Shown piece after piece: positions 1 through 64,000 of a DNA stretch of 64,000 nt; position 1 is the stretch's first letter; every line of letters begins with the position of its first letter. Made by a program: the position numbers and the translations under genes. Origin of the DNA: Mesorhizobium sp. C432A (GTDB lineage Bacteria; Pseudomonadota; Alphaproteobacteria; Rhizobiales; Rhizobiaceae); NCBI RefSeq assembly GCF_030323145.1, contig NZ_CP100470.1, forward strand, positions 558,001 to 622,000, given 5' to 3'. Under the pieces are notes generated by a model that saw only the letters and a list, made by a program, of their open reading frames with translations, did no database searches and was not told the origin of the DNA.

Positions 1-1
1 C

Positions 2-1726
2 CGGCTGATGGCGCCGCTGACCGATCCGGCGGCGATTGCCGCCCGGCTTGATTCGGTATCGTTCTTCCGCGCCGAGACGCGGCTCTGCCAGGCGGTGCGG
101 TCAAGCCTGAAGAGCGTCGCCGACATGCCGCGAGCGCTGTCGCGGTTGGCGCTCAACCGCGGCGGCCCGCGCGACCTCGGCGCGCTGCGTGCCGGCTTCG
201 AAGCGGCGGCCACCATTGCCGAACTGTTCGGAACGACCGTCCTGCCCGCTGAGCTGACCGCGGCACTTGCCGCGATAAAGGCGCTGCCGCGCGCGCTGGC
301 CGAGCATCTGACCCAGGCTCTTGGCGAGGAACTGCCGCTGCTGAGGCGCGACGGCGGCTTCGTGCGCGGCGGCTACCATGCCGAACTCGACGAAATGCGG
401 GCGCTGCGCGACGAATCGCGCAAGGTGATCGCCGGACTGGAGCGCTCGCTGATCGAGGAGACCGGCATCCGCTCGCTGAAAATCCGGCACAACAATGTGC
501 TGGGCTATTACATCGAGGTGACGGCCAACCACCATTCAATCATGACCGGAAGCGACGGCGCCAAGGCGCGCTTCATCCACCGCCAGACCATGGCCAATGC
601 CATGCGTTTCACCACGACCGAACTTGCCGAACTCGAGACCAAGATCGCCAATGCCGCCGACCGGGCGCTGAGCATCGAGCTTGCCGCTTTCGATACGCTG
701 ACGGCTGAGGCGGTCGGCGAGGCGCAGAAGATCCGCGCCGGCGCCGATGCGCTCGCCGTGCTCGACGTGTCGGCGGCGCTCGCGCTGTTGTCGGAGAGCG
801 AAGCCTGGTGCCGGCCGCTGGTCGATTCCAGCCTTGCCTTCGACATTTCGGGCGGGCGCCATCCTGTGGTGGAACAGGCGCTGCGGCGTTCGGGCGAAGG
901 GCCGTTCGTCGCCAATGATTGCGATCTGTCGCCGCAAGACGGGGCCAAGGCCGGCGCGATCTGGCTGCTCACCGGTCCGAATATGGGCGGTAAGTCGACC
1001 TTCCTGCGGCAAAACGCACTGATCGCCATCCTCGCCCAAACCGGTTCCTTCGTGCCGGCGACATCGGCCCATATCGGCGTCGTCGACCGGTTGTTCTCGC
1101 GCGTCGGCGCCTCGGACGATCTGGCGCGTGGCCGCTCCACCTTTATGGTCGAGATGGTCGAGACGGCGGCGATCCTCAACCAGGCCGGTGAGCGGGCGCT
1201 GGTGATCCTCGACGAAATCGGCCGCGGCACCGCCACTTTCGATGGCCTGTCGATCGCCTGGGCGGCGGTCGAGTACCTGCACGAGAAGAACCGCTGCCGG
1301 GCGATCTTTGCCACCCATTTCCACGAGATGACGGCGCTGTCCGGCAAACTGCCGCGCCTTTCCAACGTCACCATGCGGGTCAAGGAATGGGAAGGCGACG
1401 TCGTCTTCCTGCACGAGGTCGGCAAGGGTGCCGCCGATCGCTCCTATGGCGTTCAGGTCGCTCGACTTGCCGGTCTGCCGGAAGCGGTGGTCGGCCGCGC
1501 CAAAGAGGTGCTGCATCAGCTCGAGGAAGGCGATGTCTCCGGCAAGGCCAACCGACTGGTCGACGATCTGCCGCTGTTTTCGGTGGCAATGAAGCGGGAA
1601 GCGGCAAAGCCTGCGAAGAGCGACGCATTGGGCGCAGCGCTGGGTGAGATCAATCCAGACGAGATGACGCCGCGCGAGGCGCTGGAAGCGCTCTACCGGC
1701 TGAAGGGGCTGGCGGGGAAAACCTAG
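2..1726 (+). CDS. mutS: DNA mismatch repair protein MutS (5' truncated by window edge)
   Basis: The frame is open to the left edge, so this is the C-terminal ~574 residues of a protein that is normally about 850-900 aa; the N-terminal mismatch-binding domain lies outside. MutS recognises mismatches and uses ATP to recruit MutL. Visible are the core/clamp domain and the ABC-type ATPase: Walker [10 protein letters not shown] near position 985, the conserved STFMVEM segment, Walker [12 protein letters not shown] near 1205, and the downstream ATHFHEM segment. The C-terminal helices end in a typical [12 protein letters not shown] tail. The ATG at position 8 is internal and not the true start. Family assignment is certain. 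Confidence 0.97.
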
Positions 1727-1746
1727 CCCGATTTCGGCCTTGACCA

Positions 1747-1766
1747 ATTGTACCGATTGGTACAAT
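1747..1766. promoter_or_regulatory. Perfect palindromic operator, probably bound by the TetR protein encoded at 2331
   Basis: Two 8-bp arms, ATTGTACC and GGTACAAT, are separated by GATT, giving a 20-bp perfect inverted repeat. The right arm contains a -10-like TACAAT (1761-1766), and a -35-like TTGACC lies at 1740-1745 (15-bp spacing, somewhat short), so a bound repressor would block RNA polymerase. The site is 33 bp upstream of the NTF2-like start at 1800, and the only regulator gene nearby is the TetR gene second in the same operon. The symmetry is seen; the regulator assignment is inference. Confidence 0.72.
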
Positions 1767-1799
1767 GCTCGCCATCGCCTTTGCCGATGGGAGAATGAC

Positions 1800-2264
1800 A
1801 TGAGCCGTCCGCCGCTGCCGCCCTTCACCGCCGAGACCGCCGCGCAGAAGGCGCGCATGGCCGAAGACGCCTGGAACAGCCGCGATCCCGAACGGGTTTC
1901 GCTCGCCTATACGCAAGACAGCACCTGGCGCAACCGCGCCGAGTTCGTCTCGGGCAGAAATGAGATCGTCTCCTTCCTCACGCGCAAATGGGCGCGCGAG
2001 CTGGACTACCGGCTGATCAAGGAGGTCTGGACCTGGAACGACAACCGCATCGCGGTGCGCTTTGCCTATGAATGGCGCGACGACAGCGGCCACTGGTTCC
2101 GCTCCTACGGCAACGAGAATTGGGAATTCGACGCGGATGGACTGATGCGTAGGCGCGTCGCCAGCATCAACGACCTGCCGATCGCCGAGGGTGAGCGCAA
2201 ATATCACTGGCCGCTCGGCCGCCGGCCGGACGACCATCCCGGCCTGTCCGAACTCGGACTTTAG
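1800..2264 (+). CDS. NTF2-like / DUF1348-type small protein
   Basis: A 154-residue protein of the nuclear-transport-factor-2-like fold, resembling the DUF1348 group (N-terminal [17 protein letters not shown], then TWRNRAEF and [12 protein letters not shown]). These cone-shaped alpha+beta proteins bind or convert small molecules, but no specific reaction can be assigned. The start at 1800 is chosen because GGGAGA precedes it and the residues before it look non-coding, although the frame is open from 1740. It follows the palindromic operator and is followed by a TetR gene, so it is probably a repressed, effector-induced gene. No signal peptide or membrane segment is seen. Confidence 0.8.
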
Positions 2265-2330
2265 AATATGATCCCTAGAGCTGTGTCGCGGTTTTCGGCA
2301 AAGATCATGCTCAAGCGGAAAAACTAGCGC

Positions 2331-2885
2331 ATGCGCAGGATCGCGCCCGATCGCGCCGATTTGCTCTCCATCATCGGCGAGGTTTTCCGCGAACACGGCT
2401 ATGAAGGGGCGAGCCTGGCGCGGATCGGTGCGGCGACCGGCCTAGGCAAAGGCAGCCTTTACCACTTCTTCCCCGGCGGCAAGGAAGAGATGGCGGCGGC
2501 TGTCATTGCCCATATAGATGGCTGGTTCGAGGAGAATGTCTTCGTGCCGTTGCAGGACAGGGCCGACCCTCGTACGGGCATCGACCGGATGTTCGAAGCG
2601 ACCGAGAGCTATTTCCGGTCGGGCCGCCAGGTGTGCCTGATCGGCGCCTTCGCGCTGGACGAATCCCGCGACCTCTTCGCCATCGCGATCAGAAGCTACT
2701 TCGGCCGCTGGGTGGCGCATCTTGCCGAAGCGCTGACCCGAAGCGGGCACAGCGCTGACAGGGCGGACGAACTCGCCGAAGAAGCGGTCGGCGCCATCCA
2801 GGGCGCGCTCACGCTGGCACGCGCCTTCGACGACACGGCAGTGTTTTCCCGCGCGTTGCGACGGGCGCGGGCGGCGCTCGGCTAG
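2331..2885 (+). CDS. TetR/AcrR-family transcriptional regulator
   Basis: A 184-aa regulator. The N-terminal helix-turn-helix (about residues 10-55) has the TetR signature: FREHGYEGASLARIGAATGL followed by GKGSLYHFFPGGKEEM. The ligand-binding C-terminal half resembles the LmrA/YxaF-type subgroup. It is probably co-transcribed with the NTF2-like gene (66-nt gap) and probably represses the operon through the palindrome at 1747-1766, giving autoregulation. The effector is unknown. Confidence 0.9.
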   Translation: MRRIAPDRADLLSIIGEVFREHGYEGASLARIGAATGLGKGSLYHFFPGGKEEMAAAVIAHIDGWFEENVFVPLQDRADPRTGIDRMFEATESYFRSGRQVCLIGAFALDESRDLFAIAIRSYFGRWVAHLAEALTRSGHSADRADELAEEAVGAIQGALTLARAFDDTAVFSRALRRARAALG

Positions 2886-2889
2886 AGTG

Positions 2890-3699
2890 CTACAAGGGCT
2901 CGAAGCGGAAAGCCGTCTCGGTTCGAAAAACCCGGCCGACGCCGGGCGAATCAAGATGCGCGCCGGCAACGTAGCAGTCGTTGTTGGCCGCAAGCGCCAG
3001 CATTTGCAACCGGCTTGCCCTCGCCTGCTGCTGGTCTGCGTCGAATTCCCACGTGATCTCGGGTCGATCGAATTGAAGCGACGGCACATGTACGATGTCG
3101 CCCCAGATCAACAGTGTTTCGCCTGCGCTCACAACGCGAAAGCAAGTGTGGCCGGCTTCATGGCCAGCGGAGCCGATCGTATCGATGTCAGCGCTGACGC
3201 GCTGTCCAGCATCGAGAGGCTGGGCGCGATCGTGGAAGCGTTCCAGCCTCGCCACGTCGCGAAACATGCCGAGCTCAGCGCGCGGGACAAGCAGGCGAGA
3301 GAGCTGCGGGAAGCCGTCGTCACCATCGGCAAGGATGAGCCCGTGTATATGGTCGAGATGGGTGTGGGTGAAAGCAACAGTCCGAATCCGGTCGGTGGCG
3401 ATCTTCGCCTCGCGCAGCGCCTCGGGCAGGTGCCCCATTGTCGGGTGCCAGGCGTTCGAAGCCCCTGTGTCGATCAGCGTGATGTCGTCGCCGTCATCGA
3501 TGGCGAAGGCGTTGACCGACAGCCTGAGCGCACCGTCGACGAGCGGTACATGCGAGGGCAGGTTGTCACCGAATGTCCGGTCTCCGGGCTGGCGCAGCCG
3601 CCTGATTGGCATGTCGACGTAACCGTCGCGCAGCGACGTGACCGTCATGGCTCCGACTCTATACGCCGTATGATGATACCCGGTCGAAACCCGTTCCAA
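2890..3699 (-). CDS. MBL-fold metallo-hydrolase
   Basis: A 269-aa metallo-beta-lactamase-fold protein. The zinc-binding motif THTHLDHIHG is clear at about residue 111, and later metal-ligand candidates are GHEAGHT, the Asp of WGDIVH, and a C-terminal His in AGAHLDS. The N-terminal pattern (YRVGAMTVTSLRDGYVDMP) matches many lactonase-like MBL proteins. Because homology seems to begin before the internal ATG at 3648, a TTG start at 3699 is kept; it lies two bases after the stop of the aldo/keto reductase gene. The two are probably one minus-strand transcript. The substrate cannot be deduced. Confidence 0.85.
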   Translation of the reverse strand: MERVSTGYHHTAYRVGAMTVTSLRDGYVDMPIRRLRQPGDRTFGDNLPSHVPLVDGALRLSVNAFAIDDGDDITLIDTGASNAWHPTMGHLPEALREAKIATDRIRTVAFTHTHLDHIHGLILADGDDGFPQLSRLLVPRAELGMFRDVARLERFHDRAQPLDAGQRVSADIDTIGSAGHEAGHTCFRVVSAGETLLIWGDIVHVPSLQFDRPEITWEFDADQQQARASRLQMLALAANNDCYVAGAHLDSPGVGRVFRTETAFRFEPL

Positions 3700-3700
3700 T

Positions 3701-4546
3701 CTAGATCATCTCCAGCCCGCGCTTGCGCGTCGGCGGTGGAAAGGCGCGGTCGAGTTCGGCGAGGTCTTCGGCCGTCAGCTCGATGTCGAGCGCGGCAACA
3801 TTCTGGCGGACATGCTCCTGGCTGCTCGCCTTCGGGATGGCGATGACACCGGGCTGCGCCATCACCCAGGCAAGCGCGATCTGTGCTGCCGTGGCGTTGT
3901 GGCGGGCGGCGATGGTTTCCAGCCTGGAATTGCGCGCCAGCGCGCCCTGCTCGACCGGCGAATAGGCCATCAGCGGGATGCCGCGCTGCCGGCTCCACGG
4001 TGCGAGATCGAATTCGGGGCCGCGCCGCGACAGATTGTAGAGCACCTGGTTGGTCTGGACATGATTGCCAGACGACAGGCCGGTCAGCTCCTCCATTTCG
4101 TCGGTGTCGAAATTGCTGACACCCCAGTGGCGTATCTTGCCGGCCTCCTTCAGCGCCTCGAAAGCCTCGACGGTTTCAGATAGAGGCACACTGCCCGGCC
4201 AGTGCAGGAGATAGAGATCGATGCGGTCGGTGCGCAGGCGCTTCAAGCTGTTTTCGCAGGCCCGCGCCACGCCGGCGCGCGAGGCATTGGACGGCAATAC
4301 CTTGGAGACAAGAAAGAGTTCGTCGCGGCGCCCGGCAATGGCTTCCGCTACCACCTCCTCGGCGCCGCCGCTGGCATACATTTCAGCGGTGTCGATCAAC
4401 GTGATGCCGAGGTCCAGCCCGAGCTTCAGGGCATTGACCTCGCCGGCGCGGCGGCGGGAATCCTCGCCCATCTTCCATGTGCCCTGTCCCAGCACCTGGA
4501 CGGCCTCGCCCGAAGGCAGTGTGGTGGCTCTTATCGTCGATGGCAT
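3701..4546 (-). CDS. Aldo/keto reductase
   Basis: A 281-aa NAD(P)H-dependent oxidoreductase of the AKR superfamily with a TIM-barrel fold. The catalytic tetrad is visible: Asp and Tyr in IDTAEMY, Lys in LVSKVLP, and His in LYLLHWPG. The RHWGVSNFD segment and the C-terminal nucleotide-binding [14 protein letters not shown] are also present. It reads towards the MBL gene with which it is probably co-transcribed. The substrate is unknown; family members reduce aldehydes and ketones. Confidence 0.92.
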
Positions 4547-4638
4547 GTGGGCTCCTGGCGCCGTGTAATCGATGCGAATGGCATCACAAGCACGGAGAGA
4601 AATCCAGAATGAATCTCTCCGGCATGGCCGTTGCTGCC

Positions 4639-5022
4639 TTACTTCGCCGGATGGGCGGCGAGCCAGGCCTGCATCTTGGCGATCTCGGCTTCCTGCGCGG
4701 CGATGACATCTTCGGCCAGCTTGCGGATTTCGGGATCCTTGCCATTGGCGAGTTCCACCTTGGCCATGTCGATCGCGCCCCGATGATGCGGGATCATGCC
4801 GCGCACGAAATCGACATCGGCATTGCCGGAATATTCGATCATCATGTCGGTGTGCATCTTGTCCATCGCCGCCTTGTAGCCGTCGGTCGAAGGACCTTGC
4901 GCGCCCATCGCGCCCATGTCGTGTTTCATCTCTTCGGATTGCGCCGGGACGCTTTCGAGGAAAACGGCAAGCAGCATTCCCGCCGCCATCATCAAAAGCA
5001 CGATCTTCTTAGCCAAGGTCAT
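4639..5022 (-). CDS. DUF305-family (CopM-like) periplasmic protein
   Basis: A 127-aa secreted protein with an N-terminal hydrophobic signal (residues 5-28, ending near PAQSEE). The DUF305 core has several Met/His motifs: [16 protein letters not shown], and the hallmark [17 protein letters not shown]. Such residues suit copper binding. It lies 43 nt downstream of the copper ATPase on the same strand and so probably belongs to the copper-responsive operon, with a likely role in periplasmic copper sequestration. The function is inferred from family and context. Confidence 0.86.
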
Positions 5023-5065
5023 CCATGATCTCCTGTTGATTGATATTCGTATCTGGGGGCTTTGC

Positions 5066-7579
5066 TCAGAGTTTCAACGTCCGCAGCCGCAATGCGTTGG
5101 CGATGACCGAAACCGAAGACAGGCTCATGGCCGCCGCCGCCAGCATCGGCGACAAAAGCGTGCCGGTGAGCGGATAGAGCACGCCGGCGGCAACCGGCAC
5201 GCCAAGCACATTGTAGAGGAAGGCGAAAAACAGATTCTGGCGGATGTTGCGGATCGTCCCCTGGGCGAGCGTTCGGGCCCTGACGATGCCGTTGAGATCG
5301 CCCTTGACCAGCGTAATGCCGGCGCTCTCGACAGCGACATCGGCGCCGGTGCCCATGGCGATGCCGACATCGGCGCTGGCCAGGGCCGGCGCATCGTTGA
5401 CGCCGTCGCCGGCCATGGCTACGCCGGCACCTTTCGCACGCAACTCCTCGACAAGGGCTGCCTTTTGTTCCGGCAGCAGGCCGGCGCGCACCTCGTCAAT
5501 GCCAAGGCTTTTGGCGATGGCGCGCGCCGTGCATTCATTGTCGCCGGTCGCCATGATGATCCGCAAGCCTCTGTCGTGCAGCGCCCTGATCGCCTCGGCT
5601 GTCGTTGCCTTGACCGGATCGGCGACCGCGACAATGCCGGCCAGTTTTTTGTCCACCGCAACGAACATCGCCGTCTTGCCTTCTGCCTGCAGCGCCTCGG
5701 CCCTGGCCGACAGGGAAGCGGTGTCGATGCCGACATCGGCCATCATGGCGGCGTTGCCGAGCGAAACCTTCCTGCCAGACACCGTGCCGGATACGCCCTT
5801 GCCGGTGACGGCGTCGAAGCCGCCGGCCTCAACGAGCGTCAGGCCGCGTTCGCCGGCGCCGCCGACAATGGCCTCGGCCAGCGGATGCTCCGAGCCTTTT
5901 TCCAGGCCGGCGGCGAGCGCCAGCAATTCATTCTCAGACAGGCCTTCGGCAGCGACGACATCGGTCAAGCGAGGCTTGCCTTCGGTCAAGGTGCCGGTCT
6001 TGTCGACGATCAACGTGTCGACCGAAGCGAAGCGCTCGAGCGCGGCCGCGTCCTTGATCAGCACGCCCGCGTGCGCCCCGCGCCCGGTGGCAGTCATAAT
6101 CGACATCGGCGTCGCCAGGCCGAGCGCGCAGGGGCAGGCGATGATCAGCACCGAGACCGCCGAGACGATGGCAAAGATCAAGCTGGGTTCGGGACCGAAG
6201 ATCGCCCAGGCGGCAAAGGCCATGAGCGCGACCAGCACGACGGCCGGCACGAAGTAGAAGGAGACGCGATCGGCTAAACCTTGAATCGGCGCGCGCGAAC
6301 GCTGCGCCTTTGCGACCAGCTCGACGATGCGCGAAAGCGTCGTTTCGGAGCCGACCTTTTCGGCGCGCATGATCAGCGAACCGTTCTTGTTGAGCGTGCC
6401 GCCGGTCAAGGCATCGCCTTTCGTTTTTTCGACCGGCAGCGGCTCGCCCGAGATCATCGATTCGTCGATGGAGGAACGGCCTTCCGTTACAGTGCCGTCG
6501 ACCGGCACGGCGTCGCCCGGACGGAGGCGTAGGTGGTCGCCGGTCTTGACCGCAACGAGCGGCACGTCGGTGTCGGAGCCGTCCTCCCCGATCAGCCGTG
6601 CCGTCTTCGGCGCCAGGTCGAGCAGCGCACGGATGGCCGAGCCGGTCTTTTCGCGCGCCCGCAATTCGAGCACCTGACCGAGGAATACCAGCGCGACGAT
6701 GACGGAAGCTGCCTCGAAATAGACCGGGACGGTGCCGCCATGGCCACGGAACTGATGCGGAAAGATGTCCGGAAACAGTGCGGCGACGACGCTGTAGAGG
6801 TAGGCCGCACCCACACCCAGCGAAATCAGCGTCCACATGTTGGGGCTGCGGTTGACCAGCGACTCCCAGCCGCGGTGGAAGAAGGGGAAGGCCGCCCACA
6901 GCACCACCGGGCTGGCCAGCGCCAATTCCAGCCAGACCATCGTGCGCTCGTCGACAAACGCCTGGAACGTCAGGCCGAGCATCGGCGCCATGGCAACGAT
7001 CAGCAGCGGCACGGACAGCATCGCACTGACCCAGAACCGTCTGGTGAAGTCTACCAGTTCGGGGTTCGGGCCCTCATCGCCAGTGGGAACGCCCATCGGC
7101 TCAAGCGCCATGCCGCAGATCGGGCAGGAGCCGGGCTTGTCTCTTATCACTTCGGGGTGCATCGGGCAGGTGTATTGAGTGCCTTTCGGCACTGGCGACG
7201 GCGTCGGCCTATCGCCGAGATAGTTTTGCGGCTCGGCCTCGAACTTCGCCCGGCAGCCGGCCGAGCAGAAATAGAAACCCTGGCCTTCGTGGCGGAAAAA
7301 ATGCCTGGCGGTAGCGCGGTCGACACTCATGCCACAGACGGGGTCGGTGGCGGTCAGGTATTTTTCGGGCCCGGCGACGAATTTCGTACGGCAACCCTCG
7401 CTGCAGAAGTGAAAGAGACGGCCGCCATGCTCGGCCGTCGGCTTGCCCGCGGCCGGATCGACGCTCATGCCGCAGACCGGATCGCGCACCACGGCTTCGG
7501 CGGCCGGCTCAGCAGCCTTTGCCGCACAACAGCTGCCATCGGCCGCGTGCGCGTGGTGGTGATGCTCGGAATGCGCCAT
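5066..7579 (-). CDS. copA: Copper-exporting P1B-type ATPase with YHS domains
   Basis: An 837-aa P-type ATPase. The N-terminus is His-rich, followed by two YHS-type metal domains (each starting DPVCGMSVD and containing an FxFCSxGC segment) and a heavy-metal-binding segment with CPMHPEV and CPICGMAL. There is no classic GMTCxxC domain. Core motifs are the CPC membrane site (ACPCALGLATP), phosphorylation loop DKTGTLTEGKP, HPLAEAI, and the hinge MAGDGVNDAPALASA. It exports Cu(I) from the cytoplasm. A CueR-type promoter precedes it and a DUF305 gene follows. Copper specificity is inferred from the CPC motif, the promoter and the neighbour; silver is an alternative. Confidence 0.94.
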   Translation of the reverse strand: MAHSEHHHHAHAADGSCCAAKAAEPAAEAVVRDPVCGMSVDPAAGKPTAEHGGRLFHFCSEGCRTKFVAGPEKYLTATDPVCGMSVDRATARHFFRHEGQGFYFCSAGCRAKFEAEPQNYLGDRPTPSPVPKGTQYTCPMHPEVIRDKPGSCPICGMALEPMGVPTGDEGPNPELVDFTRRFWVSAMLSVPLLIVAMAPMLGLTFQAFVDERTMVWLELALASPVVLWAAFPFFHRGWESLVNRSPNMWTLISLGVGAAYLYSVVAALFPDIFPHQFRGHGGTVPVYFEAASVIVALVFLGQVLELRAREKTGSAIRALLDLAPKTARLIGEDGSDTDVPLVAVKTGDHLRLRPGDAVPVDGTVTEGRSSIDESMISGEPLPVEKTKGDALTGGTLNKNGSLIMRAEKVGSETTLSRIVELVAKAQRSRAPIQGLADRVSFYFVPAVVLVALMAFAAWAIFGPEPSLIFAIVSAVSVLIIACPCALGLATPMSIMTATGRGAHAGVLIKDAAALERFASVDTLIVDKTGTLTEGKPRLTDVVAAEGLSENELLALAAGLEKGSEHPLAEAIVGGAGERGLTLVEAGGFDAVTGKGVSGTVSGRKVSLGNAAMMADVGIDTASLSARAEALQAEGKTAMFVAVDKKLAGIVAVADPVKATTAEAIRALHDRGLRIIMATGDNECTARAIAKSLGIDEVRAGLLPEQKAALVEELRAKGAGVAMAGDGVNDAPALASADVGIAMGTGADVAVESAGITLVKGDLNGIVRARTLAQGTIRNIRQNLFFAFLYNVLGVPVAAGVLYPLTGTLLSPMLAAAAMSLSSVSVIANALRLRTLKL

Positions 7580-7609
7580 CGAAAAGTGCCTTATATCTGT
7601 CTGGGTGAG

Positions 7610-7640
7610 GAGGTAGTGCTTCCAGTAACTGGAAGGTCAA
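7610..7640 (-). promoter_or_regulatory. CueR/HmrR-type promoter-operator of the copper operon
   Basis: Read on the minus strand, TTGACC (7640-7635) and TACCTC (7615-7610) are separated by 19 bp, the stretched spacing typical of MerR-family promoters. The spacer holds the inverted repeat CTTCCAGT-A-ACTGGAAG (7619-7635), the canonical copper-responsive operator sequence. The copA start is 31 bp downstream of the -10. A matching CueR-like protein is encoded at 16723-17142. Confidence 0.9.
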
Positions 7641-7755
7641 GGGGCGATTTCCACTTTTCGATCGTGGCCGTCATCGCGCACATCGAGGGAAAATCGCTTA
7701 CGCAACTTTGTTCCCATGCTATGGACGCGCGTCCCACTGCATCGATCCCACCCAA

Positions 7756-8598
7756 ATGAAATGCCTGATTATCAATCTCGATCGGTCCCGCGATCGCCTC
7801 GCCCATGTAACGGCGGAGTTCGCGCGCATCGGCATCGCCTTCGAGCGGGTCGCCGCCATCGATGCGCGAGATCGGCCGGATCTGGCCGAAATGCCGCAGG
7901 GCAAGAAGCATTTGCGCCTGGCCGACGCCGAGATTGCCTGCCTGCTCAGCCACCAACAGTGTTGGTCGACGATCGCTGCAGGTGAGGATGCTTACGCGGC
8001 GATTTTCGAGGACGATGTCGTTTTCCCGGACAAAGCCGGCGCTTTGCTTGCCGATGCGGGCTGGATTCCCGCCGATGCGGACATCGTCAAGTTGGAAACG
8101 TTCTTCAACCGGACCGTAATTTCACGCAAGCAAGTTGCCTGCGGCCACGGTTTTTCTGCGAGCAGACTGCACGGGCTCCATATCGGTACGGCGGGATACA
8201 TCCTGTCCAGACAGGCCGCGCGGGACCTTCTTGCGGCAACGAATGAGATCAGCATTCCCGTCGATCACCTCATCTTCAATCCGCGTTTTGCTACCTCGTC
8301 CGACAAGGTCATTTACCAACTCGTCCCAGCATTGTGCCTGCAGGCACAATTCCTCGGCGACAGTCCGGTGAGATTGCCAAGCCTGCTCAAGCAGGAGCGA
8401 ACAGAGGAATGGGTGGCAAGCGGGATAGGTAAACGGCGCCCCAGGCCAATCACCGCCAAGGTAAGGATCGAGACCAGGCGGTTGACGCGGCAGATCGCCG
8501 ATCTCTTCCGGCTCCGGCGCGAGATGATCATCCCTTTCTGGTATCGCGGCCGACGCGTCCGTCCGCCCCATACACAGCGCCGTGAAAACGCGCTATAG
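7756..8598 (+). CDS. Glycosyltransferase family 25 (LPS biosynthesis type)
   Basis: A 280-aa cytosolic glycosyltransferase. The N-terminus CLIINLDRSRDRLAHV is the hallmark of family 25, followed by ACLLSHQQCW and the acidic motif IFEDDVVFPD, which binds metal and sugar nucleotide, then GTAGYILSRQAARDLL. Such enzymes usually transfer galactose to lipopolysaccharide. The start at 7756 is chosen because the family begins at MKCLIINL; upstream residues in the open frame look non-coding. It stands 33 nt before glnD and may share a transcript with it. The acceptor is unknown. Confidence 0.88.
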   Translation: MKCLIINLDRSRDRLAHVTAEFARIGIAFERVAAIDARDRPDLAEMPQGKKHLRLADAEIACLLSHQQCWSTIAAGEDAYAAIFEDDVVFPDKAGALLADAGWIPADADIVKLETFFNRTVISRKQVACGHGFSASRLHGLHIGTAGYILSRQAARDLLAATNEISIPVDHLIFNPRFATSSDKVIYQLVPALCLQAQFLGDSPVRLPSLLKQERTEEWVASGIGKRRPRPITAKVRIETRRLTRQIADLFRLRREMIIPFWYRGRRVRPPHTQRRENAL

Positions 8599-8631
8599 AC
8601 GCCGCGCAAAGGCGAGGCCCACCGGCAATCC

Positions 8632-11427
8632 ATGGCAAAAATCTCCCTCAAGCTCGACGCGCTGATCGACAGCGAGGCTTTGCGCCGCGACATGACGGCG
8701 CTGATCTCGGCGGCCAGCGGCATCGAGCCCGGCGCGCGCGTCGGTGCGCTCCGGCTGCTGAAGGATCGGCTGACCGAGGGCCGCAAGGTTGCCGAGCGCA
8801 TGCTGATGGACGATGGCAGCGGCACGGCCTGCGCCGCCCGGCTGTCGCATCTGATGGACGAGATCATCCGCGCCCTCTACGAGTTCGCCGCGACCCACGT
8901 CTACCGGGTGAAAAGCCCCTCGACCGCAGAGCGCATGGCGGTCGTCGCCGTCGGCGGCTATGGCCGCGGCACGCTGGCGCCGGGCTCCGACATCGACCTG
9001 TTGTTCCTGCTGCCCTACAAGCAGACGCCGTGGGGCGAACAGATCGTCGAATATATGCTCTATATGCTGTGGGACCTCGGGTTGAAGGTTGGCCACGCCA
9101 CCCGCAACATCGACGAGTGTCTCAGGCTGTCGCGCAGCGATATCACCATCCGCACCACGATCCTGGAAGCGCGGTTCCTGTGGGGCGAACAGAAGCTCTT
9201 CGACGAATTGCTCGCTCGCTTCGACCATGAAGTGGTGCGCACCACCGGACCGGAATATGTGCAGGCCAAGCTCGCCGAACGCGACGATCGCCATGCCAAG
9301 GCCGGCGAAAGCCGCTATCTGGTCGAGCCCAACGTCAAGGACGGCAAGGGCGGCCTGCGCGATTTGCAGACGCTGTTCTGGATCGCCAAATACTTCTATC
9401 GCGTGCGCACCGGCGAGGAATTGGTCGAGAAAGGTGTCTTCACCGAGGCCGAGTACCGCGAATTCCAGAAGGCCGAAGACTTCCTGTGGGCGGTGCGCTG
9501 CCACATGCATTTCCTCACCGGCAAGCCAGAGGAACGGCTGCATTTCGATATCCAGCGCGAGATCGCCGAACGGCTGGGCTACACCACCCATCCCGGTCTG
9601 TCGGCGGTCGAGCGCTTCATGAAGCATTACTTCCTCGTCGCCAAGGATGTCGGCGACCTCACCCGCATCTTCTGCGCCGCGCTCGAGGAAGAGCAGGCCA
9701 AGCATGTGCCCGGCTTCAACCGCATCTTCCTCACCTTCCAGCGCCGCAAGCGCAAGCTGGCAGGCACGTCGGACTTCATTGTCGACAATCACCGCATCAA
9801 CGTCGCCGACGACAGCGTGTTCGAGCGCGACCCGGTCAATCTGCTCAGGCTGTTCTGGTTCGCCGACAAGCACGGGCTGGAGTTCCATCCCGATGCGCTG
9901 AAGCTGCTCACCCGCTCGCTCGGTCTGGTCAACAAGTCGCTGCGGCGCGACGAGGAGGCCAACCGGCTGTTCCTCGACATCCTGACCTCGGACCGCAATG
10001 CCGAGCTTAATTTGCGGCGCATGAACGAGGCCGGCCTGCTCGGCAGGCTGATCCCCGATTTCGGCAGAATAGTCGCCATGATGCAGTTCTCGATGTACCA
10101 CCACTATACGGTGGACGAGCACCTGATCCGCTGCATCGGCGTCTTGGCCGAGATCGAGCGCGGCGACGGCGAAAAGGTGCATCCGCTCTCGCACACGCTG
10201 ATGCCGGGGCTAGAGAAGAGCCGCGAGGCGCTCTATGTCGCGGTGCTGCTGCACGACATCGCCAAGGGCCGGCCGGAGGATCACTCAGAGGCCGGCGCCC
10301 GGATCGCGCGCCGCATCTGCCCGCATATGGGGCTGTCGGCGGCCGACACCGAGACAGTCGCCTGGCTGGTCGAGAACCATCTGGTGATGTCGATGACGGC
10401 GCAGACGCGCGACCTCAACGACCGCAAGACGATCGAGGATTTCGCCTCGATCGTGCAATCGGTTGAGCGGCTAAAAATGCTGTTGATCCTGACCGTCTGC
10501 GACATCAGGGGTGTCGGGCCGGGCGTGTGGAACGGCTGGAAGGGCCAGCTCCTGCGCACGCTCTACTACGAGACCGAACTGCTTTTGACCGGCGGCTTCT
10601 CGGAAGTGTCGCGCGCCAAGCGGACGGCGGCGGCGCGCGAGCGGCTGGCCGAGGCGCTGGCCGATTGGCCGGACAAGGCCCGCAAGCGCTATGTCGGCCT
10701 GCATTACGAGAACTATCTGCTGACGGTCGACCTCCCCGATCAGCTGCGCCATGCCGAATTCATTCGCGAAGCCGACGCGGCAGGCAAGAAGCTCGCCACC
10801 GTGGTCAGGACTCACCTATTCGAGGCGGTGACCGAGATCACCGTGCTGGCGCAGGACCATCCGCGCCTGCTTTCGGTTATTGCCGGCGCCTGTGCCGGCG
10901 CCGGCGGCAACATCGTCGACGCGCAGATCTTCACCACGTCCGACGGCCGCGCGCTGGACATCATCCTGATCTCACGGGAATTCGACCGCGATGAGGATGA
11001 GCGCCGTCGCGCCGAGCGCGTCGGCCGGCTGATCGAGGACGTGCTGTCGGGCAAGAGCTGGCTGCCGGAGATGATCGAGAAGCGCACCCGGCCGCGGCGC
11101 GGCGCCAAGGTGTTCAAGATTCCGCCGCGCGCCGAAATCCGCAACACGCTGTCGAACCGGTTTTCGGTGATCGAGGTCGAGGGACTGGACCGGCCTGGGC
11201 TGTTGTCGGAAATCACCAGTGCGTTGTCCGATCTCTCGCTCGACATCGCCTCGGCTCACATCACCACCTTCGGCGAGAAGGTGATCGACACTTTCTATGT
11301 CACCGACCTTACGGGGCAGAAGATCGACAACCCGGCACGCACCGCCACCATCCACGCCAGGCTGATCGCGGCGCTTGAAGGCGTTGTCCCAGAGCGCGGC
11401 GGCAAGGCCAAGGCGGCGGCCGAGTGA
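8632..11427 (+). CDS. glnD: Bifunctional PII uridylyltransferase / uridylyl-removing enzyme
   Basis: A 931-aa nitrogen sensor that uridylylates PII proteins when glutamine is low and removes UMP when it is high. Domains in order: nucleotidyltransferase with [18 protein letters not shown] (catalytic Asp about 120/122), GlnD PII-uridylyltransferase linker with [20 protein letters not shown] domain with LLHDIAKG near residue 541, and two C-terminal ACT domains (about 725-800 and 845-920) that sense glutamine. Length matches rhizobial GlnD. The order glnD then murJ then trpS is typical of Mesorhizobium and relatives. Confidence 0.97.
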
Positions 11428-11485
11428 CCATCACTTTGTCCCAATCACCCCCTTTGTCCCAATCATCCAGGCAATCTCCCCGCGC

Positions 11486-13093
11486 ATGAGCCTCGTCAAG
11501 AAATTCGCCACGGTTGCGTCCGGCACGCTGATGAGCCGCGCCCTTGGCTTTGGCCGCGAAATGCTGATGGCGGCCGCACTCGGCACCGGGCCGGTGGCGG
11601 ACGCCTTCAACGCCGCCTTTCAGTTTCCCAACACGTTTCGCCGGCTGTTTGCCGAAGGCGCCTTCAACGCCGCTTTCGTGCCGCTGTTTGCCAAGGAGAT
11701 CGAGACTCACGGCACCGACGGCGCCAAGCGCTTTTCGGAGGAAGTGTTCGGCGTCCTGTTCACCGCACTTCTGGCGCTGACCATCGTCATGGAATTGGCG
11801 ATGCCGCTGATCGTGCGCTATCTCGTGGCGCCGGGCTTTGCCGACACGCCGGGCAAATTCGAGACGACCGTCCTGCTGGCGACGATCATGTTCCCGTATC
11901 TCATCTGCATGTCGCTCGCAGCCATGATGGCCGGCATGCTGAATTCGCTGCGCCGCTATTTCGCGGCTGCCGTGGCGCCCGCATTCCTCAACATCATCCT
12001 GATTAGCGTGCTCGGCTACGCCTGGTACCACGGCATGGATGCCCGTGAGGTTGGTTTCAGCCTGTCCTGGGGCGTGCTGGCGGCGGGGCTGGTACAGCTC
12101 GCCATTGTCTGGGTGGCTGTGCGCAATGCCGGCATCGCCATCGGTTTTCGCCGGCCGAAGATGACGCCCAACGTCAAGCGCCTGCTGATCCTGGCGCTGC
12201 CGGCGGCGATCACCGGCGGCATCACCCAGATCAACCAGCTGATCGGCACGGCGATCGCGTCGGCGCAGGACAGCGCCGTGTCGTCGCTTGCTTACGCCGA
12301 CCGCATCTACCAGCTGCCGCTCGGCGTCGTCGGCGTCGCGGTGGCCATCGTGCTGTTGCCGGAGCTGTCGCGGGCGCTGAAATCGGGCAATCTGGTCGAG
12401 GCAGCCAATCTGCAGAACCGCTCGGTCGAGTTCACCCTGTTCATGACCTTGCCGGCGGCGGCGGCCCTTTGGGTAATGGCGGAGCCGATCGTGCGGCTGG
12501 TCTATGAGCGCGGCGCCTTCGCCGCCAACGGCTCGACGCCGACCGTGGCCGCGATCCTGGCGATTTTCGGCCTCGGCCTGCCGGCCTTCGTGCTGATCAA
12601 GGCCTTCATTCCCGGCTATTTCGCCCGCGAGGATACGCGCACGCCGATGATGTTCGCCGCCATTTCGGTCGGCGTGAACGTGATCACGGCACTGACGCTG
12701 TTCCCGAGCATGGGCGCGCCCGGCATTGCGGTGGCCTCGGCCGTGGCCGGCTGGGTCAACGCTGTGATGCTGCTTGCCGTGCTGATCCGACGCGGCCATT
12801 GGGGCCGCGACGCGCCGCTGCTGAAGCGCATTCCGCGCCTGGTGCTGTCGGCTGCGGTGATGGCGGTGGCGCTCTATTTCGCCGAGCACTGGCTGGCCGT
12901 CAGGCTCGGCCCCGGCTCGCCACTGGTGATCAAGGCCGTGACGCTTCTCTCATTGGTGGCCGGCGGGGCGCTGCTCTACTTCGTCACGGCTTTCGCCACC
13001 GGCGGCGCCGATTTCGGAATGATCCGGCGCAATGTGAAACGCGGCTCGGGCAAGGCAGCGGCGCCAGCGCCAAACGCCGATCTGGACGAATAG
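11486..13093 (+). CDS. murJ: Lipid II flippase MurJ (MviN)
   Basis: A 535-aa polytopic membrane protein of the MOP superfamily that flips lipid II for peptidoglycan synthesis. The N-terminus MSLVKKFATVASGTLMSRAL and the FRRLFAEGAFNAAFVPLF motif are diagnostic; many hydrophobic helices follow. The start at 11486 is chosen because this is the family N-terminus; the frame is open upstream into the glnD 3' end. The 58-nt gap after glnD contains a short tandem TTTGTCCCAATCA repeat. A charged tail follows the last helix. Confidence 0.96.
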   Translation: MSLVKKFATVASGTLMSRALGFGREMLMAAALGTGPVADAFNAAFQFPNTFRRLFAEGAFNAAFVPLFAKEIETHGTDGAKRFSEEVFGVLFTALLALTIVMELAMPLIVRYLVAPGFADTPGKFETTVLLATIMFPYLICMSLAAMMAGMLNSLRRYFAAAVAPAFLNIILISVLGYAWYHGMDAREVGFSLSWGVLAAGLVQLAIVWVAVRNAGIAIGFRRPKMTPNVKRLLILALPAAITGGITQINQLIGTAIASAQDSAVSSLAYADRIYQLPLGVVGVAVAIVLLPELSRALKSGNLVEAANLQNRSVEFTLFMTLPAAAALWVMAEPIVRLVYERGAFAANGSTPTVAAILAIFGLGLPAFVLIKAFIPGYFAREDTRTPMMFAAISVGVNVITALTLFPSMGAPGIAVASAVAGWVNAVMLLAVLIRRGHWGRDAPLLKRIPRLVLSAAVMAVALYFAEHWLAVRLGPGSPLVIKAVTLLSLVAGGALLYFVTAFATGGADFGMIRRNVKRGSGKAAAPAPNADLDE

Positions 13094-13190
13094 TCCGGGC
13101 GAGCTAACAGCAACACCGGTCTTGATCCTCTCCGCCCCTTCGTCCATAAGCGCGCCGTCGCAAGACTTTCGCCGCGCGTGGTTTCCAGCC

Positions 13191-13233
13191 GCGTGATTGG
13201 CTCCGAAAAGTCTGCAACTTTTCGGAATCACGC
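13191..13233. repeat. Dispersed rhizobial palindromic element (copy upstream of trpS)
   Basis: Nested inverted repeats: GCGTGATT / AATCACGC outside and CCGAAAAGT / ACTTTTCGG inside. It resembles the elements at 31256-31304 and 49382-49428. It ends 32 bp before the trpS start and may form a hairpin in the leader. Confidence 0.7.
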
Positions 13234-13265
13234 TTATACGGCCCTCCACAAGCCATGAGGAACCC

Positions 13266-14333
13266 ATGACCGCCTTCAAACAGCTCGTCTTTTCCGGGGT
13301 ACAGCCGACCGGCAATCTGCATCTCGGCAACTATCTCGGCGCCATCAAGAAATTCGTCGCCCTGCAGGACACGTCAGACTGCATCTATTGCGTCGTCGAC
13401 CTGCATTCGCTGACGGCACAACTCGTCCATGACGACCTCGCCGACCAGACCCGCTCGATTACCGCGGCCTTCCTTGCCTCCGGCATCGACCCGAAGAAGC
13501 ACATCGTCTTCAACCAGTCGCGGGTGATGCAGCATGCCGAGCTTGCCTGGATCTTCAACTGCGTGGCGCGCATCGGCTGGATGAACAAGATGACGCAGTT
13601 CAAGGACAAGGCCGGCAAGGACCGCGAGAACGCCTCGCTGGGCCTGCTTGCCTATCCCTCGCTGATGGCGGCCGACATCCTGCTCTACCGCGCCACCCAT
13701 GTGCCGGTGGGCGAGGACCAAAAGCAGCATCTGGAGCTGACCCGCGACATCGCGCAAAAGTTCAATAATGATTTTTCGAGCCGCATCGCCAGTCTTGGCG
13801 TCGGCGTCGAGATGCAGGTTGGCGAAGAGACGGTAAACGGGTTCTTCCCGATAACCGAACCGGTGATCGGCGGGCCGGCGGCGCGCATCATGAGCCTGCG
13901 CGACGGCTCCAAGAAGATGTCGAAGTCGGACCCGTCGGATCTGTCCCGCATCAATTTGACCGACGATGCCGACACCATCTCGAAGAAGATCCGCAAGGCC
14001 AAGACCGACCCGGAAGCGTTGCCAAGCGAAGTCGACGGCCTGGAAAGCCGCCCGGAAGCGGAAAACCTGGTCGGCATCTATGCAGGGCTGGCCGAGATGT
14101 CGAAGGCGGACGTGCTGAAGGAATTCGGCGGCCAGCAGTTTTCCGTGTTCAAGCCGGCGCTCGCCGACCTTGCCGTGGAAAAACTGGCGCCGATCGCCGG
14201 CGAGATGCGCCGTATCGAGGGCGACCGCGCCTATGTCGACGCGGTGCTGAGAGACGGCGGCGAACGCGCCGGCGCGCTGGCTGAGACCACCATGAAGACG
14301 GTACGCGACATTATCGGCCTGTTGCAGGGCTGA
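13266..14333 (+). CDS. trpS: Tryptophan--tRNA ligase
   Basis: A 355-aa class I aminoacyl-tRNA synthetase that charges tRNA-Trp. The HIGH-type motif is [13 protein letters not shown] (residues ~16-28) and the KMSKS motif is [39 protein letters not shown] is family-typical. The start ATG at 13266 follows an AGGA and gives the usual N-terminus [13 protein letters not shown]. The reading frame is open further upstream, but that part falls in the palindromic repeat. Confidence 0.97.
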
Positions 14334-14434
14334 TCCTACCGTCAGTGCACCGCACCATTCTGGCCCAAGGCCGGCGGCTTGCCGCCGGTCTGTCGCGGTG
14401 GCAGATTGCGGCCGAAAACATCGAGTAGATAGAC

Positions 14435-14926
14435 ATGGTCTCCAAACGCCTCAGTCGCGAAGCCGGCCATCGCAGGAAATTCCTGACGATCATCGACGAC
14501 ACGCCGGAGTGCGAGCGCGCCGTCGCCTACGCCTCCAAGCGGGCGCAGAGCACCAGCGGCACGCTGGTGCTGCTCTACATCATCACACCTGACGACTTTC
14601 AGCACTGGCTGGGCGTCGAGAAGATCATGCGCGAGGAGGCCAATGCCACGGCACGCGCGGCACTCGACGGCTACGCCAACAAGGTGCGCCAGAAGCTCGG
14701 CATCGAGCCCGAGATGGTAGTGCGCGAAGGCAAGCCTACCGAAGAGATCCACAAGCTGATCGAGGAAGATCAGGACATCGCCATCCTGGTGTTGGCGGCA
14801 GGTGCCGGCAAGGAAGGACCCGGGCCGCTGGTCGGGGCTGTTGCCGGCAAGGGCGCCGCCTTCCCTATTCCCGTCACAGTGGTGCCGCAGAACCTTTCCG
14901 ACGAGGAGATCGACAGCCTCGCATAA
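14435..14926 (+). CDS. Universal stress protein (UspA family)
   Basis: A 163-aa single-domain Usp-fold protein. It starts with a basic N-terminus, then FLTIIDDTPECERAVAYASKRA, the early strand of the fold, and it ends with a nucleotide-loop-like segment (LAAGAGKEGPGPLVGAVAGKG) and PVTVVPQNLS. It lies 101 nt after trpS and precedes the Nfu-type gene. Family members bind ATP or dimerise during stress; the specific role is unknown. Confidence 0.87.
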   Translation: MVSKRLSREAGHRRKFLTIIDDTPECERAVAYASKRAQSTSGTLVLLYIITPDDFQHWLGVEKIMREEANATARAALDGYANKVRQKLGIEPEMVVREGKPTEEIHKLIEEDQDIAILVLAAGAGKEGPGPLVGAVAGKGAAFPIPVTVVPQNLSDEEIDSLA

Positions 14927-15113
14927 AGAGTGATGCCGGAAAGTGTGAAGCGGTTTCGGATGGATTTTATAGCCCGCGCGGGATTCATTCCCAGCCAGCA
15001 AAACATTCCGCCAGCCAGCCATTTTGAGCGACGCGTTTCGCTTGAATGTCCAGCCGATTGAGCCTATTTAGAACCATTCCAAACTAGCTGCCCGACTGGG
15101 CACGGAGACGGCC

Positions 15114-15683
15114 ATGTTCATCCAGACCGAATCGACGCCGAACCCGGCAACGCTGAAGTTCTTGCCCGGCAAGGAAGTCCTTGTTGAAGGCACCGCCGAT
15201 TTCCGCGACGCCGACAGTGCAGCCAGCGCCTCGCCGCTGGCCGGCCGGCTGTTCGAGATCCCCGGCGTGACCGGCGTCTTCTTCGGCTATGACTTCATCA
15301 CCGTGACCAAGGACGGCCCGGACTGGCAGCACCTGAAGCCGGCGATCCTGGGCGCCATCATGGAGCATTTCATGTCGGGCGCGCCCGTCATGGTCAACGC
15401 CGGCCCCGCCGCCGAGACCAGCCAGACCGGCGAATTCTACGACAAGGCCGATGAGCAACTGGTCATCACCATCAAGGAACTGCTCGACACCAGGGTGCGC
15501 CCGGCGGTTGCCCAAGATGGCGGCGACATCACCTTCCGCGGCTTCGAGAACGGCACCGTGTTCCTGCACATGAAGGGCGCCTGCGCCGGCTGCCCGTCCT
15601 CGACGGCGACGCTGAAGCACGGCATCCAGAACCTGCTCCGCCACTTCGTGCCGGAAGTACAGCAGGTCGAGCAGGTCTCCTAA
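15114..15683 (+). CDS. NifU-like Fe-S cluster scaffold protein (Nfu type)
   Basis: A 189-aa protein with two domains: N-terminal Nfu_N (starting MFIQTESTPNPATLKFLPG, about residues 1-90) and C-terminal NifU-like domain (about 110-185) carrying the cluster-binding GACAGCPSS (CxxC). It assembles or delivers iron-sulfur clusters. Length and architecture match Nfu1/NfuA-like scaffolds of alphaproteobacteria. It ends just before an intrinsic terminator. Confidence 0.94.
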   Translation: MFIQTESTPNPATLKFLPGKEVLVEGTADFRDADSAASASPLAGRLFEIPGVTGVFFGYDFITVTKDGPDWQHLKPAILGAIMEHFMSGAPVMVNAGPAAETSQTGEFYDKADEQLVITIKELLDTRVRPAVAQDGGDITFRGFENGTVFLHMKGACAGCPSSTATLKHGIQNLLRHFVPEVQQVEQVS

Positions 15684-15713
15684 GACCCCTTCACGCATTC
15701 GAGCGAGCAACAA

Positions 15714-15739
15714 AAAACCGGGCCAGATTGCCCGGTTTT
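15714..15739 (+). terminator. Intrinsic terminator after the Nfu-type gene
   Basis: Perfect 10-bp stem AAAACCGGGC / GCCCGGTTTT with a 6-nt loop, located 31 nt after the stop codon; the stem itself supplies the T-rich tail. Because of the A/T ends it could act in both directions, serving also the L,D-transpeptidase gene reading towards it. Confidence 0.85.
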
Positions 15740-15794
15740 CTGTTTTGGACGTCCGTTGTTGCCTAGACGGTCCGCGTACGAAGGGTAACGCCTA

Positions 15795-15866
15795 TTTTGA
15801 CCATGGTCTTCCCGAAAACCGGTTCCACTTTTCGCTTTCGTGGACCTCGGTTCCGGATCATGGTCC
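15795..15866. repeat. Degenerate dispersed palindromic element
   Basis: The stretch contains CCCGAAAACCGGTTCCACTTTTCG followed by GGATCATGGTC, with CATGGTC near its start. These match the recurring core CCGAAAA..TTTTCGG flanked by ATGATC-type arms seen at 31256-31304. It sits between the terminator and the 3' end of the L,D-transpeptidase gene. Confidence 0.55.
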
Positions 15867-16484
15867 CTACATCACGATGACCTTGGCGCCGACCGACGTG
15901 CGGTCGTAGAGGTCGATGATGTCCTGGTTCATCAGCCGGATGCAGCCTGACGACATCGCCTTGCCGATCGAATTCCATTCCGGACTGCCGTGCAGGCGGT
16001 AGCCCATGTCGCCGCCCTTGTTGAACAGATACATGGCGCGCGCGCCGAGCGGGTTCTTCAAGCCCGGCTCCATGCCGCTCGCGAACTTCGCTAGCTCCGG
16101 CTGGCGCTGGATCATCTGCCGCGGCGGCGTCCAGGTCGGCCATTCGCGCTTCAGCGCGATATGGGCGGTGCCGTGCCATTCAAAGCCTTCGCGGCCGACG
16201 CCGATGCCGTAGCGGATCGCCCGGCCGTCGCCTTCGACGAAGTAGAGAAACTTGTTCTGGGTATCGACGACGATGGTGCCCGGCTTTTCCGAGGTGTCGT
16301 AGTTCACCTCTTGCCGGTGGTACTTCAGCGGCACCCTCTCGATCGGGATGCGCGGCAGTTGGTAGCCTGCATCGTTCACCGAACCGTAGTTGTTGGTGAA
16401 CAGTTGCGAGCCGATCGTGCTGCAACCCGAGATCGCGGCCGACAACGCAAGTGCGGCGACGATTGCAAATGACTTCATGCGCAT
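15867..16484 (-). CDS. L,D-transpeptidase (YkuD family) lipoprotein
   Basis: A 205-aa envelope enzyme that forms 3-3 peptidoglycan cross-links or attaches proteins to peptidoglycan. The N-terminus MRMKSFAIVAALALSAAISG followed by Cys is a lipoprotein signal with a lipobox near residue 21. The YkuD domain holds the conserved HGSPEWNSIG and catalytic SSGCIRLMNQDIIDLY. The start at 16484 is chosen from the lipoprotein signal; the frame is open a further 96 codons upstream. It is divergent from the CueR-like gene. Confidence 0.92.
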   Translation of the reverse strand: MRMKSFAIVAALALSAAISGCSTIGSQLFTNNYGSVNDAGYQLPRIPIERVPLKYHRQEVNYDTSEKPGTIVVDTQNKFLYFVEGDGRAIRYGIGVGREGFEWHGTAHIALKREWPTWTPPRQMIQRQPELAKFASGMEPGLKNPLGARAMYLFNKGGDMGYRLHGSPEWNSIGKAMSSGCIRLMNQDIIDLYDRTSVGAKVIVM

Positions 16485-16722
16485 GAAATGGTCCGATGCC
16501 CCGCCAAGATGTCGCGACACGTTACGGCCGCTTTTCCTGAAACCATTCATGCTGGCATTTGCTTTGCTTGCCAAGCGCGCGATGCCTATATGCAGGAGCT
16601 TACGTGCCGGTAAGCCGTCAACTATGGCATTTCGGCAACAGGACTCACGGGATTGTGAAGGAAAAACAATGGTCGGTCCTGTCGGATAGCCTAGAATCAG
16701 GGAACCACATCGAGGAATCACA

Positions 16723-17142
16723 ATGAATGTAGGCGACGCCGCGGCGCGGTCCGGCCTGCCGGCCAAGACCATCCGCTACTATGAAGAGATCGGCCTGATC
16801 GCCCCGGCGCGCGCCGGCAATGGCTATCGCGATTATTCCAGCGACGACATCCATCGGCTAGCCTTCCTGCGCCGCGCCCGCAACCTCGGCTTTTCAATCG
16901 ACGATTGCCGCCAGCTGATGGCGCTCTACCGGGACCGCAGCCGCGCCAGCCACGATGTGCGCGAGATTGCCGCCGCCCATGTCAGCGCCATCGAGGAAAA
17001 GGTGCGCGAGCTGCAGTCGATGCGCACGACCTTGCAGACGCTGATCCAGGCCTGCCATGGTGACGACCGGCCGGATTGCCCGATTTTGGATGACATTGCG
17101 GGGGCTGCGCTACTCGAGAACAGGCCGGCTTCGGCCATATAG
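16723..17142 (+). CDS. cueR: CueR/HmrR-like copper-responsive MerR-family regulator
   Basis: A 139-aa MerR-family activator. The N-terminal winged helix-turn-helix reads MNVGDAAARSGLPAKTIRYY and is followed by a long dimerisation helix. The C-terminal metal loop has Cys111 and Cys119 in CHGDDRPDC, with the x7 spacing of CueR. Ser76 lies where monovalent-metal sensors carry Ser rather than Cys. It should activate the promoter at 7610-7640. Unusually, it is separated from copA by about 9 kb of housekeeping genes. The flanking DNA on its 3' side is foreign. Confidence 0.9.
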   Translation: MNVGDAAARSGLPAKTIRYYEEIGLIAPARAGNGYRDYSSDDIHRLAFLRRARNLGFSIDDCRQLMALYRDRSRASHDVREIAAAHVSAIEEKVRELQSMRTTLQTLIQACHGDDRPDCPILDDIAGAALLENRPASAI

Positions 17143-17401
17143 GTAGTATCTCGACTGACTAAAATACGGGAACGTCCAAGGGACAAGAACGGAACCAAAG
17201 CGGTTACATCAGACCTTTGCGTTCACGGCGCAAGACTTTAGTCCGGGCGCCTTATAGCTAAGAACGGAAGTTGATCGGCGGACGCAGGGGCGTTCCGGAG
17301 CAATACCAGACCGCGCCGATACAGATATGGTGCGATCGCGGAAGGCGCTCGGATCAAGTTGTAGCCTCAGTTCTGTCAACCGTATAATCGCCGCCATTCC
17401 C
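17143..17401. other. Intergenic stretch at the left border of the insert; no gene recognised
   Basis: No convincing ORF or RNA gene is seen. Near its end, 17372-17392 resembles the terminal repeat of the transposon to the right (TCTGTCAACCGTATAATCGCC-like), immediately followed by copy 1 of a 24-bp exact repeat. It probably holds debris of older insertions beside cueR. Confidence 0.5.
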
Positions 17402-17416
17402 CTACGGCTGGGTAGC
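17393..17416 (+). repeat. 24-bp exact direct repeat, copy 1
   Basis: It begins GCCATTCCCC and ends GCTGGGTAGC and is identical to 20940-20963, 3.5 kb away. It overlaps the stop codon of the small minus-strand ORF at 17402. Flanking bases differ between the copies. Confidence 0.85.
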
Positions 17417-17674
17417 GCTCGTGAGCAGTGGGTCATCTAGCTCTGCCTTTGTCTTCAGGACGGCATCAACGAGGGAACCGAACTCCTCGACGCTGAATGT
17501 GCAACTATCCTGGACCGCTCCCATATGGCTGAGGCGGAAGCGTACGAATTTCCGGTTTTCGGCTGGGATGCGCTTCACCAGAAACATGAATGAATAGGGA
17601 CCCGCGATCGCTGAGTACCGGCGCAACTCTTCGGTCGCGGGGAAAAGCCGGTTGGTGAATCCCAAAAACCCCAT
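17402..17674 (-). CDS. Hypothetical protein (90 aa) at the edge of the insert
   Basis: No family is recognised. From ATG 17674 it encodes 90 residues, with MGFLGFTNRLFPATEELRRY at the start and a central basic/aromatic stretch KFVRFRLSH, then CTFSVEEFGSLVDAVLKTK. No signal or membrane segment is seen. A longer frame extends to 17923 but would run through transposon-end sequence, so the internal ATG is preferred. It lies between two transposon-end-like sequences (17372 and 17734), so it may be cargo of an older related element. The stop codon lies in the 24-bp repeat. Confidence 0.5.
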   Translation of the reverse strand: MGFLGFTNRLFPATEELRRYSAIAGPYSFMFLVKRIPAENRKFVRFRLSHMGAVQDSCTFSVEEFGSLVDAVLKTKAELDDPLLTSATQP

Positions 17675-17733
17675 GGTGTCTCCCCTCGTGCCAAGGACCG
17701 TGCTTCTTATCATTGCGAGAGAAAATTCGCCTA

Positions 17734-17758
17734 TGGGTTTGTCAACCATACGATCGCC
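17734..17758 (+). repeat. Additional transposon-end-like sequence (same orientation as the right end)
   Basis: It shares GGGTTTGTCAA exactly, and a terminal ATCGCC, with the right inverted repeat at 21264-21296. It is 7 bp from the left end of the complete element and oriented as a right end. It also matches 17372-17392 at most positions. It is probably the remnant end of a related element. Confidence 0.6.
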
Positions 17759-17765
17759 ATGGTCA

Positions 17766-17798
17766 CAGGCGATTATCCGGTTGACAAACCCAAAGTGA
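17766..17798 (+). repeat. Left terminal inverted repeat of the IS1595-like transposon
   Basis: CAGGCGATTATCC, two variable bases, then TTGACAAACCCAAAGTGA. It is the inverse of 21264-21296 apart from the two variable bases. The transposase gene starts 31 bp inside it. Confidence 0.9.
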
Positions 17799-17828
17799 TT
17801 ACGTGGGGTAAGGGCATAGGAGATTTCC

Positions 17829-18686
17829 ATGTCCGTTCTGTCCCGCCCCGAGTTCCACGACGAAGCCAAGGCTTTCGAGCATGTGGAAGGCATCTTGTGG
17901 CCGAATGGTCCGGTTTGCCCCAAGTGCGGCTCTGTTGATCGCCACTACGCATTGAAGGGCGTTCGCACCAAGCCGTCCAAGAAGAACCCCAATGGTGTCG
18001 AGCGTCACGGCCTGTACAAGTGCAGCGCTTGCCGCTCGCAGTTCACCGTCCGTATGGGTTCGATCTTTGAGGAAAGCCATATGCCGCTCACCAAGTGGCT
18101 TCAGGCTATCCACCTTATGTGTGCCTCTAAGAAGGGCATCAGCGCTCACCAGATGCACCGCATACTCGAATGCAAGTATGAGACCGCTTGGTTCCTGTGC
18201 CACCGCATTCGCCTTGCAATGGCATCTGGCGACTTCTCCCCGCTTGGCGGCAACGGCAAGACCGTAGAAGTTGACGAGACCTACATTGGCCGTCTCGCTA
18301 ACGCTCCCGTCAAACGTGGCGGTGGCGCTCACAAGAACACGGTCGTTACGCTGGTAGAGCGTGGTGGCCGCGCCCGTTCCTTCCACGTCGATACGGCCCG
18401 CATGGGCAACGTCATGCCAATCGTTCGCGCCAACATCGCTCGCGAGAGCGCATTGATGAGCGACGAAAGCGGCATCTATCGCCGTGCCAGCCAGGATTTC
18501 GCCTCGCACGATGTCGTCACGCATTCCAAGGACGAGTACGTGCGCTACGAAGGCGAGAAGACCATCCACACGAACACCGTGGAAGGCTTCTATTCGATTT
18601 TCAAGCGCGGCATGAAAGGCGTCTATCAGCATTGCGGTGAGCAGCACTTGCACCGCTATCTGGGCAGAGTTCGACTTCCGTTATAG
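17829..18686 (+). CDS. IS1595-family (ISXO2-like) transposase, C-terminally frameshifted
   Basis: A zinc ribbon (CPKCGSVDRHYAL ... YKCSACRSQFTV, residues ~31-75) precedes the DDE-type catalytic domain: VDETYIGR, SDESGIYR, and HTNTVEGFYSIFKRGMKGVY. AGGAG precedes the ATG. The frame stops at 18686 with RVRLPL. Removing one G from the GGG at 18662-18664 restores AEFDFRYSNRIALGVDD and continues to a TGA at 18783, the family-like C-terminus. So either the gene is frameshifted or the tail is lost, and activity is doubtful although all catalytic acidic motifs precede the shift. Confidence 0.88.
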   Translation: MSVLSRPEFHDEAKAFEHVEGILWPNGPVCPKCGSVDRHYALKGVRTKPSKKNPNGVERHGLYKCSACRSQFTVRMGSIFEESHMPLTKWLQAIHLMCASKKGISAHQMHRILECKYETAWFLCHRIRLAMASGDFSPLGGNGKTVEVDETYIGRLANAPVKRGGGAHKNTVVTLVERGGRARSFHVDTARMGNVMPIVRANIARESALMSDESGIYRRASQDFASHDVVTHSKDEYVRYEGEKTIHTNTVEGFYSIFKRGMKGVYQHCGEQHLHRYLGRVRLPL

Positions 18687-18786
18687 CAACCGCATTGCCT
18701 TGGGAGTTGATGACGGAACCCGCGCTTTTATCGCGCTCGTAGGTGCAAAAGGTAAGCGTTTAATGTATCGTCAGGAGGCATGAGAT

Positions 18787-18806
18787 AACCTATCTAACAG
18801 TAGGTT
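18787..18806. promoter_or_regulatory. Possible operator of the antitoxin-like operon
   Basis: Inverted repeat AACCTA / TAGGTT separated by 8 bp, 35 bp upstream of the Panacea gene start. Autoregulation by antitoxins commonly uses such sites, but no binding is shown and the arms are short. Confidence 0.35.
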
Positions 18807-18840
18807 CGCCTCATGGTTAGTACGAAGGCGTACGCGAGCA

Positions 18841-19377
18841 ATGGCAGACAGGCCTTATGACAGAGAGCGCCTAAAGCACCTATTTCACTATGTGATATGG
18901 GGCGCTGGTGCTCGCGCTGGATTTGGCGCCACCAAGCTGTACAAGGTCGCGTGGTTCTCAGATGCCCGCAGTTTCGTGTTGACCGGCCAATCAATTACAG
19001 GCGCACCCTATATCCGCGAAAAGCACGGTCCTATCCCGCGCGATGGAATGTACGTGCGCAATGAACTGGTGGCGTTGCGCTTGGTAGAGCAGTGGCGAGG
19101 CACTGATGATGAGTGGGTCTTCAAGGGCCTTGTGCCGCCCCCGCGCAATGTCTTCCACCCCGACGAAACCAAGGAAATTGATTACTGGATTAAAGAGATT
19201 GACGGAAAGCACACGGCAAAATCAGTGAGCGAATATTCTCACGATTACGGGTGGGAAATCGCGAAGATGAAAGAGCCATTGCCGTTCCACTCTATCTTGG
19301 CTGGACGTGGCCGTGAGCCTAACGACGCTGAGACAACTCGGTTGCGCGCACGCGCTAGGGAACTGGGTTTGATGTAA
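18841..19377 (+). CDS. Panacea/SocA-domain protein (DUF4065), probable antitoxin
   Basis: A 178-aa protein of the Panacea (SocA-like, DUF4065) domain. It shows the typical order HLFHYVIWGAG, GATKLYKVAWFSDA, REKHGPIPRDGMYV and, late, a YSHDYGWEIAKM segment. Panacea proteins are known to neutralise many unrelated toxins encoded beside them. Its TAA stop is followed at once by the ATG of the next gene, so the two are translationally linked. Base composition differs from the chromosomal genes nearby. The toxin-neutralising role is inferred from family and layout. Confidence 0.82.
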   Translation: MADRPYDRERLKHLFHYVIWGAGARAGFGATKLYKVAWFSDARSFVLTGQSITGAPYIREKHGPIPRDGMYVRNELVALRLVEQWRGTDDEWVFKGLVPPPRNVFHPDETKEIDYWIKEIDGKHTAKSVSEYSHDYGWEIAKMKEPLPFHSILAGRGREPNDAETTRLRARARELGLM

Positions 19378-19668
19378 ATGAAGGATTGCCGCGAGGAAGA
19401 CCGCGTGCGCCTCGCGAGAGATTTGGCCGAAGAAAAATGGTCAAGGGCTTTCGACGCTTGGGAAGACGTGACTTGGACCATTGTGCGTGACGAGAATTGC
19501 GGCAGTCCATTGAACGATACCGGCTCCATTCGAGGCTATGTGTTCGACGGAGCCCGCTCAATCGATATGCCTTCAATCGAAGTGATTTATGAGATCCACC
19601 CCAATCTAATCATCATCCACTATGCGGATTTTCGAGATGCCCCATACGGACAAGCCGGAAGAGCCTAA
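19378..19668 (+). CDS. Small protein, candidate RelE/ParE-like toxin partnered with the Panacea protein
   Basis: A 96-aa basic/acidic protein without a signal or membrane segment. The second half has a RelE/ParE-like pattern: a strand-like VTWTIVRDENCGSPL, then SIRGYVFDGARSIDMPSIEV and IYEIHPNLIIIHYADFRDA, which resembles the last strands of that fold. Identity is weak by eye, so the toxin call rests mainly on position directly behind a Panacea gene with zero intergenic bases. An alternative is an accessory protein of unknown role. Confidence 0.55.
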   Translation: MKDCREEDRVRLARDLAEEKWSRAFDAWEDVTWTIVRDENCGSPLNDTGSIRGYVFDGARSIDMPSIEVIYEIHPNLIIIHYADFRDAPYGQAGRA

Positions 19669-19840
19669 GCAGCAAATCGACAAATTCCGAGATGCCGCTC
19701 GGAAGCTAAAGGGCGATCCATCCGACGCCACTTTTGAAGCTGCCGTGGGAAAGGTAGCCCGCGCTCCGAAGCTCTCAGCGGAGCAAATAAAGGCACTGGT
19801 TCGGAGACACCGTGAAAAGCCGAAAAAGATTGGCGCCTAG
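19637..19840 (+). CDS. Third small gene of the Panacea operon (67 aa)
   Basis: It starts inside the end of the preceding gene (32-nt overlap, different frame). It begins MPHTDKPEEPKQQIDKFRDA and continues with an amphipathic ARKLKGDPSDATFEAAVGKV and a Lys/Arg-rich tail. A DKFRDAARKL..D....F.......A type sequence is common in small alphaproteobacterial proteins next to toxin-like genes. Function unknown; it could be a co-antitoxin or stabiliser. ATG 19637 is preferred to ATG 19622 because the charged N-terminus looks genuine. Confidence 0.55.
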   Translation: MPHTDKPEEPKQQIDKFRDAARKLKGDPSDATFEAAVGKVARAPKLSAEQIKALVRRHREKPKKIGA

Positions 19841-20832
19841 CCTCCTTGTCGCAAAGTTCGACGCTTTTCCTTAAATTTCTCAAACTGGCGTTCGGCGTGA
19901 GCCTGTGCCTTCTCACGTTTGACGCTTCCAAGGTGCGTTAGAAGCGGACGATTGTTGAACTTAATAAACCCGTTCATTCTCTCTTCTGCTTCAGCCATCA
20001 TGACAAGCCGTCCGATGTCTACCTGATCCTCGAAATAGTCGAGAAGCATTGTTGTCAGCCGGTTTTTCTCCCTGATCTCCGCGCCAGCTAGAAAATTGTT
20101 AGCGATCCAAACATCATTTTTCCGGATGTTTTCATTTGCCCAGGTTGTAAGGCCCATGTTTTCCGCATCGGCATTGGCCCGCTCCAAAATCAACTCCGGG
20201 CCGGTCTTAGACGCGACCGCCCACAAGAGCTTGTTCTGCATCCCCGCATAGAAGTTTCGCCACTCCTCGGATTGCGGGTCATAGTCTTGGCACATTGCGC
20301 AGATGCTACGAACTTCCCGATATAGGTTTGCCTCCGAAGATCGGATGTCTCGTATGGTCTCCTTTAGCTCTTTTAGATGGTCGCGGCTCTCTGGGTTCTT
20401 CATCCTAGCGACGTCAATGGACCATCCTTTCAAGAGGATTTCCTTTAAACGCTCGGTCGCCCATATCCTGAATTGAGTGGCCTGTTTCGAATTAACGCGG
20501 TAGCCAACCGAGATGATGACATCGAGGCTGTAGAGAGCGACCGGTTTGGTGGCACCAGCAATTTGCGTTTTCTGCAAATTGCCCTCTTCAACCAATTCAC
20601 CCTCTTCAAAAACGTTCGTGATATGGCGCGATATGGTCGAGACCGTCTTCCCGAATAACTGACCTATTTGGGCCTGTGTCATCCAAAGTGTTTCGCCCGC
20701 ATATCGAATATCGATCTTGATGCCCTTGTCGGTCCCATAGACAAGCAACCTGTCTTCAGTGGTTTCGCTGCCGCTCAATTGTGCTAGCCGCTCTAGTTCT
20801 CGTTCAAATCCGTCTTCGCGCTTAATGGCCAT
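19837..20832 (-). CDS. RhuM-family protein (virulence RhuM / death-on-curing-associated type)
   Basis: A 331-aa protein of the RhuM family, named after a gene in a Salmonella pathogenicity island and often found on mobile elements. It shows the characteristic LWMTQAQIGQLFGKTVSTISRHI, a helix-turn-helix-like region (about 48-70), then NLQKTQIAGATKPVALYSLD and DVIISVGYRVNSKQATQFRIWAT. The C-terminal half is helical and charged and contains RLTTMLLDYFEDQVDIGR. The biochemical role of RhuM is not established. It is convergent with the Panacea operon and overlaps its last gene by 4 nt. Codon use is less GC-biased than in the chromosomal genes. Confidence 0.88.
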   Translation of the reverse strand: MAIKREDGFERELERLAQLSGSETTEDRLLVYGTDKGIKIDIRYAGETLWMTQAQIGQLFGKTVSTISRHITNVFEEGELVEEGNLQKTQIAGATKPVALYSLDVIISVGYRVNSKQATQFRIWATERLKEILLKGWSIDVARMKNPESRDHLKELKETIRDIRSSEANLYREVRSICAMCQDYDPQSEEWRNFYAGMQNKLLWAVASKTGPELILERANADAENMGLTTWANENIRKNDVWIANNFLAGAEIREKNRLTTMLLDYFEDQVDIGRLVMMAEAEERMNGFIKFNNRPLLTHLGSVKREKAQAHAERQFEKFKEKRRTLRQGG

Positions 20833-20922
20833 TAGCCGCTCCGATTCGCTGATTCATACAATTAGCATGCACTGATACCAGTGCGCGAATACGGCTTGCG
20901 ATGATCCCACAGTGATTATTTC

Positions 20923-21210
20923 GTGATCTTGGAAGGGGAGCCATTCCCCTACGGCTGGGTAGCTTTCGGAAATTGCGCACGGTATGTTTCGCGTTCCATA
21001 GATTCTTTGAGGCGCTCCGTGCCACTTCCGATGTTTCTTTTTGCTGCAACGCCAGTCATGATATTTATATATTTCAGTCTTTTAGATATCAGAGCAAATA
21101 GGTGGAAAAAGACCGATAGAAAAGCCCTGCTATACGTCTATATAGCACTTCATCTCGCCGTAATTATTGGAATAATTGTATCCTTTTTTGAGTTATATAT
21201 TAAAGATTGA
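20923..21210 (+). CDS. Small AT-rich ORF with two predicted membrane helices
   Basis: A 95-aa frame from a GTG. The second half is clearly hydrophobic: PMFLFAATPVMIFIYFSLLD and YVYIALHLAVIIGIIVSFF, linked by a basic loop RANRWKKTDRK. A shorter version from the internal ATG at 21031 keeps both helices. Its 5' part contains copy 2 of the 24-bp repeat. No family is recognised. It lies inside the transposon, just before the right end, in the most AT-rich stretch of the window. Coding status is uncertain. Confidence 0.4.
   Translation: MILEGEPFPYGWVAFGNCARYVSRSIDSLRRSVPLPMFLFAATPVMIFIYFSLLDIRANRWKKTDRKALLYVYIALHLAVIIGIIVSFFELYIKD
20940..20963 (+). repeat. 24-bp exact direct repeat, copy 2
   Basis: Identical to 17393-17416. 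This copy lies within the transposon, whereas copy 1 lies outside it, so the pair is not a simple target duplication of the element. Confidence 0.85.
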
Positions 21211-21263
21211 TAGCAGGGCCTGAATTCTCCCCTGCGCCGGCCTGTCAGGCATATAATCCTATT

Positions 21264-21296
21264 TCACTTTGGGTTTGTCAAGTGGATAATCGCCTG
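21264..21296 (-). repeat. Right terminal inverted repeat of the IS1595-like transposon
   Basis: TCACTTTGGGTTTGTCAA, two variable bases, then GGATAATCGCCTG: the inverse of 17766-17798 with two mismatches. mmcB begins 36 bp further on, so any native mmcB promoter has probably been displaced. Confidence 0.9.
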
Positions 21297-21331
21297 GTCG
21301 CACAGGGTTCAAACCGTGAACAAAATCTGGC

Positions 21332-21844
21332 ATGGTGGCTGCCATGCCGATCATCTCCTCGATTCTCCTCAATCCCCTGATCGATCGCCGCCAGTCGGAA
21401 CGCGCCATGCTGGTGCGGCGTGGCGTGCAGCGGCTGCTTATGCAAATGGGCACGCATGTGCTGCCCGAACTGTCGCTGGCCACCGGGCGGCGCGCCGACC
21501 TTGTGGCGCTGACCAGGCAGGGCGACATCTGGATCATCGAGATCAAATCCTCGATCGAGGATTTTCGCGTCGACCGCAAATGGCCTGATTACCGGCTGCA
21601 CTCCGACCGCTTCTTCTTCGCCACCCATCCGGGCGTGCCCTCGGATATTTTTCCGGAGGAATGCGGCTTCATCCTCTCCGACGGCTACGGCGCCGAGATT
21701 CTGCGCGATGCGCCCGAGCACCGGATGGCGGCGGCAACGCGCAAGGCGCTGATGCTGCGCATCGCACGGGCGGGTGCGGCGCGGCTGCTGGCGGCGGAAC
21801 TGGCGGGTGTGGCGGTGCCGGCGCTGGCGGGAGAGAGCGAGTAA
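21332..21844 (+). CDS. mmcB: MmcB-family DNA repair protein
   Basis: A 170-aa protein of the alphaproteobacterial MmcB family, with a PD-(D/E)XK nuclease-like core: GRRADLVALTRQGDIWIIEIKSSIEDFRVDRKWPDY. It is connected with the SOS/DNA damage response in Caulobacter. Start uncertain: ATG 21332 (MVAAMP) or ATG 21344 (MPIISSILLNP, closer to the family N-terminus). The transposon end immediately upstream may have changed its expression. Confidence 0.88.
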   Translation: MVAAMPIISSILLNPLIDRRQSERAMLVRRGVQRLLMQMGTHVLPELSLATGRRADLVALTRQGDIWIIEIKSSIEDFRVDRKWPDYRLHSDRFFFATHPGVPSDIFPEECGFILSDGYGAEILRDAPEHRMAAATRKALMLRIARAGAARLLAAELAGVAVPALAGESE

Positions 21845-21854
21845 CGAAGCTCAA

Positions 21855-21886
21855 GTTCCTCGCCCCGCTTTGCGGGGGCGAGGAAC
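21855..21886. terminator. Bidirectional hairpin terminator between mmcB and nhaA
   Basis: Perfect 12-bp stem GTTCCTCGCCCC / GGGGCGAGGAAC with an 8-nt loop, between two convergent genes (stops at 21844 and 21897). There is no strong T-run, so efficiency is uncertain. Confidence 0.75.
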
Positions 21887-21896
21887 CCAAGAACAC

Positions 21897-23084
21897 CTAC
21901 TCCACCACCTCCTCCACCCCTGCCGCCGGCGCCATCAGCAGCACGGCGGCACCCAGCAGCGCTGCAACGAAGGACCCCGCCAGGATGCCGACCTTGACGG
22001 CGTCCTGCAGCGCCATGTCGTTGGCGAAGGCGAGCAGGCCGATGAACAGGCTCATGGTGAAGCCGATGCCGCAGAGCAGCGAAATGCCGATCATGTGCAG
22101 CCAGCCGGCATTGACCGGAAGGTCGGCGAAGCCGAGACGGATGGCAAGCGCCGACGAGCCGAAGACGCCGACCAGTTTGCCCAGCACCAGGCCTGCGGCG
22201 ACTCCGAGCGTCAGCGGTTCGACCAAAGCGGCGGCGCTCAGGCCAGCCAGCGACACGCCGGCATTGGCAAAGCCGAAGATCGGGATGATGACGAAGGGCA
22301 CGATCTTGTGCAGGCCGTGTTCAAGCCGGTGCAGCGGCGAATGGTCGAGATCGTGGCCGCTGCCGGGAGACACCTGGTGCGGGATGGTCAGCGCCAGCGC
22401 GACGCCGGCCAGCGTGGCATGCACGCCCGATTTCAGAACCAGCACCCACAGCATGACGCCGAGCACGAGGTAGGGCGTCAGCCTCGTCACCCGCATGCGG
22501 TTGAGCACGATGAGCACCGCGATGACGGCGAAGGCCGCACCGAGATAGGCCAGCGACAGGCCGCTTGTGTAGAAGATGGCGATGATGATGACGGCGCCGA
22601 GATCGTCGATGATGGCGAGCGCGGTGAGAAAGATCTTGAGCGACGCCGGCACGCGGTTGCCGAGCAGCGACAGTACGCCGAGCGCAAAGGCGATGTCGGT
22701 GGCGGTCGGGATCGCCCAGCCGGAGAGCGCGGCGGCGTTGTTGCGGTTGATGGCGACATAGACCAGCGCGGGAACCAGCATGCCGCCGGCGGCAGCGACG
22801 CCCGGCAGCACGCGGCGCGGCCAGGTCGAGAGCTGACCGTCGAGCATCTCGCGCTTGATCTCGAGGCCGACCAGCAGGAAGAACACCGCCATCAGCCCGT
22901 CATTGATCCAGTGCGAGAGGCTGAGCGGGCCGAGATAGGTGTGGAGAGCGGCGAAATAGGTTTCGGCCAGCGGTGAATTGGCGACGATCAGCGCAAGGGC
23001 TGCCGCAACCATCAGGATGATGCCGCCCGCCGCCTCGCCGTCGAGGAATTCGCGAAGGATGGATTTCGGCTGCTTGTCGCGCAT
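21897..23084 (-). CDS. nhaA: Na+/H+ antiporter NhaA
   Basis: A 395-aa inner-membrane antiporter with about 12 helices that exchanges Na+ for H+ in pH and salt homeostasis. Diagnostic stretches are [55 protein letters not shown] and the paired aspartates in AIIDDLGAV. The start at 23084 ([10 protein letters not shown]) is chosen because the longer frame (to 23216) adds a non-hydrophobic sequence unlike the family. Confidence 0.96.
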
Positions 23085-23228
23085 GTGTGCTCCGTTGCCG
23101 GGTTTTCCGGCGGCGTTATTGCCGATGATGGGCAAAGGTCGATGGCACGGCAAGCGCAACTGTTTCCAGCGTTGGCGCCGCCCCAACCAATCCGCTTGGC
23201 GCTGCGGCGGACGCATAGGGGGAGAGAA

Positions 23229-23272
23229 GTGTCACCTATGTATCCGGTTCAAAGTGTTACCCATCTATCGGC
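23229..23272. repeat. Possible insertion-sequence relic (tandem GTGT[C/T]ACC[T/C]AT units)
   Basis: Two similar 19-bp units, GTGTCACCTATGTATCCGG and GTGTTACCCATCTATCGGC, lie 6 bp apart. Repeats of this TGT-ACC-AT type form the ends of some IS481/IS21-like elements in rhizobia. No transposase fragment is adjacent, so this is tentative. Confidence 0.35.
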
Positions 23273-23338
23273 TGGACAGCAGCTTCAGCCTCGCCGTCGT
23301 CTCCTGCAAAGCCGGCGATTGGCGAAACCGGCGATGAG

Positions 23339-23402
23339 AGCGCCCCTCTCCCCCGTCTCTATACGGGGAGAGGATGCCGGCAGGCAGGTGAGGGGCAGCG
23401 CT
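23339..23402. repeat. Palindromic intergenic repeat between nhaA and actR
   Basis: AGCGCCCCTC and GAGGGGCAGCGCT form the outer arms; inside lie CTCCCCCGT and ACGGGGAG. It is of the same GGGGAGAG-rich kind as the large element at 33301-33440 and lies downstream of the actR stop, where it may act as an mRNA 3' structure. Confidence 0.6.
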
Positions 23403-23444
23403 GAGGTTCGGCAATTGGCGGCCGGCGCCGCCGGCGCGTGAACC

Positions 23445-24008
23445 TCAGCGTGGTGCGCGCTTGGCGAGTATCCGCTGCAGCGTGCGGCGATGCATGTTGA
23501 GCCGGCGCGCGGTTTCCGACACGTTGCGGTCGCACATTTCGTAGACGCGCTGGATGTGTTCCCAGCGCACCCGGTCGGCCGACATCGGGTTTTCCGGCGG
23601 TGCGGCGCGTTCGCCGGCGGTGCGGGTGAGCGCTGCAAACACGTCGTCGGCGTCAGCCGGCTTCGACAGATAGTCGATGGCGCCGAGCTTCACCGCGGTC
23701 ACCGCGGTGGCGATGTTGCCGTAGCCGGTGAGGATGACGGTGCGGGCATCGTCGCGCTTCTCGCGGATGGCGGCGACGACGTCGAGGCCGTTGCCGTCGC
23801 CGAGCCGCATGTCGACCACCGCATAGGCCGGCGGGTGGGCGCGCGCCTTGGCCACTGCCTCCTCGACGCTCTCGGCCGTCTCGACCACGAAACCCCTGGT
23901 TTCCATGGCGCGGGCCAGCCGCGTCAGGAACGGCTTGTCGTCGTCGACGATGAGCAGCGAGGTGTCCTCGCCTTCAACCATTGCGCCAATTGCTTCTTCG
24001 CCAGTCAT
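23445..24008 (-). CDS. actR: Response regulator ActR (RegA/PrrA type)
   Basis: A 187-aa two-component regulator. The receiver domain (about 15-125) has the acidic pair IVDDDK, phosphoacceptor Asp in AVVDMRLGDGNG, and the Lys of LSKPADADD. A short Fis-type helix-turn-helix follows: NVSETARRLNMHRRTLQRIL. This family controls redox, acid-tolerance, nitrogen and CO2 genes in alphaproteobacteria. It lies 86 nt downstream of the kinase gene on the same strand. Confidence 0.93.
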   Translation of the reverse strand: MTGEEAIGAMVEGEDTSLLIVDDDKPFLTRLARAMETRGFVVETAESVEEAVAKARAHPPAYAVVDMRLGDGNGLDVVAAIREKRDDARTVILTGYGNIATAVTAVKLGAIDYLSKPADADDVFAALTRTAGERAAPPENPMSADRVRWEHIQRVYEMCDRNVSETARRLNMHRRTLQRILAKRAPR

Positions 24009-24094
24009 TATCTTAAAAAATCCTGCTGCCTTAATTTTACGCAGATACAGTTCCTGAACGCCATTGTCCAATTTTGCCGCCTCCGCCAAGGCTT

Positions 24095-25420
24095 TTACGC
24101 GGTGTCGAACATCGAGATCCCCACCGATTCCGGGTTGAGGAAGACGGTGCGGGGCCACGATATCTGCACGATGGCGCCCTCGCCCAGCCCGCTCGAATTG
24201 CGGAAATCGAGCGTGGCGCCGGAGCGTTCGAGCAAGGTCTTGGCAATGAAGAGCCCGAGTCCAAGGCCACCGCCGGCCTCGTTGCCCTGGCGTGTCGACA
24301 TATAGGGCTCGCCGATGCGATCGATGATTTCGGGGGGAAAGCCCGGCCCGTCATCGATGATCGAGAAGGTGACGTCGAGTTCGTCCCAGCTCCATCGCAC
24401 CGTCACACTGTTGCGGGCGAAGTCGACGGCGTTCTCGACCAGATTGCCGAGGCCGTAGATGACCCCGGGGTTGCGTCGTCCCACCGGTTCGGGGCCGACG
24501 CGCTCGCCCGGCCGAAGCTTGATCGAGATGCCGAAATCGCGGTGCGGCGCCGTCACCTCCTCGACCAGCGAGGTCAGCGGCAGACGCGACAGATGCGCCT
24601 CGCCCTCGGAGGACAGGCTGGTCAGCCGCTTCAGGATCTCGCGGCAGCGCTCGCTCTGCGACCGCAACAGCTTCACATCCTCACCATATTTAAGATCGTT
24701 GCCCAGCGCCTTCTCCATTTCCTTGGAGACAAGGGCGATGGTGGCGAGCGGCGTGCCGAGTTCGTGCGCGGCGGCGGCGGCAAGCCCATCCAGAGCCGAC
24801 AGATGCTGCTCGCGCTGCAACACCAGTTCGGTGGCGGCAAGCGCATTGGCGAGCAGGCGGGCTTCCTCGGCGACGCGGAAGGCATAGATGGCGGTGAAGG
24901 CGATCGAGGAAAACACCGCCATCCATATGCCGGCGACATAGATGAACGGCATGGGCAGCGGCGCGCCCTCATACCATGGCAGCGGCTGGTGGAAGAAGAC
25001 CAGCAACGTGGCCGCCGCCATGACCAGCGCGCCGAGCACCGCAGTCAGCCGGAGCGGCAGCGACGCCGCCGAGATGACGACGGGCACGGTCATCAGCACC
25101 GAGAACGGGTTGGTGAGGCCGCCGGTCAAATAGAGCAGGCCGGCAAGCTGCAGGCTGTCGAAGGTCAGGATGAAAAAGGCTGAGAACGGGGTCAGCCGGT
25201 GCGCTGCCGGATAGCGGAAGGTCAGCACCAGGTTAAGCCAGGCCGAGCAGGCGACCAGCGCGAAGCAGAGGCTGACCGGCAGCGGGAATTTGAGCCCATA
25301 GGCGACGACCAGCACCGCCAGGCTCTGGCCCACGATGGCCAGCCAGCGCAGCCGGATCAGCGTGTTGAGGCGCAGCCGCTGGCTTTGCTGGAAGTCTGGC
25401 GCGTGCACGATGTTGATCAT
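24095..25420 (-). CDS. actS: Sensor histidine kinase ActS (RegB/PrrB type)
   Basis: A 441-aa membrane kinase. Six N-terminal hydrophobic helices include the quinone-sensing motif TGGLTNPFSV (about residue 100-109). The phosphorylated His is in AAAAHELGTPLATI, and ATPase boxes follow (GLGNLVENAVDFA, DDGPGFP, GGGLGLGLFIAK). It senses the redox state of the quinone pool in its relatives and phosphorylates ActR. The start is set at ATG 25420 rather than the TTG two codons upstream. Confidence 0.93.
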   Translation of the reverse strand: MINIVHAPDFQQSQRLRLNTLIRLRWLAIVGQSLAVLVVAYGLKFPLPVSLCFALVACSAWLNLVLTFRYPAAHRLTPFSAFFILTFDSLQLAGLLYLTGGLTNPFSVLMTVPVVISAASLPLRLTAVLGALVMAAATLLVFFHQPLPWYEGAPLPMPFIYVAGIWMAVFSSIAFTAIYAFRVAEEARLLANALAATELVLQREQHLSALDGLAAAAAHELGTPLATIALVSKEMEKALGNDLKYGEDVKLLRSQSERCREILKRLTSLSSEGEAHLSRLPLTSLVEEVTAPHRDFGISIKLRPGERVGPEPVGRRNPGVIYGLGNLVENAVDFARNSVTVRWSWDELDVTFSIIDDGPGFPPEIIDRIGEPYMSTRQGNEAGGGLGLGLFIAKTLLERSGATLDFRNSSGLGEGAIVQISWPRTVFLNPESVGISMFDTA

Positions 25421-25452
25421 GGCCAAGGATTATAGCCGGGAAAGGACGAGCG

Positions 25453-27915
25453 CTAGGTCCCTCGCGGTTTGGCGCGGGCGGTGGCCCCAGCGAGCAGCGG
25501 ATTTTCCGGCCAGACATGGCGGGGATAGCGGCCGCGCATGTCGGTGCGCACATCGGCCCAGGAGCCGCGCCAGAAGCCGGGCAGGTCGCGCGTCGTCTGG
25601 ATTGGCCGGTGCGCCGGCGACAACAGCTCGAGCGTCAGCGGCACGGTGCCGTTGGCGATTGCCGGATGGCGGTCAAGGCCGAACAGTTCCTGCACGCGGA
25701 TGGCCAGCACCGGCCATTCGCCGTCATAGCGGATCGGCGCATGGCTGCCGGACGGCGCGTCGAAATGGGTCGGCGCCAGTGTGCCGATCTTGCGCTGCAA
25801 ATCATGCGGCACCAGCGCCATCAGGCCCGACGACAGCGTGCCGGGGTCGATGGCGGCGAAGGACGCCTTGCCCGAAAGGAACGGCAGCAGCCAGTCGTCG
25901 AGGCGTTCGAGCAGGGCGGCTTCCGAAACATCGGGCCAAGGCGCACCGAGGCCGCGATGCAGCCAGCCTAGGCGCTGGCGCAGCGTCTCGCCGTCCTTGC
26001 CCCATTCCAGCAGCGACAGGCCGTGCTCGCGCAAGGCATCTGTTATGGCGCGGTCGGCGTCTGTTCCAGTTGGTGCGGGCAGCATGCGCTCCGACAAAGT
26101 GATGGCGCCGAGCCTGGCGGTCTCGCGCACGCGCACCGCGCGCCGCTCGCGGTCGAAGCTTGTCTCGCGGCGGATCTCGATCCTGTCGGCCATAGCGGCA
26201 CGGATGTCGGTCTCGTGGACCGCGGCCGCCGCCGTGATGCGGGCATTTTGCGCCTTGCCCTGCAGATCGGCGACGACCAGCCAGGTCTCGCCGGCCAGCG
26301 GATCGGCGGCATCCACCATGGCGCCGGAGCCGTTGGCGAGCACGAAACGGCCACGCTCGCCGCGCGCCCTGGCGACGCGGTCCGGCCAGGCGTGGATGAG
26401 GAGAAGACCGGCAGAAGCGGCTTCGCTGCTCTTGGGGCCGCCCGCCTGCTTCGCCAATCGCTCGGCAAGCTGCCTTGCCGCAACGGCGCGTGGCGATTTC
26501 TCAGTGCGAAAGCGCATCAGCCGCCGTTCGAGGTCGGCGCCGTCACCGCCGAGACCACGCTCGGTGAGCAGGACGGCTAGCATCGCAGCCTCGAGCGCGT
26601 GGCCGCCGCCAGCGGCTTCAGCGACCATGTGTGCGAGCCGCACGGGCAGCGCCAGCTTGCGCATCGCGCCGCCCGCCTCCGTCAGCCGGCCGGCCGCATC
26701 GATGGCGTGCAGCGCCAGGAGCAGCGCCCGCGCCTCGTTGAGCGCGGGAATGGGCGGCGGATCGAGGAAGGACAGGCTTGCGGGATCGGCGACGCCGAAG
26801 GCGGCGCAATCGAGCAGTAGGCCGGACAGGTCGGCTTCGAGAATCTCGGGTGGAGTGAAGGCGGGAAGGGCCGCCGTCTGCTCGGCCCGCCAAAGGCGGA
26901 TGGCGACGCCTGGCTGCGTGCGTCCGGCGCGACCGGCGCGCTGGTCGGCGGACGCCCTGGAAACGCGCACCGTCTCCAGCCGGGTCAGGCCGCTCGCCGG
27001 TTCGTAGCGCGGCAGCCGCGACAGGCCGGAATCGATGACGACGCGCACGCCGTCGATGGTGATCGAGGTCTCGGCGATCGACGTCGCCAGCACCACCTTG
27101 CGGCGGCCGGGCGGCGCCGGTTTGATGGCGGCATCCTGCGCCCTGTTGTCGAGCTGGCCGTAGAGCGGCACGATGTCGGTGTCGGCGCCGAGCCGGCCCT
27201 GCAGCCGCTCGGCCGTGCGCTCGATCTCGCGCTGTCCCGGCAGGAAGGCGAGCACGCTGCCGCTCTCGCCGGCAAGAGCGGAGCGGATCGCCTTGGCCAT
27301 GGCGTCTTCGATGGGAACGCCGGCTGGCCGCTCGTCGTATCTGACATCGACGGGGAACGCACGGCCTTGGCTTTCGATCACCGGGGCGCCGGACAGGAGT
27401 TTCGCGACGCGCGCGCCATCGAGCGTTGCCGACATCACCAGCAAGCGCAAATCGGGCCGCAGCGCGCCCTGCACATCGAGCGCCAAAGCGAGGCCAAAAT
27501 CGCCGTCGAGCGAGCGCTCGTGGAATTCGTCGAAAATCACCGCCGAGACGCCGGGCAGCTCGGGATCGTCGAGGATTATGCGCGCCAGGACGCCTTCGGT
27601 GACGACCAGGATTTTTGTCCGGGCCGATGTGCGGTTTTCCATGCGCATGGCATAGCCGACGGTGGCGCCGGGCTCTTCATCAAGCAATTCGGCCATGCGG
27701 CGGGCGGCGGCGCGGGCGGCCAGCCGGCGCGGTTCGAGCAGGACGATCTTGCCGGCGACCAGCCAGGGCGCATCGAGCAGCGCCAGCGGGACCAGCGTCG
27801 TCTTGCCGGCGCCAGGCGGCGCCACCAGGACGGCGCTGTTGCCGGAGCCGAGCGCCTCGCTCAGGGCCGGCAGCACGGCGGATACCGGAAGCTCCGGCAA
27901 GGATCTCGTCGTCAT
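25453..27915 (-). CDS. hrpB: ATP-dependent helicase HrpB
   Basis: An 820-aa DEAH-type helicase. Motif I is APPGAGKTT, motif Ia LLEPRRLAARAAA, motif II as DEFH in AVIFDEFHERSLDGDFGLA, motif III MSATLDG, and motif VI DQRAGRAGRTQPG. The HA2-like and HrpB C-terminal domains follow (GWLHRGLGAPWPDVSE, HPAIANGTVPLTLELLSPAHRPIQ). The physiological role of HrpB is unclear. It starts 27 bp before the actS start region in reverse order (upstream on the minus strand), so both could share a transcript. Confidence 0.95.
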   Translation of the reverse strand: MTTRSLPELPVSAVLPALSEALGSGNSAVLVAPPGAGKTTLVPLALLDAPWLVAGKIVLLEPRRLAARAAARRMAELLDEEPGATVGYAMRMENRTSARTKILVVTEGVLARIILDDPELPGVSAVIFDEFHERSLDGDFGLALALDVQGALRPDLRLLVMSATLDGARVAKLLSGAPVIESQGRAFPVDVRYDERPAGVPIEDAMAKAIRSALAGESGSVLAFLPGQREIERTAERLQGRLGADTDIVPLYGQLDNRAQDAAIKPAPPGRRKVVLATSIAETSITIDGVRVVIDSGLSRLPRYEPASGLTRLETVRVSRASADQRAGRAGRTQPGVAIRLWRAEQTAALPAFTPPEILEADLSGLLLDCAAFGVADPASLSFLDPPPIPALNEARALLLALHAIDAAGRLTEAGGAMRKLALPVRLAHMVAEAAGGGHALEAAMLAVLLTERGLGGDGADLERRLMRFRTEKSPRAVAARQLAERLAKQAGGPKSSEAASAGLLLIHAWPDRVARARGERGRFVLANGSGAMVDAADPLAGETWLVVADLQGKAQNARITAAAAVHETDIRAAMADRIEIRRETSFDRERRAVRVRETARLGAITLSERMLPAPTGTDADRAITDALREHGLSLLEWGKDGETLRQRLGWLHRGLGAPWPDVSEAALLERLDDWLLPFLSGKASFAAIDPGTLSSGLMALVPHDLQRKIGTLAPTHFDAPSGSHAPIRYDGEWPVLAIRVQELFGLDRHPAIANGTVPLTLELLSPAHRPIQTTRDLPGFWRGSWADVRTDMRGRYPRHVWPENPLLAGATARAKPRGT

Positions 27916-27956
27916 TGCGTCCGCATATCAGCGGTCACTATGGCCATGCAACCGGA

Positions 27957-28847
27957 TCAAAGCCTCGTGCGCGCAAACGGGTTCCAGCGCACCGTGCCCA
28001 GCCGCACCTCCTCGCGCACCATGGTGAGCAGGCCGGACGCGCCAACGACGGCCAAGCCGACCAGCGATATCCAGTCCGGATACTCCTGGAAGAACAACGC
28101 ACCGAGGATCACCGCCCAGACGATCTGCGAATAATGCGTCGGCGCGATGCGGTTGGCCGGTGCGTATTTGGCGGCCAGCAGCTGCAGCAATTGGCCGCCG
28201 GCGGTAAAGGCGCCGCCCAGCACCAGCCACAGCAGCTGCATGGCGTTGGGGAGGGTGAACGATGTGGCGATGGTGCCGGCCCCGTTGAACAGCAGCCCGT
28301 AACCGATGAGCACGCCGAGCATGGTGGTGCGCTTTTCCTGCTGGGCGAGCGACCGCATCAGGATGACGCTGGCCGCGGCAAGGAAGGCCACCGTGAAGGC
28401 GGCAAGGTGTCCGAGATGCAACTCGCGAAAACCTGGCCGCACCACCAGCATGACACCTGCAAAGCCGGCAACCACCGCCAGCCAGCGCCATGGACCGACC
28501 TTTTCCTTCAGGATGACGGTCGAGAGAATGGTAACGCAAAGCGGCGCCAGGAAGATCAGTGCATAGGTCTCGGCCAGCGGAATGGTGGTGAAGGCGTAGA
28601 CGCTGAGCACGCCCGAGGCGATGCCGGCCCAGGCGCGGGCCTGCACCGCCCATGGCCGCCCGGTGCGCCAGAAGTCGCGCCAGCGCTCATCGACTGGGCG
28701 GCGTAAAAACAGGAAGCAGCCGGCAAACAGCGTGATGAAGAAGCCGATCTCGAAGACGGTGAACTGTCCGCCAAGGCTCTTGATAACGGCATCACTGCAC
28801 GAATAGCTTGCATAGGCGATGAGGGCGAGCAGGATTCCGTTCGTCAC
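27957..28847 (-). CDS. EamA-family (DMT superfamily) transporter
   Basis: A 296-aa inner-membrane protein with about ten hydrophobic helices in two EamA repeats: the first begins GILLALIAYASYSCSDAVIKSL and the second is around PTHYSQIVWAVILGALFFQEYPD. Conserved residues of metabolite exporters such as PLAETYALIFLAPL are present. The substrate is unknown. It is divergent from the PIG-L deacetylase gene, with 26 bp between the starts. Confidence 0.88.
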   Translation of the reverse strand: MTNGILLALIAYASYSCSDAVIKSLGGQFTVFEIGFFITLFAGCFLFLRRPVDERWRDFWRTGRPWAVQARAWAGIASGVLSVYAFTTIPLAETYALIFLAPLCVTILSTVILKEKVGPWRWLAVVAGFAGVMLVVRPGFRELHLGHLAAFTVAFLAAASVILMRSLAQQEKRTTMLGVLIGYGLLFNGAGTIATSFTLPNAMQLLWLVLGGAFTAGGQLLQLLAAKYAPANRIAPTHYSQIVWAVILGALFFQEYPDWISLVGLAVVGASGLLTMVREEVRLGTVRWNPFARTRL

Positions 28848-28873
28848 GTTTTTCCATTTCCGGGGAGAGTGCA

Positions 28874-29572
28874 GTGAAGGTATTGGCGCTCGGCGCGCAT
28901 CCCGACGACATCGAGATATTCATGTTCGGTACGCTGGCTGCCTATGCCATGCAAGGCGCAGAACTGACTTTTGCCGTGGCCACGGATGGCGCCAGGGGCG
29001 GCATGGGCGACCCGAGCGTTTTGGCTCGTGTCCGCCGCGACGAGGCGGCGGCCGCTGCGGCGCTGCTCGGCGCAACCCTTCGCTTTCTCGACTTTCCCGA
29101 CGGCGAACTGGTGGCTGATGCGGAACTGATCGCTTCGCTGAAAGCGCTGATACGCGAGACCGCGGCGGATCTGGTTATCACGCATGCCCCCAACGACTAT
29201 CACGCCGACCATCGTGCTTTGTCGGACGGCGTGCGCATCGCGGCCTCGTTCGGCGTCCCCGTGCTGCATGCCGACACGATGGGCGGCACCGGCTTTGCGC
29301 CGACGCATTACGTCGACATTTCCGCCTACGGCGATATCAAGACGCAGGCGATCCGAGCGCACCAATCGCAGTGGCCGGAGCAATATGTCGACAGAGCGCG
29401 CGTTCAGAATGAGTTTCGCGCCGGGCAATGCAACAGCGTTCCCGGCTCCCTGGCCGAGGCCTTCCGATTCGAGCTGACATTTCCCTTCGCCGACATCCGC
29501 GCGCTGCTGCCGCCCGCGCCCCCTGTCCGGCCGGTGACGCCGCAGACGAAAATTATAGGCGACCCCTGCTAA
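28874..29572 (+). CDS. PIG-L family deacetylase
   Basis: A 232-aa zinc-dependent N-acetylglucosaminyl deacetylase-like protein. Metal and catalytic motif AHPDDIEI is at residues 8-15; further family features are ATDGARGG, LRFLDFPDGEL, the HAPNDYHADHR histidine cluster, and a late HQSQ. It starts with GTG preceded by GGGGAGAG. Substrates of this family include GlcNAc conjugates and other amides; none can be assigned here. Confidence 0.9.
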   Translation: MKVLALGAHPDDIEIFMFGTLAAYAMQGAELTFAVATDGARGGMGDPSVLARVRRDEAAAAAALLGATLRFLDFPDGELVADAELIASLKALIRETAADLVITHAPNDYHADHRALSDGVRIAASFGVPVLHADTMGGTGFAPTHYVDISAYGDIKTQAIRAHQSQWPEQYVDRARVQNEFRAGQCNSVPGSLAEAFRFELTFPFADIRALLPPAPPVRPVTPQTKIIGDPC

Positions 29573-29664
29573 GCAACTTCCGGGCGAGCCGTCCGGCAAA
29601 TCATTTCCCAACGATTTCAATCGCCGTTTGGCCATGTTGCGGCGCAGCGACGAATTCGCTTGCC

Positions 29665-29705
29665 TTGTTTAGTAAAAATTGCATCACTAAACAAATTACT
29701 AAACA
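29665..29705. promoter_or_regulatory. Repeated-half-site operator upstream of the ABC/DHA kinase operon
   Basis: TTGTTTAGT (29665-29673) and ACTAAACAA (29686-29694) form an inverted repeat, and a third half-site ACTAAACA follows at 29698-29705. The stretch is AT-rich within a GC-rich region and lies about 120 bp upstream of the binding-protein gene. It probably binds a dedicated repressor (for example a DeoR- or LacI-type protein) not encoded in this window. Confidence 0.6.
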
Positions 29706-29827
29706 TCTGCGGTGGACCGCGCCGCCCTGGCGACGCATAGCGCGCCGTGTTTAGGCCCTCGGAGGAGCGAGGGTTGAGGGGTTCTTGAAACGGCCATCCG
29801 GGCGCGTTTCGCAAATGGGAGGAAGGC

Positions 29828-31159
29828 ATGAAATCGAGCTTGAAACTGGCGTTGGGACTGACCTCGGCGATTACCGCGTCGACAGCCGTCTCGAACGTTG
29901 CGCACGCTGAAGACCTGACGCTTTGCTGGGCCGCCTGGGATCCGGCAAACGCGCTGGTCGAACTGTCCAAGGATTTTACCAAGGAAACCGGCATCGGCAT
30001 GAAATTCGAATTCGTGCCGTGGACCAACTATGCCGACCGCTTCCTCAACGAGCTCAACTCGCACGGCAAACTGTGCGACCTGATCATCGGCGACAGCCAG
30101 TGGATCGGCGGCTCGGCCGAGAACGGCCACTACGTCAAGCTGAACGACTTCTTCGACAAGGAGAAGATCAGCATGGACGACTTTGTGCCGGCAACAGTCG
30201 TCGGCTATTCCGAATGGCCGAAGAACACGCCGAATTACTGGGCGCTGCCGGCCATGGGCGACGTCGTCGGCTGGACCTACCGCAAGGATTGGTTCTCCAA
30301 GCCGGAGCTGCAAAAGGAATTCAAGGAAAAATATGGCTGGGATCTCGGCCCGCCGACCACCTTCGACCAACTGAAGCAGGTCGCCGAGTTCTTCCAGAAG
30401 CGCGAGATCGACGGCAAGACCGTCTATGGCGCTTCGATCTACACCGAGCGTGGCTCGGAAGGCATCACCATGGGCGCCATGGACGTGCTCTACAGCTACG
30501 GCTTCCAGTATGAAAACCCCAAGAAGCCCTACGAGATGGAAGGCTTCGTCAATTCGCCAGACGCGGTCAAAGGCCTGGAGTTCTACAAGTCGCTCTACGA
30601 TTGCTGCACGCCTCCGGGTGCCTCGAACAGCTATATGGGCGAAGGCGTCGACGCCTTCAAATCCGGTCAGGTGGCCATGCACATGAACTTCGCCTTCACC
30701 TGGCCCGGCCTGCAGAAGGACGAGAATGTCGGCGGCGACAAGATCGGCTACTTCGTCAATCCGAAGGGTCCCGGTGGCGCCCAGTTTGCGCAGCTTGGCG
30801 GCCAGGGCATTTCGGTGGTGTCCTATTCAGACAAGCAGGAATCGGCGCTGAAATTCATCAAGTGGTTCGCCAACAAGGATGTGCAGGCCAAATGGTGGTC
30901 GCTCGGCGGCTATTCCTGCCTGAACGCGGTTGTCAAGGACCCGGCCTTCCCGTCCAGCCAGCCTTATGCGCAGACCTTCCTCGACTCGATGGCGATCGTG
31001 AAGGACTTCTGGGCCGAGCCGAGCTACGCACCGCTGCTGCAGGCGTCGCAGAAGCGCTTCCACGACTATGTCGTTGCCGGCCAGGGTTCGGCCAAGGACG
31101 CGCTTGACGGCCTGGTCAAGGACTGGACGCAAGTGTTCCAGGACGACGGCAAGATGTAA
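29828..31159 (+). CDS. ABC transporter substrate-binding protein (carbohydrate/polyol type)
   Basis: A 443-aa periplasmic binding protein of the sugar-binding type-1 family. The signal peptide is residues 1-27, with cleavage predicted after AHA. The mature protein starts EDLTLCWAAWDPANALVELS and shows the family-like KEFKEKYGWDLGPPTTFDQL and GQVAMHMNFAFTW. It is the first gene of the operon, followed by a stabilising hairpin and two permeases. The adjacent DHA kinases suggest dihydroxyacetone, glycerol or a related polyol as ligand. The arrangement with two unlike ATPases resembles the rhizobial GlpSTPQUV glycerol transporter, but gene order differs. Confidence 0.9.
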   Translation: MKSSLKLALGLTSAITASTAVSNVAHAEDLTLCWAAWDPANALVELSKDFTKETGIGMKFEFVPWTNYADRFLNELNSHGKLCDLIIGDSQWIGGSAENGHYVKLNDFFDKEKISMDDFVPATVVGYSEWPKNTPNYWALPAMGDVVGWTYRKDWFSKPELQKEFKEKYGWDLGPPTTFDQLKQVAEFFQKREIDGKTVYGASIYTERGSEGITMGAMDVLYSYGFQYENPKKPYEMEGFVNSPDAVKGLEFYKSLYDCCTPPGASNSYMGEGVDAFKSGQVAMHMNFAFTWPGLQKDENVGGDKIGYFVNPKGPGGAQFAQLGGQGISVVSYSDKQESALKFIKWFANKDVQAKWWSLGGYSCLNAVVKDPAFPSSQPYAQTFLDSMAIVKDFWAEPSYAPLLQASQKRFHDYVVAGQGSAKDALDGLVKDWTQVFQDDGKM

Positions 31160-31192
31160 CCGGACCAACGGCTCCTCCCGAGCCTGACCCCA

Positions 31193-31238
31193 GAGGCGGA
31201 TGATTTTCAGGCCGAATCGACCAGAAATCATCCGCCTC
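31193..31238 (+). terminator. Intra-operon hairpin after the binding-protein gene
   Basis: Perfect 14-bp stem GAGGCGGATGATTT / AAATCATCCGCCTC with an 18-nt loop, starting 33 nt after the stop. Followed only by a short A/G-rich stretch, it is better read as a partial terminator or mRNA-stabilising structure that raises binding-protein over permease levels. Confidence 0.7.
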
Positions 31239-31255
31239 AGGGCTAAAAAGAGAGA

Positions 31256-31304
31256 GAGCATGATGTCGTCCGAAAACCGCTTCACACTTTTCGGCATCAT
31301 GCTC
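31256..31304. repeat. Dispersed palindromic element (best-preserved copy)
   Basis: Outer arms GAGCATGATG / CATCATGCTC and inner arms CCGAAAA / TTTTCGG. Other copies or fragments are seen at 13191, 15795 and 49382. It is typical of short intergenic palindromes spread through rhizobial genomes. Confidence 0.75.
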
Positions 31305-31388
31305 TTGGTCCCGTGCTGCCCTTGGCACGGGACGCAGTTCAGATAAATTCCAGTGTCGAGACTTGACGTGACCGAAGCAGGACTCACC

Positions 31389-32336
31389 ATGCTCAATCGG
31401 ACTGCGGAGAACGTTGCCCGGGCGACCCCGGAGCCGTTGGCCCGCAAGGTCCGGGGGATCAGCGACAAGGGCCTCGCCTGGCTGTTCATCTCGCCGACGA
31501 TCCTGTTGCTCTTGGCCATCAACATCTTCCCGCTGTTCTGGGCGATCTACCTGTCCTTCACCAACTTCCGGGCGAACCGCCCGAACGAGGTGGTGAAGAA
31601 CCTCGGCTTCGCCAATTACCAGCGCATCCTCGGCGACCAGGACATCTGGATCGCCATGCAGACGACGGCGCATTTCGTGTTCTGGACGATCCTGCTGCAG
31701 ACGCTGATCGGCTTCACGCTGGCCTGGCTGATCGACCGCAAATTCCGCGGCCACGCCTTCTGGACGACAATCATCCTGGTGCCGATGATGCTGTCGCCGG
31801 CGGTGGTCGGCAATTTCTGGCGCTTCCTCTACGAGCCGCAGATCGGCCTGTTCGCCTACGCCATCTCGTTCGTCACCCGGATACCACCGACCGACATCCA
31901 GATGCTGTCCAACGTGTCGCTGGCGCCGTGGTCGATCATCATCGTCGACACCTGGATGTGGACGCCCTATGTCATGCTGATCTGTCTCGCCGGCCTGCGC
32001 TCCATCCCCGAATACATCTATGAAGCCGCCGAGGTCGACCGCGCGTCCAACTGGCGGCAGTTCTGGTCGATCACGCTGCCGATGGCGCTGCCCTTCATCA
32101 TGCTGGCGGTGCTGTTTCGCGGCATCGAGAACTTCAAGATGTTCGACATGGTCAACCTGCTGACCGGTGGCGGGCCGGGCTCGACCACCGAGGTCGCCTC
32201 GATCACGCTGAAGCGGCAGGCGTTCGAGAGCTGGCGCACCGGATATTCCTCGGCCTTCGCCATCATCCTGTTCGTCGCGGTGTTTGGGCTGGCCAACATC
32301 TACGTCAAGGCGCTGAACAAGGTGAAGCAGAGATGA
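31389..32336 (+). CDS. ABC transporter permease 1 (MalF/UgpA type)
   Basis: A 315-aa inner-membrane protein with six hydrophobic helices. The cytoplasmic EAA loop is EAAEVDRASNWRQFWSITLP, which contacts the ATPases. The start ATG 31389 is chosen because AGGA lies seven bases upstream; a GTG at 31353 would add 12 residues without a ribosome site. It overlaps the next permease by ATGA. It forms the channel with permease 2. Confidence 0.92.
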   Translation: MLNRTAENVARATPEPLARKVRGISDKGLAWLFISPTILLLLAINIFPLFWAIYLSFTNFRANRPNEVVKNLGFANYQRILGDQDIWIAMQTTAHFVFWTILLQTLIGFTLAWLIDRKFRGHAFWTTIILVPMMLSPAVVGNFWRFLYEPQIGLFAYAISFVTRIPPTDIQMLSNVSLAPWSIIIVDTWMWTPYVMLICLAGLRSIPEYIYEAAEVDRASNWRQFWSITLPMALPFIMLAVLFRGIENFKMFDMVNLLTGGGPGSTTEVASITLKRQAFESWRTGYSSAFAIILFVAVFGLANIYVKALNKVKQR

Positions 32337-33283
32337 GCCTGACCACCGCCCACTCCGTCGTCGCCCCCTCGGCCAATTCGAAGCGGATCGCCGGCACGAT
32401 CATCGTGCTCTACGCGCTGATCTCGATCGTGCCGTTGCTGTGGATCTTCGCCACCAGCTTCAAGACGCCGCCGGATTCGATCGCCTATCCGCCCAAGATT
32501 CTGTTCCAGCCGAGCATCGAGGGCTATTGCAACCTGTTCACGACGCGCACCAGGCAAACGCCCGACTACATCAACTCGCTCGGACCCGCGACCGGTTTCT
32601 GCGACGAGACCTCGCGCAAGCGCAACATGGTGATTGCCGGCCCGTCCAACTTCCTGCCGCGCTTCGTCAACTCACTGATCATCGCCTTCGGTTCCACCTT
32701 CTGCGCCGTATTCCTCGGCACGCTCTCGGCCTACGGTTTCTCGCGCTTCAAGGTGCCGCTGGCCGATGACCTCTTGTTCTTCATCCTGTCGACGCGCTTC
32801 ATGCCACCGATCGCGGTCGCCATTCCCATCTACCTGATGTACCGCGAGCTCGGCCTGTCCGACACCGCGCTCGGCATGATCCTGCTCTACACCGCGGTCA
32901 ACGTGTCGCTCGCGGTGTGGCTGCTGAAAGGCTTCATCGACGAGATCCCGCGCGAGTATGAAGAAGCGGCGATGATCGACGGCTATACCAGGCTGCAGGC
33001 CTTCTGGCGCACCGTGCTGCCGCAAGCGACCACCGGCATCGCCGCGACCGCCATCTTCTGCCTGATCTTTGCCTGGAACGAATATGCATTCGCGGCCCTG
33101 CTGACCTCCGGCACGGCGCAGACCGCACCGCCCTTCATCCCGACCATTATCGGTGAAGGCGGCCAGGACTGGCCGGCGGTGGCGGCGGGCACGACGATCT
33201 TCCTGGTGCCGATCCTGGTCTTCACCATCCTGCTACGCAAGCAGTTGCTGCGCGGCATCACTTTCGGCGCGGTTCGCAAATGA
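32333..33283 (+). CDS. ABC transporter permease 2 (MalG/UgpE type)
   Basis: A 316-aa inner-membrane permease with six helices and the EAA loop EEAAMIDGYTRLQAFWRTVLP. The region between helices 1 and 2 includes a long periplasmic stretch with two Cys residues (GYCNLF, TGFCDET). It starts in a 4-nt overlap with permease 1. A 140-bp palindromic element follows it before the next gene. Confidence 0.92.
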   Translation: MSLTTAHSVVAPSANSKRIAGTIIVLYALISIVPLLWIFATSFKTPPDSIAYPPKILFQPSIEGYCNLFTTRTRQTPDYINSLGPATGFCDETSRKRNMVIAGPSNFLPRFVNSLIIAFGSTFCAVFLGTLSAYGFSRFKVPLADDLLFFILSTRFMPPIAVAIPIYLMYRELGLSDTALGMILLYTAVNVSLAVWLLKGFIDEIPREYEEAAMIDGYTRLQAFWRTVLPQATTGIAATAIFCLIFAWNEYAFAALLTSGTAQTAPPFIPTIIGEGGQDWPAVAAGTTIFLVPILVFTILLRKQLLRGITFGAVRK

Positions 33284-33300
33284 GTGGTGTGCCAGGTCGA

Positions 33301-33440
33301 CCCCCACTCCGTCGAGCTTCGCTCACCTCCCCCCCGATCGACGGGGGAGAGGAAGGGCGCGAACTTCATTCAACCAGACTCCCTTCCTCTCCCTCCGGAG
33401 GGGGGAGAGGTGGCGCTGCGAAGCAGCGACGGAGTGGGGG
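33301..33440. repeat. Large mosaic palindromic element inside the ABC operon
   Basis: Outer arms CCCCCACTCCGTCG (33301-33314) and CGACGGAGTGGGGG (33427-33440) are perfect. Inner parts are rich in CACCTCCCCCC and GGGGGGAGAGGTG, and a second nested pair (GGGGGAGAGGAAGGG against CCCTTCCTCTCCCTC) lies in the middle. It appears as an insertion between the permease and the small membrane gene and may form a strong RNA structure dividing the operon. Confidence 0.8.
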
Positions 33441-33494
33441 AACCACCTGGCAACCGTCTCGCCCCGTTGCCGGGCAGAAGGAAGGAAGCTGCGC

Positions 33495-33698
33495 ATGACG
33501 CGCCCAGCCATCTCCAAAAAGTCATCCTGGCCTCGCTGGGCCCGGCGCGGCCTGATGGAAAACATCGCCACGACGCTGATCGCCATTGGATTCCTGATGC
33601 TGTTCCAGCCCTTCGCGCTGGCGCTCTACACCTACTCCTTCATCACCATGCTCGCCGGCACGGTGATGTTCATCATCGTCTCGAAGTTCCCGGAATAA
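33495..33698 (+). CDS. Small membrane protein of the ABC operon (67 aa)
   Basis: It encodes a basic N-terminus (SKKSSWPRWARRG) and two adjacent hydrophobic stretches, ENIATTLIAIGFLMLFQPFA and YTYSFITMLAGTVMFIIVSK. It lies two nucleotides before the first ATPase gene. Position matches small membrane proteins such as GlpU in the rhizobial glycerol transporter, although the sequence does not clearly belong to the same family. Probably an accessory subunit. The longer open frame upstream runs through the palindromic repeat and is not used. Confidence 0.7.
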   Translation: MTRPAISKKSSWPRWARRGLMENIATTLIAIGFLMLFQPFALALYTYSFITMLAGTVMFIIVSKFPE

Positions 33699-33700
33699 TC

Positions 33701-34813
33701 ATGGCCGAAATCCGCGTCCAACATTTGAGAAAGGCCTTCGGCGATTTCGTCGCGGTGCAGGATTCCAGCTTCGTCGTCGAAGATGGTGAGTTCTTCGTCA
33801 TGCTTGGTCCCTCGGGCTGCGGCAAGACGACGACGCTGCGCATGGTCGCCGGCCTCGAATTGCCGACCGGCGGCCAGATCCTGCTCGGCGGCGAGGACGT
33901 CACCATGCGCCGGGCGCGCGAACGCGACATCGCCTTCGTCTTCCAGCTGTTCGCGCTCTATCCGCATATGAACGTGCGCAAGAACATCGGCTTCCCGCTT
34001 CTCGCGCAAGGCATGCCCTCGGCCGAGATTCGAAGCCGTGTCGAGGAAACGGCGAAGCTGCTGCGCATCGACCATCTGCTCAACAAATCGGTCTCGGGCC
34101 TTGCCGGCGGTGACCGCCAGCGCGTGGCGCTCGGTCGCGCCATCGTGCGACGGCCAAAATGCTTCCTGATGGACGAGCCGCTCGGCACGCTCGACACCGA
34201 ATTCCGCGATCTGATGGTGCATGAGCTGCGCGAGCTGCACAACCGCATCCACGCCACCACCGTCTATGTCACGCACGACCAGATGGAAGCGATGTCGATG
34301 GCCGACAAGATCGCCGTCATGAACCATGGCGTCATCGAACAGTTCGGCAGCCCGCGCGAAATCTACGACCGCCCGGCAACCATGTTCGTCGCCGACTTCA
34401 TCGGCTCGCCGCCGATGAATTTCCTGGGCTTCGGTGGCGGGCTGGCGAAGGGGGCGAAGGAAATCGTCGTCCAGGGCGCCAAGGTGGCGGTGCCGGAAGT
34501 GCGCGAGGAAATTGCGCCCGCCGACATGGCGCTCGGCATCCGTCCCGAGCACATCCGTTTCGACGATGCGTCGAAACTGCGCGGCACCATCTACGGCACC
34601 GAATATCTCGGCACGACGCAGATCGTGGCGGTGGAGACGGCGGACGGCATCATCAAGGCGCGGGTGCCGGCCGAAATCCGGCTCGCTGCCGGCGATCATG
34701 TCGGGCTAACGTTGAACAGCGCGCGGCTGTCGCTGTTCGACAAGGGCTCGGGTCGGGCGGTGCGCACCGCGATCCACGATACCGCCTCTCAAGGGAGAGC
34801 GCAGCATGGCTGA
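33701..34813 (+). CDS. ABC transporter ATP-binding protein 1 (variant signature)
   Basis: A 370-aa nucleotide-binding subunit of the MalK/UgpC class. Walker A is GPSGCGKTT, the Q-loop FQLFALYPHM, Walker B CFLMDEPLGTLD, and the H-loop THDQMEAM. A TOBE-like regulatory domain (about 235-360) follows. The signature is unusual: GLAGGDRQRVALGRA, where LSGGQ is expected, and the D-loop reads GTLDTEF instead of SNLDAKL. Paired with the normal ATPase downstream, it may form an asymmetric dimer. The longer frame starting at 33284 is an artefact of the repeat. Confidence 0.92.
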   Translation: MAEIRVQHLRKAFGDFVAVQDSSFVVEDGEFFVMLGPSGCGKTTTLRMVAGLELPTGGQILLGGEDVTMRRARERDIAFVFQLFALYPHMNVRKNIGFPLLAQGMPSAEIRSRVEETAKLLRIDHLLNKSVSGLAGGDRQRVALGRAIVRRPKCFLMDEPLGTLDTEFRDLMVHELRELHNRIHATTVYVTHDQMEAMSMADKIAVMNHGVIEQFGSPREIYDRPATMFVADFIGSPPMNFLGFGGGLAKGAKEIVVQGAKVAVPEVREEIAPADMALGIRPEHIRFDDASKLRGTIYGTEYLGTTQIVAVETADGIIKARVPAEIRLAAGDHVGLTLNSARLSLFDKGSGRAVRTAIHDTASQGRAQHG

Positions 34814-35819
34814 CGTGCACATCAAGGGCGTGACCAAAAGCTTCGGCGACCATGTCGCCGTCGATGGCCTCGACCTTAACATCGCCGATGGCGAATTCGT
34901 CGTGCTGCTCGGCCCGACCGGCGCCGGCAAGACGACGACGCTGAGATTGATCGCCGGACTGGAGCGGCCGGATGGCGGCACGATCCATATTGGCGACCAC
35001 GATGCGACGACGCTGTCGCCGGCCGAGCGCGACACCGCTTTCGTCTTCCAGCAATATTCGCTCTACCCGCATCTGTCAGTCTACGACAACCTCGCCTTCC
35101 CGCTGCGCTCGCCGGCGCGGAAAGTACCGGAGGACCAGATTCGCCGCCGCGTCGAAGAGGTGGCAAAGATGGTGCGCATCCACCACAAGCTCGCCAACCG
35201 CTCGACCAAGCTGTCGGGCGGCGAGATGCAGCGCGTCGCCATCGGCCGAGCGTTGGTGCGCAAACCGTCGATCTATCTGATGGACGAACCGCTGTCGTCG
35301 CTGGATGCCAAATTGCGCGCCGATCTCAGGCTCGAACTCAAGCGCATCCAGGCCGAACTCGGCGCCACCATGCTCTATGTCACGCACGACCAGATCGAGG
35401 CGATGACCATGGCCGATCGCATCGGCATCCTCAATGACGGCGTGCTGGTGCAGATCGGCACGCCGCGCACAATCTATTCGGAGCCGGCCAACCTTCATGT
35501 CGCGGCCCGCCTCGGCCAGCCGGCGATCAACCTGCTGCCGGCCGGGCTGCTGCCTGATGGTGGGGCGCCGACCGGAACCAAGACCATCGGCGCGCGCACC
35601 GAGCATCTGTCGATCGAGAAGACCGCAAGCGGCCATGCCGACGGCGTCGTCGACTGGGTCGAACATCTCGGGGACCAGAACCATCTGCATGTTACGGTCG
35701 GCCCGAAGAAACTGGTGACGCTCACCGACCCCGATACGGATCTGGCCGAGGGCGACAAAGTGGTGATCCGCTACCGCTCGCCACTTTATTTCGGCGCCGA
35801 CGGACAAAGACTGATGTGA
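34806..35819 (+). CDS. ABC transporter ATP-binding protein 2
   Basis: A 337-aa nucleotide-binding subunit. Walker A is GPTGAGKTT, Q-loop FQQYSLYPHL, signature KLSGGEMQRVAIGRA, Walker B IYLMDEPLSSLDAKLR, H-loop THDQIEAM, with a C-terminal TOBE-type domain. It overlaps ATPase 1 by 8 nt, so the two are probably made in equal amounts and heterodimerise. Confidence 0.93.
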   Translation: MADVHIKGVTKSFGDHVAVDGLDLNIADGEFVVLLGPTGAGKTTTLRLIAGLERPDGGTIHIGDHDATTLSPAERDTAFVFQQYSLYPHLSVYDNLAFPLRSPARKVPEDQIRRRVEEVAKMVRIHHKLANRSTKLSGGEMQRVAIGRALVRKPSIYLMDEPLSSLDAKLRADLRLELKRIQAELGATMLYVTHDQIEAMTMADRIGILNDGVLVQIGTPRTIYSEPANLHVAARLGQPAINLLPAGLLPDGGAPTGTKTIGARTEHLSIEKTASGHADGVVDWVEHLGDQNHLHVTVGPKKLVTLTDPDTDLAEGDKVVIRYRSPLYFGADGQRLM

Positions 35820-35883
35820 GGTTTTCGGTGTCTCGCCAAGGGCACGGCACCGGCTTCTGATTGACGAATACAGGACGAATTCG

Positions 35884-37524
35884 ATGAAGCACTTTTTCAA
35901 CCGCAGGGAAACGATCGTCACCGAGGCGCTGGACGGGCTGTTGCGGACTATCGGTTCCGGCGATCTCGCCCGCCTCGACGGCTATCCCGAGATCAAGGTC
36001 GTGCTGCGCGCCGACTGGGACAAGGCAAAGGTTGCGGTCGTCTCCGGCGGCGGTGCCGGGCACGAGCCGTCGCATGCCGGGTTTGTCGGCAAGGGCATGC
36101 TGACGGCGGCGGTCTCGGGCGAGATCTTTGCCTCGCCCAGCGTCGAGGCGGTCCTGGCGGCCATTCGCGCGGTGACCGGCCCGGCTGGCTGCCTGCTGAT
36201 CGTCAAGAACTACACCGGCGACCGCCTCAATTTCGGCCTCGCGGCCGAGAAGGCGCGCGCCGAGGGGTTTCGCGTCGAGATGGCGATCGTCGCCGACGAC
36301 ATTGCCTTGCCCGATATCAACCAGCCGCGCGGCGTCGCCGGCACCTTGTTCGTGCACAAGATATCAGGCCATTTGTCGGAGACGGGAAGCGGTCTGACAG
36401 CGATCGCGACAGCGGCTCGCGCGGCGGCGAAGGACATCATCTCGCTCGGCATGTCGCTGTCGTCCTGCTCGATCCCCGGCCAGCCACATGAAGAGCGGTT
36501 CGGCGAAAATGACGGCGAACTCGGCCTCGGCATCCATGGCGAGCCGGGCGTCGAGCGCATCGCCGTGCAGAGCGCCGACAGACTTGTGGCGATCATGGCG
36601 GAGCGGCTGGCCGCGCGGCTCGACCCGAACGCCAGCCACGCGTTGCTCATCAACAATCTCGGCTCGGTGCCGCCGCTCGAAATGTCGCTGGTCGCCAATG
36701 CCGTGCTGGCCTCGCCGCTGGCCAAGACCGTGAAGCTTGCGATCGGCCCCGGACCGCTGATGACGGCGCTCAACATGAACGGTTTTTCGCTGTCGCTGAT
36801 CAAGCTCGATGCGGCGCGCGAGGCAGCCTTGCTGGCGCCTGTCGGCCCACATGCCTGGATGCCGGCCAAAACCGTCGTCGCGCCGGCTATCGTGCCTATG
36901 GCGAAAGCGGCTGGAAACAGCGCAGCCCAAAGGGCCAGCCAGGATTCCGGCACCAGGCGTTTGATCATCACGGTCTGCGAACGGCTGATCGCGCTCGAAG
37001 AGACACTGAACGGGCTCGACGCCAAGGCGGGCGATGGCGATACCGGTTCGACGGTTGCGACCGGCGCGCGCAGCGTGCTGGAACGGCTCGATGCGCTGCC
37101 GCTGGCCGACCCTGCCGCCACGCTTGCGGCTATAGGCGATAGTCTGGGCGTCGCAATGGGCGGCTCCTCAGGCGTCTTGCTGTCGATCTTCTTCACGGCG
37201 GCGGCTCAGGCTTCGAACGGCGGAGCAACCCTGTCCAAGGCGCTGCTTGCCGGGCTTGACCGGATGACCTTCTATGGCGGCGCCAGGGTCGGCGACCGCA
37301 CCATGGTCGATGCCTTGGAGCCGGGGCTGAAGGCGCTCGATGCCAAGGGGCTGGATGCCGCGGCTACAGCGGCACGGCACGGCGCCGAGGCGACCGCGGC
37401 CATGGAGAAGGCGAAGGCCGGGCGCTCCGCCTATGTCGGCACCAAATTGCAGGGCGTAGTCGACCCTGGCGCCCATGCCGTGGCCGAAGTGTTCGCGGCC
37501 GCCGCGCTGCATGCAACGGCCTGA
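35884..37524 (+). CDS. ATP-type dihydroxyacetone kinase (DhaK-DhaL fusion)
   Basis: A 546-aa two-domain kinase. The N-terminal DhaK domain (1-330) has SGGGAGHEPSHAGFVGKGML and the substrate-linking His in LGIHGEPG. After a linker, the DhaL domain (about 355-546) carries the Mg-ADP loop DAKAGDGDTGSTVATGAR. Such fusions use ATP directly, in contrast to the PEP-dependent system encoded just downstream. It phosphorylates dihydroxyacetone or a similar keto-triose; derivatives of this family also act on tetrose or erythrulose. RBS-like AGGAC precedes the ATG. Confidence 0.9.
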   Translation: MKHFFNRRETIVTEALDGLLRTIGSGDLARLDGYPEIKVVLRADWDKAKVAVVSGGGAGHEPSHAGFVGKGMLTAAVSGEIFASPSVEAVLAAIRAVTGPAGCLLIVKNYTGDRLNFGLAAEKARAEGFRVEMAIVADDIALPDINQPRGVAGTLFVHKISGHLSETGSGLTAIATAARAAAKDIISLGMSLSSCSIPGQPHEERFGENDGELGLGIHGEPGVERIAVQSADRLVAIMAERLAARLDPNASHALLINNLGSVPPLEMSLVANAVLASPLAKTVKLAIGPGPLMTALNMNGFSLSLIKLDAAREAALLAPVGPHAWMPAKTVVAPAIVPMAKAAGNSAAQRASQDSGTRRLIITVCERLIALEETLNGLDAKAGDGDTGSTVATGARSVLERLDALPLADPAATLAAIGDSLGVAMGGSSGVLLSIFFTAAAQASNGGATLSKALLAGLDRMTFYGGARVGDRTMVDALEPGLKALDAKGLDAAATAARHGAEATAAMEKAKAGRSAYVGTKLQGVVDPGAHAVAEVFAAAALHATA

Positions 37525-37594
37525 CGGCATGCTTAGATTGTCGAATGAAAACTCTTGCGATACTGCCGGCAGGATCGAAACCGGGAATCTGGAC

Positions 37595-38197
37595 ATGGCA
37601 GCGTTCGACCTTGCCAGGCTGATCACCGCCGCCGCGGACACGATCGCCGCTCACTCGGAAGAGTTGACCGCGCTCGACCAGGCGATCGGCGACGGTGACC
37701 ATGGGCTGAACATGAAGCGCGGGTTTGAGGCCTTGCGTGCCGATGCCGAGGCGTTTTCGGCCAAGCCGCTGCCCGAGGCGCTGAAGGCGATCGGCACCAA
37801 GCTGGTGATGACGGTTGGCGGTGCATCCGGGCCGCTCTTCGGTACATTGTTCCTGGCGCTGGGCAAGGAGATTTCGGGAGAGCCGGATCGTGCCAATCTG
37901 GCGGCTGCTTTCGGCAAGGCAATCGAAGCTGTGGCCGCCAGAGGCAAATCCCAGGTCGGTCAAAAGACCATGCTCGATGTGCTGCAACCTGTGCAGGACG
38001 CGTTGGTCGAAGGAAAGACGGCCATGGAAATTGCAGATATCGCCGACATGGCTGCCGAGGCGACCGTGCCGATGAAGGCAACACGCGGTCGCGCCTCATT
38101 CCTCGGCGACCGCTCAATCGGTCATATGGATGCCGGCGGACGCTCTGTGGCGCTGCTGGTGCGGACCGTCGCCGAAACCGTCGAGGGCCAAGCATGA
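37595..38197 (+). CDS. dhaL: Dihydroxyacetone kinase ADP-binding subunit DhaL
   Basis: A 200-aa all-helical protein that holds ADP as a cofactor and transfers phosphate to DHA bound on DhaK. The Mg-ligand loop is DQAIGDGDHGLNMKRGFEAL; GGASGPLFGTLF binds the nucleotide. The start at ATG 37595 is chosen because the family N-terminus begins a few residues before FDLARLI; the frame is open upstream into the fusion kinase gene. It overlaps the next gene by ATGA. Confidence 0.93.
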   Translation: MAAFDLARLITAAADTIAAHSEELTALDQAIGDGDHGLNMKRGFEALRADAEAFSAKPLPEALKAIGTKLVMTVGGASGPLFGTLFLALGKEISGEPDRANLAAAFGKAIEAVAARGKSQVGQKTMLDVLQPVQDALVEGKTAMEIADIADMAAEATVPMKATRGRASFLGDRSIGHMDAGGRSVALLVRTVAETVEGQA

Positions 38198-38583
38198 GCA
38201 ATGTCGGCATCGTCATCGTCTCGCATTCCCCGCTGGTTGCCGAAGGCACGGCCGACATGGTGCGGCAGATGGTGGGCGACGAAGTGCCGCTTGCATGGTG
38301 CGGCGGAAACGGCCATGGCGGGCTCGGCACCAGCGTCGAAGCGATCATGGGCGCCATCGACAAGGCGTGGTCGGAGGCGGGCGTCGCCATACTGGTCGAT
38401 CTCGGCGGCGCCGAGACCAATTCGGAAATGGCGGTGGAAATGATCGGCGAGCCGCGGGCGCAGAAGATCGTCGTCTGCAACGCGCCGATCGTCGAAGGCG
38501 CGGTGATGGCTGCGACGGAGGCGTCCGGCGGGGCCTCGCTGAAGGAAGTGGTGGCGACGGCGCATGAATTGTCGCCGTCGTGA
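38194..38583 (+). CDS. dhaM: PTS EIIA-type DHA phosphotransferase subunit (DhaM, EIIA domain only)
   Basis: A 129-aa mannose-type EIIA protein. The N-terminus NVGIVIVSHSPLVAEGTADM contains the phosphorylated His (about residue 11). LVDLGGAETNSEMA is diagnostic for DhaM. It receives phosphate from HPr and passes it to ADP bound on DhaL. In many bacteria DhaM also has HPr and EI domains; here those are separate downstream genes. Confidence 0.92.
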   Translation: MSNVGIVIVSHSPLVAEGTADMVRQMVGDEVPLAWCGGNGHGGLGTSVEAIMGAIDKAWSEAGVAILVDLGGAETNSEMAVEMIGEPRAQKIVVCNAPIVEGAVMAATEASGGASLKEVVATAHELSPS

Positions 38584-38604
38584 GCGAACGGGAATTTTGA
38601 CCTG

Positions 38605-38907
38605 ATGTCCGCATTTGCCGAGGCCACCGTCCTGATCACCCACGAGGTAGGTCTGCACGCGCGCCCTTCGGTGAAGTTCACCAAGCTTGCCAAGAGCTTT
38701 GCCGCCGAGGTGGAGATTGCGCTTGCCGCCAACGGCCCATGGTTCGACGCCAAGAGCATCGTCAAGGTGATGGCGGCCAGGGCGCCGAAAGGCACCATGC
38801 TGCACATCCGGGCCACAGGCGACGGCGCCGATGATGCCGTGAGAGCGCTGGCCGAGCTGGTGCGACGCGGTTTCGACGAGGATGCGGGCCATGCCCGAAC
38901 CGCTTAG
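38605..38907 (+). CDS. HPr-like phosphocarrier protein
   Basis: A 100-aa HPr-fold protein. The phosphorylated His is in HEVGLHARPSVKFTKLA (about residue 18), and the region around regulatory Ser46 reads DAKSIVKVMA. It is part of the DHA phosphorelay. It overlaps the EI gene by 17 nt. The genome's nitrogen-PTS HPr would be a separate protein, so this copy is probably dedicated to DHA. Confidence 0.93.
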   Translation: MSAFAEATVLITHEVGLHARPSVKFTKLAKSFAAEVEIALAANGPWFDAKSIVKVMAARAPKGTMLHIRATGDGADDAVRALAELVRRGFDEDAGHARTA

Positions 38908-40477
38908 GCTGCAAGGCATTTCGGCCTCGGCCGGCTATGCCGAGGGGCCGTTGTTCAACCTTGATGGCGGCCCTGCGCGCTACTCAGGGAAGGCGACAGC
39001 CGGCGAGGAGAAGGCCGCATTGGAAGCAGCTATCGCCAGCGCGACGGACCGGCTCGCGACCCTGATCGAAACCGCCGATGAGGAGGCCGCCGGCATTCTC
39101 GAATTCCAGCTCGCCATGCTTGGGGACGAGGCACTGACCGGCCCGGCTTTTGCCGCGATCGCGTCCGGCATGCCGGCTGACATGGCCTGGCGACAGGCGC
39201 TGGACGCCGAGATCTCCGGCTACGAAACGTCAGACCAGGACTATTTCCGGGCTCGCGCCGCCGATATCAGCGATATCCGCGACCGCGTGCTGCGCGCCCT
39301 TACCGAGGAGCAGGAGAGCGCTCCACCAGCGGGCGCCATTCTCTATGGCGAGGACATCGCGCCGACGCGCTTTCTCGAGACCGACTGGAGCACCGGCGGC
39401 GGCATCGCGCTGAGGGCCGGCAGCGCCGCCAGCCACGTCGCCATGCTGGCGCGCTCGCGCGGCGTGCCGATGGTTGTGGGGCTTGGCGCGTCGCCGGCTA
39501 ATCCCGTCGGTCTGGCTCTGCTCGATGCGGAGCATGGCGGTATCGTGCTTTCGCCGACCACGACCGAGATCGAAGCGTTCCACCGGTCCTCGTCCTCGTT
39601 TGTGGCACATCGAGACAAGGCCGGAGTCTATCTCGCGAAACCGGCGGTAACCCGGGCCGGGACGACAGTGCGCGTGCAGGTCAACATCGCCGATCCGTCC
39701 GAGGTCGACGGCATCGACATTTCGACCTGCGACGGGGTCGGGCTGACGCGCACCGAATTCCTGTTCGGCAAGGCGCCGCCGGACGAGGAGACGCAATACC
39801 AGGCCTATCGCAAGGTGCTGGAATGGGCAGGCGACAAGCCGGTGACCATCCGTACCGTCGATGCCGGCGGCGACAAGCCGGTGCCGGGCTTCACCGTCGA
39901 GGAGAGCAACCCGTTCCTCGGGCTGCGTGGCATCAGGCTGTCGCTGGCAAGGCCGGAGGTGTTTCGCGTACAGATCCGGGCGCTGCTGCGCGCGGCGGTG
40001 CACGGCAATCTGAAGGTGATGTTTCCGATGATCGCCGTCGCGGAGGAATACCAACGCGCCGCCGCTCTGTTCGTGGAGGAGCAGGCCGGGCTTGCCGCGC
40101 GCGGCATCGCGCAAAAAATGCCGCCGCTCGGCATCATGGTCGAGGTGCCTTCGGTGGCGATCGCGCCGGAGGCGTTCGCCGATGTCGCCTTCTTCTCGAT
40201 CGGTTCGAACGATCTGACCCAATATGTAATGGCGGCTGCCCGCGATAACGCAGCCGTGGCGCATCTTAATTCTGTCCGCCATCCCGCCGTGTTGCGGCTG
40301 ATCGGCTCGGTTGCCGCTTTTGGCCTGCGCGCGAAAATCCCAGTCAGCCTGTGCGGCGATGCCGGCGGCGATCCGGCATCGATCCCGGCACTGCTCGAGG
40401 CCGGCCTGCGGGATCTCTCGGTGGCTCCCGCCCAACTCGCCATGGCCAAGGCGGCCATCTCGGATGCATCGGTCTAG
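38891..40477 (+). CDS. PEP--protein phosphotransferase (Enzyme I) of the DHA relay
   Basis: A 528-aa EI. The swivelling domain holds the phospho-His in GSAASHVAMLARSRGVPMVVG; the PEP-binding barrel has GVGLTRTEFLF, NPFLGLRGIRLSL, MVEVPSVAI, GSNDLTQY, and the catalytic Cys in VSLCGDAGGDP. It is slightly shorter than sugar-PTS EI (about 575). It autophosphorylates from PEP and passes phosphate to the adjacent HPr. The start at 38891 (MPEPLRLQGISAS) matches the family N-terminus. Confidence 0.94.
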   Translation: MPEPLRLQGISASAGYAEGPLFNLDGGPARYSGKATAGEEKAALEAAIASATDRLATLIETADEEAAGILEFQLAMLGDEALTGPAFAAIASGMPADMAWRQALDAEISGYETSDQDYFRARAADISDIRDRVLRALTEEQESAPPAGAILYGEDIAPTRFLETDWSTGGGIALRAGSAASHVAMLARSRGVPMVVGLGASPANPVGLALLDAEHGGIVLSPTTTEIEAFHRSSSSFVAHRDKAGVYLAKPAVTRAGTTVRVQVNIADPSEVDGIDISTCDGVGLTRTEFLFGKAPPDEETQYQAYRKVLEWAGDKPVTIRTVDAGGDKPVPGFTVEESNPFLGLRGIRLSLARPEVFRVQIRALLRAAVHGNLKVMFPMIAVAEEYQRAAALFVEEQAGLAARGIAQKMPPLGIMVEVPSVAIAPEAFADVAFFSIGSNDLTQYVMAAARDNAAVAHLNSVRHPAVLRLIGSVAAFGLRAKIPVSLCGDAGGDPASIPALLEAGLRDLSVAPAQLAMAKAAISDASV

Positions 40478-40478
40478 G

Positions 40479-40913
40479 ATGACTGAGATGGCCGACAAGA
40501 CACCAGAAGCCGGCTCCGAAGAGGCGATCCGCGCCTACAAGACGATCCTGTCGCAGGTCATCGACCAGCGACCGTCGGGTATGCGACAACGCCTTGCCGA
40601 CGCGCTTGGCAAGCACCGCAGCTTCGTCACCCAGATTTCCAGCGCGGCCTATTCGACCCCGATCCCGTCAAAACATCTGCCGGCTATTTTTTCGGTCTGC
40701 CATTTCAGTCCGGCCGAGCGCGATCAGTTTCTGGCTGCCTATCATCTGGCGCATCCCGGCAAGATGTCGGTTGCGGCAGGCATGCGCAAGACCCGGCATG
40801 TCTCGCTGATCGTGCCCGATTTCGGCGACGACAAGCAGAATGCAGCGCTCGACAAGGCGATCAATGAATTCATCCAGAAGATCACCAGCATCACCGGCAG
40901 GAGTGGCGGCTGA
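40479..40913 (+). CDS. Unknown helix-turn-helix-like protein in the DHA operon (144 aa)
   Basis: It begins one base after the EI stop codon. No family is recognised with confidence. RLADALGKHRSFVTQISSAA resembles a Cro/C1-type helix-turn-helix, and HLPAIFSVCHFSPAERDQFL could continue the helical domain. The C-terminal part has a strand-rich RHVSLIVPDFGD followed by an amphipathic helix. It could be a local regulator of the operon or a structural partner of the kinase. Start ATG 40479, or 40488 (MADK). Confidence 0.6.
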   Translation: MTEMADKTPEAGSEEAIRAYKTILSQVIDQRPSGMRQRLADALGKHRSFVTQISSAAYSTPIPSKHLPAIFSVCHFSPAERDQFLAAYHLAHPGKMSVAAGMRKTRHVSLIVPDFGDDKQNAALDKAINEFIQKITSITGRSGG

Positions 40914-40935
40914 TCGTGTTGTGTCGGGAGGACAC

Positions 40936-41922
40936 ATGAAGAAGTTTATGAATTCCGTCGACACGGTGCTGACCGAAAGCCTCAACGGCTTCGTTGCAGC
41001 TCATGCCGACATCCTGGTGCTGGGCGAGGAGCACAAATTTATTCGCCGCAAGGTGATGAAGCCGGGGAAGGTGGCGCTGATCTCGGGCGGCGGTTCCGGC
41101 CACGAGCCGTTGCATGCCGGCTTTGTCGGTCACGGCATGCTGGACGCCGCCTGCCCCGGCCAGGTCTTCACCTCGCCAACGCCGGACCAGATACTGGCGG
41201 CGGCCGCCGCCGTCGATACCGGCGCCGGCTGCCTGTTCATCGTCAAGAACTATGAAGGCGACGTGATGAATTTCGACATGGCCGGCGAAATGGCCGACGG
41301 CGTCCTGCAGGTGGTGATCAATGATGACGTCGCCGTCGAGAATTCGTCCTTTACGACCGGCCGGCGCGGCGTCGCCGGCACGCTGGTGGTGGAGAAGATC
41401 GTCGGCGCCGCCGCCGAGCAAGGCATGGCGCTGGCGGATCTCAAGGCGCTCGGCGGTCGCATCAACAGCGCGACGCGTTCGATGGGCGTGGCGCTGACCA
41501 GTTGCACGGTGCCGGCGGCCGGCAGGCCGACCTTCGAGATTGGCGATGGCGAGATGGAATTCGGCGTCGGCATTCATGGCGAGCCCGGCCGGCGTCGCGA
41601 CACGTTGAAAAGCGCCGATGCGATCGCCGAAGAGATTTGCGCCGCGATCCTGGGCGATCTCGGCGACAGGGCGAAAGGCCCGGCACTGTTGTTCATCAAC
41701 GGCTTTGGCGGCACGCCGCTGATGGAGCTCTATCTGATGTACAACAGCGCCCGAAACATCTTCGAAAAACAGGGCGTGACGGTGACCCGCTCGCTGGTCG
41801 GGTCCTACGTGACATCGCTCGACATGGCCGGCTGCTCGATCACGCTGACCATGCTGGATGACGAGGCAACGTCAATGTGGGACGCGCCGGTGCACACAGC
41901 CGCGCTGCGCTGGGGACTGTAA
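40936..41922 (+). CDS. dhaK: PTS-dependent dihydroxyacetone kinase subunit DhaK
   Basis: A 328-aa substrate-binding subunit. GGGSGHEPLHAGFVGHGMLD and the covalent-binding His in VGIHGEPGRR are visible. It is close in length to E. coli DhaK (about 356) and lacks a DhaL domain, unlike the fusion at 35884. It works with DhaL, DhaM, HPr and EI encoded upstream. A GGGAGGA ribosome site precedes ATG 40936. It is last in the operon. Confidence 0.94.
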   Translation: MKKFMNSVDTVLTESLNGFVAAHADILVLGEEHKFIRRKVMKPGKVALISGGGSGHEPLHAGFVGHGMLDAACPGQVFTSPTPDQILAAAAAVDTGAGCLFIVKNYEGDVMNFDMAGEMADGVLQVVINDDVAVENSSFTTGRRGVAGTLVVEKIVGAAAEQGMALADLKALGGRINSATRSMGVALTSCTVPAAGRPTFEIGDGEMEFGVGIHGEPGRRRDTLKSADAIAEEICAAILGDLGDRAKGPALLFINGFGGTPLMELYLMYNSARNIFEKQGVTVTRSLVGSYVTSLDMAGCSITLTMLDDEATSMWDAPVHTAALRWGL

Positions 41923-42058
41923 CGGAGGGGCCTTGCCCATATCCCGAACAGGCGGCTTATGAACTTGCCTTAGCCTGCGGGACCGGACGGACCGTTACCC
42001 GCAGTCACGCCGACAGATTGCCCGCCTGCAGCGCGGCTTGCCTTGCGGCCGACCGCTC

Positions 42059-42081
42059 CGGCTTCATCCGAACCGAAGCCG
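42059..42081 (-). terminator. Weak hairpin just after the RiPP precursor gene
   Basis: On the minus strand, CGGCTTC and GAAGCCG pair around a 9-nt loop, starting 8 nt after the precursor stop. There is no T-run; it may stabilise the short mRNA or cause partial termination. Confidence 0.4.
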
Positions 42082-42089
42082 TAGAAGTC

Positions 42090-42182
42090 TTATCGCGGTA
42101 TCGGCAGCGACGGCCCGGCCACCACGCTGGACAACTTTCCTGCCTTGCGCAGCACGGGCGCTTCATACTTTTTCTTGGCCAT
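42090..42182 (-). CDS. Putative lasso-like RiPP precursor peptide (30 aa)
   Basis: A short gene starting MAKKKYEAPVLRKAGKL and ending VVAGPSLPIPR. The YxxPxLxxxG pattern (Tyr6, Pro9, Leu11, Gly15) is the leader signature read by PqqD-type B1 proteins in lasso-peptide systems. AAGGG lies about 10 bases upstream of the ATG, and a promoter-like TTGACT/ATTCTT lies further up. It is flanked by the nucleotidyltransferase gene, with the kinase, B2 and PqqD genes beyond. If cleavage follows the penultimate Thr rule of lasso peptides, no Thr is available here, so processing must differ or occur elsewhere. The call rests on the leader motif and neighbourhood. Confidence 0.7.
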   Translation of the reverse strand: MAKKKYEAPVLRKAGKLSSVVAGPSLPIPR

Positions 42183-42210
42183 TCCAAACACCCTTTTCAG
42201 TCCAGTGCAA

Positions 42211-42239
42211 AAGAATGGACCGAAACCGTGGAAAGTCAA
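42211..42239 (-). promoter_or_regulatory. Candidate promoter of the RiPP precursor gene
   Basis: On the minus strand a TTGACT (42239-42234) and an ATTCTT (42216-42211) are 17 bp apart, 28 bp upstream of the precursor ATG. The -10 match is weak. Confidence 0.4.
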
Positions 42240-42370
42240 TTCATGAGCTGGTTCTGCCACCACACGCTGGCTTCATGCATGCTTTTCTGCAACATACGCT
42301 CCTCTGAGTTGGTTGTTTGACGCAATTCCGGACGGGAATTGCTGATGTGGGCGAACGCAATCCGGGTTTG

Positions 42371-43396
42371 ATGCTGCCATCTCTTGCGCCTGCCGATGAA
42401 AAACTGCTGCTGACCTTCGCCGACCCGGAGGCGACGGTTGCCATTGGCCGTGACGTTGCTGCCGAAAGCTTGCTGGCACTGCTCGCCAATGCCGAGTTCC
42501 ACGGCGTGCTGCCGATCATGCTGCGCAAGCTCAGCGAGATTGGCGACGCCCAACTGCCTGCGGACGCAGCCTTGCGGCAAAAGCTGTCGGAACTGCGTGA
42601 TCGCTCGACGCTGGCGACCGGCCAATCGATGCTGCTGCAATATCATGGCGACCGCATCATGAAGGCATTGGCGGCGAAAAATGTTCCGGCCCGCATCGTC
42701 AAGGGTCCGGTCTTCGCACGCAAACTTTACCGCCACGCCGCTGACCGGCCGTTCACCGACATCGACATTCTGGTCGAGCCGGCCAGCATCATTGAAGCCA
42801 ACACGGTGATTGCCGGATGCGGCTTCGAGCTCTGGAGCGGCGAGGCGCAGTCGCAGGATCTGCAGGAGTTCAAGTGGCTGGAGAAGGAGAATACCAGCCT
42901 GCTGATCGAACTGCACGGCAACCTGGTGCATGATTCCGGCATGCGGCGGCGGCTGTCGCTGGGCTTTCGCGAATTGCAGATCATCGACGGCGGCGAGGCC
43001 GACACGCCGGCCGCGCTGCTGACCATCGCCATTGTCCACGCCGCCGGCGGGCACAAGTTCCACCGGCTGCAGCTTTGCGTCGATGTGCTGCAGGGCGTGC
43101 GCGCGCTGCGGTCGCCCGCGGATGAAGACCGGCTTTTCGAGGCGGCGCGCATCAGCGGCATCGAGCTCGAACTGGCGACGGTTCTCAATGTGACGGGGCG
43201 GCTGTTTGATGCACCGCGCGCGATCGAACTGGCCGACCGCATCAAGCCCGGCCTCTCGATATTTTTGGCCAAATGGCTGATCACCGGCGATACGCTGCTC
43301 GGCGTCAATTCCAGGGACAAGATGCATTCGCGCCTGCGCCGCGACGCCTTCCGCTGGATCCAGCGCCTCGCCAGGCCAAAGCCGCATTCTGCCTGA
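42371..43396 (+). CDS. Nucleotidyltransferase (NTP_transf_5 type) of the RiPP cluster
   Basis: A 341-aa protein from ATG 42371; the frame is open from a TTG at 42317, so the start is uncertain. It has the pol-beta-like catalytic motif FTDIDILV in ADRPFTDIDILVEPASI, preceded by IVKGPVFARKLYRH, features of the nucleotidyltransferase family that accompanies some lasso-peptide clusters. A helical C-terminal half follows. It is convergent with the kinase gene (8-nt gap) and divergent from the precursor gene. It may modify the peptide or a kinase product; the actual substrate is unknown. Confidence 0.82.
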   Translation: MLPSLAPADEKLLLTFADPEATVAIGRDVAAESLLALLANAEFHGVLPIMLRKLSEIGDAQLPADAALRQKLSELRDRSTLATGQSMLLQYHGDRIMKALAAKNVPARIVKGPVFARKLYRHAADRPFTDIDILVEPASIIEANTVIAGCGFELWSGEAQSQDLQEFKWLEKENTSLLIELHGNLVHDSGMRRRLSLGFRELQIIDGGEADTPAALLTIAIVHAAGGHKFHRLQLCVDVLQGVRALRSPADEDRLFEAARISGIELELATVLNVTGRLFDAPRAIELADRIKPGLSIFLAKWLITGDTLLGVNSRDKMHSRLRRDAFRWIQRLARPKPHSA

Positions 43397-43404
43397 AGTG
43401 TGCT

Positions 43405-44400
43405 TTAGTCTCGCGCCGCCAGCGCCGAGCGGATCAGCGGGGCCGCCTCGGCCGGGTTCGCGCCGACTTCCAGGGTAAATGTCGGGACGGCTTTGACCAG
43501 CGTTGCGATGGTTGCCATGCGGCGCTTCTGCGCCGGCAAAAGGCCGGTCATGCCGGTCCTGACATTGTCGGTGGCAAGCGCCACCATGGCGTCTGTCCTG
43601 GTCATGGGCACGAGCCGGGTTTGCGCGTCCGCCGAGCGGGCGAGATGAAACAGTGCCGCAACCGGTCTGCCGACAGTTTCCTCGATGCGGATGATCTCGG
43701 CGAGACGTTCCAGCGAGACGGCCTGCTCGCCATTGGCGTCCCATTTGTCGCCAAGGCAAGGCGCCACGAAGGGCAGCATTGCCGCGGTGTGGCGGTGGAC
43801 CTTCACCTTGCGCGGCAAGCCCCAGGCCGTGATGCCGCCACCGGCCAAAACCTTGAGGATCATGGCGTCATCCGAGCACAGGCCGAAACCTTGCGACGCC
43901 AGCGCCAGCGACGTCGTCGACTTGCCGGTGCCGCTCGGCGCATGGATCAGCACGAGCGCCTCGCGGCCGGGCAATGTCAGGCCGGCGGTGTGCAGCATGT
44001 GCTGGTCGCCGGCATCAAGTGCTGCATCCAGCACCATCATCAGCACCGTCCATTTGACCTTGGCATCGGGATGGACTCGTATCTCGGCCCAGCCTCCATC
44101 GGCATTGATCGAGACGGTCTGCAGGCCGGGAAAGACCAGATGAACGGTGCCGCCACCGTCGATCAGCCGGCAATGGCCGTCCTCCGGCACCTCGCCGTCG
44201 AAAGCGAGTTTTCCGGCAGGCGATTCCGGTAACTCCCGCGTCTCGACGATGTCGACGCGGAAATCGGGCTCGACCGGCCCGCTCACGCGCAACGTGCCGA
44301 GCAAGAGGTCGAAGCTCGGCCAGAGATCGGCCCGCGAGGCCGATATGCTGATGACCTGGCCCTGGAGATCATAGCAGAAGGTGGTCGCCGGACCGGTCAA
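43405..44400 (-). CDS. HPr-kinase-like serine kinase of the RiPP cluster
   Basis: A 331-aa protein with an HprK-type P-loop: ALVLIHAPSGTGKSTTSLALASQG and a following SDDAMIL acidic motif. Relatives in lasso-peptide clusters phosphorylate a C-terminal Ser of the precursor. No CAP or HTH domain of true HPr kinase is seen. The start is taken as TTG 44400, which overlaps the B2 stop (TTGA); translation of the upstream part of the longer frame is the antisense-like shadow of the B2 gene. The overlap supports a PqqD-B2-kinase operon. Confidence 0.85.
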   Translation of the reverse strand: MTGPATTFCYDLQGQVISISASRADLWPSFDLLLGTLRVSGPVEPDFRVDIVETRELPESPAGKLAFDGEVPEDGHCRLIDGGGTVHLVFPGLQTVSINADGGWAEIRVHPDAKVKWTVLMMVLDAALDAGDQHMLHTAGLTLPGREALVLIHAPSGTGKSTTSLALASQGFGLCSDDAMILKVLAGGGITAWGLPRKVKVHRHTAAMLPFVAPCLGDKWDANGEQAVSLERLAEIIRIEETVGRPVAALFHLARSADAQTRLVPMTRTDAMVALATDNVRTGMTGLLPAQKRRMATIATLVKAVPTFTLEVGANPAEAAPLIRSALAARD

Positions 44401-44831
44401 GCAGCGTGCGCCTTTCCGGCATCGGCGTGATGGCGATAGATCTGCACCATGCCGGGGAGGCTGTCCGAGACCACCGGGCGGCCATCGAGACAGACCCAGC
44501 AATGGGCAGACATACGCGGCGCCTGCATCGACTTCGGATCGACGCCGAAGCGCAGATCCGGATCGAAGCCGGCAAAGCGCAGGAAGCGGTGGGCGAGCAG
44601 GCCCTCGCGCAGGCATCTGCGGTCGCGCATCAGCCAGGGGTGCCGGACGGTCCGGTTGACGGCAGCGACGATGTAGGCTGACGACAGGCCGCGATAAGGG
44701 GTGTGTGCGCTGAGCGGCGCCCATTTCAGCACCGATTCGAAGCTGCGGCGGCCGATCAGGGTCGGCATCAGCCGCGCACTTGCCCATAAATGGACACGAA
44801 ACAAAGCGCGCAGGAGAACGCCGTCCACCAT
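44397..44831 (-). CDS. Lasso-peptide-type B2 leader peptidase (transglutaminase-like)
   Basis: A 144-aa cysteine protease-like protein of the B2/McjB C-terminal family. Catalytic residues are visible: Cys in RDRRCLREGLLAHRFLR (about residue 73), His in SAHCWVCLDGRPV (about 109) and Asp in VVSDS (about 121). It removes the leader from the precursor. It overlaps the PqqD gene by ATGA and the kinase by TTGA. B1 and B2 are separate proteins, as in many proteobacterial and actinobacterial clusters. Confidence 0.88.
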   Translation of the reverse strand: MVDGVLLRALFRVHLWASARLMPTLIGRRSFESVLKWAPLSAHTPYRGLSSAYIVAAVNRTVRHPWLMRDRRCLREGLLAHRFLRFAGFDPDLRFGVDPKSMQAPRMSAHCWVCLDGRPVVSDSLPGMVQIYRHHADAGKAHAA

Positions 44832-45118
44832 CAGGGAGCCGGGTCGGCGAGAATGCCTTCGCTCACCAGTTCGGCGGCCAGCGCCGCCATGTCCTGGTCG
44901 AGCGTGCCCTTGTCGACCTCGAACTCGTCAGACAACAGGACGACGATCTGGTCAAGGCTGCGGGCGCCGTCCACCTTGTCGAGAAAGGCTTCGGTGGTGC
45001 CGTTGCAGGTGTAAAGCTGGCCGCTGCGCGCCAAGAGCACGACGGCGCCATCGCCGACATGCTGGACCGAGGCGTCGTCCGCCAGCCGCAGAACCATTTC
45101 AGAACCGATTTGGGCCAT
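44831..45118 (-). CDS. PqqD-family RiPP recognition protein (B1-like)
   Basis: A 95-aa PqqD-like RRE domain. It shows GDGAVVLLARSGQLYTCNGTT, then AFLDKVDGARSLDQIVVLL and DQDMAALAAELVSEGIL, the three-helix/three-strand pattern of PqqD. It binds the leader peptide (probably the YxxPxL motif of the peptide at 42090) and presents it to B2. A GGAGGGG ribosome site precedes ATG 45118; the longer frame upstream is not used. Confidence 0.88.
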   Translation of the reverse strand: MAQIGSEMVLRLADDASVQHVGDGAVVLLARSGQLYTCNGTTEAFLDKVDGARSLDQIVVLLSDEFEVDKGTLDQDMAALAAELVSEGILADPAP

Positions 45119-45469
45119 GGAGCCCCTCCACCATTTTCCTGGAGAGCAGATAGCGCGGCGATGCGGGTCTGTCCATTGCGCGGACGAGAGGGAGAACAGG
45201 CCGGCCTGACCGTTCTGTGGCAATCCGGCAACGCCACCATCCTCACGACACAGGCAACCGAAGCCTAATGGAGACATCCAATCTCAGATTGTGGTAACTT
45301 CCACATGATTCAGAGCCTGAGAACAGGGAAGCACCCCAGAAATAGTCGGTGATTGCAGCTGGGAATCACCGCCGCAAACGGTCAAGCCAGCTATCTCGCA
45401 GGGTCAAGGTCTTGCTTTTCTTACCTAAAGTAAGCTATGGAGTCGCGGGGTTTTGGGAGAGCATTGGGT
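45119..45469. other. Upstream region of the RiPP operon; no gene recognised
   Basis: About 350 bp without a convincing ORF on either strand. It should contain the promoter of the minus-strand pqqD-B2-kinase operon and, near its right end, a promoter-like TTGCTT/TAAGCT for the small plus-strand ORF. No second precursor peptide was found here. Confidence 0.6.
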
Positions 45470-45586
45470 ATGCGTTACAACTGGGAGCGGGCTCCGACCG
45501 CGTTCGAACGTCATCGAAAAGCATTGGCAGCCGCCATATTGATCGCGGGTGGCGTCGGGCTGATGCTGGCGGCCTTGCCGCTTTAA
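45470..45586 (+). CDS. Tiny membrane peptide candidate (38 aa)
   Basis: ATG 45470 is preceded by GGGAGAG at a good distance. The peptide has a charged start (MRYNWERAPTAFERHRKA) followed by a single hydrophobic helix (LAAAILIAGGVGLMLAALPL) and then stops. It is shorter than the usual cut-off. Such peptides are common and often associate with membrane complexes. No family is recognised. Coding status rests on the ribosome site and the clean helix. Confidence 0.45.
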   Translation: MRYNWERAPTAFERHRKALAAAILIAGGVGLMLAALPL

Positions 45587-45664
45587 GACCTGATATCCGA
45601 CACGAACGCCCTGCTTTCTCCGGGCGCATGAGCTTTTTCTGCCTGCCACAAGACGGGCCGCGGC

Positions 45665-46510
45665 TTAGCGTGCATGGCCGGTTACGGCGATGAAGCGGCG
45701 GTCGCGTCCTTCGAAGCCCTGGCTGAAGCGCTGCACCAGCACCGCCACTACCGCCGGCCTGCCGGGCGGGGTGTATTCGTAGGATTCCGACAGGCTGTAG
45801 GAAGTCGGGCAGTTGCGCGAGCCCGGCACGGCCTTGTCCTCGTGCAGCACCTTGAGCGGCTTGCCGTCCTGCCCCTGCAGCGACAGGCGGAAGCCGCGCG
45901 CCTTGCCCGTCTTGGCGCCTTGAAGTTTCTTTTCGCCCTGAAGTGTCTTGTCGCTCGGAAGAGCCTGGTCGCTTGGCTTGGCGTCATCAAAGCTTGCCGA
46001 GCAGTCCGTCTTGCTGTCGGCCAAAATCTCGTCGAGCTGGATGGTCGAAATCTGTGTTTCGCCATAGAACGGCGACAGCCATTTCTGCGCGGCCTGATCG
46101 AGGCGACGGATGTCGTTGTAGTCGACCGTGTCGTCCGGGAAGGTGAACCTGTCGGAGGCCGTGCGCGTGCCGCGCTCGGCGATGGCATATTTGGCCAGGA
46201 TTGGCGCGGCCTGCTTTGCGGCCTGCGCCCGTGCCTGCTCCACCGTCGTGGTCGCCTCTTCCGATTCATCGAGGACAAGGATCGGCTTGCCGCCGACGAA
46301 CTCGTCTGTGCTTGTGTCGATGATGTCGATCTGCGACCAGCCGGAAACGGCAGCGTCGAGCTCGCCATATTGCTCGAAGGCGAAATATTTGCCGTCGGGG
46401 GAAAAGCCGATGATGCGCCGCGCGGCGGCATCGCCGGCCTGGGCGGCGAAAACGATCGTCAACAGCAGCGCTGCTCCAACGGCAGATCCAACCCCGTATC
46501 GTACCGTCAT
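45665..46510 (-). CDS. DUF2259 secreted protein
   Basis: A 281-aa periplasmic protein with a signal peptide (MTVRYGVGSAVGAALLLTIV..., cleavage near AQA/GDA). The start of the mature region, RRIIGFSPDGKYFAFEQYGELDAA, is typical of DUF2259. A low-complexity stretch with repeated Lys/Gln/Ser (SDQALPSDKTLQGEKKLQGA) lies in the middle. ATG 46510 is preferred to 46543 because it gives a better signal peptide. Function unknown. Confidence 0.8.
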   Translation of the reverse strand: MTVRYGVGSAVGAALLLTIVFAAQAGDAAARRIIGFSPDGKYFAFEQYGELDAAVSGWSQIDIIDTSTDEFVGGKPILVLDESEEATTTVEQARAQAAKQAAPILAKYAIAERGTRTASDRFTFPDDTVDYNDIRRLDQAAQKWLSPFYGETQISTIQLDEILADSKTDCSASFDDAKPSDQALPSDKTLQGEKKLQGAKTGKARGFRLSLQGQDGKPLKVLHEDKAVPGSRNCPTSYSLSESYEYTPPGRPAVVAVLVQRFSQGFEGRDRRFIAVTGHAR

Positions 46511-46680
46511 TGCGCGCCCTGCCCCGATTTCAAACCCGGCCATGGTGCCTGCAATTTATGGCCAAGGCGAGATCGGCCAAGCCCCAAATTTCGGGAAAGA
46601 CATGGCATTTGGGGAAAGACGTGGCCGGGAAAACCCGCATAGGCTATTGCAAGATAGAGAGTTTTCCCGAGGAGGGATGA

Positions 46681-48588
46681 ATGGCGTCACGCTACCACGA
46701 GGTCTATGACGGCTGGAAACGCGACCCGGAACAATTCTGGGCCGATGCGGCCGAGGCGATCGACTGGTATTCGCCGTGGACCAGCGTCTTCGATGCCAAG
46801 GCGGGCGTTTACGGGCGCTGGTTCAACGGCGCCAGCTGCAACACCTGCTTCAACGCTCTCGATCGCCATGTCGCAGGCGGCCGCGCCGACCAGATCGCAC
46901 TTATCTACGACAGCGCGATCACCGGCACGGTCAAGAAATTCACCTATGCCGAATTGAAGCGCGAAGTGGTAGCGCTGACTTCGGTGCTCAAGAACCGCGG
47001 CATTCGCAAAGGCGACCGCGTCATCATCTACATGCCGATGGTGGCCGAAGCGGCGGTCGCGATGCTTGCCTGTGCCCGCATCGGCGCGGTGCATTCGGTG
47101 GTGTTCGGCGGCTTTGCCTCGCACGAGCTCGCCACCCGCATCGACGACGCCAAGCCGAAGCTGGTCATCTCCGCGTCCTGCGGCCTGGAGCCTGGACGTG
47201 TCGTGGCCTACAAGCCGCTGCTCGACAAGGCGATCGAAATGTCCCGCCACAAGCCGGACGCCTGCCTGATCCTGCAGCGCGACCAGCTGCGCTGCGATCT
47301 GAGGGAGCATTACGATATCGATTTTGCCGACGCCGTTGCCCGCGAGCGCGCCGCGGGCGCCAACGTCGATTGCGTTCCGGTGCTCGCCACCGACCCGCTC
47401 TACATCATCTACACCTCCGGCACGACCGGCCAGCCGAAGGGCATCGTGCGCGACAATGGCGGCCACATGGTCGCGCTCAAATGGACGATGGAAAACGAGT
47501 TCGGCGTCAGACCGGGCGAAGTATTCTGGGCGGCCTCCGATGTCGGCTGGGTGGTCGGCCATTCCTACATCGTTTACGGACCGCTGCTGCATGGTGCGAC
47601 AAGCGTGCTGTTCGAGGGCAAGCCGATCGGCACACCCGACGCCGGCACCTATTGGCGGGTGATCGCAGAACACGGCGTGGTCGCGCTGTTCACCGCGCCG
47701 ACGGCCTTCCGCGCCATCAAGGGGCAGGACCCCAAGGGCGAATTCGTGCCGAAATACGATCTGTCGAAATTCCGCACTCTGTTCCTGGCCGGCGAACGCG
47801 CAGACCCGGAAACCATCAAATGGGCGGAGCAGAAACTCAACGTGCCGGTGGTCGATCATTGGTGGCAGACCGAGACCGGCTCGCCGATGACCATCAACCC
47901 GGCGGGCCTCGGCCTGCTGCCGGTGAAATACGGCTCGCCCGGCGTGCCGATGCCGGGCTACGACATTCGCGTGCTCGACGATGCCGGCCATGAAGTGCCG
48001 CGCGGCACACTTGGCAATGTGGCGGTGAAACTGCCGCTGCCGGCCGGCTGCCTGCCGACGCTGTGGAATGCCGACGAGCGTTTCCGGCAAGCCTATCTCG
48101 AGGAATTTCCCGGCTTCTACAAGACGGCCGATGCCGGCATGATCGACGACGACGGCTACCTCTATGTCATGGCGCGCACAGACGACATCATCAATGTCGC
48201 CGGACACCGGCTGTCGACCGGAGCCATGGAGGAGGTGCTTTCAGCGCATCCCGATGTTGCCGAATGCGCCGTCATCGGCGTCGCTGACGCTATGAAGGGC
48301 CAGGTCCCGCTCGGCTTCGTCGTGCTCAATGCCGGTGTGTCGCGCGATACCGCTGCCATCGAAGGCGAAGTGGTGGGGCTGGTGCGCGAACGGATCGGCC
48401 CGGTCGCGGCCTTCAAGACCGTGGTGACGATCAAGCGCCTGCCCAAGACGCGCTCCGGCAAGATCCTGCGCGGCACCATGCAGAAGATCGCCGACAAGGA
48501 AGAATGGACGATGCCGGCGACTATCGACGATCCCGCCATTCTTGACGAGATCACCGCGGCGCTCAAAGCCCGCGGCATCGGGGTCTGA
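46681..48588 (+). CDS. prpE: Propionyl-CoA synthetase
   Basis: A 635-aa acyl-CoA synthetase of the ANL superfamily, converting propionate, CoA and ATP to propionyl-CoA. Motifs: P-loop YIIYTSGTTGQPKGIVRDNGG, DHWWQTETGSP, hinge GYLYVMARTDDIINVAGHRLST, and the acetylatable Lys in KTRSGKILRGTM. Length and N-terminus (YHEVYDGWKRDPEQFWADAA) match PrpE better than acetyl-CoA synthetase. GGAGGG precedes the ATG. Confidence 0.94.
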   Translation: MASRYHEVYDGWKRDPEQFWADAAEAIDWYSPWTSVFDAKAGVYGRWFNGASCNTCFNALDRHVAGGRADQIALIYDSAITGTVKKFTYAELKREVVALTSVLKNRGIRKGDRVIIYMPMVAEAAVAMLACARIGAVHSVVFGGFASHELATRIDDAKPKLVISASCGLEPGRVVAYKPLLDKAIEMSRHKPDACLILQRDQLRCDLREHYDIDFADAVARERAAGANVDCVPVLATDPLYIIYTSGTTGQPKGIVRDNGGHMVALKWTMENEFGVRPGEVFWAASDVGWVVGHSYIVYGPLLHGATSVLFEGKPIGTPDAGTYWRVIAEHGVVALFTAPTAFRAIKGQDPKGEFVPKYDLSKFRTLFLAGERADPETIKWAEQKLNVPVVDHWWQTETGSPMTINPAGLGLLPVKYGSPGVPMPGYDIRVLDDAGHEVPRGTLGNVAVKLPLPAGCLPTLWNADERFRQAYLEEFPGFYKTADAGMIDDDGYLYVMARTDDIINVAGHRLSTGAMEEVLSAHPDVAECAVIGVADAMKGQVPLGFVVLNAGVSRDTAAIEGEVVGLVRERIGPVAAFKTVVTIKRLPKTRSGKILRGTMQKIADKEEWTMPATIDDPAILDEITAALKARGIGV

Positions 48589-48596
48589 CGGCCCCA

Positions 48597-49361
48597 GTGG
48601 CGTTGTTCCAGCGATCCAGGCCCCCCCGGCCGGCGCCGCGCGAGCGCCTGGAAATGGATATGGACGACACCGTCGTCTACGCGATCGGCGACGTGCATGG
48701 CTGCTACAAGGAATTGCTGTCGCTGGAGCAGAAGATCCAGCTCGACGCGCTGCAATTTCGCGGCCGCAAGATTATCGTCATGCTCGGCGACTATATCGAT
48801 CGCGGGCCGCAATCGGCGCGCGTGCTCGACCACCTCTTGGCGCTGCCGCCAACAGGGTTCCTGCGCGTCTGCCTGGCGGGAAACCACGAAGTGGCCATGC
48901 TGAACTATCTCGACGGCTATCTGTCGCGGGACCGCTGGCTGGCGGTCGGCGGCCGCGAGACTCTGTTTTCCTATGGGGTCGATCCGGCGCGGCTTGCCAG
49001 CCTCTATGCCTCGAGCGACGCGGTCGACCGGCGCGTGAAGGAGGTCATTCCGGCCAGCCATATCGACTTCCTGCGCAGCCTGCCGGTGCTGCTCTGTTCG
49101 GATAAATTCGTTTTCGTCCATGCCGGCATCAGGCCGGGCATCGACCTGGTCGCACAGGATGAGCAGGATCTGCTCAACATCCGCGACGAGTTCTTCAAGG
49201 CCGCACATCTGCTCGACCGCCTTGTGGTGCATGGGCACACGCCGGTCGATATCCCCAGGCTTGACGGGCGAAGGCTCGGCATCGACACCGGCGCCTTTCA
49301 GAGCGGACGGCTGACAGCGCTCAGGATCGCGGGTAAGTTCGGCAAGCTGATCTTTTCCTGA
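48597..49361 (+). CDS. PPP-type metallophosphoesterase (Ser/Thr protein phosphatase family)
   Basis: A 254-aa calcineurin-like phosphoesterase. Metal motifs are GDVHGCYKE, GDYIDRGPQS, GNHEVAML, and a later VHAGIRPG and HGHTPVD. It probably dephosphorylates proteins or nucleotides. The start is uncertain: GTG 48597 (8 nt after prpE) or ATG 48654 (MDMDDTVVYAIGDVHG). It reads towards exoP and is separated from it by a palindromic element. Confidence 0.88.
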   Translation: MALFQRSRPPRPAPRERLEMDMDDTVVYAIGDVHGCYKELLSLEQKIQLDALQFRGRKIIVMLGDYIDRGPQSARVLDHLLALPPTGFLRVCLAGNHEVAMLNYLDGYLSRDRWLAVGGRETLFSYGVDPARLASLYASSDAVDRRVKEVIPASHIDFLRSLPVLLCSDKFVFVHAGIRPGIDLVAQDEQDLLNIRDEFFKAAHLLDRLVVHGHTPVDIPRLDGRRLGIDTGAFQSGRLTALRIAGKFGKLIFS

Positions 49362-49381
49362 CCTGCCGTGCTTCTTCGTTT

Positions 49382-49428
49382 GAGCGTGATCTTTTCCGAA
49401 AACCGGATCCGCTGTCCGGATCACGCTC
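49382..49428. repeat. Dispersed palindromic element between phosphatase and exoP genes
   Basis: Perfect outer arms GAGCGTGATC / GATCACGCTC, with an internal TCCGAAAACC. It lies between two convergent genes, where it can act as a two-way terminator. Confidence 0.75.
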
Positions 49429-49449
49429 CTTTTCAGGATCGCGCTCCGT

Positions 49450-51828
49450 TCAGGCGGCGGTCTTGGCTCGCACGTCCGATTTCTCCAGATAGTAGGTCGA
49501 ATAGCGGTCGAAGAACTTTTCCGAGCCGCCGAGCGAGCCGTATTTCGGCAGCTTCTTCAGATCGACCTTGTTGAGCACGGCGCCGACGACCTTGCTTGCG
49601 ACGTAGGGTTCCTGCTCCAGCAGCGAGCGCACCATGGCGCGCGGCGTGCGGCCCCATTCGGCAACCAGCACGAAGCCGTCGACCAGCGGCGCAAACGCCT
49701 TGGCGTCGACCACGGGGCCGAGCGGCGGCAGGTCGACGATGATGTACTCGAACGTCTCCTTGGCGTTGTCGATGAAGCGCCGCATGCCGGCCGACGACAG
49801 CAGCTCGCTGGTATGCGAGAATTGCCCCCGCAGCACGGCCGGGATGATCGCCAGCTTGGTCTGGCGGTCGACTTTGCCGACCGACTGCCAGGTCTGGCCG
49901 TTGACCACGGCCTCCATCAGCCCCTGCTCGGCTTCCATGCCGAGGTTGCGGCTGAGGCCAGGATTGCGCAGATCGGCGTCGATCAAAAGCGTCTTCGAGC
50001 CGTTGGCGGCCAGCAATCCGGCGAGATTGGCGGCGACCGTAGACTTGCCCTCGCCGGGCAGGACCGAGACCACGCCTATGACCCGGCTGCCTTGCCCTTC
50101 CATGACGACGTCGAAGGCGATCTTGGCGTTGCGCAGCGTTTCGGAGAACATTGATGCCGGCGCATCGACGCTGACCCGCATGCGCGCCCGTTTCTCGGCC
50201 GCCGACAATGTGTTGGCGCCTTTGGCATCCGCCGCACCGCCGTCGGCGTCCTTGCCGAGCCTGCCGCCGATCATCGGCAAATAGCCGAGGAATTTGAGGC
50301 CGACGCGATCGCGAATGTCCTCGCCGGTCCTGAAGAAGCGCTCGTTGAACTCATTCAGGCCACCAAAGCCGGCGCCAAGCAGCACGCCAAGCACCAGCGA
50401 CAGCGCCAGCACCCTGGAGGTGCGCGGGCTCGAGGCGGAAAGCGGCGTTGAGGCATCCGAGATGATGCGGACCTTGCCGACCGGGAAGGATTGCTGCTGC
50501 GAGGCCTCCTCGTAGCGGCTAAGGAAGGTCTGGTAGAGCGTGGTCAGCGCCTGCGCCTGCTGGTCGAGTTCGCGCAGTTTGACCTGGCTCTGGTTGTCGA
50601 TGGAGCTCTTGCCGGCCGCGTCGGCGATCTTCTGCCTCAGTGAGGTCTCGCGTGAAAGCGCGACTTCATATTCATTGCGATAGCTTTCGGTCAGTTGCTT
50701 CAACTCGCCGAAAATCTGGGTCGACAGGTCGGCCTTTTCCTTGGCCAGCGCCACCGCCTGCGGATGGTCGGCGCCGAAATTGGCCGTCACGTCCTGCAGC
50801 CGCTTGGCCACTGCGAGATAGCGGGTCTTGAGCGTTGCAATGACGGAGCTTGCCGGCTGATCGCTTGAGATGGCGGAATCGTTGAAGGCATTGTCCGAGC
50901 CGCTTTCGACGATGGTCTTGTATTGCTGATAGCGGGCGCTGGCGCGCGCCGTATCGGCCTGCGCGACGATCAGTTGCGCGGTGAGATCGGCAATCTGCTT
51001 GTCGCTGATCAGCTGGCCGTCGCTGTTGGCGGCCAGACCATGCTCGGCCCTGAATTTCTCGACCGCCATAGCGGCCGCCTGTGAGTTCTGACGAAGCTCG
51101 GTCAGCCGGCCCTGCAGCCAGACCGCAGCGCGCTCGGTGGCGTCGAAGCTGGCATTGAGCTGGTCGGCGAGATAGGCGTCGGCATAGGCCTTGGTGATGG
51201 CGGTGGCGAGCGCCGGATTGGTCGACTGGTAACCGATGGCGAGCACATAGGAGCGGCCGTTGCGCTGCGCCAGCACCTCGCTCTGCAGCTTCAGCACGGC
51301 ATAGTCGTGGCGCGCCGTCTGCATCATGGCCTGGCGTGTCGCCTCATCGACGTTTTCCATGCCGGGAATCTGCTCGGCGGAACTTGAGCGGAAATAGCCG
51401 ATCACGCCGCGCACGAAGCCGATGCCCTTGACCAGCGCCGATTGCGGCGGGTTCATGAACTCTGCGTTCTGGTCGAGTTTCAGCTTGTCGACCACCACCG
51501 AGGCCAGCCGCGCCGAGGTGATGATTTCGATCTGGCTGAGCAGGGCGGCGTCGGTCTGCATGGTGACGGATGCAGCCGAGATGTCGTCGATGACCTTGTT
51601 CAGGCCTTCGTCGATCAGCACGCTGGCGACCGACATGTATTGCTTGGGCGTGGTCTGCAGATAGAGCAACCCCAGGAACAGGCCGATGATGGCGCAGACC
51701 GCCACCACCTTGACCTGACGCGCCGCCATGCCAAGCAGGCGCTCGACGTCGATGAAGTCTTCACCCTTTTCCTGATCGGGGTTGGGCAATGGCATCCTCT
51801 TGTCGAGAGGAAAGCTGGCATAATTCAT
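49450..51828 (-). CDS. exoP: Exopolysaccharide chain-length/export protein with tyrosine autokinase domain (ExoP-like)
   Basis: A 792-aa inner-membrane Wzc-type protein. Wzz domain with first helix at about 38-58, a long periplasmic coiled-coil region (about 200-410), second membrane helix near TSRVLALSLVLGVLLGAGFG, then a cytoplasmic BY-kinase: Walker A LPGEGKSTVAANLAG, Walker A' LLIDADLRNPGLS, Walker B IIVDLPPLGPV. The C-terminus has a small Tyr cluster (DRYSTYYLEKSD). It controls polymer length and export in succinoglycan synthesis. Its position next to exoN, O, M, A and L supports the name. Confidence 0.92.
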   Translation of the reverse strand: MNYASFPLDKRMPLPNPDQEKGEDFIDVERLLGMAARQVKVVAVCAIIGLFLGLLYLQTTPKQYMSVASVLIDEGLNKVIDDISAASVTMQTDAALLSQIEIITSARLASVVVDKLKLDQNAEFMNPPQSALVKGIGFVRGVIGYFRSSSAEQIPGMENVDEATRQAMMQTARHDYAVLKLQSEVLAQRNGRSYVLAIGYQSTNPALATAITKAYADAYLADQLNASFDATERAAVWLQGRLTELRQNSQAAAMAVEKFRAEHGLAANSDGQLISDKQIADLTAQLIVAQADTARASARYQQYKTIVESGSDNAFNDSAISSDQPASSVIATLKTRYLAVAKRLQDVTANFGADHPQAVALAKEKADLSTQIFGELKQLTESYRNEYEVALSRETSLRQKIADAAGKSSIDNQSQVKLRELDQQAQALTTLYQTFLSRYEEASQQQSFPVGKVRIISDASTPLSASSPRTSRVLALSLVLGVLLGAGFGGLNEFNERFFRTGEDIRDRVGLKFLGYLPMIGGRLGKDADGGAADAKGANTLSAAEKRARMRVSVDAPASMFSETLRNAKIAFDVVMEGQGSRVIGVVSVLPGEGKSTVAANLAGLLAANGSKTLLIDADLRNPGLSRNLGMEAEQGLMEAVVNGQTWQSVGKVDRQTKLAIIPAVLRGQFSHTSELLSSAGMRRFIDNAKETFEYIIVDLPPLGPVVDAKAFAPLVDGFVLVAEWGRTPRAMVRSLLEQEPYVASKVVGAVLNKVDLKKLPKYGSLGGSEKFFDRYSTYYLEKSDVRAKTAA

Positions 51829-52018
51829 CTTCGATCCAATTCTAGGTTACAGGCGCCGGAGCGAGACGGGTCAGGTCCCACCTCGTCCGAAGCTGCGGAG
51901 ATCGGGGGCAAGATATGCAACGCAAGCTTCATGCCATCCGGCGCCGGGCCTGAGCGGCCAGGCGTGCAGGCATGAGCCGCGCCATCGTCCAAACGCATAT
52001 GCCCTCGAAAGATGGGCA

Positions 52019-52915
52019 TTATGCGGCCACTTCCTGACGCTCATGCGACCGCACGAACGCCTGCAGCATTTCCAGCACAGGTCCCTTCATGTCGTCGCGC
52101 GCCAGCGCGAAGGCGATGGTCGCCTCTATGAAGCCTTCCTTGGAGCCGCAGTCGAACATGCGGCCATTGAAAGGCTGGGCAAAGAAAGACTGGCTTTTCG
52201 CCAGCCGCACCATGGCATCGGTAAGCTGGATTTCGTTGCCGGCGCCGCGCTGCTGGTTGCCCAGCAGCGAGAAGATCTCGGGCTGCAGGATGTAGCGGCC
52301 GTTGATGTAATAGTTCGACGGCGCATTGGCCGGCGCCGGCTTTTCGACCATGGCCGTCACCTCGAAGCCGCTGCCTGTCTCGGCGCCGCGCCCGACGATG
52401 CCGTATTTGCTGGTCTCGCTGGGATCACAGCGCTCGACGGCGATCACATTGCCGCCGGTCTGCTGATAGAGATCGACTGTTTCAGCCAGGCAACCTCGGC
52501 GACCGAACGACACCATATCGGGGAGCAGCAGGGCGAAGGGCTCGTCGCCGATGACTTCGCGTGCGCACCACACCGCATGGCCGAGACCATGTGGCGACTG
52601 CTGGCGGATGAAGCTGGTGGCGCCGGCCACGGGCAGCATGCTTTCGAGCGCCTCCAGCTGGGTCTTCTTGCCGGTTTGTTCGAGCGTTCCAATCAGTTCG
52701 GGGTGCAGGTCGAAGTAGTCCTCGATGACAGCCTTGTTGCGGCCGGTGACGAACACGATGTGCTCGATGCCGGCTTCGAAGGCCTCGTCCACCGCATATT
52801 GGACGACCGGCCGGTCGACCACGGGCAGCATCTCCTTCGGAATCGACTTGGTTGCCGGCAGGAACCGTGTTCCAAGCCCCGCCACAGGGATGACTGCCTT
52901 CCTGATTTTCTTCAT
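52019..52915 (-). CDS. exoN: UTP--glucose-1-phosphate uridylyltransferase (GalU/ExoN)
   Basis: A 298-aa nucleotidyltransferase that makes UDP-glucose. The N-terminus [20 protein letters not shown] is diagnostic, with [18 protein letters not shown] and later [20 protein letters not shown]. It supplies the donor for exopolysaccharide assembly. Gene order with exoP and exoO matches S. meliloti exoP-exoN-exoO, so ExoN is the likely identity; a housekeeping GalU role is possible too. Confidence 0.94.
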
Positions 52916-52990
52916 CGCAAATTCCTTCTGAGCAGATCGATTTCAGCCTGTTGCAGGCCACGAACAAACGTCTTCATGTACTCGCCCTCC

Positions 52991-53938
52991 TTACTCCGCG
53001 CCGACAGCAAACTGCGCCGCCACCCTTTTGAGGCGGACGGCGATCGGCATCGACATGTGCCTGACAGCCGCCGGATCACTTAGCGCGGTGCGTATCGCTT
53101 TCAACGGCGAACGCGCCTTGATGTGCTGGACCAGCGACAGGAACGATGCCGCCTTGCGCAGGCTGCGGGCGCGTTTGGCGAAGGCGGCCGCAGCAGCAGC
53201 GTCCATGGAATTGGTCTCGGCGAAGACCGCGTCGGCCTTGCGCATCGCCTCGATATGGTGAAGCTCGAGCACGCGCGAGATCGAGCCCGTGCGGATGTGG
53301 TAGATATAGCCGGTCGTCGGCTCGACGACGCATTTTCCGCCCTTGGCCAGCGCGTTGGCGAGCAGGATGTAATCCTCGCCTATGCTCAGACTTTCATCAT
53401 AGCGAAGCCCGTTTTCGATCAGGAAACGGCGCTGGAAGATCGGCTTGAGATAGCCAAGGTTGAACGTGGATTCGAAAACGATGTTGCCGGCGATGTAGTC
53501 GGCGAGCGTGATTTCACGCAGGCCCTCCAGATATTCGGCGGGAAACATCGTCGCTTCGGCAATGCCGTCCTCGCGCACCACCTGGAGGTTGTCGACGGCG
53601 ATCACAGCGCCCGCGCTTTCGGCCCGCGCGATCATGGCAGAAAGCCGCCCGGGCAGGACGGCATCGTCGGAATCGAGCACCGCGACCCAGCGGCCGGAAG
53701 CCAGTTCGAGCCCGGCATTCCTGGCGCCGCCAGGGCCACGATTTGCCGGCAGCGCAACCACTTTGACGACATCTTTTGGATAGGCTCTTGCGACGTCGAG
53801 CGTGTTGTCGCGCGACTGGTCATCGGCGACGATGATTTCGACGCTGACATCGCGCTGGGCCATGGCGCTTGCGATCGCCCGGTCGAGCGTGGCCGCGGCA
53901 TTGTAGGCTGCGATGACAAAGGAGACGTCAGGCTGCAC
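52991..53938 (-). CDS. exoO: Glycosyltransferase family 2 (ExoO-like)
   Basis: A 315-aa GT-A enzyme. DVSFVIAAYNAAATLDRAI and IIVADDQSRDNT form the nucleotide-binding start, the DSDD in WVAVLDSDDAVLPGRL is the metal motif. The start GTG 53938 is preceded by GGAGG and overlaps the exoM stop by 11 nt; the longer frame is in the exoM coding region. Position third in the exo run suggests ExoO, which adds a glucose to the repeat unit. Confidence 0.85.
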   Translation of the reverse strand: MQPDVSFVIAAYNAAATLDRAIASAMAQRDVSVEIIVADDQSRDNTLDVARAYPKDVVKVVALPANRGPGGARNAGLELASGRWVAVLDSDDAVLPGRLSAMIARAESAGAVIAVDNLQVVREDGIAEATMFPAEYLEGLREITLADYIAGNIVFESTFNLGYLKPIFQRRFLIENGLRYDESLSIGEDYILLANALAKGGKCVVEPTTGYIYHIRTGSISRVLELHHIEAMRKADAVFAETNSMDAAAAAAFAKRARSLRKAASFLSLVQHIKARSPLKAIRTALSDPAAVRHMSMPIAVRLKRVAAQFAVGAE

Positions 53939-54875
53939 GCTTGCCTCCTTGCTGCGGGGAAGACAGTCCGTATTGGCGAATTTCGCTGATACCGACCAGG
54001 CCGCTGACGACGCCGACATGCATGATGCCGCGCAGCACGCTGCGGTTGCGGCGGACCGGGCTAATCGCGGTCAACGCCGCCATGCCGAAGCAATAGACGG
54101 CCTTGGCCGAGGCAAGGCCGACAGCCTTCGCACGCTCTATCACGCCTGCGTCATGGCCGATGAGGTGGCCGTGCGTCTGGCCGAAGCGGAAGCGGCGGCG
54201 GCGCAGCCAGTCGAAAGCGGCTCGCGAACGCGGCACGACTTCCTCGACCCACGCCTCCGGCGCAAAGGCGATGCGACCGCCTGCCTTGACCATGCGGTTG
54301 AAGAATTCGGTGTCCTCGCCGCCGCTCTGGCCGCGCGCCAGGCTGAAACGACGGTCGCGCAAGCTGTCGGCGCTCATCCTCAAAAGGACGTTGCAGGTGT
54401 AGCCGGTGCGGATTTCGCCCTGCACCCAGACCGGCAAGGTCGAATGGAAATCGCCCTTGCGCATCCAGTCCGGCGCATCCGGGCGGTAGAGCGCCCGCAC
54501 CGGACCGAGCACGGCCTCGGCGCCCCTTGTCTCCGCGATAGCAATCAGTTCGGCCAGCCATTGCCGGGAAGCGGTTTCATCGTCGTCGATGAAGGCGACA
54601 AAATCGGCCGTGCTGGCATCAAGACAGGCGTTGCGGGCAACCGAGATGTTGCGCGCCGGAGCGTGCCGGTAGCGGGCCACGAGCTTCAATTCGCTCGCCA
54701 GCGCGGTCACCAGCGGCTCGGCGGTCGGCTCGTCGTCATTGTCGGCGACGATGACGCCGATGCCGAAACCGGCAGGCATATCCATGGCAGCGAGCGACCG
54801 CAGCGTGTCGGCCAGTTCCGGCCGCCGGAACGTGCAGACGCAGATGTCGATTCGGCGGCTGTCGGCGACCATCAT
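53928..54875 (-). CDS. exoM: Glycosyltransferase family 2 (ExoM-like)
   Basis: A 315-aa GT-A enzyme starting MMVADSRRIDICVCTFRRP, the ExoM-type N-terminus. Metal motif is DDDE in FVAFIDDDETASRQWL, with WRRRRF-like membrane-contact segment (DWLRRRRFRFGQTHG). It starts in a 4-nt ATGA overlap with exoA. In succinoglycan synthesis ExoM adds the fourth sugar, a glucose. C-terminal hydrophobic segments suggest membrane association. Confidence 0.87.
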   Translation of the reverse strand: MMVADSRRIDICVCTFRRPELADTLRSLAAMDMPAGFGIGVIVADNDDEPTAEPLVTALASELKLVARYRHAPARNISVARNACLDASTADFVAFIDDDETASRQWLAELIAIAETRGAEAVLGPVRALYRPDAPDWMRKGDFHSTLPVWVQGEIRTGYTCNVLLRMSADSLRDRRFSLARGQSGGEDTEFFNRMVKAGGRIAFAPEAWVEEVVPRSRAAFDWLRRRRFRFGQTHGHLIGHDAGVIERAKAVGLASAKAVYCFGMAALTAISPVRRNRSVLRGIMHVGVVSGLVGISEIRQYGLSSPQQGGKRAA

Positions 54876-55909
54876 GCCACCCCGCGCTGCGATCGCGAGC
54901 CGAGCAGTTGCAGCCAAAACCCGAGCGACCAGCCGAAATGCATGACCATCGCCGAAATGCCCGCCAGCACATTGTTGGGATTGCGCTGGCTGATGGCGGT
55001 CACAGCGCCGTAGCCCAGACAGACCGAAGTCCAGACCAGCAGCGGCACCGCCGCCAGCCAGTGGATAAAGGAAAATGCGGCGAGAAGGACGACCGGCGCC
55101 ACCAGCAGCGGGATCATCTGCCGAACTTTCGGGATCATGCGGTGCTTGAGCACATTCTTGGCGCGGCCGCGGCCATAGCCGATATATTGGAAATACAGGC
55201 CTTTCAGCGAAGAGCGCGGATAGTAGACCATCTGGGTCTTGCCGCTCATCCAGATGCGGTAGCCAGCCTGGCGCAGCCGGTAGTCGAGTTCGGCATCCTC
55301 ATTGTGGCTGAAGGTCTCGTCATAGCCGCCCACCGCGGTGAAGGCCGAAATCCGGATCAGCGCGTGATGGCCGTGGTCGACCCATTCGCCGGCCGAGAGG
55401 TGCCGGTGCTTGGAGCCGCCGGTGCCGAGCTTGGAATTCTGCGCCGCCGCGACCGCTTTCTGCACCGCGCCGCTGCCGCTGGTCAGCATCGAGACGACGA
55501 CCGAATCGGCTGAAGTGGCGAGCGCCTCCTCGACCAGCCGGTCGCAATAATCGGCGGGATAGCCGCCGTGGGCATCGATGCGGATCAGGTATTCGGCGCC
55601 GTCACCGAGGCTGGCGACGGCGAGATTGATCGCCGCGCTCTGGATACGTTTTGGGTTGTGCAGGAGGACGACCTGAGGGTCCCTGGCCGCAACCGCTTCG
55701 ACAATGGCCAAAGTACCATCGGTGCTGCCGCCATCGGCAACGACGATGCGGGCGCCGAGCCTTAGCGCTGCCGGCCTGAGCTGCTCGAGCAACGCGCCGA
55801 TATGGGCTGCCTCATTCAGGCACGGAATGACGATCAGGCTTGGCGGCAGCGCTTCGGTTTGCGTCATCGGCGCCTTCCCATACTCTGTATTTTTCCCATC
55901 ATCAGCCAT
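54872..55909 (-). CDS. exoA: Glycosyltransferase family 2 (ExoA-like)
   Basis: A 345-aa enzyme: LIVIPCLNEAAHIGALLEQL, VVADGGSTDGTL, the DAH metal motif in LIRIDAHGGYPADYC, and C-terminal hydrophobic helices (LLVAPVVLLAAFSFIHWLAA, MHFGWSLGFWLQLLG). ExoA adds the third sugar (glucose) in the succinoglycan unit. Start ATG 55909 lies two bases after the exoL stop; ATG 55867 (MTQTEALPP, with GGAAGG upstream) is an alternative. Confidence 0.88.
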   Translation of the reverse strand: MADDGKNTEYGKAPMTQTEALPPSLIVIPCLNEAAHIGALLEQLRPAALRLGARIVVADGGSTDGTLAIVEAVAARDPQVVLLHNPKRIQSAAINLAVASLGDGAEYLIRIDAHGGYPADYCDRLVEEALATSADSVVVSMLTSGSGAVQKAVAAAQNSKLGTGGSKHRHLSAGEWVDHGHHALIRISAFTAVGGYDETFSHNEDAELDYRLRQAGYRIWMSGKTQMVYYPRSSLKGLYFQYIGYGRGRAKNVLKHRMIPKVRQMIPLLVAPVVLLAAFSFIHWLAAVPLLVWTSVCLGYGAVTAISQRNPNNVLAGISAMVMHFGWSLGFWLQLLGSRSQRGVA

Positions 55910-55911
55910 CG

Positions 55912-57084
55912 CTAAGCCAGCGCTTCGGTCACGAAGGGACCGGGGACCGCCGCCAGACCGCGCAACCTGTCGACAAAGGCGCGGCAGTCGCTGCCGTCGT
56001 AGCTCCAGGTTCGTGGGTTGCGGGCCAGCACGCGCGCCTTGGCCTTGCCGAAGTGCTCCTGGTCCATGCGGCCGAGCGCGGTTTCCAGGATTTCGGGCGT
56101 GGCATCGGAAAGCAGGATGCCAATGTCCTGCTGGTTGAGAAAGCGCCCCGTCTCGGTATTGCCCATCGAGATCGGTACGGCGCCGAAGCGGCAGCCCTCA
56201 TAGAGGCGGTTGGGCAGCAACCATTCCGAATTCTGCCCTTCCTCGAAGAAATCGATCGCCCAGGAAAAATGCACTTCGCCGTAGATCGCGGCCATGTCTT
56301 CCGGGTTGCGGTAGGGGCCACGAAAGGAGAGATAGGGTTCGGCCTCGACAAAAGCGTGGAAATCCGGGAATTCCGAGAGTGCCGGACGGCCCCGGAGGAC
56401 GACCTCGAAGCGCCCGCCCTGACGGCGCGTGAAGTCGGCCAGCAGCTCCAGCGAGCGGCGGCAGCGCAGCGCGCCGAACCAGCCGATGCGCCACGGGGGT
56501 GCTGCAGGGTTTTCGGCCTTTGACCTGTCATCCAAGGCGATCGGCGCGGTTTCGAAGTATTTGTTTTCGACCAGTTCCACCGGTGCGGCGACCTGCCCGA
56601 ACGGCTTGAAATAATTGGCGATGAAGGCCGGTGAGCTCGTCACCAGAAGCTTCACGTCGCGGGCGAGATAACGCTCCGCTGTGCGCAGTGCTTTGCCCAG
56701 CATGTCATTGCGCAGCACCAGGCGATGGATGTCGAGGCATTCGTAGACGATCGGCACGCCGCCGCGAAAGGCGGCCTTGGCGCGCCTGGCCAGCGCCAGC
56801 ATTTCCAGATTGCGCGCGATGATGAGGTCGGGCTTCGGCATCGCCGCAAGCTTTGAGCCTATCGACAGCGCCGCCTTGGCGACCGCCGCCAGACGCTGGC
56901 CGAATCGGCCGTCACGCGTCGCGCCGAGGTCGACCGGCTGCAGCCCCTCGACGTCGGGAACAGCATTTGTGGTCCGACGGAAGCCGGCCAACGTGACCCG
57001 CGCGCCGCCTGCCTTGAGCATTATGATCCGCCGGCGCACCGCCGGGTCGGAAACATCGTGCACAAGGTACAAGACATGCAGCAT
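55912..57084 (-). CDS. exoL: Glycosyltransferase (ExoL-like)
   Basis: A 390-aa GT-B-type enzyme starting MLHVLYLVHDVSDPAVRRRI, which matches ExoL. Further features: PDLIIARNLEMLALA, VYECLDIHRLVLR, and a C-terminal donor-site region EGQNSEWLLPNRLYEGCRFG. ExoL adds the second glucose in succinoglycan-type units. Its leader and first codons have been copied to 61357-61454. It is the first gene of the minus-strand exoL-A-M-O-N-P run. Confidence 0.86.
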   Translation of the reverse strand: MLHVLYLVHDVSDPAVRRRIIMLKAGGARVTLAGFRRTTNAVPDVEGLQPVDLGATRDGRFGQRLAAVAKAALSIGSKLAAMPKPDLIIARNLEMLALARRAKAAFRGGVPIVYECLDIHRLVLRNDMLGKALRTAERYLARDVKLLVTSSPAFIANYFKPFGQVAAPVELVENKYFETAPIALDDRSKAENPAAPPWRIGWFGALRCRRSLELLADFTRRQGGRFEVVLRGRPALSEFPDFHAFVEAEPYLSFRGPYRNPEDMAAIYGEVHFSWAIDFFEEGQNSEWLLPNRLYEGCRFGAVPISMGNTETGRFLNQQDIGILLSDATPEILETALGRMDQEHFGKAKARVLARNPRTWSYDGSDCRAFVDRLRGLAAVPGPFVTEALA

Positions 57085-57167
57085 GAAAACTCGACCGCTG
57101 TTGGCCCACCCACGGGAATGCTAACCCAGCTTTTGCTGCATCGCAACATTTTTGGTGCGCCGTAGCA
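57069..57167. repeat. exoL leader segment, copy A of a ~98-bp duplicated region
   Basis: It covers the exoL start and 83 bp upstream and is about 80% identical by eye to 61357-61454. It contains a TGCTGCA..GCAACATTTTTGG motif, the probable promoter/regulatory part. Confidence 0.8.
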
Positions 57168-57197
57168 TAAGTGCACGTTTTTTGTTGCACTGCAAAA
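57133..57197. promoter_or_regulatory. TGC/GCA-rich regulatory region between exoL and the pyruvyltransferase
   Basis: TTGCTGCATCGCAACA and TTGTTGCACTGCAAAA are two copies of a TTGCTGCA-type motif. Related perfect palindromes are at 61419 and 62831, all upstream of polysaccharide genes. The pattern fits the TGC..GCA sites of PhaR/AniA-type regulators, but that link is only a suggestion. Confidence 0.45.
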
Positions 57198-57378
57198 TTG
57201 ATGCGTTACCCTCCGTCGGGCTTGAGCGCCGCTCTGGCTGGTCACCCAGCCCGATGCAGCGATGGATTGTGACGCGAGCCGCATCGGGATCGTCCTGGCG
57301 TGGGTATTTTCGGTCACCATGCCCGTCCTAGGCACCGCAGGCCACGCCGCGGAATCTGCTGACGAAATGAGGTATCCC

Positions 57379-58785
57379 ATGAAGATCGTCGTTGAAAACA
57401 CAGTCTGCCTGAATACCGGGGATGCGGCGATTCTGCTGGCGATCCGCCACATTCTCAAGACGATCGTGCAAGGCGACGTGCGGTTTGCCGTCTTCGACAG
57501 CCAGCCCGAGGTTGCGGAACGACTCTATCCGAAGACGGATTATCCCGACCTCGAATTCCATAAGCTGCTGTCGGAATCCCTGTTCCGATACAAGAATGGC
57601 AGCGGGCTGAGGGACCGGTTCAAGCCGATCTACAATCGGCTCGTTCTCCAGGCCCTGCGCTGGTTTGGCAGCAGCGCGCTAGGCAATTTTTTCAGCCATC
57701 GCGACCGGCGCGGTCTCGATATCTACGCCGACGCGGACATGGTGGTCACCACAGGGGGAACCTATCTCGTCGAGAACTACAATCTCGAACGACGCCTCAA
57801 TCAGTTCAGGCTCGATGCCGTATTTGGCAAAGATCCGGTCTTCTTCACGCAATCCCTCGGTCCGTTCGACAAAAGTTACAACCGCCAGGAGCTTGGCCCG
57901 ATCTTTGACCGCAGTCCGCTCATCCTGTTGCGCGACGAACGGTCGCGGACCCATATCCGGGACTTGGTGAAGGATCTCGGCAAGTGCCACGTGGTGGCCG
58001 ATGCCGTATTCGCGTTGGCCGATACCGACAGGATCCGCAAGCGTCTCGCTTCCAGCCAGCCGCCGGCGTCGACGGGCCGCGTCGCTATTTCGGTCCGCCA
58101 CTGGAACTACGTCAGCGACGGTGAGGGCGGCATGCGCCGCTATCTGGATTCGGTCCGCGAGATCGCCACAATTCTTGTCAGGGACCTTGGCAAGGAGGTG
58201 ACCTTCGTCTCCACGTGTCAGGGCGTGCCGGAATATGCCCATGACGATTCCAAGACCGCACAGGCCATCGTTGCCGAGCTCGATCCTGAGATCGCCAGCC
58301 ACGTAACGGTGGACGCTTCGTTCCACACGCCGGACCAGTTGATGGCGCTGGTGAAGGGCTTCGACTTCGTCGTCGCGACGCGCATGCATATGATGATCAT
58401 GTCGCTTTGCGTCGGCACGCCGGTGCTGCCGATCGCCTACGAGTTCAAAACCAAGGAAGTGGCCAAGCGAATCGGTGTCGACGATGTGCTGCTCGACATC
58501 GACACCGTGACGCCCGAAGAGGCACGCGAAAAGCTCGGCCGGTTTGCGGGAAATCTCGACCGCTATCGCAAGACAAGCCTTCAGGCCGTGCTCGAAGAAC
58601 ATGCTTCGGCAATGTCGGCCACAAACCTGCTGGCGCCGCTGATCGCCGGCCGCTCAGCGGATATTGCGCGCGGCGTTGGACAGGGTGGTGAACAAGGCGC
58701 GTCGCGACTGCGGGACGGCAAGCATGAAAACGAGACCGATGCCGTAGTTGAGGGCAAGCGCCAAAAAGACCGCGAGCAGGTCTGA
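57379..58785 (+). CDS. Polysaccharide pyruvyltransferase-family protein
   Basis: A 468-aa protein of the PS_pyruv_trans family. The start MKIVVENTVCLNTGDAAILLAI has the family N-terminus with GDAA; TTGGTYLVENYN, the late VVATRMHMMIMSLCVGTPVLPIAYEFKTKE (Arg, His, and His-binding region) are typical of enzymes adding ketal pyruvate from PEP. AGG lies six bases before ATG 57379; the longer frame from 57262 is unlikely. The last ~44 residues (after LLAPLIAGRSADIARG) are charged and read antisense to the flippase gene. It is divergent from exoL and lies between convergent runs. Confidence 0.86.
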   Translation: MKIVVENTVCLNTGDAAILLAIRHILKTIVQGDVRFAVFDSQPEVAERLYPKTDYPDLEFHKLLSESLFRYKNGSGLRDRFKPIYNRLVLQALRWFGSSALGNFFSHRDRRGLDIYADADMVVTTGGTYLVENYNLERRLNQFRLDAVFGKDPVFFTQSLGPFDKSYNRQELGPIFDRSPLILLRDERSRTHIRDLVKDLGKCHVVADAVFALADTDRIRKRLASSQPPASTGRVAISVRHWNYVSDGEGGMRRYLDSVREIATILVRDLGKEVTFVSTCQGVPEYAHDDSKTAQAIVAELDPEIASHVTVDASFHTPDQLMALVKGFDFVVATRMHMMIMSLCVGTPVLPIAYEFKTKEVAKRIGVDDVLLDIDTVTPEEAREKLGRFAGNLDRYRKTSLQAVLEEHASAMSATNLLAPLIAGRSADIARGVGQGGEQGASRLRDGKHENETDAVVEGKRQKDREQV

Positions 58786-60117
58786 CTGGCCCGTTAGAGA
58801 CGCCGGCAACCACAGGTACAGGAACCAGGCAAGCAGGGACGAGGCGATGAAAAGCCCCTGCATGAGCAGGAAGTCGGCGGCGGTCACCGGACCGACGCGA
58901 TGGACCAGTAGCGCCAGCACGGGAACGCGCAGCACGTAACCGCTGATGGCATAGGCCGCGGCAACGCCGACGGCGCCCCAGTGCAGGCCGACGACGAAGG
59001 CAGCGACGGTCGTCAGCGACGAATAGATGCCCCAATGGAACATGGTCTTCGTCTTGCCCTGACAGATGAATATCCATCCCGTCGTGCTTGAAACGGACTG
59101 GACCAGGCTGGCGATGCCCAGCCAGGCAAAGATCGGTGCGACCGGTGCCCAGCCCGCGCCGAAGAGAAGTCCGACGATCTGATTGGAGGTCAGCGTCAGC
59201 GCCGCGATGCCCGGCATGGTAACGGCCGCCAGCATCCAGTTGGTGCGCACATAGATATTGCGAAAGCGGGCCTTGTCATCGTGGATGCGGCTGAGCAGCG
59301 GCACCATGACCCGTGTCAGCGGCTGGTTGATGTTCTGCAGCGGGAACAACAGGAGCTTGTAGGCGCGGTCGTAATAGCCGAGTTCGATCGCACCGGAATA
59401 TTTTCCGATGAGAATGTTGTCGAGATTGCGCGAGAAGAAGTTGGCGAGGTTGAAGCCGGTCAGGTTGGCGCCGAACGACAATATATCGGCATCGACCTTC
59501 AGGTCCGGCCGCAAAGGCGTCCAACGCGCCACCAGCCAGGCGGCAGCCAGGGCGATAGCTGCCGAAACCGCCGGGCCGATGACCAGCGACCAGTAGCCCA
59601 ACCCCGCATAGGCCGCGATCGCGGCGGCCAGAAGTCCGGCGGCGGCGCTTATCACGTCGTTCAGTGCGAGCTGGCCGAACTGCAGGTGCCGGTTCATCAA
59701 CGCCAGCGGCACTGCGGCGAGACTGCCGAGAAGCAGCGGCAGGGCGGAGCCAAGGGTGATGCCGGACATACGTTGATCGCCATAGAACGCGGCGATGGCA
59801 GGCGCCAGGCCGGCCACTACCACGGCACTACCCAGCCCGACGAGCGCGCTGATCCAGAACACCTGGTTGAGCTGCTGGTTGCTGATGTCCTTGCGCTGAA
59901 CCACAGCCTGCTGCAGGCCCAGATTCTGAAGCAGCCCGACGAAGGCCACGATCGGCCCGACGGAAGCCACCAGACCGAAATCCTCGGGGACGAGCAGACG
60001 GGCCAGCACGATGACGGAGAGAAACTGGATCGCCATCTTGAAGCCCTGGGCGCCGATGGTTACCAGCCCGCCGCGCAGGGCGACACGACCGAACTGGGGG
60101 GGCGGATTGGCGTTCAT
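58654..60117 (-). CDS. Polysaccharide flippase (Wzx/PST family)
   Basis: A 487-aa membrane protein with about 12-14 helices of the polysaccharide-synthesis subfamily of MOP flippases. The N-terminus FGRVALRGGLVTIGAQGFKMAIQFLSVIVLARLL and PEDFGLVASVGPIVAFVGLLQN are diagnostic. It moves the lipid-linked repeat unit across the inner membrane, a role like ExoT. Its 3' end overlaps the pyruvyltransferase gene by 132 nt in the opposite direction. Its start overlaps the stop of the glycosyltransferase upstream (ATGA). Confidence 0.88.
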   Translation of the reverse strand: MNANPPPQFGRVALRGGLVTIGAQGFKMAIQFLSVIVLARLLVPEDFGLVASVGPIVAFVGLLQNLGLQQAVVQRKDISNQQLNQVFWISALVGLGSAVVVAGLAPAIAAFYGDQRMSGITLGSALPLLLGSLAAVPLALMNRHLQFGQLALNDVISAAAGLLAAAIAAYAGLGYWSLVIGPAVSAAIALAAAWLVARWTPLRPDLKVDADILSFGANLTGFNLANFFSRNLDNILIGKYSGAIELGYYDRAYKLLLFPLQNINQPLTRVMVPLLSRIHDDKARFRNIYVRTNWMLAAVTMPGIAALTLTSNQIVGLLFGAGWAPVAPIFAWLGIASLVQSVSSTTGWIFICQGKTKTMFHWGIYSSLTTVAAFVVGLHWGAVGVAAAYAISGYVLRVPVLALLVHRVGPVTAADFLLMQGLFIASSLLAWFLYLWLPASLTGQSDLLAVFLALALNYGIGLVFMLAVPQSRRALFTTLSNAARNIR

Positions 60118-61283
60118 GCAAGCGACCTCGTTTCCCCAAGCCGCATGGCGATTTCCACGAAATGTTGGTTCAGCAGATCGGAGTTGAACTCGGCCTCGAT
60201 CTTCTTGCGCGCTGCGAGAGCAATCTCTTCACACGGCTTCGGATTCTCGGCGATCCAGGCAAGCTTTCCGGTCAGCGCCGCAACGTCCCGCTCAGCCACG
60301 AGAAAACCCGTCTTGTGATCATCGATTAGTTCAGGGATCCCGGAATGATACGTGCTGACCACCGTCAGGCCGGCGGCCATCGCTTCCATCAGGGAAACCG
60401 GAATGCCTTCCAGATCGCCATCGCGGGCGCCGACGCTGGGCAGCAGGAACACATGCGCATCGCGCAGACGCTGTTTGACTTCGCTGTGCGGCCGGGGCCC
60501 AAGAAAATTCACCCTGTCGGCAATGCCAAGCTCTGCGGCGATCCCGTTCAGCTGCTCGAGAAGTTCTCCGCCGCCGATCACCGAGTAGATCCAGTCTCGC
60601 CGCGGCAGGCCAGCAAGCGCGCGAAGCGCATATTCGATGCCCTTCTTTTCAGTCAGGCGGCAGACCGAGATGAAAGAGAGCGTAGCCTGCTCCCATGAAC
60701 GCCACCGATAGTCGATGTCGCTCGGCCGCACCCCCATATGGTGAACCACAACCTGCTCCGGCGATGCACCGACCTCAATCAAGGCATCGCGGAAAAACGC
60801 ATTCACCGGCAGTTGAAGAACGCCCTTTTCGAACACAATCTTGTAGCGCGCGAGCGTATTGTCATGCAGCGGTTCGCCGACATCACGGCCGTGAAATATC
60901 GTCACCAGGGGAGCGGAAATCCTCCCGCGCTTGATCGCGCGGGCCACGCGCATGCCGTTGTTGCCGAAATGGGCAACGATGACGTCGGCGCCCTGCAGTT
61001 TTCGCGCATGAGCAATGTCGATGGCGGTCGAGAGCTTGTCCCAGAACCTGCCGGACCACTTCCTGAGCAGCGGGCGATAGCGACCCAGGCCACCCCACCA
61101 GCATACGACCTTTCCTGGCAACGCCCGCCAGCGCGGATCATCGATGTTGCTGTCCCTGCCGAAGGACGTCTCGTTGCAGACGACGCCGACTTCCATGCCG
61201 CGCTCAAGGCATCCGGCTATCTGGTCGAGAACAAAGGTTTCGGACAATGAGGGAAACTTGTCGACTACAAAGCAGATCTTCAT
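60114..61283 (-). CDS. Glycosyltransferase family 4, paralogue a
   Basis: A 389-aa GT-B enzyme. ICFVVDKFPSLSETFVLDQI is the colanic-acid-type (WcaL-like) N-terminus. The donor site shows SVCRLTEKKGIEYALRAL, GPRPHSEVKQRLRDAHVFLLPS and EGIPVSLMEAMAAGLTVVST with the EX7E-like end. ATG 61283 is chosen from the family start; a 30-codon relic of the exoL start overlaps it. It is about half identical to the next gene by eye, so the two arose by duplication. Confidence 0.9.
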   Translation of the reverse strand: MKICFVVDKFPSLSETFVLDQIAGCLERGMEVGVVCNETSFGRDSNIDDPRWRALPGKVVCWWGGLGRYRPLLRKWSGRFWDKLSTAIDIAHARKLQGADVIVAHFGNNGMRVARAIKRGRISAPLVTIFHGRDVGEPLHDNTLARYKIVFEKGVLQLPVNAFFRDALIEVGASPEQVVVHHMGVRPSDIDYRWRSWEQATLSFISVCRLTEKKGIEYALRALAGLPRRDWIYSVIGGGELLEQLNGIAAELGIADRVNFLGPRPHSEVKQRLRDAHVFLLPSVGARDGDLEGIPVSLMEAMAAGLTVVSTYHSGIPELIDDHKTGFLVAERDVAALTGKLAWIAENPKPCEEIALAARKKIEAEFNSDLLNQHFVEIAMRLGETRSLA

Positions 61284-61356
61284 CGGCAGGATGCGCTCGT
61301 CCGGGGAGCCGGTGTCCCTTTGACAAAAGCCGGGCCGAAGACAGGGTGGCGGAAGC

Positions 61357-61454
61357 ACAAGACATGCAGCATGGAACTCTACCGCTGTTGGCCCACCCGC
61401 AGGAACGTTAGTACAGGTCTTGCTGCACTGCAACATTTTTGGTGCAGTGTAGCA
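61357..61454. repeat. exoL leader segment, copy B (duplicated upstream of glycosyltransferase a)
   Basis: It is colinear with 57069-57167 with one indel. It contains a truncated exoL start (MLHVLC) whose frame ends at 61280 in an ATGA overlap with the glycosyltransferase start, so the captured leader may drive this gene. Confidence 0.8.
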
Positions 61455-61456
61455 AG
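61419..61456. promoter_or_regulatory. Palindromic operator-like site upstream of glycosyltransferase a
   Basis: CTTGCTGCACTGCA and TGCAGTGTAGCAAG pair over 14 bp with one mismatch and a 10-bp spacer. Similar to 62831-62867. Confidence 0.55.
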
Positions 61457-61504
61457 ATTTCCCTCAGCTTGGCGTGCCTGCCGATCAAACGCAGAGGAGC
61501 AGTG

Positions 61505-62746
61505 TCAGCCGGCAGATGAAGGATCCGCCAAGCCCTCGGAAACGCCGACATGACCGGTGGGTGCATGCGCAGGGCTCGATGTGGCCAGTTGGGTAACGAT
61601 CTGCGCAAAACGTTCATTCAGAACATCTGCGTTGAAGTCCTCCTCGACTTTGCGGCGTGCGGCAAGCGCGATACGCTCGCATTCGGTCGGGTGCTCCGCG
61701 GCCCAGGCAAGCTTGCCGGCAAGCGCTGAAATATCTCGCTCGGGCGCAAGCAACCCCGTCTCCCCATCCTTGATGAGCTCCGGGATTCCCGAATGATACG
61801 TGCTGACCGCAATCAATCCGGCGGCCATGGCCTCCATGAGCGCGACCGGAATGCCTTCCATATCCCCGTCGCTGGCAGTGATACTTGGCAGCAAAAAGAG
61901 ATGCGCCATGCGAAGCCGTCTTTTCACCTCTGCGTGAGGGAGGCTGCCGAGGAATGTTACGCGACCAGCCAAGCCCAGCTCTACGGCCAGCTTCTCCAGA
62001 TTCATCCGCAGAGGACCGTCGCCAACAATGTCGTAACGCCAGTCTAGCTGCGGCTGGGAGGCCTTGAGGGAGGCCAGGGCTCGCAAGGCGAACTCGACGC
62101 CTTTCTTTTCGACCAGGCGGCAAACCGTCGTCACGACCAGTTGGGTGCCTTCCCACGATTCCCAGCGATAGCCGATTTCGCGGGTGTCAATTCCCATATG
62201 GTGGACCGTCGTGCTCGCCTGGGACAGGCCGGCTTCCAGCAGCATCGTGCGGAAGTAATCGTTGACGGGCAGGTTCAGGGTCCCATGCTTGGTCAGCCCG
62301 GCATATTGTGTCGCGAGCACTGCCTGCCGCGCCGGGATCGCCACGTCCGCGCCGTGAAAGATGGTTATGATCGGTGGTTTGAGCACCTTCCATTTCTTCA
62401 GTGCGGCTGCTCTCTCGCCGTTCTGTCCGAAGTGGGCGACAATCACGTCGCAGCGGTTCAGGCGGCGTGCAAAGGCGATGTCGAGAACGGTCGAGGCCTT
62501 GTATCGCAGACGCGGCGGCAGACGCTGTACAAATTTGCTGATTACAGCGGCCCATCGCCACCAATGTCGGGTTCTGGCGAGCAGCGTCGCCATCGGCTCG
62601 CTTTGCCGGTCAATTCGGTGGTCACCTTGCATCTTTTCGCAGACCACTTCGACCTGAAAGCCCCGCGCCAGCAGCCCAGCCATCTGGTCCACGACGAAGG
62701 TTTCCGAAAGCAGAGGGAATTCGCCGACGACAAAGCCCACGCGCAT
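61505..62746 (-). CDS. Glycosyltransferase family 4, paralogue b
   Basis: A 413-aa GT-B enzyme starting MRVGFVVGEFPLLSETFVVDQM. It shares with paralogue a the VVAHFGQNGERAAAL/HFG region, TVCRLVEKKGVEFALRAL, SLPHAEVKRRLRMAHLFLLPS and EGIPVALMEAMAAGLIAVSTY. It lies upstream of it on the same strand, separated by the duplicated leader. Probably adds a sugar in the same polysaccharide. Confidence 0.9.
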   Translation of the reverse strand: MRVGFVVGEFPLLSETFVVDQMAGLLARGFQVEVVCEKMQGDHRIDRQSEPMATLLARTRHWWRWAAVISKFVQRLPPRLRYKASTVLDIAFARRLNRCDVIVAHFGQNGERAAALKKWKVLKPPIITIFHGADVAIPARQAVLATQYAGLTKHGTLNLPVNDYFRTMLLEAGLSQASTTVHHMGIDTREIGYRWESWEGTQLVVTTVCRLVEKKGVEFALRALASLKASQPQLDWRYDIVGDGPLRMNLEKLAVELGLAGRVTFLGSLPHAEVKRRLRMAHLFLLPSITASDGDMEGIPVALMEAMAAGLIAVSTYHSGIPELIKDGETGLLAPERDISALAGKLAWAAEHPTECERIALAARRKVEEDFNADVLNERFAQIVTQLATSSPAHAPTGHVGVSEGLADPSSAG

Positions 62747-62830
62747 GACCCGCCCATAAGGTTGGGGCTTGCTCGGACCAAGCGGTCCATATCGCACAAG
62801 CCCTAATGTAGACAGGCAGAATACACGTTG

Positions 62831-62867
62831 ATTGCTGCAGTGCCACAAAATATTGCACTGCAGCAAT
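62831..62867. promoter_or_regulatory. Perfect palindrome upstream of glycosyltransferase b
   Basis: 13-bp perfect arms ATTGCTGCAGTGC / GCACTGCAGCAAT around an 11-bp AT-rich spacer, 85 bp upstream of the start of the minus-strand gene. It belongs to the same motif set as 57133-57197 and 61419-61456. Confidence 0.6.
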
Positions 62868-62969
62868 TAAAAGTGATCCGGACGGGCGCACGACGCCTGG
62901 ACCTGGCTAACGGGAACTTTGCGCGACCACGGTCGTGCAGCGTCTCAGCTGAAATGCAACACGACGCGT

Positions 62970-64000
62970 TTAGGCTGCGCGCTCCAAACCGACACGTCTT
63001 GCGCGGTCGAGAACGCCCATGAACGTTGCGAACTGGCTGTCGGGGTTCATTTGCCGCCGCTCCGAAAACTGACGTGCTGTCGCTGACAGCCGCTTGTACT
63101 CGGCCTCATCGCTCCACAGCCGCCTGATCGTTGCGACCCAGTCGGCGAGCGGGGCGTCGTAGTCCAGTACCACGCCGCCGGCGCCGATCGCTTCCGGCAG
63201 ACCGCCGCGCCGCGAGCCGACCACGGGAATGCCACTACAATGCGCTTCCGAGGCCACCCGGCCCCAGGCTTCTTCCCATTTGCTGGGCGCAAGCAGGATT
63301 TTCGTGCGGCCGTAGACCGTCTTCATGTCGCTGGTGCGGCTTTCCAGCTTGACGTTCTGGAGGGGAGAGATTGTTGCTTCGATCCGGGCTCGATGATCGT
63401 CGTCGAGCTTCCAGCTTTCGACGAACAGGAACGGGATCTCGGGACAGGCGGCGGCAATGCGCACCGCAAGATCGAAGCCTTTTTCCTCATATGGATTGAT
63501 GAGCGTGACAAATTCACCGGTCGTCGGTGTGCTGTAGAACGCGGGATTGATGGTCGGCGGAATAACCGTCGAATCGATATCGAATTTTGCCTTATAGGCG
63601 CGCGCGGTGAACTCGGAGTTGGCGATATAGACCGCCGAATGGAGCTCACGCAGATCGCCGGCCAATTCGTCGAATTCGACATTCCTCAGATAGACGGTCA
63701 GCGGCACGCCAAGCCTCTGCAGCTCTCTGCCGATCGGCACCGAATTGTGGCACTGCACGACCGCGACATCCGGCCTCAACTTTTTGACGGCGAAGTCGGC
63801 CGCTTCCCAGGGGAACCACGCCCGTACAACCGGATAGCCCGGGAAATTGTCGATGACCGCGCGCTGACGAAGGAGCTTCATCTTGGCGCGCGCCCTGAAG
63901 CCGAACATGCCGTCGCCGAACAGGGCTGCCAGAACGGATGCCTCGTGACCGTTTTCGCGCAATTGCTCGACCAGGTGGTGGGTGCTCGACTGGACGCCCC
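62970..64000 (-). CDS. Glycosyltransferase family 4, 5' end beyond the window
   Basis: The frame is open to the right edge, and upstream codons read GVQSSTHHLVEQLRENGHEA, the usual GT4 N-terminal region, so the TTG at 63962 is not the start. The rest shows PDVAVVQCHNSVPIGRELQ, YIANSEFTARAYKAKF, LINPYEEKGFDLAVRIA and the donor-site EAWGRVASEAHCSGIPVVGSR. At least 343 residues are visible. It is probably part of the same polysaccharide locus. Confidence 0.85.
   Translation of the reverse strand, partial: GVQSSTHHLVEQLRENGHEASVLAALFGDGMFGFRARAKMKLLRQRAVIDNFPGYPVVRAWFPWEAADFAVKKLRPDVAVVQCHNSVPIGRELQRLGVPLTVYLRNVEFDELAGDLRELHSAVYIANSEFTARAYKAKFDIDSTVIPPTINPAFYSTPTTGEFVTLINPYEEKGFDLAVRIAAACPEIPFLFVESWKLDDDHRARIEATISPLQNVKLESRTSDMKTVYGRTKILLAPSKWEEAWGRVASEAHCSGIPVVGSRRGGLPEAIGAGGVVLDYDAPLADWVATIRRLWSDEAEYKRLSATARQFSERRQMNPDSQFATFMGVLDRARRVGLERAA

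Follow-up and report, generated by a model that had tools for sequence, protein, structure and literature searches.

The nearest published system to the one described here is that of the linear polyphosphorylated peptides (LPP; Nat Commun 2026), which the available text of that paper states to be restricted to Bacillota (PMC13381572). Kinases that act on Ser in precursors of this kind have been published, namely BsfK, LppK and PadeK (PMC10368454; PMC13381572; PMC9266682). According to the accessible sections of these sources, BsfK and LppK phosphorylate Ser3 of the core (PMC10368454; PMC13381572), BsfB1 speeds up phosphorylation by BsfK (PMC10368454), and PsmN leads to a hexose on phospho-Ser (PMC9266682). 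In RRE-Finder, again from part of the text, discrete lasso RiPP recognition elements (RREs) that do not co-occur with a peptidase and a cyclase are marked as possible false positives (PMC7470986).

We analyzed a 64,000-nt stretch of the Mesorhizobium sp. C432A chromosome (NZ_CP100470.1, 558,001 to 622,000; hereafter the window) and found in it an operon that we read, with a probability of about 0.7, as a lasso-derived RiPP system that lacks a cyclase, takes precursors encoded in trans and yields short linear phosphopeptides. A search of the open-access literature returned no earlier description of it; subscription papers and bioRxiv lie outside that scope, and it may have been published there.

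Gene content of the operon locus

The locus (42090-45118) encodes a PqqD protein, a B2 peptidase, an HprK-like kinase, a convergent NTP_transf_5 nucleotidyltransferase and a real 30-aa precursor (Table 1). The precursor matches lasso_leader_L3 (17.3 bits, cut-off 19) and DUF5972 (16.7 bits, cut-off 22.6) weakly. Scanning the intergenic region beside it for sigma-70 promoter and terminator consensus gave no match, and neither did an Rfam scan of 41900-46700 for structured RNA.

Table 1 Features of the operon locus (window coordinates)
Feature	Position	Strand	Remarks
Precursor gene, 30 aa	42090..42182	-	leader MAKKKYEAPVLRKAGKLSSVVA, predicted core GPSLPIPR (Ser3)
Divergent intergenic region, 188 bp	42183..42370		between precursor gene and nucleotidyltransferase gene
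NTP_transf_5 nucleotidyltransferase	42371..43396	+	PF14907, 90.7 bits
HprK/PEPCK-fold kinase	43405..44400	-	invariant residues in alignment of 9 kinases
B2 leader peptidase (Transglut_core3)	44397..44831	-	NF033537, 67.8 bits (cut-off 33)
PqqD-type RiPP recognition element, discrete lasso B1 type	44831..45118	-	

The PqqD protein is nearest to TfuB1 in sequence comparison; the B2 peptidase, one of two B2 matches in the genome, stands where LPP has an SpI peptidase, and the three window neighbors scanned are proteins of the Dak1, DUF2259 and acetyl-CoA synthetase types. The nucleotidyltransferase motifs KG..FA and DRPFTDIDI are kept in all five proteins aligned (two Mesorhizobium-type, and one each from Oricola, Xanthobacteraceae and Devosia). 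Its gene is co-directional with the kinase gene in Devosia, overlapping the next gene, and lies on the opposite strand in C432A.

Among nine aligned kinases, H137, S156, G157, G159, K160, D177 and D178 are invariant; these P-loop, His and Asp-Asp residues include, by our own pairing, the likely counterparts of the His-Lys-Asp-Asp residues of lasso kinases. HprK and PEPCK have a common fold. The operon kinase scores under all curated HprK family cut-offs in profile searches, and HPr kinase chains are absent among the best 50 matches listed in two fold comparisons of the kinase, which is no evidence against an HprK-like identity. PDB sequences include none matching the kinase (E ≤ 0.01) or the nucleotidyltransferase family (E ≤ 0.1), and the nucleotidyltransferase model found none in PDB at E ≤ 0.001, only weak nucleotidyltransferase-like matches.

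All four operon genes are found at 29/29 syntenic loci, 75/75 loci from a kinase-pattern scan and 11/12 further loci, and the order includes at least seven further genera with the same four genes and no cyclase nearby. The Asn-synthase-like macrolactam cyclase gave no match at 116 loci (tblastn, E ≤ 0.01, five queries), in line with the initial annotation, which had described a lasso-like cluster without a cyclase. Two other identities were rejected: an anti-phage system (for the kinase, PADLOC returned just three P-loop matches, all weak) and a module carried on plasmids (72,556 plasmid records contain no match to the kinase at E ≤ 1e-10).

A dispersed family of precursor genes

The precursor gene beside the operon is one of 12 leader-sharing precursor genes dispersed over the C432A chromosome. 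These 12 genes encode peptides of 28-40 residues, in which a common leader, KKxYxKPxLxKxxKLSxV[VT]A, is followed by a short variable core. The main set of 163 leaves out leader matches that score below 15 bits, are gapped, end before column 20 or have no nearby start codon; within it, the YxxPxL motif has Y in 161, P in 163 and L in 147, and position -2 of the leader is occupied by Val in 87 cases and by Thr in 61. With Val or Thr at -2, cleavage after the last Ala is predicted by analogy with Ile/Val(-2) systems. A truncated leader-like ORF without a proper core was seen at one locus (L189).

The initial proposal that the 30-aa ORF is a real precursor gene holds. A position next to the operon is optional: an adjoining precursor is present at 9/29 syntenic loci and 36/75 kinase-pattern loci, and the family is encoded at several other sites.

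Recombination might instead have spread such ORFs as degenerate repeats or lasso-precursor relics, mostly functionless. Their scattered positions, with no shared neighbor gene recognized when the ORFs around the other C432A copies were compared by eye, as well as the single copies in two kinase-less genomes, fit that picture. The leader, however, has an in-frame pN/pS of 0.21 (leaders having been chosen by DNA identity and not by amino-acid pattern), 155 of the 163 genes have an SD-like motif, a core Ser is invariant amid variable neighbors, and the precursors share the presence/absence pattern of the operon's kinase. We consider relics the least probable of the explanations weighed here.

The invariant core Ser

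With a median of 8 residues the cores are short, and they are hypervariable, but all 199 that were counted contain Ser, mostly at position 3-5. In the main set Ser is present in 163/163, where the cores' own composition would leave 37.8 without it, and its codons are 132 TCN and 31 AGY. Among cores mutually <50% identical it is present in 78/78 (minimum lacking Ser in 5000 shuffles: 6), and in precursors from loci fetched by the kinase alone in 52/52. Short cores from other genera, read from the 30 loci returned for 52 listed matches and from operon loci, have it in 36/36; one long-tailed candidate, with an early Ser as well, was left out of that set. All 12 C432A precursors have the core Ser, one of them falling outside the 163 set. 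This residue is the likely phosphorylation site. The initial annotation had suggested a linear, phosphorylated or nucleotidylated product; the invariant Ser is strong new support for that direction, with phosphorylation and nucleotidylation still predicted steps.

Two of the 163 precursors have tails of about 40 residues. None of the 163 cores combines a length of at least 13 residues with Asp or Glu at position 7-9, as a lasso ring and threading would need, in agreement with the earlier claim that the core cannot form a lasso. A true lasso product was thus rejected: there is no nearby cyclase and no ring acceptor, and the cores are too short.

Precursors track the operon, not the lasso cyclase

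Across 119 genomes of the same genus, precursors (E ≤ 1e-3) were found in 80/80 kinase-positive vs 2/39 kinase-negative genomes (P = 9e-29), the latter two with one clear precursor each; kinase-positive genomes have a median of nine matches (E ≤ 1). In other genera, leader-sharing precursors were found in 8/11 operon-positive vs 0/15 kinase-less genomes, where for four of the eight the model included a leader read next to the genome's own operon (the independent ones are G161, G276, G481 and G504); the other 3/11 gave no precursor at E ≤ 0.1.

A second, lasso-type cluster with its own precursor, PqqD and B2 sits 4 kb outside the window. The C432A copy of its cyclase gene carries a frameshift, and the cluster's precursor core, GG[SGA]G[TSN]TA[LI]D, is conserved in this genome and in 6/6 relatives whose cluster was read. 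That the operon is a recent duplicate of this cluster was rejected, as the nucleotidyltransferase, kinase and B2 are only 25-30% identical over short stretches; the two PqqD proteins gave no match to each other.

The initial annotation had called for a search for a distant cyclase and had taken a co-conserved cyclase and different precursor elsewhere as evidence against itself. No cyclase gene lies near the operon, but one of lasso type is encoded elsewhere in the genome, in the separate cluster with its own conserved precursor. Read literally, half of that adverse case is present, but the clusters dissociate (operon with lasso cyclase in 76/119 genomes, operon alone in 4/119, cyclase alone in 10/119) and the precursors follow the operon.

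One could imagine that the neighboring lasso cluster uses the dispersed precursors, with its cyclase closing the lasso in trans and the operon only tailoring. The two clusters share a genome and a leader motif class and often occur together, and precursors are correlated with the cyclase too (78/8/4/29), if less tightly than with the operon. The four operon-positive, cyclase-less genomes nevertheless retain 6-9 precursor matches, and eight of the ten cyclase-positive, operon-less genomes have none at E ≤ 1e-3, the remaining two having one each. The lasso cluster's own PqqD, B2 and precursor, the frameshift, the lack of a nearby cyclase match at operon loci of other genera and the cores themselves all argue against closure in trans, which we regard as very improbable.

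Proposed mechanism and significance

For the cyclase-less system with precursors in trans, we infer the following order of steps. PqqD would bind and present the leader through the YxxPxL motif; the HprK-like kinase would phosphorylate the core Ser, typically residue 3-5 past the leader; B2 with PqqD would cleave behind the last leader Ala; and the NTP_transf_5 enzyme may add a group to the phosphate, either a nucleotide or, as for PsmN, a hexose. With no cyclase, the product would remain linear, mostly of ~5-15 residues.

Phosphorylation and leader cleavage might be all that matters, with the nucleotidyltransferase acting on another substrate and the product serving as an intracellular signal or cofactor-like peptide. 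An ABC exporter query (LAS_D) matched 2/75 loci, both from Devosia, and 2/12 loci of a further set (L268-L279), and no linked transporter was found in the Mesorhizobium loci tested; LppN deletion, in the available text, had no detectable effect in the LPP host (PMC13381572); and the nucleotidyltransferase gene is on the opposite strand in C432A. Against this, none of the complete operon loci examined lacks that gene (29/29, 75/75 and 11/11 carry it), besides its co-directional, overlapping arrangement in Devosia, and we hold an intracellular peptide to be improbable, though less so than closure in trans.

More tentatively, and at less than even odds, the linear phosphopeptide system may represent a new RiPP class of Alphaproteobacteria: one machine serving up to ~20 trans-encoded, fast-diversifying micro-precursors per genome, giving linear peptides of 5-15 residues with one invariant Ser capped by phosphate and a nucleotide or sugar, used as strain-specific signals or weapons and, in some genera, further acylated via a linked AMP-ligase, carrier protein and GNAT.

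The range of linear phosphopeptide RiPPs, confined to Bacillota according to the available text, would extend to Alphaproteobacteria with a different peptidase. With precursors apart from the machinery, most substrates would escape cluster-based genome mining, and since the operon has a peptidase and no cyclase, some RREs set aside for a missing cyclase may belong to genuine systems. With an invariant Ser the chemistry is open to direct tests, and a root symbiont whose genome encodes a dozen variable peptides raises the question of signaling or competition.

Comparison with known systems

The operon system has in common with lasso clusters a B2 leader peptidase and a YxxPxL leader motif that a discrete RRE (B1) would read; it has neither a cyclase in the cluster nor a core of threading length with Asp/Glu at 7-9. 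Lanthipeptide chemistry makes thioether rings and is unrelated to it. The promiscuous, trans-acting lanthipeptide synthetase SyncM is comparable, in the sections available, in that one enzyme serves many substrates, although the enzymes are unrelated (PMC9872173).

The available descriptions of phosphorylated lasso peptides come closer. The Bsf system shares with the operon system the A, B1, B2, kinase and nucleotidyltransferase components, Ser3 is phosphorylated on the precursor, and Ile/Val stands at leader -2, but only Bsf has a cyclase, a transporter, a G1/D8 ring core and an in-cluster precursor (PMC10368454). Paeninodin and pseudomycoidin tailoring likewise uses kinases (PadeK/PsmK) and a nucleotidyltransferase homologue (PsmN), but the kinase target is the C-terminal Ser of the later lasso peptide (PMC9266682).

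LPP, as far as its published text was accessible, shares with the operon system a discrete RRE, an HprK-like kinase (the operon's being below the curated HprK cut-offs), an NTP transferase, the lack of a macrolactam cyclase, a YxxP leader and a variable C-terminus; its kinase targets Ser3, comparable to the invariant core Ser, core Ser in LPP being phosphorylated one or more times, and in both cases the host genome often has a lasso cluster as well (PMC13381572). LPP relies on a leader peptidase of the SpI type (archaeal-type signal peptidase I), whose place B2 takes in the operon, and on an MsbA-like transporter, whereas no linked transporter was found in Mesorhizobium. LPP precursors are clustered (1-3, of 35-200 aa), whereas those of Mesorhizobium are dispersed and short-cored, and the LPP leader consensus, YxxPxVLxHQxIxFETxxS, does not fit the operon-system leader (YxKPxLxKxxKLSxV[VT]A). 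LPP belongs to Bacillota, the operon system to Alphaproteobacteria.

Operon conservation and dispersed precursors

The host genome is a single contig of 6.02 Mb, of which the window covers bases 558001-622000. The initial annotation had described an overlapping minus-strand set of PqqD, B2 and kinase genes, a convergent NTP_transf_5 (NTP) gene and a 30-aa gene, and all were found where it had placed them. The P-loop, His and Asp-Asp residues of the kinase are invariant in an alignment of nine kinases.

Features of the operon system and related loci (G, genome; C, contig; L, fetched locus)
Feature	Location	Strand	Remark
PqqD	window 44831-45118	-	passes curated Pfam cut-off
B2	window 44397-44831	-	passes curated cut-offs in Pfam and NCBIfam
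Kinase	window 43405-44400	-	under curated cut-offs; PEPCK-type predicted fold
NTP_transf_5	window 42371-43396	+	passes curated Pfam cut-off
Precursor, 30 aa	window 42090-42182	-	in front of NTP gene, divergent from it; one of the 12 own-genome matches
Precursors, tandem of three	own genome, near 5.17 Mb		profile match
Precursors, pair	own genome, near 4.105 Mb		profile match
Precursors, two	own genome, near 0.284 Mb		profile match
Precursors, singles	own genome, near 0.500, 5.029, 5.079, 5.221 Mb		profile match
Single clear precursors	G137:C1:2261596; G139:C1:3615307		genomes without the operon's kinase
AMP-ligase + GNAT	L186:8087-10315; L187:8255-10326; L188:7970-10147; L189:7946-10117; L268; L278		beside operon
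Lasso-type cluster	own genome C1:626177-633507 (L010:10178-17508)		4.2-11.5 kb past the window's right end

A strong kinase match was present in 29 of 37 same-genus genomes in a first sample (own genome counted), and 80 of 119 in a second sample were kinase-positive (match at E <= 1e-20). The initial annotation had suggested looking in relatives for the same precursor next to the four genes. The genes are there, lying together within a few kb and near an acetyl-CoA synthetase-type gene in 29/29 loci fetched around the kinase (28 also with a Dak1 gene), and all four occurring in 75/75 loci of a further scan; the precursor often is not, since a leader-like ORF adjoins the operon in only 9 of the 29 loci (in six loci it precedes NTP and in three it is upstream of PqqD) and a precursor is within reach of it in 36 of the 75. 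The operon locus is conserved; a precursor beside it is not.

The precursor genes are instead dispersed over the genome: a search with an alignment of 11 precursors returned 12 matches at E < 0.01 in the own genome. Matches at E <= 1.7e-5 were found in 80/80 kinase-positive genus genomes, with 3-20 per genome (median 9, n = 80) when counted at E <= 1, a threshold at which kinase-negative genomes also give 0-3, nearly all weak. No match at E <= 1e-3 was found in 37 of 39 kinase-negative genus genomes (Fisher P = 8.7e-29, relatedness of genomes ignored). The exceptions, G137 and G139 (11% contamination), have one clear precursor each, perhaps relics left by loss of the operon.

Occurrence outside the genus

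The same four genes occur in Oricola, two Devosia and one Xanthobacteraceae MAG. A kinase profile run over 397 genomes of the order gave 12 matches outside the genus, and 11 of these 12 genomes (seven genera, six families by handle) carry all four genes; G155 has a weak kinase match without the full set. A leader-only search gave 2-14 precursor matches in 8 of 11 operon-positive genomes of other genera; the search alignment (A5) includes operon-adjacent leaders from G493/G357, G444 and G248, whose local matches therefore arise by construction, whereas matches in G161, G276, G481, G504 and the distant arrays do not depend on these leaders. Some arrays lie on a different contig from the operon (e.g., G357:C17:240844-241885). 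The same search found no precursor at E <= 0.1 in operon-positive G194, G393 and G275, nor in 15 genomes picked for no clear kinase match (drawn from 24 other-family genomes of the first sample, where G046 had a weak kinase match).

AMP-ligase (at least 53% identity) and GNAT genes stand beside the operon in 6 of 15 non-Mesorhizobium operon loci, four with a carrier protein too, which suggests acylation in those loci; in Devosia this putative acylation module overlaps the NTP gene by 4 nt. Six other non-Mesorhizobium operon loci have weak AMP-ligase matches only, and a clear GNAT homologue is missing from the own genome (best E 0.001). Upstream of the array of precursors in both Devosia loci (L188:679-3874, L189:548-3743) lie genes for an ABC permease/ATPase and for a protein of membrane-fusion type; by eye they look like MacAB. 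Near the operon of G276, a longer protein with a lasso-like leader (L269:4701, minus strand; also L311) presumably resembles a phage tail-fibre chaperone domain.

A separate lasso cluster

The initial annotation had reported no cyclase in the window. This stands near the operon, with no Asn-synthase match in 116 loci (including order-level loci, L279 without an operon, loci truncated at a contig end and some that came through two collections), but a cyclase gene exists past the window's right end in a cluster of NTP, precursor, PqqD, B2, cyclase, HprK-like kinase and ABC exporter genes. The reading frame of this cyclase is split over two frames in the own genome as assembled (L010:12775-14690) and open over 636-798 codons in six of six relatives read. 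The cluster's precursor, with the G1/D9 core GGSGTTALDASFPAHTPVGELTFS, is kept in 6/6 relatives where the cluster was read (eight loci were fetched, two being operon regions of cyclase-less genomes). The surrounding genes look by eye like polysaccharide synthesis. For another Asn-synthase gene (C1:2578925-2580048; L005, L006), the profile match is broken into two neighbouring segments that lie in different frames.

The precursors do not follow this cyclase, which is present in 86 of 119 genus genomes. Four genus genomes have the operon without the cyclase, each still with 6-9 precursor matches; ten have the cyclase without the operon, and eight of these lack a precursor at E <= 1e-3, the other two being G137 and G139. 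The correlation of cyclase and precursor across genus genomes (78/8/4/29, P = 2.6e-16) is less tight than that with the operon kinase.

Serine in the precursor core

Among 163 distinct precursors read from fetched loci with a leader-only model, the core is 5-15 residues long in all but two (median 8). Every core contains Ser (163/163), where 37.8 would be expected to lack it from the cores' own composition; for Gly, Pro, Val, Ala or Thr, the number of cores without the residue is close to expectation. The first Ser lies at core position 3-5 in 129/163, and no other fixed position or residue was found among the cores compared. The earlier genus search alignment held core columns and might favor Ser; clear of this bias are the precursors of loci fetched by kinase alone (Ser in 52/52) and short cores of other genera obtained with leader-only models (36/36). 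Ser was also kept in 78/78 cores after thinning to below 50% identity.

Proposed mechanism and comparison with known systems

In the phosphorylated lasso system Bsf, according to PMC10368454, the kinase phosphorylates Ser3 of the core while it is still part of the precursor, aided by the RRE B1, and Ile/Val may stand for Thr at leader position -2. For linear polyphosphorylated peptides (LPP), PMC13381572 describes one or more phosphates placed on Ser3 by the kinase and poor cleavage of precursor without phosphate. PsmN, the nucleotidyltransferase of pseudomycoidin, is linked in PMC9266682 to a hexose on phospho-Ser or possible nucleotidylation. By analogy with these three, the operon system probably works as follows: PqqD would present the leader, the kinase would recognize a Ser at a roughly fixed distance, B2 would cut after the last Ala of the leader, and NTP would cap the phosphate. 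Signal, weapon and intracellular effector are candidate roles.

A lasso identity was considered and rejected on the cyclase and ring tests. In its way of working the system would, by analogy, resemble LPP. However, no linked transporter of the LPP kind was found in its Mesorhizobium loci, its precursors depart from the LPP leader consensus, B2 probably takes the place of the LPP signal peptidase (SpI), and LPP are stated to be restricted to Bacillota; for these reasons we do not file it as LPP. Among lasso-related RiPPs, the operon system groups with those that have a kinase but no cyclase, and it stands out there by its trans-encoded precursors and very short cores.
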